In this document: positions 1-64,000 of the stretch, piece by piece
Position numbering within the stretch: position 1 is the stretch's first letter
Layout: every line of letters begins with the position of its first letter
NCBI RefSeq assembly: GCF_965363235.1
Contig: NC_134841.1
Location: forward strand, 34,005,440 to 34,069,439
Source of the DNA: Mytilus galloprovincialis
Lineage: Eukaryota > Mollusca > Bivalvia > Mytilida > Mytilidae
DNA length: 64,000 bases
Reading direction: 5' to 3'
Translations under genes and position numbers: made by a program
Notes under the pieces: model-generated
What the model was told of the DNA's origin: nothing
Databases searched by the model: none
What the model saw: the letters and a program-made list of their open reading frames with translations, nothing else

Positions 1-519
1 CTTAAATATCGTTAGATGAGAAGTATAAATGCGATCATTTAAAGGTGATCAATATCAATTATTGAATGCGATCAGTTATATATCACTTACTTAATATATG
101 ATTTGATACGTTACATGTTGTCCCAGAATTAGTGAATATATCTTGTTTTTATTGTCAATATGCTAAATAATTCGCGTTTACCTTGATGAGTTTTTTCAAA
201 CAACATGTACCAAGAACTCAGCTTTTCTCTATTTCACATCTGCACAATAAGCCGAAACCGAAAACAAACGAGAACACAACCGAAACGGAAACCATTTCTT
301 TGAGAGAGTTGAATTCTTATATGCTGATAAATTTCAATAAACTCGACATATATATTCATTTATGTCTGAAAAAGACAAAATCGCATCGATTATTTTCTGA
401 ATGAAATTACATTTCAGTTTAATATTTACTATAAAATTCAACAAAAGCATTGTAAAACATTATATATAATTCTTTGTAAAATTTGTCATGTAAGTTCCAA
501 TGGAAAGACTGTTTTGTTT
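1..519. other. AT-rich flank downstream of the GALNT gene, no gene seen
   Basis: I see no coding region, RNA gene or recognisable element here. The open frame of 73 codons at 183-404 has no recognisable similarity and looks like chance. Confidence 0.5.
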
Positions 520-525
520 TTTATT
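520..525 (-). terminator. Candidate polyadenylation signal of the GALNT gene
   Basis: Read on the minus strand this is AATAAA, 16 bases after the stop codon at 544-542. The distance is short but workable; other AT-rich hexamers further down could serve instead. Confidence 0.4.
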
Positions 526-541
526 TTTCAATCATATCAAG

Positions 542-3500
542 TCATATTTGAATCACAAGTAATGACCACTTTTGATGATTATCCTTCCTGCACATTTCAA
601 ATCCTATATTATAACCATGTATTGTTAAACAGTATCCTGTACTTGTATGAATTATTTCGCCATTCTGAAAAGAAAATCTTATTTAGCAAAATAGTTCATA
701 TAAAGTCTTTAATGTGTTTTCAAGAGCAAGCATTTGTTGGATAACGATTTCATTGTATTATTTGACCATTCATAAAAAACATAGTTTAAGGGTTATGTCT
801 TGCATAACGGCGAATGAATAAAATGATGACCCTGCCCTATTGTGATGAATGTTCTTTCATGAATTAGGATGTGTGTCAGTCTTCCTTTTTTCTTTTTTTT
901 TTTTAATTTTTTCACATTTTATAATGTCTAGACATTTTATAGCTGCCTATAAAGTATGGGTATTGTCTACTACTGAATACCGTACAATGAACAATAGTTG
1001 CTTCAAGCTATCTCATTGGTAATCATACCTTATTTTGTATAACAATATTTCGTAAATTTTTCATTGTGAAACAAATCAATTATTCGACTTGACAATTGTT
1101 CTGTGCAATACATGTAATAGTAGTCCTGTATGATATGTACTTGTAACATATATACTCGTGTTGTGACTGGTGTCAGTATAACTGCCTAAAATTTACTTTT
1201 ACAGTTCTTTTCGAAAAATTGATGATACTTACTTTTTTAGATTAGGTTTTGCACGAAAAGTGATTTAGTATACCAGACACGTGTATTGACTTGACAGGAC
1301 TCATCAGTAAATCACATTATATAATTAGAGTAAATAACTCTTACCGTAAATTATCACATTATATAATTAGAATAAATAACTCTTAGCTTAGTAAATTATC
1401 ACATTCTATAATCAGAATAAATAACTCTTACCTTAGTAAATTATCACATTATATAATCAGAATAAATAACTCTTACCTTAGTAAATTATCACATTATATA
1501 ATCAGAATAAATAACTCTTACCTTAGTAAATTTGAATGTATGTTGTGGTTGTTCGTAACAATTCTGTATATAAGGAACTAGGTCAAATATTTCTTTCTTT
1601 ACAAACATACACTGAAGGTTGGTCCTTAAACGGCCATCTGTTGTCAATCCAAACAACTTTAAAGTACAATGAAATACTATTCACATAAATACTGCAAAGA
1701 ATCAAGCTCTAAATATGCTTTCTACATTGTTAAAAGAAATGGACCAAATATATATGTAATATGTTTAAACGTCTAAATATGAGAACATATAGGACAAACA
1801 TACTCCATCGGATAACCAGTGGTTATACAGAACTACTGATACCTTAATATATGGATAGTTCGCCTCAAATGTAGCCCAACAATGTAATATCTGTAAAGAA
1901 TAAGCAAAGGAGTAAGGAACGGTAAAGGCCGATTTTGGCCTCAAATTTCAGATTCATCTGCCCAAAAATTTTGGACACTTTTTAAACACTTTAAAAGTGT
2001 CTATTTCAGTCGATTCAATTAGTTTACGTGAAAGATTTTAACTGATTAAGCCATTAAAATCGCACCTATTCAAGCTCAAATATGAAAAATCTATCAAATA
2101 TGCCAAACAATGTCACTTTTCAGATGGTTTTTGTCAAAAATGAAAGTGGCCGCATCCGTGTTCATCCTCAACCTTTATGTATGTTATGTATTATCATCAG
2201 ACGTATTCCAGTCTGACTTTGAAAAGTCCAGTCTGACATGAGCCGTACACGTACTTTTTCTTATACTTCGGTTATTTGCCAGCCGGTATTTTCTTAAAAG
2301 TCCAACCGCACTTTTTGTAATTCTGACAAGAAAGTAAACACGGCTGGACTTTTGAGGGAAATTATTCTTTCTGTAGAATGATCAGCAGGATTTTTGTCTT
2401 AGAAAATTTTACAGTCATTTATGAGCAGGAATTAAGACTTAGAAAATTTTCATCAGCCAAATCTGCCCTTACAGAAATAAAAAGTTTGTCACTAGGATTC
2501 TGTTCTTTGAAAGGAACTGCAATTTCTTTCAAAATGGAAAAGAGTTATAAATGAAAATTTGCAAGTTATAATAATGATATCATATTTTTTTTACAATATA
2601 CTTTAAGATCTAACTATAAGATGTGATCTTTCCCCTAAAATTTTCAATTCCATTATAAAATATCTAAAATAGACTGTAAATGGAAAGTTGAAATTTAATA
2701 TAGGTGATATAATTTTGATTGAATTATATCCCAGTTAATATGTTTTCAACAATTATTTAACATCTTTACTTTTTCATGAAATAAAACCCCTAGCAAAATT
2801 ACATCTATTAATTGGTTAAATTTATACATTTTCTAGTATATTTATATTTAATAAGATGAATGCATAAAATAAATAATTATCATCATTCTTTAATATCAAT
2901 TAGAAACTTGAGCCATAACAGTGATTTAATAGCAGTATAGTCTTGTAGAGAGTGCCATCTGTTTTCAATTAACCTCAGTCTGGACAGGTCACAGGAAGTT
3001 ACATCTACACAGAGGTTGATCATGAGGCCATTTGAAGGATAACACATTTCTAAATACATATATCTGCAATAACTATCACTTTTATTAAACATTTCATAAT
3101 TGAACAAATTAATAATTGATTTTCTTTTTTTTTTTTTAATATATCACATATTCAAAATTAAGACATACTTAAGTATGCAAGAAGTCATAAGAAGAAAAAA
3201 TTTCACAGCTCCTCAAACAACCTCATGTATTGCAATACAACAAAATTTGAATTTGGAATAAACAGGAAGATGTGTCTTCTTTCTTAAACAAAATGAGAAA
3301 TTTACATTGGATTAAAGCAAATGTTTGGAAGTAGTTCTTTTCACATTTTATGAGAGAAGATGGATCCTTCTGACTGGCATCAATTTCAATTTAGGAAGAT
3401 TGCTGTTTGCATGTTTTTTGGATTGCATATTCTGGTAAGTACAATCTGATATGCTCTTTTTTCTTCAACATATTGATGAAATGATTACAACATTAAAAAT

Positions 3501-6500
3501 AGCTTAATTTTTATTTTTGAAGAGTAAAAAGAATTAAAAAAAACTACATTTAATACTTAATTATGCAAAATATTTCAGTTTGAGTGATTTTCAAAGCTTT
3601 ACTTTTATTTTACGCACTTTAAATTTATTTAGTCTTAATATATATAAATCATGATAATTATAACCACACATTTTTAGGAGTAAGCATTTAGCTTCACAAT
3701 TCCCCTTTTCTTGATTTTGATAGTAAGACAGTAGAAAAAAGAAAAAGAAATAAGCAGTATATATGCATAATGCCATCTGTTTTTTTTTTTTTTATTTTCA
3801 GATTATAACAAGGGACGCATATCAAATCAGAAGAATCCACCATCTGAAGAAAAACTAAGCAGTAGTAATCGAGAGGGAGGGTTCTGCAGGGGTGGACCCC
3901 CCCCCCTCATTTTTTGTGGATCAACCCCTGCTGAAGTCATCTTTGAAGGTCAAACAGAACTTTTTAAAGTCCAGCTGAACTTTTATGAGTTCAGCTGGAC
4001 TTCTTAAAGTTCAGCTGAACTTTGTAAAGTCCAGCTGAACTTTATAGAGGCCATATTTTTGCCAGAAATGCCAGCTGGATTTTTTCAGACGTACTTTTAT
4101 GAAAGTTCAGCTGGACTTTCTGAACCGGACTCCTGCTAATTTAAATATTTCGAGCCGGTTTATGGCTAATTTCGCTGAAAGTCCAGCCGGGTTATCCATT
4201 AAAAGACATTCAAAGAAAAGTCCAAATGATTATTATAAGTACGGTTCTCAGTACGGCTACTGTCCAGCTGGAGTACGTGTCATGTTTTTCGTACGGACTT
4301 TCATTTAGGACGGAAACCGTCTAAAATTTAACTAAAATGCTACAATTGTGAAGATTTCAGTAATTTAGCATGACTTAATGATGCTAGTACCCGATATATG
4401 TGCATTGTACTGACAAAAACCTCCCATATTTATTTAGCAGAAGCATTCTACTTTCCAATAAATAACTAGAGTTTACATTTTAACAATTTGTAAAACTGCT
4501 ATATTTTGGGGCCAAAAAAGGGTCTTACTGGACCTACTCCTTTTTGTTCCTCACTCAGTATGATTCGAACCCGAGTTTATTTGACATCGTGGCACCACTG
4601 CCTGCACTGTTTACAGCGCTCTAGACCACTCGACCGAACAGGCTTTAAAAAAATAAAATCCAGTTTAAGTTAGTCGTCGATTAGAAATGAATACTTCGAA
4701 CAATGTCATCAATCATCAATATTCGTGTTACGGTTATCATCATTTAAATTTTAAAAAATGAAGAAAACAAGTGAAACTGCGAGCTACTGCTCACTGATGA
4801 TACCCCCGCCGCAAGTGGATAATATTAATTGTGTAAAAATATGCAAGTGTTCGGTAAACAGGAAGTTGTCGAGTGATGAATCTGAAAACGCATACACGGT
4901 ATAGCTGACTTATATTAACCCTTACACCAAATTTCAGAAATCCTTGTATTGTAGTTCCTGAGAAAAATGTGACGAAAAATTTTCAACTTGGCTATCATGT
5001 GTAAAATCAAACAAGTGTTCGGTAAACAGGAAGTTGTTGAGTGATGAATCTGAAAACGCATCACATGGTATAGCTGACTTATATCAAGCCTAAAACCATA
5101 TTTCAGAAATCCTGGTAGTGTAGTTCCTGAGAAAAATGTGACAAAAAATATTCATGGGACGGACGGACTGACTGACAGACTGACGGACTGACGGACTGAT
5201 GGACTGACGGACTGACGGAAGGACAGACAGAGGTAAAACAGTATACCCCCCTTTTTTCAAAGCGGGGGTATAATGAAGATTTTTAGCGTTAACATTTACG
5301 TGAAGTTATTGTGCTCTACAAATAAATGTTAAAGAACTAACTAGATAAATGAAACTATACAAATAACAAGATGTACCGTCATTATGGAAGAATGTATGAG
5401 TAAAAAATCATAATGTGACTTCTTAATTCAAATTATGTTATTGGTCTGTAGACATTTATAATGTTAAGAAGAAAATTTTGTTCCTTTTTAAAAACTACAT
5501 GGTTGAATTTCTATACCTGTGTGTTTGTATCATTTGAACATGGCTTTACTGTTATCCTTAATGGACTAGAGAAAAGGTGACCTTGATTGTCTAGGCACAA
5601 TCTACCTCCATTTGTATTCTGTAAAAACAAAAACAGGAACACAAGATAATAAAAGATATTAACAAAAAAGTTAGGTATAACCATAAAACATAAACGTACG
5701 AAGTAAAGAACATTTCCAAAAATTAAAATTTGATTCACATCTATTAAAAAAAATAACCATCTGAAAACAATTGTTTAGGAAATAGTTTTAGGTCCCTGAT
5801 AAGTTCTTGTTACCATCTGAAAGACAAAACTGATTGATTTACTTGCATCAGAATAACCGAAACCATGACAAAAAACGATTGAAGAAGGTTTAGTCATGTG
5901 AAAAAACATAGACATTCCGCTTGCTTCTCTTATTTCTTCGAGAAAATAAACATAGATTGGTTGTTTCTTGAATAATGAAACACATATATAATGAATGGTC
6001 ACTCAATTATTCTTTTACAAATAAAGATCAGACTTTAACATACCATTATACTACCTGTAGATGAACTATGATCTTTATATCGAAATAGTTCAGGCCAAAT
6101 ATTGTCTAAAAACCATGAGAATGGTTTACAACGTCTTCGTTGTCTCCACTGCTTACTTAGTCCACCGACTGATATACTCTGTAATAAGCAAACTCATAAC
6201 ACTAATTAACTGTAAACCAAAACAATCGTGTTAGTTGGGCAACTCGGTAAAAATCGTAAGTTCTTCTAAGAAGCATGCTTGTAGAGTACAAAATGACTGT
6301 ACAACTCACAAATATTATCATGCAGATACAAGTAATTTAAAAGTTCTCCCTCGTAGCACTTATATTCCTTACTCTAATTTGGCTATAACTTGTTTGTACT
6401 TCTCAATACCTTTGTAAATTTCACGATTAATATTAAACCGACTAAGTATCGGAATTCCATAATGTGGATACCGGTATTTCTTAAATATATGCACATAAAA

Positions 6501-9500
6501 TGAAATCAGTAAGCAAAAATTCCCATAATGGAATTATTACCTTCATTCCTGGATAATTATCATAAACGTATGATGCAAATTTATCCATCCAAACGTCGGC
6601 GACACGTTTGTTATTATGCATTTCAATATCCAATCGGTTGTTCTGTAAGTAAGGTTGGCTTCTTGTTATGTGACCAATCCGTGAACAGGCAACATGAACT
6701 AATTTTCCACCACATAACCAGACCTATTAATATAAGTTATTATTTATAACGTGCATACGCTATATGTATTCACAATCATTTTCATCAGAACAGAATCATG
6801 TTTGTACAGATTCATGGCAACAATATTCGATTTTGTCCAAATCATTGGTTCTCAGTCTCATTATCCATAATCAAATGTACTGTAAAGTATTAAAAGGTCA
6901 CCTTTTTTCAAAGAATTTCTTTGTTTGTCCCAGCAGAAAAACATGAGACATAAACATGCAAGATTCTGTTGGGGAAGAAACTTTACTGAGAGAAACTGAA
7001 GGACATGGTAATTTTTTTACAAGAGTAGTTTTTTGTCAATAATCGAAAAAGGGTTGGATTTTCCTTAAATTCTGTCCGAAAGTCCGTATAATTTTCATGC
7101 TGGACATTGACAGTATGATCCTGCAATGCTATTGAATATCATTTTGCATGATACGTTTCTCCTTCAACGTTTGTGCAATATGTATATTTATATTAACCAA
7201 TTTGAAATGTTAGAATCAACTTAAAAAAGGTAGAAACGAATTTCATGTTCAAATGCGCAAATAATTTCAAAATAATATTGAAAATAGTATTTTAATAAAT
7301 ACAACCTTGAATGACAATTCCAAGTTTTCACCGCCCCAGATCTTCAATCCAGCATCATACATCCCGATTTCCCTAAAGAATTCCTTCCGAATAGCAAAGG
7401 CTGACCCAACTGCTAAAACACCTCTAAAATTGTTTATTAAAACAAACTTGATATTTGCTAACATCAATACATTCATTTCTGCTACAATAGTTTTTAAATA
7501 TATATCAAGTTATCAAAGCCTTCTTTATGTTTGATGTTGACATTTTTTACTTTCATAGAACCCCTTTAGCGGTTCAAATGATGTTATTGGATGCAAGTTT
7601 AACCTTTTTTTGTCTAACCATATAGAATACTAAATGTGGTATAAATGAAATGAACATCCCCGGAAATCAACGCAAGTGAAGGACATTTTTGTCAGACATT
7701 CTATGACCCCAACATCTTTTTTATGAATTCCTGACATTTTCTGTGTGGAGAGGTTGCTATTTATGTGTATGTTAAAGGTTTATATCAACATTACTTATCA
7801 CGTCCAAATGTATCAACCTAAATAAGTAAAATCCTACTGGTCATTCAGACAATTTTCAAACTGGTATGAATTAGACCGTTAATTGACCATGTGGAGAGGG
7901 CTTACATAGGCTATGACTGTTGCCCAATCCAATTCAATTTATTTGAATAAAATATTGTTTAAACTACTTAGACCGTTGGTGTTCTTGTTTGAATTGTTTT
8001 ACACTTATAGATGACTGTTCTGTGTAAGCCAAGGTTCCGTGTTGAAGACGTACTTTGACCTATAATGGTTTACTTTTAAAAATTGTGACTTGGATGAAAA
8101 GTGTCTCATTGGCACTCATACCACCTCTTCTTATATCTACATGTATGAATGTTTTGTGACACATTTGAAAGATGGCAAGTGTATGTTGCTGTACTTCAAA
8201 TTTTTTGTCTTGTTAGTTAATAAATTTGAATGAAAAAAAAAAAAAAAAAAAACATTTCATTCTTTTGCCGATATCGAATCTTTTAATTTCAAACGAAAAT
8301 GTACAACTTTTGTACCGTTGAAAATATAAATGTGGAAGAGCATGTAACAACATAGAAAATAATTAACACGAAATAAGTATGAATAATTTTTTTTTCAATC
8401 AGGAAATAATTTGGGTTGAAAAAACCGTCAAACTTATCTTTACAAGCATCGTCATTACAGAAACAACCAACAAAGTGCATCAAGAAAAGTAATATTTTTT
8501 TTATAATAAAAAATTAAAGATTGCTAGTTTGTTTTTCTTTTATTATGTAACTTAAAATTTTGAAATAATAAACTTACGGAAGAACTAAATCTCCATGCTC
8601 AAGTTGTTCCTTTCGGAATTCTGTTTCAAAGAATCGAAGTCTCCAATCAAAGCCATATCTTGTTCTGTACGTTTTTGAAAATGTGTATTTGAATGTACTC
8701 GGATTGATATCATCCAACTGACTCATAGCAACTGCATTTGGGTTTTCGTCAATTATATTCAGCAGTGGAATTGACCTTGAAAAGTAAATATTTTGTATAT
8801 TGAAAGTAAATTTTATGATTCGTGGTCTTTAAATTCAAATGCAAACTATTGTACATGCGCGAGAGTTTATTTTTTGGTTTTTTTTCGGGCAGAGTTATCT
8901 GTGAAATTTAGAAATTCGAAATTAACTAAATTATTAACTAACTGATATCACCCCCAGTTTTTTGGTGGGGTTCGTGTTGCTTGGTCTCAAGTTTTCTATG
9001 TTTTGTTTTCTGAACTATTATTTGTCTGTTTGTCAGTTTATTTTCAATTTATGAGTTTGGCTGTCCCTCTGGTATCTTTTTGTCCCTCTTTTTATAATGA
9101 ATTTAAAAAATACACAGAATTTAATGATTGCTCGAGAACGTGCCAAGATAACTTTGGTGTATTTTTGCAGAAATACCCTCATCTACAGCATCATTCCCAA
9201 TTAAGTTTTATGACAAATAATTTTGTTCAAGATGTAATTGTCAGTTCTTTAACGTGGAAGTGTTCTTGCGTCTGACGTTTAAAGCTGTCGCCGTATTTTG
9301 GGCGAAGTTATCTGGATTTTTCACAGCACATTTCTTAACAAGGAGGAACTTGACGCAAATTATTAGAATGAGAAAAATGCATAATTAACCTCAAAAACTA
9401 TTTTTCAATGTTGTTTGGAAAAAGCGAGTCCTTTATGATCTACTGTTCACGTTGACTGTGTTTCCTCTTATACATAAACAAATGTTTCACACTAATAGTA

Positions 9501-12500
9501 CGATATTAAACTTTTTGAATTAATCAGAATTATCAACATACTGAAAATAGCAAGAAACATTTTGCAATTACCAGTTTATGTTAACTTCCATGTGACTGTC
9601 CAGAAAACAAATCACGTTACCAGTTGCGTGTTTTACGCCTTCTAGTCGTGCACCAATCAAACCAAACCTTCTACGCAGTGACACAACCTTTACGACATCG
9701 CGGAACGTTTTTCTAATGAGATTCAATACCTGTCCATAGACGGTCTCTGAAGAAATTAAAACAATTGTAAATAGCATATTGTAGAACCTAACAAAGGTTA
9801 GAAAAAAAGTAATGTTTGATATGTATATAGGAATTTAGTTTGGTTATATTATTTAAAAAAAAAGAGCAATAATACGCTGGTTTCAAAAAAAGATACATGT
9901 ACGTTTAGTGATTTCTTTCTTATCAGTTTTGGTTCTGTCTTCTTTTCTTTTATTTCCATTTTTACTATATTTTTTCCGTTGAACAACATGTAAAGGTATT
10001 CATACCAGTTTGTCATTATTTGTTTTTATACGGTATGTTTTAAAATACGTACGTGTTGTTTCGTAGTTAAACTTTGATATTGTACATTGTTCTTAGACAT
10101 TTAACATGTTGGTTGATTATCTATGTTGTTGTGTTTTAATTTAGTCGATGCCGTATTCTAACAAATAACACACAAACAACCAAAAGTTAAAAGATGACAA
10201 CCAAACTATTTTATTATCAACGTTATGAACGTTGTCTGAATGCATTTATATGTGAATTGCCAATTCATTTCAGATGTTGAATCATCGACAAGAAAATATT
10301 TATAGTTACTGACCAAGCAAGTCGGTATATACGATTTATCTGCACGGCTCGGGTGATCCCAATTAACCCGAGCGACGTAGGAGTTCGGGTTAAAGGGTTA
10401 TTCAGGGCGTGCAGCTTTTAAAAATCATATATTCCGATTTGATTGGCCAATAACTGTTTTAACACATGACGCCATCAATTTACGTTAACATTTTGGAAAT
10501 ATGCGGACGATGATCCGCAATCAGCGGCTCCTATGAAAGTTTCTTGTAGGGTAAAGAAAGGGGGAAATATGCTTTTATGAAGTTAAATATTGGTAAGTGT
10601 TAAATTATTATTCATTTTATATGTAGGCTTCTACCATAATTAAAATATTATTTAGGGGATTGCGCTTTAATGGAAGATTTTTTTAAATTCTCTAGTTGAA
10701 AACTATACTATATGTTGCCCTCTAGATGTCCTTAATTTGTTTTTGTCGTTTGATTGCTGTCTGATTGACGTATAATCTACATCTCCTACAATTTTAGTTC
10801 CGTTTGGTGTACTTTTTAAATGTGAAAAAAAAATGAAAACTGAAAGAATTATTGAGTACAAATTGCTTGCCTTTCCTTCTCTCAATAATATGCTTAGAGG
10901 AAGTTGAACCGTGGAGAGATTGTTATAACCTAAATTCAAAATATTAAGTAAACTGAAGAAAAAATGTTTCTCTTTTCAATCTTTAATTTCCCCTCTCCCT
11001 CCAAATTTTGTTTTCAACAGTATCAATTTTTGAAGATATGTCTCATCTTAGCAAAGTCTGATTGATCTGCTGCTTATCCCCCTTCCCTTTAAATATGATT
11101 CTCGTCAAATTCAATCCTAGTCACTAAAAAGCCCTGTATACTTTATCTAATTAGTCGAAATAAAAGCCATGGAGTATAAACGTAATCCATATCAGATTTA
11201 ATTCATTTGTGTATTCTAAAATACATCCCTTCTTGACAGAAGTTACAAAAGAATAATTTTCATCCGGTTTGACTGTGAAACACTAATTTAATAATTATAT
11301 TGATGTTATCAAATATTTTATTTTATGCCCCACCCTTTGTCTTGAAAACATATAATGTTTTAGCATAAAATCGTCAAAAGTTGTTTTAATCTCGCTACAC
11401 TAGGTTAAATCTTTTTACTTTTATGGGAATAAAACTTCCAAAATCCAGGGTCCGCCCACTAAAGAGTACTTTTGAAATGTGCAGTATATCTGAGGTAGTT
11501 AATGCACATCTTTGCTGTGCATTATCCAGATTATAGAACAGTTAGAACAAAGATTTTACCCATGTCATGTGTTAAATAAAAGTTGTATCTTCGAAAGAAG
11601 TTGTGAATGTTGCAGAAAATTGATATCTGATAGGCATATTCAGCGTAAAACTATCAACGAAAGATAATATATATTCTCAATCTTGGTTACATGTAAGGAA
11701 TTAGTTTTACCGTCATTGTCGTCATCCACCAGTATAATTTGTTGTAGATTCTGAGTCATGTAGGCCACGCTGTAGATCGTTCGGAGTAATATCGACGGCC
11801 ATTCTCTGTAAAACGTTATGATCACACTAACTGTTAGCTGACTCGGTACAGGGGTTTCGCAGCTGAAATGTATACAATACGTCATTTGAACAAATGTATT
11901 TTTAATGTCAATGAAACAGATTTACAACTCCTTATGTAAAACATATTGTGATTAAAATCATATTTAGTGTTGTTTAAAGTGTTTTAACCTTTCGTTTCTA
12001 CGTGTATGCCATATTTCTTCAAAATCTCGTGGCAGATACTTATGTTTCAATTCAGAGTGTGCATGTAAAATCTTCTTTTTTTTATAGCTTTTTATAGGTA
12101 TGAGTTTCATCTCAAAGAACAATATTTCTTTATTTTAAAATATATTACTTGGATTTCTGTTGTTATGTTGCTCCATTACTGAGTCAACCCAGTGATGGGG
12201 GATGTACTAAATGTTTATGAACTTTATATATCTATGTTCGAAAACCTTTTCAGATGCACAATGTTTGAGTACTCAAAATATTGTAAAGATGAACCTTAAA
12301 ACTAATTTATATGTATTTGTATGTCTGTATGTGTAGATACCTATCAGGTCTTGAATCGGGTATATCTCTATTGACAGGTATATCATCGCTAAGCCGGACA
12401 TTTATGAAATACTCTTGAAATTCTTGTCTTGTCGTCTGCAACCCTCTGTCGCGAGAGTTTGTTGGGTAATATACGTCTTTACTCTTCTGTTCTGACCGGA

Positions 12501-12588
12501 ATTCACTTAGTTCAACATGGTGTTGTATGAACAAAGCCGTAAAGCTTATTCCAAATAATATCAGCACAACTCTGATGTATCTGTACAT
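542..12588 (-). CDS. Polypeptide N-acetylgalactosaminyltransferase (GALNT family, GT27), ten exons
   Basis: Transfers GalNAc from UDP-GalNAc to Ser/Thr, starting mucin-type O-glycans in the Golgi lumen. Exons, in transcript order: 12588-12341, 11862-11711, 9746-9572, 8775-8578, 7423-7306, 6723-6541, 6178-6044, 5618-5517, 1656-1522, 664-542. All have GT/AG borders and matching phases, giving 1569 nt, 522 residues plus stop. Residues about 5-22 are a type II signal anchor, followed by a stem. The GT-A catalytic core shows SVIITF (exon 2), the metal-binding DSH at about 183-185, WGGENLELS at about 287-295 and CSRIGH at about 310-315, spaced as in the family. Exons 8-10 form a ricin-type lectin domain: CLDNQG in the first repeat, CLTIHG and HQKW in the last. 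Odd points: the usual TPTMAGG stretch is replaced by LVLPGVLAV, and the lectin repeats are degenerate (QLF and HTF where QxW is expected). The paralogue cannot be named by eye. The ATG at 12588 fits the anchor. The introns hold repeats listed separately. Confidence 0.9.
1307..1533. repeat. 45-bp tandem repeat, five copies, spanning a GALNT splice donor
   Basis: Copies lie 45 bp apart (for example CCTTAGTAAA at 1431, 1476 and 1521) with few changes. The right-most copy contains the end of GALNT exon 9 and its splice donor. On the minus strand each unit carries ACTAAG-GTAAGAG or a close variant, so the exon/intron border itself was multiplied into the intron. Confidence 0.85.
2205..2360. repeat. 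Cluster of AAAGTCCAG-type motifs
   Basis: Repeated short words (AGTCCAGTCTGAC, AAAAGTCCAACCG, GGCTGGACTTTTG) resemble those at 3945-4310. The two clusters may be the ends of one 2.1 kb element around 2205-4310, but I could not align them as clean inverted repeats. Confidence 0.45.
3945..4310. repeat. Cluster of palindromic AAAGTCCAGCTGGACTTT-type units
   Basis: At least seven copies of an 18-20 bp near-palindrome (core CAGCTG, arms AAAGTCC or AAAGTTC) occur in 365 bp, mostly 20-25 bp apart. The right end adds GTACGGACTTTC and CAGTACGG. It lies in the 3.9 kb GALNT intron 8. The 69-codon open frame at 4099-4308 only reads through these units. Confidence 0.7.
4530..4645 (-). mobile_element. tRNA-derived SINE head
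   Basis: On the minus strand from about 4643 the sequence begins GCCTGTTCGGTCGAGTGG, continues GTCTAGAGCG (box A-like) and reaches GGTTCGAATC (box B) at 4571-4562, as in RNA polymerase III promoters of tRNA-derived SINEs. No cloverleaf with paired acceptor arms is visible, so it is not a functional tRNA. The body probably continues toward 4400. Confidence 0.6.
4798..5272. mobile_element. Small element ending in TACCCCCGC/GCGGGGGTA with two internal tandem copies and a GACGGACT tract
   Basis: The ends are inverted (TACCCCCGC at 4801, GCGGGGGTA at 5262-5270). Inside, a ~170-bp unit occurs twice (about 4836-5000 and 5010-5160; shared words GTGTTCGGTAAACAGGAAGT and TTTCAGAAATCC), followed by a run of GACGGACT/GACAGACT to 5230. 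The same plan (tandem units, then a GACA-rich tract) recurs at 48.9-49.4 and 50.4-50.8 kb. Confidence 0.65.
7980..8250 (+). repeat. Interspersed repeat ending in a poly(A) run
   Basis: Contains TGTGTAAGCCAAGGTTCCGT, GTACTTTGACCTATAATGG and GTGTCTCATTGGCACTCATA, which I remember as a widespread mussel repeat. A related copy is at 47480-47625. A run of about 19 A at 8232-8250 may mark a retroposed 3' end. It sits in GALNT intron 4. Confidence 0.55.
8940..9095 (-). repeat. Interspersed repeat, reverse copy of the family at 40985-41275
   Basis: Reading the minus strand, the phrases about dispersed CAAAGGGACAGTCAAAC- and CTCATAAATCG-like words match, imperfectly, the copy at 41005-41160. The 90-codon open frame at 9003-9275 overlaps this repeat and is not a gene. 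Confidence 0.5.
10335..10415. repeat. Hairpin-forming GC-rich element
   Basis: CTGCACG at 10340 pairs with CGTGCAG at about 10412, enclosing GCTCGGGT...AACCCGAGC and a further CGGGTTAAAGGG. It is strikingly GC-rich for its surroundings. It resembles in style the AATAACGCGCG hairpin at 22847-22934. It lies in GALNT intron 2. Confidence 0.5.
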
Positions 12589-12934
12589 GACATAGTGATC
12601 ACACTAACATTGTTTTGATGTACCACTGTAGGAACTGATGTATACCTGCTCCTTTTGGTTCTCTCACATCGTCACTGATAACGAAAACAAATATTGACAA
12701 TAGTTTCTGGAAATTAAGTCACTGTCAGAGTTAATATTATTAATGTTTAAAGGAATGAGTTTAAGAAGAAAATACTGATTCCAGACTTAATGAAAGAATA
12801 AAAGTTCTACAGCAAATAAATATTATAACAGCAATATACATATAAGGAGACATGCAACTTTCAGGCAGAGTTAAATGTAACGGAAAGAAGCAGTCATAGC
12901 CATCAGGCCACCGTTTGACTTTCAACAATGAACA
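12589..12934. other. Region immediately upstream of the GALNT start codon
   Basis: Presumably 5' UTR and promoter-proximal sequence of the minus-strand gene. I see no convincing TATA box or upstream coding exon. A 5' UTR intron cannot be excluded. Confidence 0.35.
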
Positions 12935-13160
12935 AATGAAATTGAAAGGAAATTGGGAATGTGTCAAAGCGACAACAACCCGACCATAGACATGATAGAG
13001 CCGACAACAGCCGAAGGCCACCAATGGGTCTTCAATGTAGCGAGAATTCCCGCACCCGTAGGTGTCCTTCAGCTGGCCCCTAAACATATGTATACTAGTA
13101 CAGTGATAGTGGACGTCATACTAAACTCCGAATTATACACAAGAAACTAAAATTAAAAAT
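12935..13160 (-). mobile_element. Penelope-like element (PLE) 3' tail, solo fragment
   Basis: This ~225-bp sequence recurs at 20218-20420 (same orientation), and at 26685-26885 and 61195-61419 (opposite orientation). At 20.2 and 60.6 kb it is joined to reverse-transcriptase end sequence, which identifies it as the 3' untranslated end of a PLE. Shared words include GTGTCAAAGCGACAACAACC and GGACGTCATACTAAACTCCG. Copies end at a common 3' terminus (CAATTTTATT-like on the element strand) and differ in 5' truncation. Confidence 0.7.
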
Positions 13161-14594
13161 CCATGCTAAATGTGTATAGTAGTCGAGTATAAACTGACAA
13201 AAGGCTCTGAATTAAAAATGTGAAACTTTTCAAACGAAAAAAGTAACGGCATATTTAAAACAAAACAATTTATGAAAAACAAAAACAAAGCAAGCATACA
13301 TTGAGAAAAAACATTTGTATAACCTTATGACAGGATCCAAAACAGCACTTTGTTTTCATTGACATACGATATACCAAACTAAAATCAACCTAAATTGAGA
13401 CTCTGTTACTGTAATGATAGTATAATAATATTACATATAATATAAAAATATAGACCAAGTAAGTGGCTACACGGAGTAGAATGAGTTCTTGTAGTTTCGA
13501 TGTATCTGTATCGTTACGTCGAAGGTACCAATACTGGCTTTTGTATAATGTATATGTGCTTTAGATAGTTTATCGTGTTTCGGTATTTCAGTAGATACTG
13601 CAACATAAATCTAAATATTGCTACTTACCTGTTTTTTACCTGAAATAAACGTGCCTTACAGTAAACACACACAATGTATATGTTTACCTGTACAGGTAAA
13701 ATTAATCAATTAATTACATCCCGGAAGTGAAACTATCTGTGCTTGCCACAGTCTTGTTTGCTATTTTTAAACATGTTAAATTTAGTTATAATTGTGAACA
13801 TTTTATTAAAATAAAATTCTTTATTTTATTTGCAATACCGATTTTTAAACTTTTGCTGAATCACGCCTGGTAAACCATCTAATCTCAACCAACCAAATGG
13901 TTGAGACGGAAAAAAGTATTCTGGCACTTCCTGTTGAGCCTTTCTGGTTCGAAATATCCAAAATAAACACAGGGTAGGTCGACTTTTCGTCAATATACTG
14001 AAAATCGATGAGTTTTTTGTAAAATAGGAGAATGTCATGCCATAGATAATTGAACTAGAATTTGTTTCGTGTAAAACACGGACCAATACGATTTAAAATG
14101 ACATCGGAATGACTTTTCTCCTGCAGGTAAATGTGGCCAGTGCAGTCAGCTATTGACAAAATGACAGTGAAATCATTGATAAACAAACGTATATATCAGT
14201 AAATAAGTATTTTTCTAAAACCTTATAAACATAAAATTACAGTTTGCTCTTTTTCTTTACTAATATAATTTCATTAAGCTAAATATTTTATAAAGTAGAT
14301 CATGTTGAGATTTTCTGGTATCGGTTGAGATATTCTGGAACAATGTTGAGATCTTCTGGTGATTGAAATTTTTCAATTAGCTTAGTATCAATTATAGATA
14401 CAAATGTACAACGGCCAAAATTCATAAACTTGCAGTATATTGTTTGACATTTTAACTGTCATTTTAATCTTGTCTTTTTCAACTGTCATCGTGTCTGTAT
14501 AGTTATGACAGCAGCTTCTAAAGAGACCTTTGGTTGTAATAAAGTGAATACTAGTAGTGAATAGTGAAAAGCTGTGTTTTTTCTGTATTAAAGT

Positions 14595-14720
14595 TCTAGC
14601 GCTGGAGATTAATAGTCTAGCGCTGAAGATTAATAGTCTAGCGCTGGGGATTAATAGTCTAGCGCTGAAGATTAATAGTCTAGCGCTGGAGATTAATAGT
14701 CTAGCGTTTGAGATGCAGTT
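14595..14720. repeat. 21-bp tandem repeat, six copies
   Basis: Units begin TCTAGCGCTG at 14595, 14616, 14637, 14658 and 14679, with a diverged copy at 14700. Each holds the palindrome AGCGCT. Because 21 is a multiple of three, both strands stay open and give 7-residue repeats (NSLALEI on plus). Related single words (CCAGCGCTAG, CAGTGCTGG) continue to about 14830. Confidence 0.85.
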
Positions 14721-15196
14721 TTGCACAGAAGCTATAAAGTCAATAATGTTGTACTATTGATATCTCCAGCGCTAGAATTTATACCTACATCGCTTAACTT
14801 GACATCTCAATTTGCAGTGCTGGGGTTAACATCAGCACTAAACTTTATCTAACTGAGTTTTAAAAATCGTTATCACTAGACAATTTGCACCCCTGCGCTA
14901 TATTAACATAATCAGTGTCAGTGCTTAACTTTGAATCTTCAACACTTTACCTTTATTCTGCCTCATACCGTGGTAAGTTCTTTCTTTATAAAGAATACAT
15001 AGACGTGCCGCAGGGATGGGTCTCTTTATTCATAATCAAATTATTATATATCAACGGGTAGCAATTTCACAAAGTAAAATGTCAGTGGGTCAGTTGTTTT
15101 TCTATTACGTTTTTTTCTATGTTTATAATCAACATGAACAGGAGTAAAACTGCGCAGATTGTAGTATTGATGTTTTAATGAGTCATTAAAATATTC

Positions 15197-15693
15197 ATTG
15201 TAAAAAACGGACGCCTACCGGATGTACAACGGACACTTCATCCGTTGAATGTCCGTTAATTCAAGATTTTGAACATGCTCGAAATTCTCCACCGGACAGA
15301 AGGGACATTGATGGATATCACGGATGTTGAACGGACATGAAACGAAAATTAACGGACGTCTTACGGACATGAACGGATTGTAAAAAGTAATCCGTTCGGC
15401 GTCCGTTTGCACTATCCGTTAAGGTGTAACATGTGCTTAAATCTCCGGTCACACCTTACCAGATAGCGCGAACGGACGCCGAACGGATAACTTTTTTTCA
15501 ATCCGTTCGTTCCGTGAAACGAGTGTTGTTATCCGTTAGACGTCCGTCCATATCTGTTTTCATTTCGTTCAGTATCCTCTTTATCAGTCGACGTCCGGTG
15601 GGTCCGGTGGAAAAAAATTGAGCATGTTAAAAACCTTTGAACGCACGTTCAACGGATGAAGTGTCCAGTAGGCGTCTGTTTATTTTTTACAAT
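15197..15693. mobile_element. 497-bp foldback (long imperfect palindrome)
   Basis: Left arm 15197-15432 and right arm 15440-15693 are reverse complements over nearly their full length. Both outer ends read ATTGTAAAAAA...ACGCCTAC inward, then ACACTTCATCCGTTGAA and AACATGCTC. Both inner ends carry ATCCGTTCGGCGTCCGTT and TAAGGTGTAAC/GACC. The motif AACGGA or its complement recurs about twenty times. No coding capacity. The short open frames at 15215-15412 and 15433-15621 follow from the stop-poor repeat. Confidence 0.8.
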
Positions 15694-16034
15694 ACTCGTC
15701 CGTTCTGTGTTCGTTTTGTATCTGTTACTTGTCCATTATACATCCGTTGGAGGTCCGGTAGACAGGTTTACTAACGGACTTTACCGTCTATCATCTAAAA
15801 CATAATAATAAATAAGTATTATAAAATAATCAAATAATCTTATTTATACTTGTAAAGCATGCATTTTTCTATCGGCAATTCTTGAAATTGTATCAGTATT
15901 TAGATTTTAACTTACCACAGACAGAAAACATATGTATCAGGTTAACCGCAAAAAGGCAAACCCGAATAGTACCGCTCACTGATATATAGTTTTGTTGTTC
16001 ATTTTGTGTCGTCGTCGTCGGTGGCGGCGTCCAC

Positions 16035-16810
16035 AAATATTCACTCTGTGGTTAAAGTTTTTGAAAATTTAATGACTTTCTTAAACTATACTGGATTTCT
16101 ACCAAACTTGGACAGAAACTTGTTTATGATCATAAGATAGTATCCAGAAGTAAATTTTGTAAAAATAAAATTCTATTTGTTCTGTATTTTATTTATAAAT
16201 GGACTTAGTTTTTCTGCGGGGAAACATTACATTCACTCTGTGGTTAAAGTTTTTAAAATTTGAATATCTTTCTTAAACTATACTGGATTTCTACCAAACT
16301 TGGACAGAAGCTTGTTTATGATTATAAGATAGTATCCAGAAGTAAATTTTGTAAAAAAATAAATCTGTATTTCCGTATTATACTTTTAAATGGACTTAGG
16401 TTTTCTGCCAGGAAACAACACATTCACGCTGTGGTTAAATTTTTTAAAAATTTAATAACTTTCTTATACTATTTTAAATGTGTACCAAACTTGGACAGAA
16501 GCTTGTTTGTGATCAAAAGCTAGTATCTAGAAAGGAAATTTTTTAATATTTGGTATCTGTGTATCTGTATTTTACTTATAAATGAACTTAGTTTTTCTTC
16601 CAGTTAACATTGCATACAGTCTGCAGTTAAAGATTTTAAAACATTTATTCGATTCATAAACTATCCTGAAATTTTTACCAAACTTGGACAGAAGCTTCTT
16701 ACAATCAAAAGATAGTATCAAGAGGAATATTTTTATTGATTGTTTTCCTCATTTTTGTTGAGCCTGGGAGTTACAGCAAAAGTAGGCGAGACATTGGGTT
16801 CCGCGGAACC
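16035..16810. repeat. ~190-bp tandem repeat, four copies, with conserved flanks
   Basis: Units begin TTCACTCTGTGGTTAAAG near 16039 and recur near 16230, 16421 and 16614 with increasing divergence. Each contains ACCAAACTTGGACAGAAGCT and AGATAGTATCCAGAAG. A GTCGTCGTCGTCGG tract precedes (about 16008) and GTTGAGCCTGGGAG...TTCCGCGGAACCC follows (16758-16811). I remember this plan from other bivalve genomes. Confidence 0.75.
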
Positions 16811-17495
16811 CTTACGATTTTTTTTTACAATAGAAATTACATTTAATTATTCAAATTAAACTTTAGCATAGCTATTTTAGCAGTTTTTGTCTCTATATAG
16901 TAATATTGTTCGCGTGTTGGATTGCTAGTCGTAGTTAATTTGAACTTTGAAACCTCAGCGCCCATATTTTAACATAATATACTTTATGACACAAAGTAAC
17001 CAGAAAGTCTCAACATTGTGACAGAAAGACTCAACCAGTACCTTTATATCTCAACCATTTAGAATTTTTCATTTCTGTGCTAAGACTAGGCTTGACAATC
17101 AAATAGTCTTGTAATTTACAGAAGTGGTTATCGTAAAGCATTAAAAAACACAAATAATTGACATATTTTCTTGCTAAATCATTAATATCATGGCAGTTCT
17201 ATCGGATTCAAAGCACGTAAACATGATAATCCGTAGGAGAAAAGTGATTGTGACTTCAATTTCAGAAATTTTGAACCAAGAAGAGACATATTAGTTACAA
17301 TTATCATTTATCTATGGCATGACATTCTCCTATTTTACAAAACAATCATTGATTTTCAGTAAATTGACGAAAAGTCGACCTACCCTATGTTTATTTTGGA
17401 TATTTTAAACCAGAAAAGCTCAACAGGAAGTGCCAGAATACTTTTTACCGTCTCAACATTTGGTTGAGATTAGATGGTTTACCAGGCGTGTGAAT

Positions 17496-20092
17496 CATAA
17501 TATACGTTAAGATTTTTGACTGAAAAAATACTGAAGGATGATCTGTCCTCAGTTTCAAAATAACATGCTTTTTAAAACTATATTAATATTGAAAGACCAT
17601 TATATATACATTGATAGTATATTTATAACGGAACATTAAAGTAGAAATAAGATCGTGTCCTTGTTTATGAGTTGTAATCAATTAAAAATTTGGCGGGAAA
17701 CGATTCTCTCTAAATTATTCTTACATTTTAAGTTACATGTTTATCATTAATATTCAATAGCACAGGAGTTGTGATTTTCGGAGTGACAATTTTTGCATGA
17801 ACCTGGCGAGTTTTGGATGTGTCTATGGGCCACTCGATATCTCTCGGCCGGAAGTCAGAATAAAATTCTCGGAACGTCTCTAAAGTTTTCGGTCATTTAT
17901 AAAGGTCTTAACAGGTTGGTATCTACGTCTTTGATATGGTCCCTTGATGACCCTTGACAACGCAGTTATATTTGTTTTAAAACTACCACTGTGCACTGTG
18001 TGCATCTGGGTCAATTATAACGTGGTATTGTCTGTTGTCTCGATAACATGTAAAGTGTATTAACTAATTATGTTTGAAGATTTAACCACGGGATACTATG
18101 TATTTCATCACACTAGACTTACGGGAGATAACATTCTGGTTAAAATATTGTAGTAGATCGGAAAACAGAAAGATAATATTAGATCGGAAAACAGATTATC
18201 AAAAGTATAAATTTTTAATTTACTCGGAATCAAACAAATATATACAAAATAAATAATGTATTTATGTTTCTAGAGAAACTAACAATGATTGAAATCAGAA
18301 TATTTTCAGAGTTGCAATTAAAGTATTTTATATGACAAGATACTCTGCTTTGGTTGGTATTTTTAAATATTCCGATTTGTAAAGCAAACATAAAAATTAA
18401 ATCTAAATAAATTCTTGCATCCTACAAAAAAAAATGTGTATACACAATAATCATTATATTTCTACATTAATTATTTCATACCATTTTAGTTTTTATGTTT
18501 TATGAGTAATTATTGTTTATTTTTTTGTATTGTAATATATCCATAAAACGGAAAGTAAGATCAATTTATTAAATATTTAAATTTTAAACGGTCGTGAATA
18601 AAAATACTTCTGTGTTTTCAATTCATAAAGCATGATTTTAAATCCTTGCAGCTTACAACAACCGTACAAATAATTTACAATAATTACAACAAAATTTAAT
18701 TACAACTATCGGTCTGCGTTCTCAAAAATTCCGGATAAAATGTCAATGAATCCGGAGTCAAAACATTTAATGTAGGCCGTTTGACATTAGATTTCAACTA
18801 TTAGATAAAGATATGTGATGACGCAATTGCGTCTTCTTTTCCTGGGTATCAGTCAGATGCTTTCTATTTACTATTTCGTGCGCTAAAATAGTACTTGCAT
18901 GCAATACTATTAAATTCACTCGTGGAGGCTTATTTTCGTTTTTGTTATCTAAATTCAGGACACGGAAGAAGTGACTTTCAAGCACGGTCATCATTAGTAA
19001 CGGTATTCTGACCTCGAGTTGTTTCTCTTTTGTTTCTTTTTTGAGTCACTGTCCTATTATAAACTTTGACCTTTTCAAAAAGCTGAGGATTGTCTACCCA
19101 AGGAATAGATTCCTTAACTTTGTAATGTATTTAGCCTCTTAAATGTTTTCTTTCGAGCGTCACTGGTGCTTTTTTTGTAGACTTAACTCGTGTCTGGCGT
19201 TGTTTTTTATATCTAAATACCTTTTTATATAAATTGGTTATTTTGAAAGTGTGTACAGGTACATGTATTCATAAACTTCTGAATTGAGAAATTCTTTAGC
19301 AAAACTAAGTTTCTCTGTATAATGTTTGAATTGATTTAAGTAAAATCAGGAAATCCTTAAAATTTGAGATGTTTTATGAGACCAAAATAAGTCTCTTCAT
19401 ATAAGAGGTCCAAATCAATTGCATGCCACAGGTTTAACCGCACACAACATCTACCATGAGTAAAGACAGCTTCAAATACGAGTTGAGAATATAAAGGTAT
19501 TCATTTAGGAAACAAAATATAAAGATATGATAGATTTAATAAATGCATCCAGAATTCCAGATTATAAAGCAAACTGAGTGCATAAATTTATTTTGCGATA
19601 GGTTTGTGCAATTTGCATAAGTCATCCGGTTAGTAGAAATTAGGATTTCCCAATGGGTTATAATCGGAAAAAATATGTACATTCCCAAGTAATATATAAG
19701 ATAGTCGAGCTTTTAAATAACTATTCAAATAGAAGCTGTAAATATATACGTTCAACTGGCTTCTTCTATTCACAGTCAAGTATTTCAATTCAAAAGCAAA
19801 CACAAATTCAGCAACAATCTTTTGGTGACCCGGCAGTCAGCGGTCTTAGGGTCATGTATTGCTTTTCTTTTTTTAAAGAAAGCAACTTGTTTTAAATAAG
19901 GAAAGGATTCAACATGACACCTGGCGGAATATTAGTTTAAAGGTATAAAAGACCCGGATGTTATTGAGTCGAAGTTACTAGTAAAAAAATAAGACCATCA
20001 AAGCAACTAGATTATCTAATTTCACATACAGGTATAATGATGTTCTCTTCTTTCTAAACCTGGCCAAACTTTTCCATTGTGATCCATTTTAA
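17496..20092. other. Intergenic, no gene seen
   Basis: AT-rich non-coding sequence. Short open frames (for example 18794-18994 minus, 19653-19895 plus) lack recognisable domains or splice context. A doubled AGATCGGAAAACAGA lies at 18155-18195. Confidence 0.45.
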
Positions 20093-20217
20093 TTGATATC
20101 TCATCACGAACTAGAGCTTAAAAAAGCAACAGACACATGCAGCTCCTCGTCTAATCTTATCTACCTCGAATTTGACTGCAAGGTTCATCTCAGTACAAGA
20201 CTCTATGATAAAATTGT
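20093..20217 (+). pseudogene. PLE reverse-transcriptase fragment
   Basis: The plus-strand frame reads LELKKATDT...LIYLEFDCKV...TRLYDKI, matching the region after the catalytic YxDD in Penelope-like reverse transcriptases (compare LELEKKDTTDT and LYDKRDEF in the copy at 41.4 kb). It stops where the inverted PLE tail at 20218 begins, so a second PLE inserted head-on into this older one. Confidence 0.55.
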
Positions 20218-21566
20218 GAAAGGAAATGGGGAATGTGTCAAAGCGACAACAACCCGACCATCGATGCAGACAACAGCCGAAGGCCACCAATGAGTCTTCA
20301 ATGTAGCGAGAATTCCCGCACCCGTAGGTGTCCTTCAGCTGGCCCCTAAAAATATGTATACTAGTACAGTGATAATGGACGTCATACTAAACTCCGAATT
20401 ATTCTCAAGAAACTAAAATTAAAAATCATACAAGACTAACAAAGGCCAGAGGCTCCTGACTTGGGACAGGCGCAAAATTGCGGCGGGGTTAAACATGTTT
20501 ATGAGATCTCAACCCTCCCCCTATACCTCTAGCCACTGTAGAAAAGTAAACGCATAACAATACGCACATTAAAATTCAGTTCAAGAGAAGTCCGAGTCCG
20601 ATGTCAAAAGATGTAACAAAAGAAAATAAATAAAATGACAATTTTACATAAATAACAACAGACTTCTAGCAGTTAACTGACATGCCAGCTCCAGACCTCA
20701 ATTAAACTGATTGAAAGATTACGTCTTCATCATATGAAAATCAGACACAATACCTCCCGTTAGAGGTTTAGTATCATACTATCATAAAATATATGAGAAG
20801 AACATAACCCGTGTCATGCCAATAACTGTTTTTTTTTAAATAAATGTGTTTAGTTCTGATACAAAGATCCTATAAGTGAATCAATATTAAAGCCAAAATA
20901 TGCAATCTTTAATTACCTGACAACAGGATCGTAACTATATCCCTTCATAATAAGTCTGTTTAAATGTTTTGTAAACTTTTGAGGTGAATACTAACATTTT
21001 TGTGCTTTGTAAAGAATATTACCATAAAAGATTGGATGTGAAATACCTGAACGTATAAGATGTCTGCATGTTGAGTTATATTTACGAATTATTTCCTTAT
21101 ACCGGTGATAAAATTTAGTAAATGTTTTGACCAGTTTGTGATATCGAAAACCCTGGTGTAATAGTTTTTCAGTAATACATAAATTTCTCTCGCTAAAATC
21201 TAATACGTTGTTACATACACGAGCGAATCGTACAAGTTGAGATATATAAACACCATAAGAAGGTGACAAGGGAACGTCACCATCTAAAAATGGATAATTA
21301 ACAATAGGAAATGAAAAATCATCTATTTTATCATAAATTTTTGTATTAAGCTTCTCGTTAATGATATAGATATCAAGATCGAGGAAAGGGCAGTGGTCAT
21401 TGTTAGTATTAGCTTTATTTAAAGTAAGTTCAACAGGATAAATTTCTTTAGTATACATACTGAAGTCGTCATTATTGAGAGCCAATATATCATCCAAATA
21501 TCTAAAAGTATTGTTAAATTTTTGTATCAAATGTTGTTTCGACGGGTCTTTGCTAATTTTAGTCAT
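20218..21566 (-). mobile_element. 5'-truncated Penelope-like retroelement
   Basis: On the minus strand, an open frame from 21566 to 20991 (191 codons) encodes the C-terminal half of a reverse transcriptase: FRYLDDILAL carries the catalytic YLDD, followed by CPFLDLDIYI, KIYDKIDDFSFPIVNYPFL and GVYISQLVRFARVC. An in-frame TAG at about 20990 is followed by a frame still reading SPQKFTKHLNRLI. Then comes about 460 bp of 3' UTR (20900-20440) and the family tail ending at 20218. The UTR and tail match 60650-61419. The GIY-YIG endonuclease expected downstream of a PLE reverse transcriptase is not seen, so it is not autonomous. Confidence 0.75.
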
Positions 21567-22846
21567 ATATTGAGTTTGTTTTGATGTTTTTGTCGTTTGT
21601 TTTGTCTATCTTTGATGTAATTTTTTAAATTACACAATTTTGGCTGCTGAATCCATATTATTGTCACCTAAACCAATTATTTCTGTTTGTGTTGCTCACA
21701 CAATTTTGTCAGTATGAACAACTGCAAAGTGAGAGGTTTATCTAGATATAAAAGCAGGTTTTACCCACTATTTTCTTCCAATAATGAATGTACCAAGTCA
21801 GAAGTATGACAGTTGTGTTCCATTCTTTCCGTTGGCATAACTTTCGGAACGTTCGGGTATAGATTCTCTTCAAACGCGTAATATTTTATTTGGCTTTGAA
21901 ACTGTTTTGATCTGAGCGCCATTGATGAATCGTATGTAGAAGAAACAAATGTCTGATGTTCCAAAATATAAGCTTAGTACCTTTCATGGTTGTTTTATTT
22001 TAACAAATCACATAAACAAGTAGCGCAAATCAATGAACAGTTTTACATTTTCGCACATTTGGGGATTAAATTTGTTTACTTCTCCGCGCATCGTTTGATT
22101 ATATTTATTTTACAGAAAACACATGTATATAATTCAGATTATATTGTACTCTCACACGTTTTCCAAATTTTAACGCATAGTAATCGCTAAACTATGATTG
22201 TAAAGTTCGACAAACGTAACGATTACGTGCAAAATGTAATGGTAATGCGCGCAAATGTATAAATGCACCGTCTATTCCATACTTTGTATTCTGACTTGGT
22301 ACATTTATTTATTTAACTATCAAATACTGACTGTATGAACCTGTAATCAAGTGTTAATTGTTGTAACAAGACCTAATGTATTTTGTTTGTTGGCACAGGT
22401 TGATTTTTTTAAATGTTGGCATAGGTTGAAGTTAATTCGATGACGTAATGTTTTCTGAAAATTGCGAAAATTCTATTTCACTTTCTGTTCTGAATAAAGT
22501 AACCCATGCATATATATCAATAAATAATTTTACAATAGATATGCATCGATTTCACTTAAAACGTAAAAGACTTTAGACGGGACAGATATTGTACATCCTA
22601 GGAAGGACATTAATTGCTACAGTTTTCGCCAGACTAGATTGCTCGGTGCCTTTGGTAGGACTAATTGGTAAGATTATCATTAGTATAGTAAAGTAAAGAA
22701 ATAGTTTTGTTATTATAATTGGTTAAAATATATAATACTTAATACAATGAGTAAACAAACTGTAACATTCTGTTTTGAATAATATGTTATAAAATGTTAT
22801 ACAAAATGCTTAAGAAATGACTGTAATATTTTTTCTGTCTATGAAG
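21567..22846. other. Intergenic, no gene seen
   Basis: AT-rich sequence with short chance open frames only (for example 21761-21964 minus, 21990-22190 plus). Confidence 0.4.
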
Positions 22847-22934
22847 AAATAACATTAAATATTTGGTGCACACTGAATAACGCGCGTAGCGGGTTATTTA
22901 ACAGTGTGCACCACATATTTTTTTATGTTATTTC
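22847..22934. repeat. 88-bp hairpin element with AATAACGCGCG core
   Basis: Inverted arms: GAAATAACATTAAATATTTG pairs with the right side ending ATGTTATTTC; GGTGCACACTG pairs with CAGTGTGCACC; the centre pairs AATAACGCGC with GCGGGTTATT. Almost the whole 88 bp can fold. It looks like a miniature hairpin transposon. Confidence 0.7.
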
Positions 22935-23489
22935 GAATTGGCTTGAATCTGAATTTGAAAATAAGTGAGTGTAATATCCTTACCTTAACCTTATTCTCTC
23001 CGCGCCAGAAGTCGCACAAGGCCTCAATTTTGGGTTTATTCTGCGTTTCTGGTTTCTGTAACGAGCTCTTTTTTTTAAGAGCTGGGTTGTAAGCCCATCG
23101 TCCAACCTCTGCTCCGGTGGTCTTATTGCATGAGAGGCTGTAACTGGCAGGAAAGACTTACGCACTCAGCTCTCCTTTTCACAGCAAGTGAGTGTTTGTC
23201 ATATAATTAAATCATTTTACAACAGTTCTACATGTTTCGATTTAGTGAATATGTTATTCAGCACTTTTTTTTTTACACCATTCATACAAAAATAAATGTA
23301 TTTCGACTCAGTAGAAACTTATCGCTTTGCCGACAACATAAGTTTTGTTTTGATTGTTGATAATGTCTTTCAATTAGTTTTTTTTTGTACTCAATACTTG
23401 AAAATTCCAAAAATATATCCAAACTAAAGGTTTGGGACAACTTCGGAGTTTCTGTTTTTGTTATTTTTTAATAATAGATAAGTCACAGC

Positions 23490-25080
23490 ATTATAATAAT
23501 AAACAAGAACGCACGCCAGAACAACGGAACCCAGGGCTAATTTCAGCATGTTCAGAGTTTAAGTTAAAATAATGACCTTTTCATGAGTTATGCAATACTT
23601 AACCTTTCGGAAACATTTTGCAAAATCTGTGCCATTGGACTTCTACATGCTTAGAAATCAATGGACCACAACTGCCACCAAAAGGCTCGTGATCACGTCC
23701 GTTGATTTAAGAATTAAGTTCCACATGCGACTTCGACTTCGGTCGTGATACTCCAATACAATATGTTGATCAGCAATACTAAGTGATAAGGCAGCATGCA
23801 ATAGTCAATTGGCAATTGCCTCTTATCTTATCATAAGACAACAACAAATTCATAAACCATCGGTCATGTAAATTTTCTTACCCTGAAACATGACCAAATC
23901 TGAAATTTTGAAATTGAAACATTTCTTTTCATGACAAAAGATAGACATTACTACATACACAGCACAGACATTTAAAAATTAAAACGAACAAAAAACAACA
24001 CTAAAAATTAAAACAAGAGCAACACGAACCACATTGATACAACACTAGGGGTTGTTTCATATCCTCCGGATGGGTAAGCAAATACTGCTTTACATCTATC
24101 ACCCTTCGTGGTATTTATGTTAGTACAAACCCCTTGATAAAGTCTTATTCAACAGGACACATCCGAGGAAAATGTTAATGTCATTTTCAGAAAATTGTTT
24201 GAATCAGAGTGATTTCGTACATAGAAGATTCCCCCTTATCCCCCCCCCCCCCCCACGGTCATGGTCTGTCACTATTGGTTAGCGTCATTGGTCATGTAAG
24301 ATCCCCCCTTACCCCCCGCGAACCCAACCTAAGGCAATACGGATTCACGCCGCCCGTATACTAAATAAAGGCAACAGTAGTATACCGCTGTTCAAAACTC
24401 ATATATCCATGGACAAAAAACAAAATCGGGGTAACAAACTGAAACCGAGGGAAACGCATTAAATATAAGAGGAGAACAACGACACAACACTAAAATGTAA
24501 CACACACAGAAACGGACAAAGCATCAGACAAAATCCCACGAGAATAACAAATTTAACACCAAAGCCAAATACATGAATTTGGGATAGACAAGTACCGTGA
24601 CACGTCTTATCGCAATGTGAAATTACACTAAAAAATAAGAGAAAACAAACGACGCAACGTTAAAATGTAACACACACAGAAACGAACAATAATATAACAA
24701 TGGCCATATTCCTGACGTGGTTCAGGACATTTTTAAAGGAAAAAATGGTGGGTTGAACCTTGTTTTGTGGCATGCCAAACCTCGCACTTTAATGGCAATG
24801 TTAAATATAACATTGAAATGACAACATAATATTACAGGACTACAATACAAATAAATAGGAGAACGTAATTTAGACAAAGAAACACATGATTAATGAATAA
24901 CAAAAAGCATCAGGTTTAAAATTCAATACGTCAAAAACGCGCCTCGTCCACACAAGACTCACCAGTGACGCCCAGATATAAAAGATCGAAAGCGAAAAAT
25001 AGTACAAAGTTGAACAGCACTGAAGATCAAAAGTTGAAAAAGGCTGTGTCAAATACGGCTATGTTTTTATCCTTGGGATA
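23490..25080. repeat. Patchwork of interspersed repeats
   Basis: Several low-coding pieces that I remember as high-copy mussel repeats. 24030-24170 has CCTCCGGATGGGTAAGCA and is related to 41175 and 42370. 24475-24500 and 24655-24690 both hold ACAC(T)AAAATGTAACACACAC-like words. 24690-24800 holds CCATATTCCTGACGTGGTTC, related to 25655. 24930-25060 holds CGCGCCTCGTCCACACAAGA. A C-tract lies at 24239-24256. No gene seen. Confidence 0.5.
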
Positions 25081-26684
25081 AGAACATCCTTATTATTTAG
25101 AACAATTAATGCTATTGCAAACAGTAAATTTTATCAAATGAATATAACAGATATACATAATGAAACTGAAGTATTAACTCATTACTAAGTAATAAGTAAT
25201 TTCTCAATAACTGTGAAGCTTGCCTTTGATTGTTAATTAAACATATGTTAGTGAATTTGAAAGAGGTTTCATGGAACACTTGCATTTGGAAGGCCCAGTA
25301 ATATAACGTAACAGCTATCCAATACAGTTAAGGAAGGTCAATTTTTTTCATTTTTGGGTATATTCCAAAGGATCAAATGACAGACCTATGATTATCGAAA
25401 AAAAAGCAAAGAAATTATGAAAACACATGTAAGCACGAAAATGATAGTATTTGGTTTTATCTTCCGAAGCTGATTTTCTATATGTCCTAGAAGTTAACAT
25501 CCACATCATTTCCAGTGCTGCTATAAGGTGAAATTCAAGTTGAAAGTTAAATCACAAAAATACTGAACTCAGAGGAAAATCAATTCGGAAAGTCTATAAT
25601 CACATGGCAAAATCAAATAACAAAACGCATCAAAAACGAATGGACAAGAACTGTCATATTCCTGACTTGGTACAGGCATTTTCAAATGTAGAAAATGATG
25701 GATTGAACCTGGTTTTATAGCTAGCTTAACCTCTCATTTGTATGGCAGTCGCATCAAATTCCATTATATTGTCACCGATGCGTGAACAAAACAAACAGAC
25801 ACAATAGGTAAAAAGGTAAAAAAAAATAGGGGTACAGCCGTCAACATTGTGTTATCATCTAAATCACTATAAAAACAACAAATGTAACGAAGAAGCACAA
25901 AAAGCATACATCAAATTTAACATCCTCATTTTGTTTATATTATACGATTTAATTTATCTATGTAAAATGCACCCATAAAGGATGGAGGGTTTTAAGTACT
26001 GGTGTAAAATTGCGCGTTTGAAATTCGCACAGGTAGACATGAAATAATTTTGTCGTTCAACGTATGACAGGATACATAAATACAGTCACGTAAAATAGAT
26101 ATAACAAAAACAGACTTAACAGTTAAAGTAATAATAATAAATAAAATAATAGTGTGGTTCAAAGTATGATGAGATACATAAGTACAGAGTCACGTCAAAT
26201 GTGTATCAATTCTGATATTATATTATAAAGGAATGTTCCATGACAATAAGCAATTAAAGTTGTATGCAGATCTTAAAATAAAATTAATGTTAAAAGTGTT
26301 CGTTATAGGTATTTAAACTGGTAGGATATGATAAGCTACATGCCAACCGTTGTTTCTAAGTTACTTGTCAACCTTTGTTTATAACTCACATGTCAAATAG
26401 TGTGTTAAAGGATTTTAATGTTAAACAATAAAACAAGTGCATATAGTTCATTCCGAAGAATATTATTACATTACTGATATACTAGTAGATAAGTAGGATC
26501 GTAATGCTGTAACATGTCACGGAGCTCTTCTAAGGCACTGGTTTTAAGAACTCGTGTTCTTATATACATACTAGTATTTATTTTGTACAACTTTCACTAT
26601 ATATATATTTCTATTTAGAAATGATTACAGTTAAAACACAGCTGCATCATACATTAAATTTAACGGTCAATCAGACAGTCTGCT
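25081..26684. other. Intergenic; one interspersed repeat copy at 25590-25780
   Basis: The repeat holds CATATTCCTGACTTGGTACA and GGATTGAACCTGGTTTTATA, and recurs reversed at 42155-42245. The remainder is AT-rich with no gene seen. Confidence 0.4.
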
Positions 26685-26885
26685 AAAATTCATCGGAGTT
26701 TAGTATGACGTCCATTATCACTGAACTAGTACACATATACTTGTTTAGGGGCCAGCTGAAGGACGCCTGCGGGTTCGGGAGATTCTCGTTACATTGAAGA
26801 CCCATTGGTAGCCTTCGTCTGTTGTCTGCTCTATGGCCGGGTTGCTTTCTCTTTGACACATTCCCCATTTCCATTCTCCATTTTA
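26685..26885 (+). mobile_element. PLE 3' tail, solo fragment
   Basis: Same ~200-bp sequence as at 61195-61419, in the same orientation: GTTTAGTATGACGTCCATTA, GGGGCCAGCTGAAGGAC and the terminal CCATTTCCATTC...ATTTTATTGT. More diverged than the other copies and lacking all coding sequence. Confidence 0.65.
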
Positions 26886-27528
26886 TTGTAATAACATTTC
26901 AACTAATAAGTTGTTAATCTCTTTGTTTCAATGCCAAATCATTAATATTGCAATTAATAAACCTTATAATCAGTAATCCTTCCATATGAAATAAAACTAG
27001 ATCACACGTCGACAAGTCAGCAACTTAACGACATTATAGGTTACACTTCTGTAAATATAGACAATACAATTTCCCATAGGAACTCCCTTTGTGGCTGAAA
27101 CTGCCACTTTCACTATGAAGTTTCGTAAAAAATTATATCATAGAAGACAAGTGTATATGCACTACTTTTTTTTTATCCAAAGGGCTGTGTCGCATATTTC
27201 GAGTTTAAACTTATAATAAAATTCTGTACTACTCTTACTTTAACTGAGGGTCTTCCTCGGGTTTCAATTTCTACCGCTACCATGTGTTTTTATACTGGTA
27301 ACGTTCCCATATTATGTCTCTTTGAGATCATGATTATTTTTTGAATAAGTTAACGCAATGCCAATGCACGAAACTTTTTATTGAGAGAAACCTACAACTA
27401 ACCCATTGACAAAATTATACAAAATGTGTATAACAGGTGTACACATCAAGTTTATCGAAATTTTACAATGTTTAATCACAATAACTTAATTATCATTTTA
27501 GGTATTCAAATAGAAATATATATTGACA
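26886..27528. other. Upstream region of the ZNFX1-like gene
   Basis: AT-rich. A splice-acceptor-like TATCATTTTAG ends at 27501, so the start codon at 27529 probably lies in an exon preceded by a 5' UTR intron. The upstream exon is not identified. Confidence 0.45.
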
Positions 27529-30500
27529 ATGGCTTCAAATAGACCAGAGAAAATACAACCTGTAGATTTTATAGAGGGATTATACAAGAAAAATATTAAG
27601 AGTGAAGAGCTATTAGAGATATTTGTAAAGAACATGCACATGTTTCAAAGTTCAATTTATGACAAGAAACTGTCTGACGATTCTTTATCGTCGCTTGTTC
27701 ATTTAATTGCAAGGGTTTGTGATTGTACAAAACAGAAAAGAAATCGAGAAATCTGTCAGCTGTTGAAAAGGCTGTCTGAATCACCGCTGTTTAAGAACCG
27801 AAGTATTACACTTCTTTTAGGGAAAACGCGCAATTACTCACGTGCACGTGATCATAGTGTTCAATGTTTATTATCCGATTACCGGGTACTTAACAATACT
27901 TCAGGAAATTTACCTCAGGATACCTCGTTTGTCTACAACGCCTCAAGTAAGGAGACTTGGGGAACATTTGAAAGAGCAAATAAGCGAATGTGATGATTTA
28001 GAAGACAAAGGGATGATGATAGACATTGTGATGGAAACGATGAAAGGAATTGGGCATATTGCTGGAGAAAGATCAAGAGCAAATCAAGACGCCGAAGATA
28101 AATTTGTGCCTCCAGATGATTTCCGAACTGTGTCAGTCATTCCTGAACAAAACGACATTCTAAACATTCTAAAGTTTCTCAGACGTAACAAAGTTTTCGG
28201 AAAGTATTTGAATTTAGATCATTATTTAGATGTACAGTTTAGATTGTACAGGGAAGACTGTGTATCACCTCTTCGAGATGCTCTCTTGGAATTCAAACAG
28301 AAAGATAAAGAAAATTGGAAAGAAAATATCAGATTAGAACATGGTCTACTCTACAAGAACGTAAAAGTAATGAAACAAATCATTTCTATAGACTCTGGTG
28401 AAGTATTTGAAATAAAACTGGACCCAGAACATCGTAAACGTATCAACTGGGGAAATGGAAAGAGACTTATTTATGGTACTTTATTGCTTGTTTCGTTTGA
28501 TCGTTTTAATTCAATTTTCTTTGCTATTGTAGCTGAAAGTGAAACGAAAATTTTACAAAAGAAAGGTAGCTTTACTGTACAGGTATTTAGATATGGAAAC
28601 AAACAAAAACTACCTAGAAATACAGATGGTATAATAATAGAATCAAATTCATCGTACTTTGAAGCATACAGACATGTATTAAAAGCTTTGCAGCAAATAA
28701 GAGAAGAAACGTCCCCTTTCACTAAATATCTTGTTCACTGTGAGAACGAGGTCCGTTTCCTATCGTACATTTCAAAACATCATGTATATGATCTCAGACC
28801 TGTTATCAAAAATTGCCGGATAGATCTAGACAACACTAATCGTAGAACTCTTAGAAATACTTTTCCGAAACAGACACCAATAAATATTGCAACTTTGTCT
28901 GAAGAAGACTGGCCGTCCACTGAGATGTTTGGAATGGACGAATCTCAGCGGAAAGCGTTTATTGCCGCACTTACAAAGGAATTTGTTCTCATACAAGGGC
29001 CACCAGGGACTGGTAAAACATACCTTGCATTGCAAATTGCCAAAACATTACTTCATAATACTAACAGGCTAAATATGAATTCCAAGGGTAAGGACGAGAA
29101 ATATACACGAAACGCTCGGAGGATTGCAACAAAGCCGTATATGTTAGTCGTATGTTATACAAACCACGCGTTGGATCAATTCGTTCAGGGGATTATTGAT
29201 TTTATGCCGGAAACTGCATTAGGTTCTAGCTACCCCGAAATTGTTCGATTTGGAAGTCGAAGTAAAAATCCCAAATTTGAAGAGCTTTCGATAAAAAACC
29301 TACGGAGTAGAGTTCGCTTGAAATCCCAATTTCCTCGAGATGAAGTACTTAAAGAAGCATCAAAAGCTAAAAGAAAAATAAAGGAGATTCGGGAAACTAT
29401 CGAGGCATTAAAGAGCAAAAATATTGTATTGTGGTTCGATGAAATAAAATGTGTTCTTACAAAAAAATTTGCGAGTCAATTTGGAGAAAAGTTTGTTTGG
29501 TTGCAGTGGCTGAATGTGTCAGAGCAGTCCTGGTATGAAGAAGTGAACAAGCACTATCAAAACCAACAAAATGACGAAGCAATAAAAAATCTACTCGGTG
29601 GTTTTGCAGCTAAGCTTGAAGCGGTCGAATTTGTTTCATTGATTTCGGAGAAAGAAACTGCATATAGCGTGCGGTACTTGGAGGTTGATGATGTTGACTT
29701 TTCGCTCAATACTAATACTATCGGTCTCGATCTGGACATGCAATACGAAAATGAGCTGCATAAAACAAATAAACTTGAAAAAAAGTGTAAATTAATTTTG
29801 CGTTTGGAAAAAGAGAAAGCGGCAAGGGAACTGCATTATGGTAAAGCCATGTCAGAAGGCCAAGTTAAAACAATTAAAAGTATCTGGACACTTTCCAAAA
29901 AAGATCGTTGGAAAGTGTATAGGTATTGGTTAATGCAGTATGTAAAGATACTTCACGAACAACTCCGCAAGAGTGAAAAAGAATTCCATGATATATTTGA
30001 TGACTACAGATATAACAGTATAGAAAAAGACGAAATTATCATGCAACAAGCAACAGTTTTAGCTATGACTACAACATCTGCAGCACGATATAGAGAATCC
30101 TTAAGCAAAGTTGGTCCTTTAATCACCATAATTGAAGAAGCAGCAGAAGTACCAGAGGCTCACATAGTAACAGCGATCAGCCCAAGATGTAAACATTTAA
30201 TTTTGATCGGGGACCATAAGCAATTGCAACCAAAACCTGCCGTGCATGAACTTGCCATTAAATTCAATTTGTCCGTTTCCTTGTTTGAACGAATGGTTAC
30301 GAACAACTTGAGCTACTATTGCCTTCAAAGACAACATCGAATGAGACCAGAGATTTCTGAACTGGTTCGCCACATATATCACACTCTAAATGACAACGAG
30401 AATGTAAATGAATATCCACCGGTAAATGGGATACGAAAGAGTGTGTTCTTTATCACACATAACAAAATTGAAGCTTTTAAGGATGAGGGGAGAAGTTTTT

Positions 30501-33500
30501 CAAACGAATATGAGGCTGAATATCTCAAAGAGCTTTACCTTTATCTGCTCAAGCAAAGATATGAACCCTCTGATATAACGATACTTACGGCTTATGCTGG
30601 GCAGATGTCCTGCTTAGAAGGAAAATTGCCAAGCTCAAAGTTCAAAGGAGTTAAAATTTGCGTGCTTGACAATTATCAAGGTGAAGAAAATGAAATCATT
30701 CTTTTATCATTAGTGCGTAGCAATACGACAGGTGATATCGGATTCCTAAATCGAGAAAATAGAATTTGCGTTGCTTTGTCTAGAGCAAAGCAAGGACTTT
30801 TCATAATAGGTAACAGTAATACATTAACAAAGAAATCTCAGCACTGGCAGACTGTTATTGGAAAACTACAAATTCAAGAGAATGTCAACGACATAAACGA
30901 AACATCCCCTGAATACCGAGCGATTGGAAAGGCGTTGCCATTGTACTGTCAAAATCACCCAAAGAAAAAAGGAATTCTCGCCGAGTCGCCTAGTGACTTC
31001 AAAAAAGTAAAAGATGGAGGTTGTGATCTGCCATGTGAATTTCGATTACTATGTGGACATGAGTGTCGATACGATTGCCATCCGTTTGACAAGGAACATA
31101 AAACATATAAATGCAAGAAACAATGTACACTGACTTGTGTAGAAGGACATAAATGTTTTAAGAGATGTCATTATGATGACGACTGTCGTTGCCGTGTAGA
31201 AATGAGACGCAAACTAAAATGCCATCATACAATTGTTCTTCAATGCCATGTTCACTATTCTAAATATCCATGCCATATTAAAGTAATTAAAACATTATTA
31301 TGTGGACATACCTTTTTAATGGAATGTCACGTGGACCCAAATACTGTTTCATGCAAAGTCTCTGTTGACAGAGAACTGGAGTGTGGACACACAGCACAGT
31401 TAAATTGTCATGTTGATCCAAACCAACACGAGTGTGCTATAGTCCTAACAGAAACAAGATCAAAGTGTGGTCATAAATTTGAACGCAGGTGTCATGATGC
31501 CAATCATGAAATTTTGAATAAGTGTAAAGTCTTGACAAATGAAAAACGAACATCGTGTGGCCATTTGATTGAACGGCATTGTTTCGACACCACATATGAA
31601 ATGCTTATAGACTGCAGCATTACCGTTACAATGAACAGGTCATCATGTGGTCACGAATATCAAAGGCAGTGTCATGACCGAATGTATGAGATGAGTCATA
31701 AATGCAATGATATTGTAACAGAACAATGGTCATCTTGTAAACATTACTACAAAAGACGTTGTTTTGACTCTGACTTTGTCATGAGGCACACTTGTCAAAT
31801 TAAAATTTTTGACAAAAGAAACGATTGTGGTCATGAGTTTGTAAGAACATGTTCAGATACGAATTATCAACATGACCACAAATGCTGCGTCTACGTTGAG
31901 AAAAATGTCCCACAGTGTGGCCATAAAGTAAAGCTTCCATGCCATCAAGATGTTTCTACGGTTAAATGTAGACAAATTGTTACAAAAGTTCTAGATTGCA
32001 ATCATTTCAATACATACGAATGTTTCAAAATAGATTCAATCAAATGTAATGTAAAATGCAATAAAATATGCATGAATGGCCACGTATGTACAAAAACATG
32101 TCATTTCTCTACTCCCTGTGACTGCCAAGAGCTTATACAAACAATTTTAGAGGTCTGTAAACATCAACAAAGTATCCCATGCTCAATCGATTCTAAAGTA
32201 TATCCTTGTAAAACAATGGTGAAGAAAGTGCTGAATAAATGCCACCATTTACAGAACATGGAGTGCCATATAGATCCACAAAGAGTGAGATGTAAATTTG
32301 AAGTCCTGAAGTCTTTACCTAAATGTGGACATGAGGAAATGGTTTTATGTTCAGAAAATCTTTTAGGCGTAAAATGTACCAAAGAAGTTGAAATAAAGTT
32401 AGATAAATGCGGACATTCAGTTGGAATTAAATGCTGGCAGAAAAAATATATGCCTTTAAAAGAAGTAAAATGTTTTGAGCCTACATTACACACGCGCTCT
32501 GATTGTGGACATATTACTACTATTCCATGTTGGAAAATACCAAGTCATAACTTTACTCCTTGTCAGAAACTATTAGAGACGACACTTTCATGTGGTCATG
32601 TCATTAAAAGCGTTTGCAGTGTGGAAGAAGAAAAAATATGTGATAACAAATGTGATAAACCATTGTCATGTGGACATCCATGCCCAGGACTATGTCATGA
32701 ATGTGATCATAACCAAGATTGCTCACGCCAGTGTGAAAGGGAACTTGTGTGTGGCCATGACTGTCCAAGTGAAGTTTGTATGATGTGCACTCAGTGTCAA
32801 AATTCTTGCTCATTTGCATGTTCACATTCGAAATGTCCTTCTCCATGCATTGATTCATGTACACCCTGCAAAGAAAACTGTTCCTGGGTATGTCAACATC
32901 ATAAATGTACAAAGTTATGCTTTGAAGAATGCAATCGCCAAAGATGTTGTAATGACTGTGATAAAACTTTGTCTTGTGGTCATCAATGTCCTGGTTACTG
33001 TGGTGAACCATGTCCACTGGAGTGTGCTAATTGTAAACCGGAAGTGTACGTATTAAAATATATTTGTATAGATGAAAAAATTGTAACAGTAGTACAATGT
33101 GGTCACTCTTTTGGCAGTATTTATCTTGATGAGTGTATGGATGAAATGAAAAACCACTTAGTGTCAAGATGCCCATGCTGCAGGGCAATTATTAGTTTTC
33201 ATCCAAGATATGAACGAATTTTGAAGAGGCAGAAAATTGCACTAGAAGATACGAAATTGAAAATTCGTAAAGTACGAGTTAATTCACAAACTATATACCC
33301 TGCGTGTGATGCTGGAATACTAACATCATTTGAACAGTATACAACAAGTATTGCAACATATCTTCACATTGTTCAGCATACGTGGCGTAAGCATGAATTT
33401 GATCAAGAATTCCATGACACCGAAAAATTGGCGCAATCCATTCTAGAAGATATTGAAACAACTCAAGCAACTTCATTTAAAACTTGCAAACAATTGTCAA

Positions 33501-33908
33501 AGAAAATATTCAGTTTGTATATCCAATGGATATTGTGCCTTTTCACGACAAAGCCAAAATTAATGGATACATTTTATACTTTCGATTGGTTTCGTGCACT
33601 GAAAGATTCTACAATTAATATTTCAAACAACTTTCACATCGAAAAGGTGGAGTCGATAGAACTTTATTTAGAAGATAATAATAGAACATCAATAGACATC
33701 AATGGTCATCGAACAATAAAAGGCCACGATATGGTTGTAATTGTACGCCGGTTGGAGAAACATTTAAATCTGGAACAGATTACTGAAATATTAAGACCTT
33801 TTATTGATGACATGGAGGACGATAGATTCTTGGCAAATACAAGAAGGTATCCCCAGTTACATAATGTGGTTGGCATACATAGCAGTGATTGGACAATATG
33901 TCCGAATG
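27529..33908 (+). CDS. ZNFX1-like: ZNFX1-like SF1 RNA helicase, main exon, with a frame break near its 5' end
   Basis: NFX1-type zinc-finger helicase. ZNFX1 is known as an antiviral dsRNA-binding helicase in vertebrates and a small-RNA inheritance factor in nematodes; the role here is inferred. The first ATG is at 27529. That frame runs to 27993, but the homologous frame from about 27821 on is +1 to it. Helicase motifs: GPPGTGKT at 28997-29020, TNHALDQF, IIEEAAE at about 30131, IGDHKQLQPK, RQHRMRPE, NYQGEENEIILLS, NRICVALSRAKQG. From about 30960 to 33020 follow some twenty Cys/His repeats of the form C-G-H-x6-C, then a RING-like CGHSF...CPCCRA. Splice donor G-GTAAGAA at 33908/33909. Read through, the frame ends at 33931 after KNSNSK. 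The break is a 1-bp frameshift or a missed short intron. Human ZNFX1 is about 1918 residues; this product would be about 2370. Confidence 0.85.
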
Positions 33909-34847
33909 GTAAGAATTCTAATAGTAAATAAACGTGTAAATGATAAACACATACATACAAAAGTAACCTAGTAAAAACAAACGATAATAATAAAAAGGTG
34001 TTCCATACTTTACCATAATTATGTTAAGATCAGAATCTTCACACATCTTCGTATTCTGAAAATAAATTTAGATGAGACACACAAATCATCGCCATCTATT
34101 TCAAATTCTTTAAAGGACCTGTTTCATGGTGGTCTGCTTAGACTAGGCCTTTCTTTAAAAAAAAAAGGTTCGATGTGCATCAAGTACGATAGACTCGTTG
34201 ATCATTGATCGATTATATTAGTTAATTGCTGGTGATTATATGCATTTTTCGTGCGATGTCATGCATTCCTGACGGACCAAATTGTGTTCGCTTAAATTGA
34301 TATGTTGCCATAATTCATATTCAATTAACAGATTACATTTAAATAATTTAAAGTGAAATACCACAGAACTGAAGAAAACAAATAGCATTTTCTGATCAAA
34401 GCGCTTTTGTATTTTCTATACTGATTTTAAACGGAAACTTTCAAATGATAATTTTTAGTATTGCCAACATTATATGTTAGTAATGTTATGTACCGGAAAT
34501 ACTTTTATGTACATTTCTTTACCTTATCCACATCACCATCTATGTTATGATTTTATACCGTTATATGTTGGTTTATATGTATGCTGGATGTTTTTTCTAT
34601 GTTTATAACTACATTTATGTTCCTCTAAGTTATTGTCTTTACGCAAATATTTGAATAAATAAATCCTAGAAGCTGTATTATAAATTAATGCTGTAAGTAA
34701 AATATATCTATTATTTATTTTTTTTATTTTTGCTTTTTCCAAAATTCCAAATTTCTGTGACTTTTATTTATTTATTCTTTATTTTTCTAATCTATTCAGA
34801 TTTATGGATCATTCTATATCGATAATGTATTAGTTGGATATAATATA
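33909..34847. other. 5' part of the ZNFX1-like last intron
   Basis: AT-rich intronic sequence with no recognised gene. The whole intron runs 33909-42571 and is mostly the DIRS-like element that starts at 34848. Confidence 0.55.
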
Positions 34848-34974
34848 TTCATTTCTTAATTTGGCGTATAAATATTCGCATACGCTTAAATCAGTAATTC
34901 GGTTTTCACACATATATATCTAGATTTCGCGCCTTTTCTCTTGTCGAGAACAAATTACTGATCAGTTCGACACG
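34848..34974 (+). repeat. DIRS terminal repeat A1
   Basis: 127 bp, repeated at 40475-40601 with about two differences (GGCGT/GACGT and GAACAAA/GAAAAAA). Both start TTCATTTCTTAATTTG and end AGTTCGACACG. Confidence 0.85.
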
Positions 34975-35808
34975 TATACTGACCTTGGTAATATTAGTGA
35001 ACCTGAACCGGAATCGCCTATACGAATTCAACGCAGTGAAGAACGTGAAGGGTCTACTCGATTTTCACCTGAGGATGCCTTATCGCTGTTTACCCAGAGC
35101 CTTGATTTGACATTGAGAAAGCACAAAGAAGAGCTATTTAAGGAGATTGACACGAGAATTGGTGCTAAAGAAGCTGAAAGTGTACCGCCGGTTAAACAGA
35201 CTCCCAAATTCAGGTACGACGGTAATGAAAAACAATTTAGTTTTAACGGAGAACGTTTATCAGAACTTGAAAAGACCCTCAAACTCATAGAGAAAGATTC
35301 TCCGGCTTTAGCCATTCAGTATTTAGAAAAGAGCATAAAGGCCCTAAAGGAACGAAATAAGCTTCTTCGCATAGCCGATAAGTACGGGTGGGACGTAGTG
35401 GACGAATATATAGACGACCCTATTACAGAGGGGACCGACGACGCAACAAAGCTAAGACAAGCCGATTTTCGGGCTAAAGCTAAGAGACGCGACAAAGTAA
35501 GGACCCGTCCTACTCCTTATATTCCAGAACCAGAGAGTTCCCAAGTTCCTCAAGATGAGCCTTTTCGAAAAACTTCATCAGCATCTACAAGAGAAGTACC
35601 TAGAAACTACAAATACCCGGCTGCTCAAGGATCACAAACCCGCACAGGACCTCGTACCGGTATCTACAACCAGAATGAGTACTTTACCAGTTCACAACCA
35701 ACAGACAGGTGTTATTACTGCAATGGCGAGGGTCACTGCGCCTATCACTGCCCAAAGAGACGTAGGTTCCAACCAGCCGAGACCAGTGGTTCTTCAGGAG
35801 CAAAGTGA
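34924..35808 (+). CDS. DIRS gag-like protein with CCHC zinc knuckle
   Basis: Frame open from after the TAG at 34921 to TGA at 35808. It has no ATG, so the start may be supplied by splicing or be lost. The product is charged and helical (KKHKEELF-, LEKTLKLIEK- and IKALKERNKLLR-type stretches), with a proline/arginine-rich middle and the knuckle CYYCNGEGHCAYHC near the end, which suggests RNA packaging. The last ~100 bp overlap the pol frame. Confidence 0.7.
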   Translation: MSRLFSCREQITDQFDTYTDLGNISEPEPESPIRIQRSEEREGSTRFSPEDALSLFTQSLDLTLRKHKEELFKEIDTRIGAKEAESVPPVKQTPKFRYDGNEKQFSFNGERLSELEKTLKLIEKDSPALAIQYLEKSIKALKERNKLLRIADKYGWDVVDEYIDDPITEGTDDATKLRQADFRAKAKRRDKVRTRPTPYIPEPESSQVPQDEPFRKTSSASTREVPRNYKYPAAQGSQTRTGPRTGIYNQNEYFTSSQPTDRCYYCNGEGHCAYHCPKRRRFQPAETSGSSGAK

Positions 35809-36059
35809 TGAAACAGTTAAGTACAATTTATCTCCTTTTTTAAGTCACGATCAAGATTTTGAATTTGAGTGCTCTTCAGCCAGCTCGTTTAGAGTAGATA
35901 ATTTACGGAGAAATTTAGATTTTTGGAGAAATACTTTAAATGCTAATAATTTTGTTCTTAATGTTGTCGAATTTGGATACCTGATACCTTTTTACAAATT
36001 GCCTCCGTCAGCTTTTTTAAAGAACAACAGTTCAGCTATAAAACACACACCTTTTGTTG

Positions 36060-36161
36060 CAACCAGCCGAGACCAGTGGTTCTTCAGGAGCAAAGTGATG
36101 AAACAGTTAAGTACAATTTATCTCCTTTTTTAAGTCACGATCAAGATTTTGAATTTGAGTG
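36060..36161 (+). repeat. 102-bp exact copy of upstream DIRS sequence at the LINE 5' junction
   Basis: 36060-36161 equals 35770-35871 without a mismatch. The first copy is in its natural place at the gag/pol overlap; the second is fused to the 5' end of the truncated LINE. See the findings. Confidence 0.85.
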
Positions 36162-36977
36162 TGAAATCATCCACATAACAAGAAAACATAAACCTATCAT
36201 CTATAACTACACATTACATAATCATATTCTAAAATCAACAAACAAAGCAAAATATCTTGGCGTTTCCATCACAAAAGACCTGACATGGAACTCTCATATA
36301 AATGACATCACAAACAAAGCAAACGCATCACTGAGATTTATTAAAAGAAATGTAAAAACAAACAGCATAAAAACAAAAGAACTGGCTTACAAAACATACG
36401 TAAGACCAAAAATAGAATACTGTAGTGTCATCTGGGACCCGTGGCAGAAACAACAAATAAATAAAATTGAAATGGTACAGAGAAGAGCTGCCAGGTATAC
36501 ACTCAACCAATACAGCTATCAAAGCAGTGTAACAGCCATGCTTGAACATCTAAGATGGCCAACATTACAACAAAGAAGAAATCTTGCATCCGTCACCATG
36601 CTATATAAAATCCAACACCAATTAGTCTCCATCCCAGTAAATACATACCTAATACCATCTAAGGAACATAAATTTATACAGCCATTCTCTCCCACAAACT
36701 ATCATTTATATTCATTTTTTCCTAGAACAATAAGGTTGTGGAATTCCCTACCATACCAAGTAGCCTGTAGCCCAGACTTAGAAGCGTTTAAGTCTGGTGC
36801 AAAACCACATATGTACTGCTAAACCAAACCATGTTTTTATCTATATACAAAAAAAATTAAAAAATAAATGTTTTTTGAAATTAATGTAAATATGTTTAGT
36901 TAATTTGTTTCCCTAGTATGTGCCTTCTTGTAATCTTCAACATATTGAAGTTAAGAAGTATTATGTAGATGTAGATG
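36162..36977 (+). mobile_element. 5'-truncated CR1/Jockey-type non-LTR retrotransposon
   Basis: Encodes the C-terminal part of a LINE reverse transcriptase to 36822: AKYLGVSITKDLTWNSHI, YKTYVRPKIEYCSVIWDP, EMVQRRAARYTLNQY and FFPRTIRLWNSLPYQV. These lie downstream of the polymerase core, so the piece is not functional. A short 3' UTR ends in (GTAGAT)n at 36965-36976, a typical LINE tail. DIRS coding sequence resumes at 36978. Confidence 0.8.
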
Positions 36978-38810
36978 TCGTCAATTATAGATTTATTGTC
37001 AACAGGTGTGATTCGTGAGGTGAAAGATCACATTCCTTTTATCGTTAATCCGTTATCGGTGTCAGTTAACGACTCAGGTAAAAAGAGATTGATTTTGGAC
37101 TTGAGGCACGTTAATAAGTTTAATGAAAAAAGAAAGTTTAAATACGAAGGTGTAGCTGAGGCTTTGCAATTTGTATCAAATCCAGGATTTCTGATAAAAT
37201 TTGATTTAAAGTGTGGTTATCATCATATTAATATACACGAAGAGCATCAAGAGTTTTTAGGTTTTTGTTGGGTTTTCCCAACCGGCACTCGGTATTTCGT
37301 TTTTAGGTGTTTACCGTTTGGTTTATCTACAGCTGGTCACGTGTTTTCTTAAGTGTTGAGGCCACTAGTTAAGCACTGGAGATCACAAGGTTATCGTATG
37401 ATCATATATTTAGATGATGGTTGGGGGATTGAGTCCTCTTTTGAGGATTGTGTGAAGCTTTCTAAGGTCGTAAAGCATGATTTATTGTCAGCAGGTTTTT
37501 TCCTGAATCATGAAAAAAGTATTTGGGACCCCACAAAAGTTTTAACTTGGCTTGGGTTCCGATGGCATTTAGACACTTTTAATTTAGAGATACCTGAAGA
37601 TAAGATTGAGCGTTTCAAAGCTACTATAGACGATATTTTTAGCAATATCAATAATATAACCGCTAGACAATTAGCACGAGTTACTGGCAAGATTATTTCT
37701 TTTATTCCCAGTTTTGGTAACATTTGCAGAATAATGTCCAGGAATATGCTCATTCTTATCGCCGCTAGCGATTATTGGGATTTTCATATTCGGTTAACCG
37801 ACGAAGCAATCTTTGAATTAAACTTTTGGAAGAATAATTGCACATCACTCCCCAGGAAATCTCTCTTACCAGTTTCATTTCTGCCAGATAGAATTGTCTT
37901 TACTGACGCAAGCGGTTTCGCTTGTGCGGGGTTTGCGGTTCAAACGTCAAATAAAGTTGTACATAAAATGTGGACTCCCGACGAGGCGAAGAAAAGCTCT
38001 ACATTCCGAGAACTGTTAGCAGTATTCATAACCTTATTTTCCTTATTGCCCGACTTTCAAAATCGTTTGGTAAAAATTTATACAGACAATCAAAATGTAG
38101 TTAAAATTGTGCAGGCTGGGAGCATGAGAACAGAATTACAAGAAATCGCTTTGAAAATTTTTAATCTATGTATTCGCAATTGCATATCACTTGAAGTAGA
38201 ATGGGTCCCCCGGGAGCTTAACACTACTGCAGATTTTTACAGTAAACTGTTTGACTTTAATGACTGGTATGTGAATGATGTGTATTTCAAGTACTTTAAT
38301 TCTTTATGGGGTCCGTTCGATTGCGATGTTTTTGCCGACTATAACAATCACAAATTACCCATTTTCTTTTCGGCGTATTTGTGTCCAGATACAAGTGGTG
38401 TTGATGCTTTCGGGTTTTCGTGGAATACTTATAACTGTTGGTTAGTTCCTCCCGTTCACCTTGTAGGTAGAGCATTAAATCATATGTTAATTTGTAAAGG
38501 AAAGGGTACTATCGTTGTTCCGAAATGGACTTCGTCATGTTTTTGGCCTTTATTGTTGTCATCATCGAGCAACCAATACAAATCTTTTGTAAAGGATTTT
38601 GTAGAGTATGTTAAACCATCTGGATTTTTTTGTCAAGGTTCGGATAAAAACAGCATTTTTATTCATTCTCCATTAACTTTCAACGTTCTCGTATTAAAGA
38701 TTGATTGTAGTTAATCTGTAAGTATATCACTCAATATCCATTTATATATTTATTTATTTTTTATTAGTTTTATTTGTATTTTTTGTCTGTGTTATACTAG
38801 TAGTTTGAGA

Positions 38811-39368
38811 CCAATCCCGTTTTGGCATAGTAGTTATATAAAATTATTTTGCGACACGCACTTAAGCTTGTTGAGCATATTTAGAATTGGAGTTGCATTT
38901 AATACGCATTATATCAGATATGGAATCGTTTATACTGTCGTTTGCACTTACTAAAGTCCCGTTTGGGCATAACCTTGGTTTATTTAATATATTCTATTTT
39001 GTTTCAGAGATAAGTCCCGATTGGGCCCTCTCATATGCATATGTGAGTCCCGTCTTGGGCATTATATTGATTTATTATTTGTTCTTAATGAAGAGATAAG
39101 TCCCGTTTGGGCCCTCTAACACATTAACACAAGTCCCGTTTGGGCATTGTATTGTTTTACTTTTGAAGAGATAAGTCCCGATTGGGCATTTAGCACGCAT
39201 ACACTGAAGTCTCGTTTGAGCATTATTCTGTTTTATTTTGTTCGTTTCGATTCGACAGAGATAAGTCCCGCTTGGGCCTCTAGCACGCATGACTTATTTC
39301 CCCTTCGGGCGTCTAGGTATTTTATCATGTATTGTTGAATTTTATAAAGGACATAATCCCGTTTTGGT
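38811..39368 (+). repeat. Array of about eleven short hairpins, consensus AGTCCCGTTTGGGC
   Basis: Copies at 38813, 38955, 39013, 39046, 39099, 39132, 39174, 39208, 39264, 39297 and 39355. The CCC/GGG stem is kept while loops read GTTT, GATT, GTCTT or GCTT. At 39208 the stem is CTC/GAG, a paired change. The array lies in non-coding sequence between the two DIRS coding regions, probably in an intron ending at the acceptor at 39540. Confidence 0.8.
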
Positions 39369-39540
39369 ACTCGCAAAATGCCATTTAGTTTTAATGTTGT
39401 TCTATTTTATCTTAACATATTTAGTTCTTTAGTATACTTTTAAATCAAAATTGAGAGAATTTGAAATAATTCTTTTACATATAGTGCTTCGCTATATGAA
39501 TTTTTAAATCAAATTAATTTCATTTAAATTTATTTTTCAG

Positions 39541-40550
39541 TTTAGATTCAAACATTCACATTGGGAATCCTTAAAGCATTTTTCTAATCCTGATCTGAAA
39601 GCTCTAACAGTTTCTTTATGTTCAGTAGTAACTGCTTCAAAAAGCGAAAATACTTTGAAGAAATATAAAGGATATTTCAAAAGATTCAAATACTGGTGCT
39701 TAAAGTACAATCTACCGTTTTTGCCTACCACTGTTTGTACAGTTGCTATATATCTTAACTATTTGATTCAATCTGGAGTTTCCACTGCCGTTTTAAACGC
39801 AGCGTATTATTCAATTAAGTGGGAACATGATCTGAATTTATATGACAGTATTTTAAATGACAAATTACTAGACATGGTATTAGAAGGTGGTATAAGATTG
39901 TTATCTAAACCTTTGAAAAGGAAAGAACCCATTACCCCTACGATTTTGAAGAGTATTATTGCAAAATTCGACAAAAATGACAATTTGCCAGGATTGCGAA
40001 TCTGTGCTATGATGTTGATAGGGTTTTCCGGATTTTTAAGATACGATGAGTTGGCACACATCCGATCTTCTGATTTAACGTTCAACGATTCTCATCTACA
40101 AATAAACATTCAAAAAAGTAAGACCGATAGATATCGACAGGGTAACACTATTTTGATTTCTAGAACTGGTACAGACCTTTGTCCAGTTTCTATGCTTCAG
40201 AAATATTTTCGCGTTTCTAGTTTGTCAGTTGGGAGTGACGATTACATTTTCAGAGCTCTATCATACTTCAAATCTATTGATAAGCATAAACTAGCTTGCA
40301 AGAATAGGCCTCTATCTTACACTCGAACTAGGGAATTATTTTAAATGCGATTTCTGAAATAGGCCTGAATAGTTCTTTATTTGGTTTACATAGTTTAAGG
40401 AGCGGTGGTGCTACAGCAGCTGCTAGTAATTCTGTTCCCGACAGGCTTTTGAGTATAGCGAAGAAGAACATAAATTCATTTCTTAATTTGACGTATAAAT
40501 ATTCGCATACGCTTAAATCAGTAATTCGGTTTTCACACATATATATCTAG
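39541..40550 (+). pseudogene. DIRS tyrosine recombinase, frameshifted near its end
   Basis: Begins after a strong acceptor (TTTATTTTTCAG, 39529-39540), with an open frame and no nearby ATG, so it was probably spliced from an upstream exon. It reads KYKGYFKRFKYWCLKYNL, then the first catalytic arginine in FLRYDELAHIRSSD. That frame stops at 40342. One base over, the frame continues LNAISEIGLNSSLFGLHSLR-SGG with the H-x-x-R pair, and a candidate tyrosine in LTYKYSHT, to TAG at 40548-40550. A lost T in the run at about 40336-40339 explains the break. Confidence 0.8.
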
Positions 40551-40601
40551 ATTTCGCGCCTTTTCTCTTGTCGAGAAAAAATTACTGATCAGTTCGACAC
40601 G
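40451..40601 (+). repeat. DIRS repeats B1 and A2, adjacent
   Basis: B1 (40451-40474, GAGTATAGCGAAGAAGAACA...) abuts A2 (40475-40601). Both overlap the end of the recombinase coding frame. Confidence 0.8.
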
Positions 40602-40837
40602 GATATTTTGCATTCACGATATGTAATTGCAGTTATATCTTTTTCTGATTGAACATTTTTATATTTGTAGAATTCCTTCCATTGTTCGGAGACCCAGAGA
40701 CCACGATTTACATGATTTACATGACCAGAGTTGTCACAATTTATTTCTATTATTTATTAAACTGATCAGTACAATTTCTCATCCCAAATTGCTTTTGTTT
40801 TATTTACGTATTATTAAGACAATTTTTATGTTCGTAT

Positions 40838-40861
40838 GAGTATAGCGAAGAAGAACATAAA
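40838..40861 (+). repeat. DIRS repeat B2, 3' end of the element
   Basis: 24 bp identical to B1. About 236 bp of unique sequence separates it from A2, longer than in a textbook B1-A2-B2 layout. Confidence 0.7.
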
Positions 40862-40984
40862 ATTTATAAATGTATATATCACAGTTAAATAAACTAATAA
40901 GTGCTATTTACCAAATTGATTATATGCTACTAACAGTTAACGAGGCTGGGATAAGATACCGGTATTTGATGTATCCACTAACAA

Positions 40985-41275
40985 ATGTCAAACTATTAAT
41001 AAAAGAAGGACGAAGGATACCAAAGGGACAGTCAAACTCATAAATCGACAATAAACTGACAACGCCATGGCTAAAAATGAAAAGGACAAACAGGCAAACA
41101 ATAGTACACATAACACAACATAGAAAACTAAAGAATAAACAACAAGAACTCCACCAAAAACCAGGGATGATATCAGGTGCTCCGGAAGGGTAAGCAGATC
41201 CTGCTCCACATGTGGCACCCGTCGCTTATGAGATAACAAATCCGGTAAATAGTCTTATTCGGTAGGTCACATTTA
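40985..41275 (+). repeat. Interspersed repeat
   Basis: Contains AAAGGGACAGTCAAACTC, ACTGACAACGCCATGGC, GGTGCTCCGGAAGGGTAAGC and AACAAATCCGGTAAATAGTC. Related pieces are at 8940-9095 (reversed), 24030-24170 and 42240-42400. No coding function seen. Confidence 0.55.
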
Positions 41276-41289
41276 TGAAAGGGAAGGGG

Positions 41290-41990
41290 GATGTAGTTAC
41301 GACGTATGGAACATATCCGATATCATTTGTGAAACGGTTATTCCGTAACGGTCAACCAACTCGTGATGGCGTCCGTAAAATTTACGAAGAGATGATTTCA
41401 ACTCCACCATTTGAAACTCTTGATTTAATAGCTTTTTTTGTGAGCAACAACCCTCTATCAAGAAAATTATAATAGGAAATGCAAACATGGGAATATCGTA
41501 TCAATCGGGAGATATATACACAGTATGCAGGTGCTGCTGGAATGTTGCTACTTAGAAATGGAAACTTCACAATAGGAAAGCTGAACTCATCTCTTTTGTC
41601 GTAAAGTTTTGTTTTCAATCGATCCTCATTGTCAATTTCTAGATGTAAGTCAAGATATGAGGCCGACTTAACTGTATCTGTTGTATCCTTTTTCTCTAGT
41701 TCAAGGGATAGATGCATTCGACATAGTCACCTAATTTTGGATTATTTAGTGAAAGAACATCATCTATATAGCGGAAAGTAGAGTTAAAGGATATTGCTAA
41801 CTTCATATCTTTCTTCCCAAGAAGTTCCTGTATGGAGGCAGCCTCATAATAATAAAGAAACAATTCGTTTCCATTGGAATGCCGATATTCTGTTGAAAAA
41901 ACACGTCCTCCGAACGTAACAAATATTTTGTCAATCAAGAAATCAAGCATCTTGATAATGTCAGTTTCAGAGAATTTTTTCAATAAAGTA
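41290..41990 (-). pseudogene. PLE reverse-transcriptase fragment with frameshifts
   Basis: From about 41983 on the minus strand: SETDIIKMLDFLIDKIF, FNSTFRYIDDVLSLNNPK (catalytic YIDD) to about 41700. A shifted frame then gives LELEKKDTTDT, ASYLDLHLEIDNE, LYDKRDEFSFPIVKFPFL and VYISRLIRYSHVC to about 41400, and a third frame gives LRKFYGRHHELVDRYG to about 41297. At least two frameshifts and a likely small deletion before FLYYYEA. It belongs to a different PLE lineage from the copy at 21 kb. Confidence 0.75.
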
Positions 41991-42154
41991 TCATTACTTC
42001 TGAAACAAAAATTAAAAAAATGAAATTATATGTTAGTAAAGTTCAATAACCAAAAGAGACCATTAAAGTTACCGAAAGCTGTCGACGAAAAAAAGTTTAT
42101 CCTTTTTGGAAAATGGAAAATTTGGAAATTTTTGGTATAACGGAATTTGATGCG

Positions 42155-42400
42155 ACTGCCATAAAGGTGAGAGGTTTAGTGCTATAAAACCAGGTTCAAT
42201 CCACCATTTTCTACATTTAAAAATGCCTGTACCAAGTCACAAGACAATAACAATCAAAACCATGGAGTAAACAAAGACTCAAAAAAACAAAGGACATTCA
42301 CATCAACAGTTATAAATAATAAATAAGAAACAACACGAACTCAACTAAAAACCGGAAGTGAAATCAGGTGCTCCGGAAGGGTAAGCATTTCCTGCACTGT
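42155..42400. repeat. Two interspersed repeat pieces before the ZNFX1-like last exon
   Basis: 42155-42245 is a reversed copy of the repeat at 25590-25780 (GATGCGACTGCCATAAAGG, ACCAGGTTCAATCCACCAT). 42240-42400 is related to 41000-41200 (GGTGCTCCGGAAGGGTAAGC). Confidence 0.55.
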
Positions 42401-42571
42401 ATGACAGTTGTTGTCTATTCGTTTGATGTGTTTTGTCAATTGATTTCGCCATTGGATTATGGACTTTCCGTTTTGAATGTTCCTCCGAGTTCAGTTTTTT
42501 TTTGTGATTTTACTTTTTGGTACGTATATCTACAAACCATATGTCTTAAACTATATGTATATTAATTTTAG

Positions 42572-43308
42572 GTCATACTGTATCAACGATCTTGGATTGT
42601 TCCTGCAACATTTGTGATGGCACCGAAAATAAAAAAACAAAGTTCCGGTATGATGATAAACAAAATGTAGTCCCGACTGGTCTGACAATGTCACGAAGCG
42701 CCCGGCTTGGAAAAGGCCAGGCGTCCAATGTTAGAGATAAAACCTTTCGTAAAGACAAAACAGCAGATTTTAATGAGGATTTGGGGAAAAAATATTCGCG
42801 TCCGAGAGCAAGACATCCTGTTAGAAACAAAAGTAATAGTGAAAACTTCCACGGTGGTCGGGGACAAAATCTTAGAGATCGTGGTGCATATGGTAAAAGT
42901 ACAGAGAAAGCGATGCAGGTGAAATCAACAAATGAGAAAACAAGGAAATCTGACAAAAGTAATCAAATGCATCCACTTCCTTCGTTAAAATCCGACAACG
43001 AAAGTTACCATACTGAAGACGGAGAAGATAAACATAACCTAAAGTATATCAAAACGAGGTTTTCAACCAAGGCCTTGGTTACAGGTAGAGACAATAGTAA
43101 AAGTGGAAGTAATGGTGCTGGCAGTGGTGTAAGTAAACATGTCCCTGGTCACGAAGAAAACACAGATGGTAATGAAAGTAGCGGAAGTAGAAGACCAGAA
43201 TTAAGTAGAGGCGGACATCGAGGTCATTATCATTTCAGAGGATATTCAGGTCGTGGACGAGGTCATGGCGGAATCATGGGTAAGGGTCGTGGTAGTATCT
43301 TCAAGTAA
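42572..43308 (+). CDS. ZNFX1-like: ZNFX1-like last exon: end of RZ-type zinc finger and basic RG-rich tail
   Basis: Acceptor TATATTAATTTTAG ends at 42571. The main exon ends in phase 1 (G) and this exon begins GT, so the junction codon is GGT and the protein reads WTICPNG-HTVSTILDCSCNIC. This fits the C-terminal zinc finger of ZNFX1 (C-P-x-G-H ... C ... C-x-x-C), shortened and without the usual final IGG. About 225 further residues are basic and probably disordered, rich in K, R, S and N, ending with RGGHRGHYHFRGYSGRGRGH and GKGRGSIFK, an RG/RGG-type RNA-binding tail. Stop TAA at 43306-43308. Confirming evidence would be spliced reads across 33908/42572. Confidence 0.85.
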
Positions 43309-43919
43309 CTATTGAAAACTTGTGGTTTACATATAAATACCATGTTTTATTTGTATAAATTATACTAAATCCATATTTATATGATAACTATTTCTTATTA
43401 GTTGAATTATAGTAAAATGTAATTTGTACATCTGTGAATTTGTAAATAATTTGTCGCATTACAAATAGTAAATGTCATTGGCTGGAACAAAATGTTTTGC
43501 ATACATGTGAAATGTTATTATTCGATATTGAAGAAAAATCTTAAGAAACAATAGTCGCATACTATTGTGTTAGAGATTGTAGAATGGTATTACAAAAACT
43601 TTTCTGTTATTTAAAAGGACAGTCTGTATAATATTTCTAAATATTTTTATTTTTGTCAGAGTTAAATTCCCTTTCTCAACTTTGTTTTTCTTTTGGTAGA
43701 TGCATAAAAGCTTTAAACACGTGAATTTTTTTGTTTAAATTCTTTAAACCAACTTTAATAGGAATTGGTAAAAATTTAATCAAAATGCATACAAAATTTA
43801 ATATACCTGAGTCATGCACTACCAAACTGCTAAAACTAAACCCATATATTCCACATCTTCATGGCGGATTACAACTTACAACTTTTAAATTCTGTTAGCT
43901 CCATGTGTCGCATGGGGCG
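43309..43919. other. 3' flank of the ZNFX1-like gene
   Basis: Probably 3' UTR and beyond. AT-rich, without a clear AATAAA close to the stop. No other gene seen. Confidence 0.45.
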
Positions 43920-44176
43920 CGAACAGAAAACTACCACCTGAGTCTTATGCTGCTTGTTGTTGTACTTCTCATCTTGTCCTCCGTCATGTCTTTTCTTTCC
44001 TTTTCTACCATTTGTCTCCAAGTTTCCTTTGGTCTTCTCGATTTCTCTTTTCGTGTGATTTCCACGTTAAGGCGATGAGACAATCGTTCCATGAGTCCAA
44101 CTTCAGGATGTGACCTATCCAACTCCATCTCCTGGTCTGGGTGATGGCCGTTGGTGATGCTGTAAATATTGGCCAA
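43920..44176 (-). pseudogene. Non-LTR retrotransposon fragment, extreme C-terminus
   Basis: The minus-strand frame contains KSRRPKETWRQMVEKERKD, like the RPKxTWRRxVExE motif near the end of many LINE polyproteins, preceded by an ITRKEKSRR stretch. Only about 80 codons remain. Confidence 0.5.
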
Positions 44177-44959
44177 AATAACCGGAAGATTCTACGTCGA
44201 TGATTAAAGCATTATAAACTTATCTGATTTTTTCTCTTGTATTTAAATGGCAAAATCAAATCATTTTTTATTTTACAAAATGTATCACTATTATATTCGT
44301 TCTGATCATTCCCTTTAGTTTCGGGCGAACGACAGAGAAAACATTAAAACTCTCATACGAAACGAAAATGTACTTGTTACGAGATGTGTCACTTCCAGCG
44401 TAGGAGACTTGTAAAATCAGGATAGAAGATTAGTCATTATTTTTACCAATATATTGTGTCATATCAATGTTCCTTTTTACAACAAAACTAATGAAAGAAG
44501 GAATATGTAAACATACATACGTGTTCGAAGTAAGTCAGTCAAATACTTTATGAAAATAAAAACACAGTTTGTTACCATTTTTCGTTGTTTGATAAGCCTT
44601 TGAAATAAGGCTGTTCATAATAAATGTGATGTACAGTTAGGTTTGTTGGGGGTATAATCAAGGTCGTTGCTTTTATTTTTACTTTTATTGTAGTAGACGT
44701 CATTTTTACGTTATTTTTTTTAAATTATTGAGTTCGTTTTTACCCATATTTAGGATGAAGTCTTTATTTATTTGAAGTAAATGTATAAACTAAGAAATCT
44801 GAGTTTCATCTTACGGATGTTATAGTCATGCAGATTTAACTTGATGAGTGATTGGTATATCATACTGATATTTCATTATAAATGGACAACTTTGAGAATT
44901 TTTATCATTTTTTTGTGAAATGAATATATGTTTTATATAACAAATTATTAGAGATTCAA

Positions 44960-45185
44960 GCTCAGGATTATTTATTTGTGGAAACTGAGACGTACATCAT
45001 TAGAACTGAGAGCAGGGGACTCTTAGCAGCTTGTTTGTTGTTATAAGTTTTGATGCTATTTTTATTGTGTATGTTTGATATGTATGTATATATGTTTGTT
45101 TATTGTGTTAATATATGTTGGTCACAAACTGTAAAGTTTATACGACAATAAAATATTTGATTTGATTTGATTTGATTTGATTATT
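44960..45185 (+). mobile_element. LINE 3' end with (TTTGA)n tail
   Basis: TTATACGACAATAAAATATT is followed by TTGATTTGATTTGATTTGAT at 45157-45182, the usual form of a CR1/Jockey-type 3' terminus with a short tandem tail. No coding sequence of this copy is seen. Confidence 0.55.
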
Positions 45186-46427
45186 TTTGATATTTTATTT
45201 TTACGCTATCTTAATTTGTATTTGGTATATTAACATCGAATTCGTGTCTCGTAAGTCAGTTTTTGGCTTGATATATTTGTTGCTTTATTATGTATGTATG
45301 GCATAAATGAGTTATAGAATTGCAAAAATAATGTTAGCAATTATGTATGAACTATGAACTGTTGTTTTACATGTATATCTGTTTTTCTTTACTATAATCT
45401 AAAATATGAATGAATACAATAGAGTTAAGCAGAATTTCCTTTAAATAATTATCATTTTATGCTAATTTAAAGTGGATGTTTATATTTTTTTGTAAATGTT
45501 ACATATTTGTATTGTTATTTTTTATTTTTGTTTGTATTTAGTAGCAGTTCGATTGTTTTGATTTTCTACTAATACAATATTTTACCTTATCATATCTTAT
45601 GTATACAATAGCAGTGATTTACCGTTAACAAAAAAATGAGCCAGCAATTATTTATTTTTTATGTATGTTAAATTATAAATATTTGAACACTCGCCAAGCC
45701 TCATCTTCGCTAGCCAAGGGCGATCAAATACAGGAGGTGAGGGGTCGCAACTCTTGGCTAGAAAACATGGGCAAGTCTTGCGTTTTCAATTTGAAAATTT
45801 AATTGTTTCTAATGGAGAAGTGTTGCAGCACACTCAACCCAGTGGTAGAAGTATATTTTTTCCATAGTTTTTAGTTGTTTTATGACAGGATTTCCTATTG
45901 TTGCTGTTGCTTTTGTTGATTAAAAATATACAATATCAATTTGGTAAATCACTATAGAATGACCTATTGGCATTTATGTTAAGATGTTCGTAACTTGATC
46001 AGAGAAAAAAATACATCATGCATATTCAATGTAACAAGCTAACGATTAGCATATTGTGGAGTCTAAAATCTTGATTGACCTGGAGAAGGATGCATTGCCA
46101 TCGTCAAACTAAGAGTAAATAATGCCAGAGTCCAGCCTTAAAACAGTTCATATATTGACCATTCCAAAGAGCTGTTGCACGAGGAGCTATGAAGTGTTGA
46201 CTCCTGGAAATACTTTGAGTTGTGCAATTAGTAAGTGCAACACATCTTACGTTTATACTCACAAAATACAGGTAGATCAGTCAAGATTGACTCTGATACT
46301 AGGTATGCTAGTATTGTTCTTCTGCATCTTGATTTTTTTTCCAGATCGTTTTCGGTTAAACAATACACTGTAAAGAACAAACTTTACTCCCGACTGATAT
46401 TCACTCGCAATGAAAAGTTAGCGCTTT
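45186..46427. other. Intergenic, no gene seen
   Basis: AT-rich. Overlapping open frames at 46122-46429 have no recognisable similarity. Confidence 0.4.
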
Positions 46428-46555
46428 AGGCACTGACATTATTGATACCACGCAATGTTTGGCACTGGCATTATTGATACCACGCAATGTTAGGCACTGA
46501 CATTATTGATACCACGCAATGTTAGGCACTGACATTATTGATACCACGCAATGTC
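46428..46555. repeat. 32-bp tandem repeat, four copies
   Basis: Units start at 46428, 46460, 46492 and 46524 (AGGCACTGACATTATTGATA...), nearly identical. Confidence 0.85.
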
Positions 46556-47479
46556 AAAATTTGAAGGGCTAGGAACATTTACACTATTTTTGGTATTGTA
46601 TTTTCGGGATTATCCATATGTTTTCATCTAATTTAAAATAGCATGACTTTATGCACATATAAGATCAAATGAAAAAGTTTCAACGATTCAAATTAAACAG
46701 TAGCAAAAGGTTGCTTCGTTAATTGTTGCAAAATTTAATGCTTTTGTCTTCAGTTATGAGACTCTTTGAATATCGTTCGACATACATTTTGTAGTTGAAT
46801 AGAAAACGTTCATTTCAATATAATAATTTCTAAATAGTATTTCTTGGTTGCTGTAAACTATACTTTGTAAACGACGAAGACAAATCCATAAAACACTACA
46901 TAAATTAACTAAAGATTGAGCAAAACGGAACACGCCTGAAGCCAGCTATCTCAGATGCTTCAAAAGAAAAATAAACTAATCTATAGTAGAACAAAGACCG
47001 AAAAAAATATGGCAGACAACAAATGCAACCATTGACGACCACAATATAGCCGGCAGGTTCCTGGCTTGAGAAAAGAAAGCAGTTGGCAGAGTTTAAGATG
47101 TTTGTGAGTGCTAAACCCTCCACCTAACATGGCACAGTCGTGTAACAACACAAAAAAAGTCATGAAAAAAAAAGTTAGAATGAGGATGAATCTTTATATT
47201 GGTACTAAGCACAAAACAAATGACAGAATGACCCACATAGTACCATTCTAAGAGTACTCAAAGTTACAGAAAGATCAATTGTAATTTATAAATAAAATGT
47301 GTTCTCGAGTGCATGGATTCCTTTGTTCAAACACTGAGTGGGTCAAGCTTAGACTTGAAAATGTAATGGGATGCTTCTCGACTAAGCACGCGGCATTTAG
47401 TTGTAGGAAAAAAGACTGATCGACTGGTTCATAGTAGAAAACGATTGAATTGTTCACATTTATCATTTAGGGGTCTGTT
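46556..47479. other. Intergenic with a repeat piece at 46900-47130
   Basis: 46900-47130 holds GGCAGGTTCCTGGCTTGAG and GTGAGTGCTAAACCCTCC, a diverged interspersed repeat in the style of the copies at 20450 and 25660. No gene seen. Confidence 0.4.
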
Positions 47480-47880
47480 ATAGCTTAAAGTTAGTATGTC
47501 ACTATTTGGTATGCCATTTACTCATTATTTAAGACCGTACGATGACCTATAATTGTATTTCTATGTCATGTGGTCTCTTGTGACGAATTGTCTCACTGGC
47601 ACTCAAACCACATCTTCTTGAGGGGGGGGGACAAGGGGTTTAACTGTTATGCTGTTATGGGGCAATTTAATTCTTTGTTATCTGTTATTCTGAAAATATA
47701 TTTGTTGTTAGCTGTTATTGTCTAATTCTTTGTTAGCTGTTATTGGGCTTTTAGTTTATTTTGTTATCTGTTATTGTCTAATTCTTTGTTAGCTGTTATT
47801 GGGCTTTTAGTTTATTTTGTTATCTGTTATTGTGATAATGTATTTGCTGTTAACTGTTATTGAAAATTGGAATGTTAGCA
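47480..47880. repeat. Interspersed repeat followed by TGTTATCTGTTATTG tandem units
   Basis: 47480-47625 is related to 8060-8150 (GACCTATAATTGTATTTC, TGTCTCACTGGCACTCAAAC). From 47640 to 47880 TGTTAGCTGTTATTG/TGTTATCTGTTATTG recurs in ~55-bp higher-order units (TCTAATTCTTTGTTAGCTGT ...), preceded by a G-tract at 47622. A related piece with C-tracts lies at 49560-49680. Confidence 0.6.
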
Positions 47881-48239
47881 TTTTTTTACAGCAAATTTTC
47901 GGTAGAAATTGAAGATCATTGCACATTGGGGTCTACCACTACTAATAAGTTGGTCCCGTATTCGGAGAAGGATTCCATTAACATATACCCATCACAGAAG
48001 TGAGGTCCAGGACAATTCCAGTATATCTTAAGATTATCCTTTGTAATAAATTCCATTTGTTGGAACATGTATTTAGAATTATCGTATTTTTTTGTATGAG
48101 GATAATGTTCCTTGTTTCCCGTACCAACATATTAAATCAGAACAATTCTTAATATGACAAAAAGGAAAACATATGGCCAGGAATATCTGACAAGTCTCAA
48201 TTAAGGACTAGGTCCTTACAAACAGTAAACCTTTTATTT

Positions 48240-48825
48240 AATATGATACATTGACTCAGCTCTGTGATTCTTTTCAAGCAGAACCAAACACATTGTACAA
48301 TGAAAGTTCCAACCATGTATTGGGTTCCGAAGCTGCACATAGCTCATTACAAACAAAGATTTATTTTGTCTTCAAGCCATTGTTCCCCTACTAAACTATG
48401 TATTCTACTTACTAGTACACTTGGTGCAATCAAAAGCCTGATAAAAAATTGTTCAAATTGATCCTATGAAAATAGTGGAATAAATTACTTTTGGAGTGTC
48501 AAAAATTGGTTCGAGGTACTTGATAAATTGCATGCTTATAATTGGTGCTTTTGATTTTTCTACCCTATATACCACTTTGCCTCATAGTCTTAATAAGAAA
48601 AATTCACACACCTCATTTAAAAAAAGTCAGAATGCGAGCGAATATATATTTTCAAACTCTTTTAGGTCATTTTTTAGTAGCAACAAACACAAGAACTAAA
48701 TGTCAATTGGACCTGTTTTGATACCATAACTGCCCTTGAATTTTTACTAGATATCATTTTTTTTTCTCTTTGACAAATTCCTCATTTCCATTCTCAATTT
48801 TATTACACACTATTTAAATTATAAG
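48240..48825 (+). pseudogene. PLE reverse-transcriptase fragment and tail
   Basis: 48297-48460 reads VPTMYWVPKLHIAHYKQRFI...SPTKLCILLTSTLGAIKSL, the N-terminal PLE reverse-transcriptase motif. 48540-48600 reads IIGAFDFSTLYTTLPHSLNK, the palm motif carrying the first catalytic aspartate. Frameshifts separate them. 48765-48825 carries the family 3' terminus (CATTTCCATTCTCAATTTTA). The middle of the element is deleted. Confidence 0.7.
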
Positions 48826-48894
48826 CATGTGTGAGTTTCTATAACTGTTTAAAAATAAATGCTGAAAAAAAGTATTCTATATCAATAAACAGCT

Positions 48895-49440
48895 ACGCCA
48901 TGAGCGCATGATACGCCCGTCACCCTTTTTGAAATATTCGATAACTTCCTTATGTCATATCAGATATTTATAAAAATTTAAAGAGAGCTTCAGTCAATAT
49001 ATATATAAACAATACACCAAAGTTTCATGAGAACTGCTGAAAACATTTTGAGTTATTGTCCGAAAACTGGAATATACCACCTTTTTTTAATGAATAGAAC
49101 CCTTCAACTCAATAACATAAAATCTAAAATTAATGAAAATAGAAAGGGCGCTTACTACAATAGCTATAAAGTAAAATCTAAAAGATTTTTGAGATATTAT
49201 CAGAAAACTGAAGGAAAAAAACATTTTTATTAAATAAAACCCCATAACTCAAAAACTTTAAATCTGAAATTTATATATAAAAAAAAAAAAACGAAGGGGA
49301 GCTCACGTCAATAGATATAAACATTTTCCCAAAGTTTTATGCAAATTGGTTAAAGAGTGTTGGAGTTAATGTTTGACATGTTGACGACAGACGGACAACA
49401 GTATTCCATAATACGTCCCGTAAACGGGCATATAAAAATA
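48895..49440. repeat. Tandem-unit element ending in a GACAGACGGAC tract
   Basis: The left end ACGCCATGAGCGCATGATAC and the right end CCGTAAACGGGCATATAA bracket three diverged ~150-bp units (shared words ATAGAACCC/ATAAAACCCC, AACTCAA, AAATCTAAAATT). A short GACGACAGACGGACAACAG tract precedes the right end, as in the element at 4798-5272. Confidence 0.55.
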
Positions 49441-50359
49441 TACTGAGTAGTAAACACACTCTAGATACATAATTTTAAGAACATGTTCATAGAAAATGGA
49501 ATACATTACAAAGGATTATACCCGTAATAAGAAATACTGGATCTGTCAATGACCCGACTTATTTTAATATTTCATTTACTGTTATCTGTTTTTGTCCATT
49601 TTAATTCCTTGTTATCTGTTATAAGCCAAATCAATTTGCTGTTTTGCTGTTATTGGGACCCCCCCCCCTTGCCCCCCCCCTCCTTCTTATGTTTATATTT
49701 TTTATTTGTTATGGGTTGTATTTTTCAATTATTTCGAAAATTATCCAAATGCATCATGAGACTTATCTGTCAGTATACATTCCGTTTTATTGGATTTATC
49801 AATTACTTACCTGCACCTTTTCAAAAATTGGGGACCTGAACACATTAGGTATAAATGCAGGCAAACTTATTAGTCCTAATTTCTTTGTGCAAAATTTAGA
49901 TTTTTTGAAAAATCATTGCTTTGTATTTTGCTAGAGTAGGCCGGATAGTAATTCCAATAGTATACAGAAGATAGTCTGGCCCATACCCTTACAGTAGATG
50001 CATCTTTAAACCTAATTATATGCTTGTAGGTTATGACATGGCCTTATAAATAACATAAAATAGGAACTGTCACTGAAGCATGAAATGTAGTGACCTCTTC
50101 GTATAAGGTGATTTTATGCTTGCCTACATTCATCACAACAGGTAACTTAGACTTAAACCTAACCTCAGTCACTGATGCATGCAACTTTGGCAATAGTTAG
50201 AATCTTTCAATCTCCCCTAGATAATGCTAGATGCTTAAGTGTGCTGTATACCAAGCTGGGAGGTAATTTTTATCACATATTTTGAATATGGACATAATTA
50301 CCTTCTGACATCTTTGTCTTGTACTACATGTATGTTCATGTAAGTCTCAAATAACAAGT
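49441..50359. other. Intergenic, with C-tracts and TGTTATCTGTTAT words at 49560-49680
   Basis: Open frames at 49549-49934 cross the C-tracts and hydrophobic AT-rich sequence; I do not consider them genes. Nothing else recognised. Confidence 0.4.
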
Positions 50360-50850
50360 ATTCTGTGAGTATTTCATGGCAATACATAATCCCCTACCGG
50401 TTAAAAAAATCATTGTATAGGAACAAAATTCTAACCTGATCTATACCTTGTCCTGGTGTAAACTATTAAACAAATATCAAGCCAATATCTTCAAGCATGA
50501 CCATTGAAAACTGATTATTCAATTGAACTTTCTAAGCCCAAAGACCATAACTCTGCAAAAAATCATCAGACCAGAACAAAATTTAAATTATGACTGTAAC
50601 TTACCATGATAAAACTATATACCAATTATCAAATCAATCTTCAATAAAGAGAAAAAAAAAGGGTGAAAAACTGATTATTTTAGTGAATTTTAAAAGTAAA
50701 ATCATATTTTTGCACAAAATTATCAGACCAGAACAGTATCTGAACTTGATCTGTAACTTGTCATGATAAAACAATACACCAAATATCAAATCAAAACATA
50801 CAGACAGACAGACAGAACAGGACAGACTGGGACTGACTTCAGTAGGGGAC
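50360..50850. repeat. ~175-bp diverged tandem units followed by (GACA)n
   Basis: ATCAGACCAGAACA...TAACTT(A/G)(C/T)CATGATAAAAC occurs at about 50565 and 50720, with an earlier weaker copy near 50430. ACAGACAGACAGACAGAACA starts at about 50800. Confidence 0.55.
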
Positions 50851-51118
50851 TAATAATTAAACTGTAAAGGTATGTCAACAATTATCTGAGAACAATTGAA
50901 TGATAGAAGGGGACCAGCAAACAAAGACTTAATATATTATATGGTCTATCCCCAACCCAAAACTTGTAAAGGCAAAAAAATACATATACAATGCTTATGT
51001 GAAAATAACTCATTTATATTTCTTTCAATACAAAAAAACAACAGCTTTCAAATTCTTATCATCACCGATTTACATTACAGGTATTCTATTACAGGTATTC
51101 TTTTAAATAACATTTCAA

Positions 51119-51124
51119 TTTATT
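51119..51124 (-). terminator. Candidate polyadenylation signal of SDHAF4
   Basis: AATAAA on the minus strand, about 25 bases after the stop codon. Confidence 0.45.
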
Positions 51125-51149
51125 TACAATAGTCTTTATCATGTCCAAT

Positions 51150-53205
51150 TCAAAAATCTGTGACACGCCCCTTTCTTTCCCAATCACCATATCTGGTAGG
51201 CTCTGGGCCTCGTGGTCCACCAATTTCACCAGTAGCAGGATTTGTGTCATCAGGAAACCTCTCTAAGGGTTCCTGTTCCACATAAGGATTAAATGCTTCT
51301 TCTGCTGTCTCCATTTTATCATCCAGTTTTCCTGCTGGTGTGTTTCCTTTTTTCCGTTGAGGTTTATTCTGTCCAGAATCATCAGAATGTTTTCTTACAA
51401 TAATTGTTAAAACTTGTGATGTGTTTTTCTCTTTGATGTGTGTTATAAATGCTGTTCCTGCAAAACCAAAGTAATCATTCATTAATTATATTAATACATG
51501 TAAACAATTTGTTGGACAATCATTTTGATAATTGACTATTAAAAGTCTTACACATGCTCCTGTGGTGTCCAAAATCTTCATTTTAAATGTACTGTAAATA
51601 CAATGTAATTATTAAACAGTGGTTTTTTTTCTTCTTTTTTCATTCCTTTACATGTACTATAAATCAAGTGATTACATTTTATTCTTCTGAGTATTGTTCT
51701 TTTATTCTACATTTTAGTTTAATTTTATTTCAATAATCTCATGTTTTTCTCTTGTGGGTCCATCAATTTGGAAGTCAGACATATATATAGCTCTGATTTA
51801 GTCACAGGCACTTGTTTCTATCCATGGGAAGACCTACTGTCAACGTATAATATTGATAGTGGGTCTTCCCATGGATAGAAACAAGTGCCTGTGGATTTAG
51901 TATATTTAGAGGATTTGCATTGTATTTTGAAGGAAATAGTCACAAGGGGGAAAATTGGGACCTTTTGCAGGAATAAAAAAAGTGGACAACAAAATCTAGT
52001 TCACATATTTAATTTTCTAGTACATAAAATCAGAGACATTTCGTATAATTATGTTTTTGAAATTTTAGCCTGATGTTAAGTAAGGGCACTCTCAAACCTT
52101 AATACATTATCCTTCATAAATGCCTAAACAAAAAGGAAAAGGTTTGACAAGTCCAAATTATATTACAGGGTATTGAACATGTCAATTGTCTCAGATCCCC
52201 CCACATGTAGAATCCGGGTTCCGTTCGCGCCCATTCACATTCGCACCCGATCATGTTCGCACCCTTTCACTTTCGCACCCTACACATTCGCGCCCAATTT
52301 TTATTGGTTTTGTGTTTGATAACTTTATAACCAAGTTTTGGCAATTGTATTCCTATTAGTATATTTGTTGTCATTCTCTCAAAATAAAGTGAGACAATGT
52401 GTTTTTTTTTTGTGTTGAATAAATCTTAATCATGTTTTGGATAGTGTAATGTTAAAATATTTTTAATCATTGTTTCTAAATAAAGTGAGATTCTGACGAC
52501 CGAGATTTTTGGGTGGAATAAATCTTAAATATTAATCAATTTTGTTTAGTGTATTGCTATAATTTTTAATTTAATTGTTTCAGATCAAAGGAGCCAATCT
52601 GTTAAAAAACAATTATCTTTTGAGTTTTTCATTTAAAATTTTCAATGTTTTACTCATACGAAGCTAAATACATGCAGTATTTATACATCAAGGCAATTTA
52701 AAACAACAATCATGATTAAGATTTTCTAATTATTCAACTAGAACTTGATTTTAAATTGGGTGCGAAAGTGCAAGGTGCGAACATGTAGGGTGAGAAAGTG
52801 TATTGGGCGCGAACGGACCTGATACCCTACATGTATATACCTAATATAACATTATTTTATATTAGGTATAAAAGGGGGGGGGGGGGGTACGAATTCTGAG
52901 ACAAGTGGCCTGGCTATGGTATGAAACGCTATGTTATTTTTTTTTTGCTAGATTACAGTTTACCGTCACTTTTGACATCCATTCAATATAATTTGAACAT
53001 GTTGAATGATTGCGTAATCACGCCGGTCTGTCAAATTATCAACAAATCTGGTTAAATCATATGTAAAAAACGACAAACTAATGTACTTTCTCAAAAATAA
53101 GTTCGTCCATAATTATTTACAAAATTTCGCATACATTTTCCATAAGAAAACAAGCTTACTTGCACATTTCTGCATTAACTGGCCAAGTTTCATAACCTTC
53201 GACAT
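51150..53205 (-). CDS. SDHAF4: Succinate dehydrogenase assembly factor 4, two exons
   Basis: Mitochondrial matrix chaperone that binds flavinated SdhA and helps it join SdhB during complex II assembly. Exon 1 coding 53205-53160 (ATG, 46 nt, donor A-GTAAGC), exon 2 51457-51150 (acceptor TTTTGCAG, stop TGA at 51150). The junction codon AGA is in phase; total 354 nt, 117 residues. The first ~25 residues ([20 protein letters not shown]) are basic and amphipathic, fitting a mitochondrial presequence. The C-terminus [20 protein letters not shown] followed by [10 protein letters not shown] is the family hallmark. Human SDHAF4 is about 108 residues, so the length is normal. The 1.7 kb intron carries two inverted-repeat elements. 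Confidence 0.92.
51802..51893. mobile_element. 92-bp hairpin insertion with 7-bp flanking duplication
   Basis: CACAGGCACTTGTTTCTATC at 51803 pairs with the reverse complement ending at 51893 over about 40 bp per arm, almost without mismatch; the loop is around CGTATAATA. GATTTAG precedes (51795-51801) and follows (51894-51900), a likely target-site duplication. It lies in the SDHAF4 intron. Confidence 0.75.
52217..52818. mobile_element. ~600-bp inverted-repeat element with TTCGCACCC sub-repeats (MITE-like)
   Basis: The left end GTTCCGTTCGCGCCCATTC and the right end (reversed) GTCCGTTCGCGCCCAATAC are matching inverted repeats of about 70-80 bp. Each is built of three or four ~17-bp units ending TTCGCACCC or TTCGCGCCC. 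The interior is AT-rich and non-coding. It lies in the SDHAF4 intron. Confidence 0.75.
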
Positions 53206-53303
53206 GTTAGTTTATTTACGTTTTGCAAATCAAACGTAAATATGATTAAGATTTTACAGTAGAATACTTCTCAAAACCGACAAAAATGTTTGTAAAACAA
53301 CCC

Positions 53304-54062
53304 ACAGTAACGGACTATTAATAGGGATATCAGGTCGTTCCGTCACCAAACAGGTGTGAAATTTATTTTTTGAGTGTGGTATAGATGATAATGATAAGCA
53401 AAGATTTAAACTGATTGTTAAAGTTAGGTGGTCTTTTTAACGCTTATATGATAGGTGATAACTTTACATATTATTTTTAGATTTTAAATGTTTATTTGTC
53501 GCTAAGTTTTAAGTACAAATAACAATGTAATGGTTCATTACCTTAAGTTTAAGAATAAATTACTCTGTAATGAGGCTCTTTGGTTAGGGGTATATACTAG
53601 GTATAAGTGTAAGGGTTAGGACTTACAGTTTGCATTTGATGAGTATGTTTAAGTATAAGGAATGTGAATTAGACATTTGCTGAGCTGAGCAAGTTTCACA
53701 GTCTATGTGCATGGTGGATAGATGTGATGTATATATATTCTATCGATGAGGAGAGAGACTCAAGTGAGATAAAGGACAAAATAACAATGGATGAATCTAT
53801 CAAGTTTTAGATTTTAAAATATGACTGTATATACAGTTTGAATACTTTTAAATAAGTGTGGTGGCGGTGTATATAAGTGTATAAAGAAGATGTTTTTAAT
53901 CCAATAGTGAATATAAGGGATTCTACACTTCAAGAGGATATTCCAACTGAAGTGGTTCATCTGATAAAGGTGGAAAGTACAGAATAGGTAACAGGTAACA
54001 GGTAACAGGTCCGGCCCAAAGTCAATCGGTCCCTGATATCCGTATTAATAGTCTGTTATTGT
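53304..54062. mobile_element. ~760-bp inverted-repeat element (MITE-like)
   Basis: The left end ACAGTAACGGACTATTAATA and the right end (reversed) ACAATAACAGACTATTAATA are followed on both sides by GGATATCAGG. A (GGTAACA)3 run lies inside the right end at 53986-54008. No transposase seen. It lies just upstream of SDHAF4. Confidence 0.7.
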
Positions 54063-54186
54063 ATGTCGCTGGTCCAATTAAAAAAATAATAATTTATATT
54101 AACTTCGGTGATTTGATGACATATTTGTATCAGTATAAATGGAATTTGTAAAAAATATCGATGATTATATAATGATAGCAGGTTAG

Positions 54187-55480
54187 AGAAGTATGCCAAG
54201 ATTCAAGATTCTTTATTTCTCAAACACCATACAGTTACAATGGTACAAAGAAGTTCATCAAAAGTTATATAATATAACACAAACACACATGACAAGATGA
54301 GATGAAAATATGAAATAAAATAAAATAAACAGTATAGTAGCGAAGAGTGGTGACTAACCAGGAAGACTCAGATATTCCTCAAATTTGAAAATTTTGTTTA
54401 AACAATTTGTAAGTCAAACCTTTTGATGAACAGTCAATATCAGCTCTCCATTTCTGTTGAAACTGATCAAATAACTTTTGTTTTAAACTAATACCCAACC
54501 ACTTAGAATTAAAATGTCCTTGTGACAACCATAAATTGCTATATCCACATTTATCTAATGTATCTGTTCCAGACCGTATGAGTATTTGGACCGTACGCGT
54601 ACGGTCTGGACCGTATGCGTACTTTTTCGAAATACTCATACGGTCGGACCGTACGCGTACGGTCTGACTAATATCAAGGAGTTGGTCAATTGTACTAGAT
54701 ACAAATACATATAACAGATCAACATAACTTAACTCTCAAATAAATAGAAAAAAAATCAATTGTAATTGAAATAAAAACTTTACAATTTAACTATTTAAAA
54801 AATTCACGCTAATTAAATCTGTAAATCTCTAGTATTTAGCATGTAGATCAGTCATACATAATACACTAATTGAATTATGACAATTATTCTCACTGAAATT
54901 GAATGCGAATAATGTGGGAGGACAATTGCTTTAGAATATTTAGCAACTTTAAAAAAAAATGCTAATCGAAAGGAACATGCATGAACTGAAAAAATGTAAA
55001 TATGAAAAATATACTTTTGGTAGCGAGTGTCACCTTTGACGAGAGTTTCAAAATAGGATTCAGATATACAATTAAACAAATATCTAATTTAAATTGTTAG
55101 GTAGTTCATTTTATCCATCTTATGTAATAATAACAATTTGTAAAACTAAAAATAAAGATTGTGATAAATGTTTGTATAGATGTATCCAATAACATGTATG
55201 GTCAGCTCATACTGGACCATACGCGTATACTCATACGGTCCGACCGTACGCGTATGGTCGGACCGTACGAGTATACGTATACGGTCTGGACCGTACGCGT
55301 ACGTTCCAAATACTCATACGGTCTGGAACATATCTTTAACGTATTTCAACCAATCTGACCTAAATTGGTTGTCAGAATTCTCCAAGAACATGTATTTGTA
55401 TAATAATTTAGCAATCCTGTTATCATCCCCATTTACCATTTTTTATCAAAAATTAACCATACGCCAGCAAGGATATTATG
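54187..55480 (-). pseudogene. CR1-like LINE 3' fragment, split by a 765-bp insert
   Basis: On the minus strand, from 55480 to 55331, the frame reads RIAKLLYKYMFLENSDNQ and RSDWLKYVKD. It resumes after the insert at 54565 with TLDKCGYSNLWLSQGHFNSK, LKQKLFDQFQQKWRADI and SSKGLTYKLFKQNF to 54379. The 3' UTR ends near 54187 with a short AATCTTG-type tail. Joining the two sides keeps the frame. Confidence 0.7.
54566..55330. mobile_element. 765-bp element with CGTACGCGTACG palindrome-rich ends
   Basis: Both ends are inverted: GTTCCAGACCGTATGAGTAT at 54566 and its complement ending at 55329. Each ~100-120 bp terminus is packed with the palindrome CGTACGCGTACG and the words GGACCGTA and GGTCTGGAC. 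The AT-rich interior is non-coding. A 4-5 bp flanking TATC(T) occurs on each side. Inserted into a LINE fragment. Confidence 0.8.
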
Positions 55481-55485
55481 TATAG

Positions 55486-56144
55486 TCTTACTATACAAAT
55501 TCTTGATGCCAGGAACATATACATTAGATACACTGTTTCCATAGTACCTACTTTCACAATGATTGGTCTTTACACAAAAAAACTAATGTCAACAATCAAT
55601 ATAAACAACCTTGATATAACAGTACTAGTAAACAGAACTTTCAATACATTTACATAATCAAACAGTGTCAAAGTCGTAACTCTACTACTAACCGTGTATT
55701 GAAATAAGTCCCGCCTCCATACTAACCTAACATGGAATATACACGGTCTCCACGCGGACGCTTTTAACCAATCATAATTATTCATAGAAAGGTATAGGAG
55801 TTAAGATAAAAATGGATATTTACAATCCACTGGAACTTATAATTATGCAATCATCATAATGATCATTTGGTCTATAATCGGTCTGCAGCGTATTCAATTA
55901 TTGTGAATTTAATCATCCGTATTCATTTTTAAAAAAAGTGATGAATTGATTTCAATTCAAATATTTTGTTCCAAAATGATATTATATTTCTATATGAAAT
56001 CTTAATATAAACTTAAGGAAATATTAATCTTACAAGTAAAAGCTTTTCAAAAAAAGGCTAGTCGTCTCTTAGCTGATGAAAATGGAGAGTGTTTGTTCTC
56101 GCTTTGTATTCATTCAGAATAGCCTTGCATATCAATCAACAGAT
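55486..56144. other. Intergenic, no gene seen
   Basis: AT-rich, with only short chance open frames (55570-55785 minus). Confidence 0.4.
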
Positions 56145-56254
56145 TTAAGGGGACGACCACTTGATATTCTGGGGGGGGGGGGGGGGCGGCAGGAGGATTT
56201 TGAAAATAAATAACTCAGCCTTGATAATCACAAAAATAAATGGTTTGTTCTGTG

Positions 56255-56486
56255 TGTAATATATTTGCTCTGTAATAATACAATCCAGTTTCTATAACTA
56301 ATTTATTAACAAGTACATCGTTTGATGGTCAGACTACAGAATGGCAACATGTGTATAAGAACTTCAATTGATCTATTTAATTACATGTTTATCTAAGAAT
56401 GTGCAGACATGTGAGAGTTGCTGATCTGTCAATTATAATTACTGTAACAGATGATACGGTAATAAAGTGAGGTGGACTTTATAACA
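56255..56486 (-). repeat. Gypsy 3' LTR
   Basis: 232 bp, TGTTATA...ATTACA on the element strand. By eye it differs from the 5' LTR at four sites, all transitions. Confidence 0.9.
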
Positions 56487-56804
56487 CTTCTCCGGCCTTA
56501 GATAAAAACAAATTAAAAATAAATTAACTCAATTACAGAAAATTAATGTCTTTTCACGGCTACTGATTGATAAGTCCATATCAGTTTGAAAACAAATAAA
56601 AATGTCAGATCACAAAGATTCATTCGTTAAAGTTTGTCTGCACTGAAACTATAATGTCCTACTATGAAAATAAAAATTAAAATGTTCGCACTGGTCTTGT
56701 TGTTATTTCTTACACTAATTGATATGTACACACATGCACTGCGAAGTACTTAATGCACTTCAAACGGTTGTGAGGATTATTATGCCTCTTTATAAATCAA
56801 CCAT

Positions 56805-59800
56805 TTATTTCAACCCAAAATCCTTTAAATGCGATGGTTCTTTTCTTATTCTCTTCGGATAGCGTGGTTCCATTTGTTCAGTCATGTTTGACGGTTTCTC
56901 GATTTGCGGTTGTTCGGTCTCAGGAGTACTTATCGGTATAGTTATTTCTGGCTCAAACAAATCACTGTCATTGTCACATTTTTCTTCATTTTCGTTGTTT
57001 TTGCAATCGAAGTTTCGTACTCTGATGTGGTCAATATGTCTACGAATGACACGTCCATCTTGCAATTTAATATGAAATGAAAGTGGTCCTGATTGTTTTA
57101 TAACTTCTCCTGGAATCCATTTAATCTTTGAACCAATTGCGAAATTTCCAGCAAATACCATCTGTCCTACATTAATTTGTCTGTTCACAGATTTCTTATC
57201 GTGATAATGTTTCTGTTTTTGTTGTCTCTCCTGAATTCGATTCTCGATATTTGGAAACACTAAATCTAGACGTGACTTGAGTTTCCTTTTCATTAGCAAT
57301 TCTGACGGTGCCAGTCCTGTCGTTGTTTGTGGCGTAATACGGTAGTTGAAAAGAAAACGGTTCAACTTTTCCTGGATAGTTCCTTCTTTGATTTTCTTCA
57401 TTCCTTCTTTGAAACTCTGAACTGCTCGTTCAGCACAACCATTACTAGCTGGATGCCACGGCGCGGAAGTGCGATGTTCAATTCCATTTGATTTTACATA
57501 ATCGGTGAATTCCTTACTAGTAAATGCGGCTCCATTATCACTAATAATGAGATCACATAATCCATGTGTTGCAAACGTTTGTTGAAGTTTTGCAATCGTA
57601 GCTTCGGATGTTGTAGAATTCATAACGTGTATGTCTATCCATTTTGAATACGCATCAACCATAATTAGAAATGATTTGTTCATAAATGGTCCTGCAAAGT
57701 CTATGTGTATTCTTGACCACGGATGGCTCGGATATTCCCACGGATGTAACGGCGCTTCTGCTGGTAACTTGCGGTTTTCCTGACAACTGTAACAATTAAC
57801 TACAGTTAATTCCAAGTCATTGTCCATTCCCGGCCACCATATATAGCTTCTTGCTAGACTTTTCATTCTAGTAATCCCTGGATGTCCTTGGTGTAATTCA
57901 TTTAACATGGCTTCACGTCCTGGTTGTGGTATGATTACTCTTCCTCCCCACAATATGCATCCGTCCTGACTACACAGTTCATTTTTTCTGCTATAATACT
58001 GTTTTATGTCTTCACTGGGACATTTTGACGGCCATCCATTCAAAATGTATCTAAGCACCATAGACAGTATTGTGTCCTTGCGTGTCCACTTTTGAATTTG
58101 TTTAGCATCAACTGGCGTAGTGCCTAAATGTTCCATTAATAATATAGTATCACCTGGCGTTGGTGTCTTTTCAATGTTTGTTTTCAGCGGTAGTCTACTT
58201 AGTCCATCCGCATTACCATTCAAACTCCCTTCTTTGTATACAATCGTGTACTCATATGCAGCTAAAGTCAGTGCCCACCTTTGAATTCGAGATGCGGCCA
58301 TTGTAGGTATAGGTTTATCTTCTCGAAATAAACCTATGAGCGGCTTGTGATCGGTTATGATTGTAACGGGGTGTCCATACAAATATTGATGAAATTTCTT
58401 GATACCAAATATTATGGCCAGACTCTCCTTCTCAAGAACGGAATAATTCTTCTCTGCTGATGTAAGTGTTCGAGATGTATAAGCTATTGGTTTGTCGCTG
58501 CCGTCGTCCATTTTATGCGAAAGTACGGCGCCTAATCCATATGGTGATGCATCACATGCTAAAATTAATTTCTTTTTCGGATCGAAATGTACAAGTACTG
58601 ATGCGGATTTCAACAGCTGTTTTGACTCTATGAACGTTTTTTCCTGTTCTTTTTCCCAACTCCATTTTGTGTCTTTCTGTAGAAGTACATGTAGCGGCTT
58701 TAACAAGTGAGATAAATTCGCTAAGAATCTATTGTAATAGTTCATCATTCCAAGATAAGCTTTCAGTTCTGTCACGTTTGTCGGACTTGGTGCTTTATCG
58801 ATCGCCTCAACTTTACTTTCCACTGGATATATTCCGTGTTTGTTTATTTTAAATCCCAAATAAACAACTTCTTCGGCCATGAACACACACTTCTGTTTCT
58901 TTAACCGAATTCCGATTCTCTTAAATCTAGACAATACCTCAGAAAGAGTATTAAGATGTTCCTCCCTTGTTTTACCCGTTATCAGTATATCATCTACTCG
59001 AACCAAAACATTGGCTATACCTTGAACAACATTTTCAAGTGTTCTTTGGAAAATACCTGGGCTGGACGCTACACCATACGGAAGTCTATTGTATCTGAAT
59101 AAACCCTTATGCGTGTTTATAGTCACATACCTCTTACTGTCCTCATCAAGTTCAATCTGTTGATATGCTTGATTTAAATCCAATTTTGTATATTCTTGTC
59201 CTCCTCCAAGCGTTGCGTATAAATCCTCTGTTTTAGGAATAGGATAATTATCCAACTTTGAAACGGCATTAACGGTTACCTTGTAGTCACCACAAATTCT
59301 AATAGATCCGTTCTCCTTAACTACAGGTACTATCGGAGCGGCCCAGTCGGAAAATTCCACTTGCTGAATCTGACCCTCCTTCTCAAGACGTTCAAGTTCC
59401 ATCTCCACTTTATCCTTCAACGCATACGGCAAAGGGCGAGCCTTGAAATATTTCGGTACGGCACTCTCATCAACATAAATTTTGGCTTTCATGCCTTTTA
59501 CAGTTCCAAGTTTATCTTTGAAAACCTCCTTATTTACTTCCAAGATCACATTCAAATCACTCGATTGATTATCACTTCCAACGACGGAGAAAATATCCTT
59601 CCAATCCAGTTGGAGTTTGTTCAACCAGTCTCGGCCAAGTAAATTCGGACCTTTACGCTTCACTATCAGTAACGGTAATTCTGCGCTTTCCTTTTTGTAA
59701 TTGACATTGACGATTGCACGTCCTATTACAGGAATCTGCTCTCCCATGTATGTTCGGAGTTTAGCACTTGTCGGTTCGATTCTGAATTTCGACTTGTATT

Positions 59801-60618
59801 CCTTGTAAGTATCCTCGCTCATGATAGAAACTGACGCTCCGGTATCTATTTTCATGGCTATTTCACATTCATTTACATTGATTTGCACTTTGTATGCCTC
59901 ATTAGATTTATTTCCAAAATGAAAAACTGAGTAAACTTCATTTTCAATTTCACTACTTTCATCCTGCTCCATGAAATGAGCACGTGGTTTAAAACGTGAT
60001 TTAAACTCTCTGTGATTTTCACTAAAATTCCCATTGGCAGATTTGTTACGGCATTTCTTTGCGATATGTCCTTTCTTTTTACAACTGTCGCATTTTGCAT
60101 CCTTAAACCTGCATTCAGCGGCTAAGTGATTTCCTCCACACCGGTAACAATCTCCTTGTTTCGAATTTCCAGAGTTGTTTCTTGTATATGATTTTGAAAC
60201 TTTGTTGATTTGTTTCTGAAATGTTCCATTTGTCCCACTCGCTTGGATGTCCTGTGTATTCTTCTCTGCAGTCTCCATAGCGGTAGCAATTTCCAATGCC
60301 TTTTCAAATGTTAAATTCGGCTCTGCTAACAGTCTCCTCTGTATGCGGTCACTCTTTATCCCGACGACTAACCTGTCACGTAACATCGCGTTTAACGTGT
60401 CACCATAATTACAGTGTTCTGTCAGACTTCTTAGTGCTGCAATAAATGTCCTCACTGACTCATCGCTGTGTCTTGTCCTACTGTTAAATTTAAATCTCTG
60501 AATGATTTCTGATGGTACTGGATCTCGGTGGTCCTTCACTAGTTTTGTTAAATCGGCCAGTGATTTCGTTCCTGGTTTGGCTGGTGCTAATAAATCCCTT
60601 ATTAATTTGTAGGTATTC
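56805..60618 (-). CDS. Gypsy gag-pol polyprotein, main part
   Basis: Uninterrupted from the PLE junction to the stop. In order: gag C-terminus with two zinc knuckles (CYRCGGNHLAAEC, CDSCKKKGHIAKKC), aspartic protease (MKIDTGASVSIMS), reverse transcriptase (YTKLDLNQAYQQIEL, RYNRLPYGVASSPGIFQ, RVDDILI), RNase H (LACDASPYGLGAVLSHK, ITDHKPL), integrase zinc-binding HH-CC (HQGHPGITRMKSLARSYIWW, CYSCQ), DDE core (IHIDFAG, LIISDNGAAFTS, an FKEGMKKIKEG helix) and a basic C-terminal region. The residue before V-D-D is Arg where Tyr or Phe is usual. The first 14 nt of the downstream open frame (60632-60619) belong to the PLE. Confidence 0.92.
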
Positions 60619-61419
60619 TTTATAAAGCACAAAAATGTCAGTATTCTCCTCAGAAACTAACAAAACCTTTAAATAGACTTATTAAAAGGGGATATAGTTA
60701 CGATACTGTTGTCAGGTCATTAAAGATTGCATATTTTGGCTTTAACATTGATTCACTGATAGGGTCTTTGCATCGGAACTAAACACATTTATTTCTAAAA
60801 AAACAGTTGTTGGCATAACACGGGTTATGTTCTTCTCATATATTTTATGATAGTATGATACTAAACCCCTAACGGGAGGGATTGTACCTGATATTCATAT
60901 GATGAAGACATAATCTTTCAATCAGTTTAATTGAGGTCTGGAGCTGGCATGTCAGTTAACTGCTAGTAGTCTGTTGTTATTTATGTATTATTGTCATTTT
61001 ATTTATTTTCTTTTGTTACATCTTTTGACATCAGACTCGGACTTCTCTTGAACTGAATTTTAATGTGCGTATTGTTATTCTTTTACTTTTCTACATTGGC
61101 TAGAGGTATAGGGGGAGGGTTGAGATCTCATAAACATGTTTAACCCCGCCGCAATTTTGCGCCTGTCCCAAGTCAGGAGCCTCTGGCCTTTGTTAGTCTT
61201 GTATGATTTTAAATTTTAGTTTCTTGTGTATAATTCGGAGTTTAGTATGACGTCCATTATCACTGTACTATTATGCATATTTTAGGGGCCAGCTGAAGGA
61301 CACCTACGGGTGCGGGAATTCTCGCTACATTGAAGACCCATTGGTTGCCTTCGGCTGTTGTTTGCTCTATGGTCGGGTGGTTGTCGCTTTGACATATTCA
61401 CCATTTCCTTTCTCAATTT
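60619..61419 (+). mobile_element. 5'-truncated PLE inserted in Gypsy gag
   Basis: About 801 bp: the last ~45 codons of the PLE reverse-transcriptase frame (KAQKCQYSPQKL-type, LIKRGYSYDTVVRSLK), 3' UTR and family tail. TATTC at 60614-60618 and 61420-61424 is a putative target-site duplication. The same segment is at 20218-21000 reversed. It lies opposite in strand to the Gypsy coding sequence. Confidence 0.85.
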
Positions 61420-61420
61420 T

Positions 61421-61564
61421 ATTCCCACATACACTTAAGAAAATATCCCTTTTCTGGTCTTCTTCGTCTATCTCATTAGCATTAAAATAATGTTCCATAC
61501 GTTCTACATATTGTGTCCAATCTTCGGATTCATCAAAAGAGTCTAATTTCCCGTAAGTCGGCAT
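61421..61564 (-). pseudogene. Gypsy gag N-terminus, separated by the PLE
   Basis: ATG at 61564-61562, reading MPTYGKLDSFDESEDWTQYV and continuing to FLSVCGN at the PLE junction. Removing the PLE and one TATTC leaves the gag frame continuous with the main part, so the interruption is precise. Confidence 0.85.
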
Positions 61565-61624
61565 TGTCACTTGTAGAAATTCACATTTATTTTAATATCC
61601 AGTTTTTTCCTCGTCGCCAAAATG

Positions 61625-61856
61625 TGTAATATGTTTGCTCTGTAATAATACAATCCAGTTTCTATAACTAATTTATTAACAAGTACATCGTTTGATGGTC
61701 AGACTACAGAATGGCAACATGTGTATAAGAACTTCAATTGATCTATTTAATTACATGTTTATCTAAGAATGTGCAGACATGTGAAAGTTGCTGATTTGTC
61801 AATTATAATTACTGTAACAGATGATACGGTAATAAAGTAAGGTGGACTTTATAACA
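61625..61856 (-). repeat. Gypsy 5' LTR
   Basis: 232 bp, same ends as the 3' LTR. Four transitions in 232 bp (about 1.7%) imply a fairly recent insertion. Confidence 0.9.
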
Positions 61857-61861
61857 CTGTG

Positions 61862-62940
61862 GTAGTTTAAAAATAAATTACCTGACTTGCAATGTATTGA
61901 AAATAAATAACTCAGCAGGTCTAATAGAAAGTTTGAGATGGCACCAGATTCTTCATAAATTCATCTTTTTCCCCAAAAAAAATCGTGAAACACTGCACAA
62001 TTTTTTCAATGATAAAAGTATAAATATTATTTAAATATACTTGAAATGTCTGAAAATTGGTTTCATTTAACTTGAGGTATATTGTTTCAGGAAACCTTAC
62101 CTCACTTTTATTTTAACAGGGCCGTAACTACATTGAGGCAAATGCCTCGTGTAGGAAATTTCAAAACCAAACGCTTGTCTCCATATCAAATTGTGTTCAC
62201 GGCGAGTGCCTTTTAAGAAGCAAGTTCTGTTTTCCTTAAGCTGAGCCCTGATTTTTTTTTGGATCAATGTTTCTTATTTATTTGTCTTTTATTTATTGAT
62301 TCCCCTTCTGTATTCTGTGAGTGTTGCATTCATTTTGTAATCTAGAAATTTTGTTACGAACTTGATCATGAGTTTAACAGCAACACTATGTGAATTCCAT
62401 TTTTGCTTTATCATGCACATGGGTCTTTTGGTGTTGTCCCTAGAAACTTGAATTTATACATTTTGCTTTGAGACCAAAATATTGTCAAAAAATTATTAAA
62501 ACAAAACTTGCATTTTCAGATTATGAAAGGGTCTTTGGGACACCCAGAAAGCATGATTTTGCATCATTTGTTCTATAGCTTCTTGGGCCTTTAGTAGCTC
62601 AAAAACCCTTTAAAAAAAATTGCCTCGCTCCGCTCTGCGACATATGTTTGCCGATTCTTTTAAAACAGTATGGCTACAACCAAACTTTAATACTAAAAAT
62701 GTATGCATTACATGTAGATATGCAATTGGGAATATAAAAGATTCATTTCTGCCCAGGATGATGATTAATTCTGATTAAATGGTACATAATGACTTGACTA
62801 TACATGTATTTTTTATAATACACAAATCATTTAAAAATTGTATGTTTTTCGATTATCATAAATATAGTTGTGAAAATGAATAATCAGTCCCTTGCTTTAA
62901 TCTGTCCTCTTAGTTTACAGAAATAAATAACCGATGAAAA
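61862..62940. other. Interior of the inverted-repeat DNA element
   Basis: AT-rich, no open frame of note. CTCGCTCCGCTCTGCGACAT at 62625 is a local GC-rich word. Before the Gypsy insertion this sequence was contiguous with that left of 56250. Confidence 0.45.
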
Positions 62941-63194
62941 ACAAATCCTCCTGCCCCCTCCCCCACCCAAAATATCAAATGGCCGTCCCCTAACCACACA
63001 CGTGAGGTCACACGTTATGAAGTAGTATATCGTTTAACGCTGTGTGTGCTTACGAACTTTAATTATTCACGTCTCGTAATATCTTCCAATCAGGTAGTAA
63101 GAACCATTCACGCACACACTGTCCGTCGTTCAATTCTTAATAACGTCTCCGAGGAGAATATTGAAATTTTCGTCCATCTTTTGTGTTATTTAAG

Positions 63195-63363
63195 AAATAA
63201 TTGATGCAAGCTATACTTTATTGTAGTTTCAACATGGGTAGGCATTATATTCGTGATTATTTTTGCCCGAGCGATAATGAGGACTAAAATAACACGAATA
63301 TAATGCCTTAGGTTTATACCCATGTTAAAACTACAATAAAGTATAGCTTGCATCAATTATTTC
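63195..63363. repeat. 169-bp hairpin element
   Basis: The left arm GAAATAATTGATGCAAGCTA, TTTATTGTAGTTT, AACATGGGTA and GGCATTATATTCGTG pairs with the right arm ending AGCTTGCATCAATTATTTC at 63363. The centre around 63268 holds GCCCGAGCGATAATGAGG. About 75-80 bp per arm. The style (AT-rich arms, CG-containing centre) recalls 22847-22934. Confidence 0.8.
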
Positions 63364-64000
63364 GATTCTCATTAGGACAATTAAGGTAATTTCTATGTTC
63401 GATGTGTATAAGGGTAAAGCGATTGTGTAGGCTCTTCCATGAACCTCCTTTTTTGTTTGTAAAGAAGCAAACAGCTGGCACTGTGATTTTTCAGAGGGAG
63501 GAGTTTTTGAACAGCCAGCATGAACGGTTGTCGTATCTAGGTCAAATATGTCAATTTCGGACTGCAACACATTTCAGTCATAATAAATGAATTTGTAACA
63601 ACATGTGCATAATTTAAGAGTTTGGAAGTGTTTAATGTTAATGAAATTTCTCTAATTCTATGGAAATTTATCCCTTTCCGAACCCATTGTATAAAAAATT
63701 TTAATCAACGTGTGGTTGTCGGTGATCTCAGAAGATTATTGGATGATGTTAAGGGTCATGACCTTTTTTTCTTTTTTTAGATAACTGGATGAAACAAAAT
63801 ATTCCATAACAGGGTTGAGTTCAATATCGTAGCAGCTACGAAGTGCTACATTGAACGTGTAGCTATAGACTAGTTGTTACATAGACATTGATAGCAGCTA
63901 CGTAGCTAGAAAATGTTTTTTTGAATCATTAGAGAAACAGATTCTTGCATAGTTACTCGTGGATTATCGGATTTATCGCCGAGGCTCGGACTTTAAAATT
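63364..64000. other. Intergenic, no gene seen
   Basis: Only chance open frames. A short cluster of GTAGCAGCTACG/AGCAGCTACGTAGCT palindromic words lies at 63825-63910. Confidence 0.4.

Follow-up and report, generated by a model that had tools for sequence, protein, structure and literature searches.

Little is understood of how an inserting LINE becomes attached to the chromosome at its 5' end. The original analysis of the extra nucleotides at ZfL2-2 junctions is reportedly that of Kajikawa 2012 (Gene). In the zebrafish elements ZfL2-1 and ZfL2-2, the "EX" junctions of the annealing pathway carry extra sequence derived from the flank, lying between the upstream target and the LINE (PMC4245944, PMC4760211, PMC2666801), and according to the account in PMC4245944 flanking sequence is the source of a large share of the extra nucleotides at the 5' ends of ZfL2-2 inserts. 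Template jumping has been credited with a large proportion of such extras, on unpublished data cited in PMC2666801, and a review suggests that a DNA polymerase might make LINE 5' extra nucleotides (PMC4760211). When linear group II introns retrohome in Drosophila, the cDNA end is joined to the upstream target, the extra nucleotides are sometimes copied from neighbouring sequence, and there is a strong dependence on Pol theta (PMC3280974). The order target, copy of upstream target, element is also described for 5' junctions of R1 and R2 (PMC2718515), and LINE chimeras formed by double template switching consist of a LINE 3' part with other sequence fused at its 5' end (PMC2104539).

Here we describe a putatively CR1-like LINE inserted into a DIRS-like retrotransposon in the window, by which we mean the whole 64,000-nucleotide stretch of Mytilus galloprovincialis DNA that was analysed. 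The insertion is a clear and, in our judgement, rather long example of an already described junction type, flank-derived LINE 5' extras. ZfL2 extras usually show overlaps of 1-2 bases, and the window has 2-nt TG and GT overlaps; the ZfL2 extras, however, are "several" nucleotides long and come from cell-culture inserts, whereas here 102 nt were added from 188 bp away in a natural genomic copy. Group II introns are another type of element (PMC3280974), the R1 additions are 16-27 nt long, lie on full-length elements and are given a transcript-flank origin (PMC2718515), in contrast to 102 nt on a truncated LINE, and the double template-switch chimeras join copies of different RNAs (PMC2104539), whereas the partner in the window is the insertion target itself. 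Since the host is itself repeated, a single genome supplies the empty site, the native LINE sequence and the likely donor, and the locus is a well-resolved case of a long, locally templated 5' addition. Being one event of a described kind, it carries the weight of a good case rather than that of a new principle.

Anatomy of the insertion

The features of the locus, all on the plus strand, are as follows:

34843..40861, +, DIRS-like retrotransposon copy interrupted by the LINE (edges from alignment of other copies; weak domain matches)
34843..34978, +, A1 terminal repeat (A2 at 40470-40605)
35770..35871, +, X1, native DIRS sequence and putative template (identical to 36060-36161; same context in other DIRS copies)
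35872..36059, +, native DIRS sequence, 188 bp from template to insertion point (continuous with X1 in L030-L035)
36060..36161, +, X2, probable templated filler at the LINE 5' end (TG at 36160-36161 common to filler and LINE)
36160..36978, +, 5'-truncated, putatively CR1-like LINE with the end of its long frame, 3' UTR and (ATGTAG)n tail (genome matches; tail repeat)
36977..40861, +, downstream DIRS remainder (restarts at native GTCGTCAATT, one A lost)

When the window is compared with itself, X2 and X1 are identical at 102/102 positions, which bears out the original prediction of a perfect 102-nt copy at the LINE 5' junction; the window contains no N. A repeat search of the window lists the pair as a direct repeat of 106 nt at 99% with a spacing of 290, because GTT also pairs on the left side and is followed by one mismatch. 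In BLAST of the window against itself this 106-nt pair has E = 2e-47, and the repeat is therefore not due to chance. Zero differences over 102 sites place the divergence between X1 and X2 below about 2.9% (95% limit). X1 is followed by CTCTTCAGCC and X2 by the LINE sequence TGAAATCATC. The earlier description of the first copy as running on into its normal sequence holds, whereas the second is not simply followed by LINE, the two sharing a 2-nt TG overlap, and the distance from the first copy to the insertion point, given before as 189 bp, is 188 bp (insertion point 36059). The upstream seam (36056-36063) happens to form a perfect 8-base palindrome, GTTG|CAAC, which is likely to be a chance occurrence.

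The inserted LINE

A search of the window's own genome (1.385 Gb) with the LINE fragment gave at least 46 matching rows with the best 40 of 156 candidates scored, and a shorter LINE query gave at least 44 with the best 40 of 107 candidates scored; both figures include the window row and count several pieces of one copy separately. The copies have a common 3' end and differ in their point of 5' truncation. Among the 16 junctions of the looser comparison described below, most copies have 3' ends of the (ATGTAG)n type; L020 and L021 align only up to an earlier 3' point, and L015 has extra sequence beyond the tail. Since the tail repeat, the varying 5' truncation and the GT overlap at the 3' junction all fit target-primed reverse transcription, the LINE can be taken to have inserted in this way, and its earlier recognition as a LINE insertion stands.

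The Pfam search gave no match for the LINE fragment of the window, and for a longer copy (L011) it found one long frame with RVT_1 (2.8e-36) and Exo_endo_phos_2 (2.5e-09), plus a PHD match (5.9e-05) whose 23.4 bits lie just below the cut-off of 24. The PHD finger is a domain reportedly linked with CR1-like LINEs. Searches of viral contigs with the LINE protein and with the DIRS reverse transcriptase gave no relatives. In a minus-strand copy, L042, the 5' flank beyond position 482 resembles the upstream reverse transcriptase region of the same LINE when compared by eye with L020, which suggests an internal deletion of the LINE.

The host element and its empty site

DIRS-like retrotransposons encode reverse transcriptase, RNase H and a tyrosine recombinase, and those of PAT-like type end in split direct repeats, A1 ... 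B1-A2-B2. In the host element the RNase H match RVT_3 exceeds its Pfam cut-off (22.4 bits, cut-off 21.6); RT_RNaseH (23.5 bits, cut-off 24.8) and RVT_1 (0.0018) fall under theirs, Phage_integrase is weak (E 0.0034, 17.6 bits against a cut-off of 27.1), and there is a weak Dam-like match. The A1 ... B1-A2-B2 termini are present, consisting in the window of A1 and A2, which are identical at 132/136 positions (4 differences), together with a 25-nt remnant of B1 and B2, where other DIRS copies have a B1 repeat of about 100 nt ahead of A2. The 5' edge lies at about 34839-34847, where the alignment of other copies ends, and the 3' edge at about 40861, as in L036 and in the many genome rows that finish at query 661-663.

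Some further details of the host may be recorded here. At 40450-40474 the window copy retains 25 nt of the B1 of about 100 nt, and about 138 bp before B1 are missing, judging from row positions (e.g. C14, C11). Of 59 genome rows, 21 span the A2-B2 segment alone (query 268-275 to 651-680, about 392 bp; window 40470-40861); these are perhaps the product expected of A1/A2 recombination, which would make them the DIRS counterpart of solo LTRs. At 38945-39290, in the interval that separates the frames for RNase H and recombinase, lie repeats of about 75-90 nt that have diverged but keep a recurring AAGTCCCGxTTGGGC core.

A 360-bp query (35700-36059) gave 11 matches in the genome, with all 10 candidates scored, and eight DIRS-like elements besides that of the window carry this sequence (L037 and L039 belonging to a single element). 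In L030-L035, six of the eight, the DIRS sequence continues across the site on both sides and contains neither the LINE nor a second copy of X; L036 is without the target region, and divergence and rearrangement obscure the site in L037/L039. The uninterrupted target site TTGTTGAGTCGTC is found in 4/6 copies, with one-base variants in the remaining two: L030, L031, L032 and L033 read TTGTTGAGTCGTCAATT, the empty-site form being GTTGAGTCGTC, L035 reads GAGTCATC, and L034 reads GAGTTGTC, with a few differing bases upstream. A search for a LINE match or a second X in the eight other DIRS elements found none. The comparison with an empty site that had been proposed for an allele was thereby made on other DIRS copies of the same genome, and yielded six empty sites without LINE or X2.

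Junctions

In the window the order is TTGTTG, X2, LINE, GTCGTCAATT. At the boundary between X2 and the LINE, other LINE copies (L004, L005 and L008) read GACAAATG|TGAAATC, and L006 has the same last ten bases, while native DIRS sequence at the same point reads GAGTG|CTC; the TG at 36160-36161 belongs to both LINE and DIRS sequence, and the boundary is therefore a 2-nt overlap. At the boundary between LINE and target, GT is common to the (ATGTAG)n tail and to GTCGTC, so that G36977-T36978 can be assigned to either, and the LINE end formerly set at 36977 is corrected accordingly. The left junction, between target and X2, has GTTG against GTTC and is without a perfect overlap. Overlaps of 2 nt such as TG and GT are too short to carry weight.

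If the shared GT is assigned to the target, comparison with the empty site shows that one A was lost at the insertion site and nothing was duplicated. A target-site duplication was considered as the source of the repeat and rejected, given the 1-bp loss, the 188 bp that separate X1 from the insertion point, and the presence of GTCGTC, not X, after the LINE 3' end; the empty-site comparison confirms the original prediction on this point. Target-site duplication is not a requirement for LINE insertion, which also leaves blunt or truncated sites (PMC2666801).

Origin of the additional sequence

The extra bases at the LINE 5' junction match the flank of the insertion and are missing from both the empty site and the LINE copies. 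X was absent from all seven of the other LINE loci in which it was sought together with 1.5-kb flanks. In four of these seven, read in LINE orientation, LINE-like sequence abuts the breakpoint upstream (10 bases in L006, longer in L004, L005 and L008). When 20 long LINE loci were compared with the window, the leftmost matches of more than 300 bp began at 36158-36160, outside X2. With up to 3 mismatches allowed, a 28-base sequence spanning the X/LINE junction has a single match in the 1.385 Gb of the genome; its reversed control has none. The possibility that the 102 nt are the LINE's own sequence was accordingly rejected, on their absence from 7/7 loci and the uniqueness of the junction, and the earlier view that they are foreign to the LINE is upheld.

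As for the donor, X1 of the window differs from X2 at no position, L030 and L032 at 1 each, L035 at 2, L031, L033 and L034 at 3 each (L033 over 101 aligned bases), L036 at 4, and L037 and L039 at 14 over 99 bases. Because X1 has 0 changes and each of the nine other X-bearing rows (eight DIRS elements) has at least one, none being equal to X2, the DIRS copy of the window is the best-matching donor. The T in TTTTTTAAG is found only in the window and in L030 among the compared copies, and L030 is altered elsewhere in X. The donor call nevertheless rests on few sites, L030 and L032 being one base off each.

Recurrence at other LINE junctions

In a strict scan, 27 LINE 5' junctions, that of the window and 26 more, were examined for an exact repeat on either strand, within 1 kb upstream and ending no more than 5 nt from the junction; five of the 20 long loci (L011, L018, L024, L025 and L026) were omitted, their 5' end not being clear. 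The window reached 60 nt, the maximum length of the scan, and 0/60 random positions did as well. L028 has a flush repeat of 10 nt, equalled at 3/60 random positions, and L041, L046 and L049 have 9 nt, equalled at 8, 11 and 14 of 60. At 22 of the 26 other junctions there was no flush exact local repeat of at least 9 nt, and at none of the 26 one of more than 10 nt; the locally derived 5' additions that the original prediction had proposed to look for in other copies were thus not found in this form. Since the window alone of 27 junctions exceeds 10 nt, long exact local fillers look rare in this LINE family (1/27 scanned).

A looser scan of 16 junctions (the window and 15 others) allowed mismatches and took in the whole stretch. 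It gave 20-21 nt at 95% in L009, 8 nt from the junction and within a diverged repeat array, an inverted 18-nt perfect match in L013 ending 10 nt from the junction, an inverted 30-nt match at 90% in L020 ending 22 nt away, and 48 nt at 92% in L022 ending 52 nt away; L012, L015, L016 and L017 have diverged local repeats near the junction. These may be short or altered local fillers, or old flanking repeats.

How the insertion may have arisen

We consider it highly probable that a single event produced this structure, with X2 copied as a filler from the same locus, whether the template was DNA or RNA. The LINE would have nicked the DIRS element at A|GTCGTC on the bottom strand and begun reverse transcription there on its (AUGUAG)n tail, possibly via the GT overlap. 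Synthesis would then have halted inside the long reading frame, leaving a 5' truncation. The nascent end, perhaps with the help of pairing over the 2 nt TG, would have transferred to a point 188 bp upstream of the break, on the sense strand of the DIRS copy that had been hit. There 102 nt would have been copied, from 35871 back to 35770, before the upstream junction closed; a last transfer would have brought the end to TTTTGTTG, where the upstream side was broken, and the seam would have been sealed. If it was the cDNA (bottom) strand that was extended, its end could have formed a TG pairing on the top strand at 35870-35871; extension of the top strand would have had to start from a mismatched terminal base (GTTG on GTTC), and seems less likely.

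Template switching is the most economical cause, although a host polymerase acting in locally templated end joining also fits. Thus, the original prediction of a template jump during target-primed reverse transcription is supported as to the kind of event, whereas the part of the LINE's own enzyme and a preference for DIRS RNA over DNA are not established. Against the single event we count that 102 nt is long compared with the published "several" nucleotides, that the 26 other junctions are without a comparable addition, and that the left junction has no perfect overlap.

We would rank local DNA, e.g. a resected 3' overhang, first among the templates, ahead of RNA of the window copy, since the donor that matches X2 best is the insertion target. 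For resected DNA to have served, at least 290 nt of the upstream strand would have to be exposed. That the upstream end was indeed resected this far, and that the LINE reverse transcriptase or a host polymerase then copied about 100 nt of the target strand so laid bare and only afterwards joined the ends, is a tentative proposal; if it is true, LINE insertion can generate sizeable dispersed local duplications through DNA-templated synthesis.

The same anatomy would result if the template was DIRS RNA, i.e. a transcript of the window copy or a similar one. LINE chimeras attributed to double RNA template switching are published (PMC2104539), X lies in the sense of the DIRS frames, as it would in a transcript, and an end-to-end jump requires no homology, which fits the left junction. 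However, the donor that matches best lies in the element that received the LINE, 188 bp from the break, and random capture of RNA would be expected to yield another transcript more often, unless the RNA was nascent at the locus, so that we regard an RNA template as doubtful.

One may also consider two successive events, a 290-bp tandem duplication (35770-36059) followed by a LINE insertion that removed the last 188 bp of the second unit and one base more. Long target-site truncations do exist at LINE insertions (PMC2666801), but the right end of the duplication (36059) and the LINE nick, one base further on, would have to fall by chance within about 1 bp of each other, and the duplication is found in 0/8 other DIRS elements; such a history is improbable. 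Still more so is an assembly artefact in which the second copy is a misjoin, for although the host element is repetitive, the window is without N, the second copy ends at a LINE junction, and that junction occurs nowhere else in the assembly. Finally, that a LINE fused to X elsewhere was transcribed as a chimeric RNA and retrotransposed into this locus is barely credible, despite R1 insertions whose upstream 28S sequence is ascribed to a transcript flank (PMC2718515), since a LINE truncated within its long frame does not have X as its native 5' flank, the window locus is the sole place where the X/LINE junction was found (a source locus could have been lost), and it would take a coincidence for such a chimera to land in an element that holds this X, 188 bp from it.

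The fused reading frame

An open frame joining DIRS and LINE residues, described earlier at 36076-36822, does exist (35962-36822 from stop to stop), but significance for it finds no support. Its first in-frame ATG, at 36472, lies inside LINE sequence. Since the spacing of 290 does not divide by 3, the DIRS frame that runs through X1 continues into X2 in another frame and meets a stop at 36133; given this stop and the difference in frame, the fusion frame is no continuation of the DIRS gene. A fusion gene was therefore rejected, and the fused frame looks incidental, with no function proposed for it.

Other features of the window

Outside the DIRS-like element, 27821-33931 is a single open frame of 2036 aa with ZNFX1, AAA_11 and AAA_12 domains. 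On the minus strand, 56805-60656 is an uninterrupted frame of 1283 aa with protease, reverse transcriptase, RNase H and integrase matches in a Gypsy-like order. An inverted pair of 811 bp at 93.7% identity lies at 20208-21018 and 60614-61422, with partial copies at 12935-13161 and 26693-26887.
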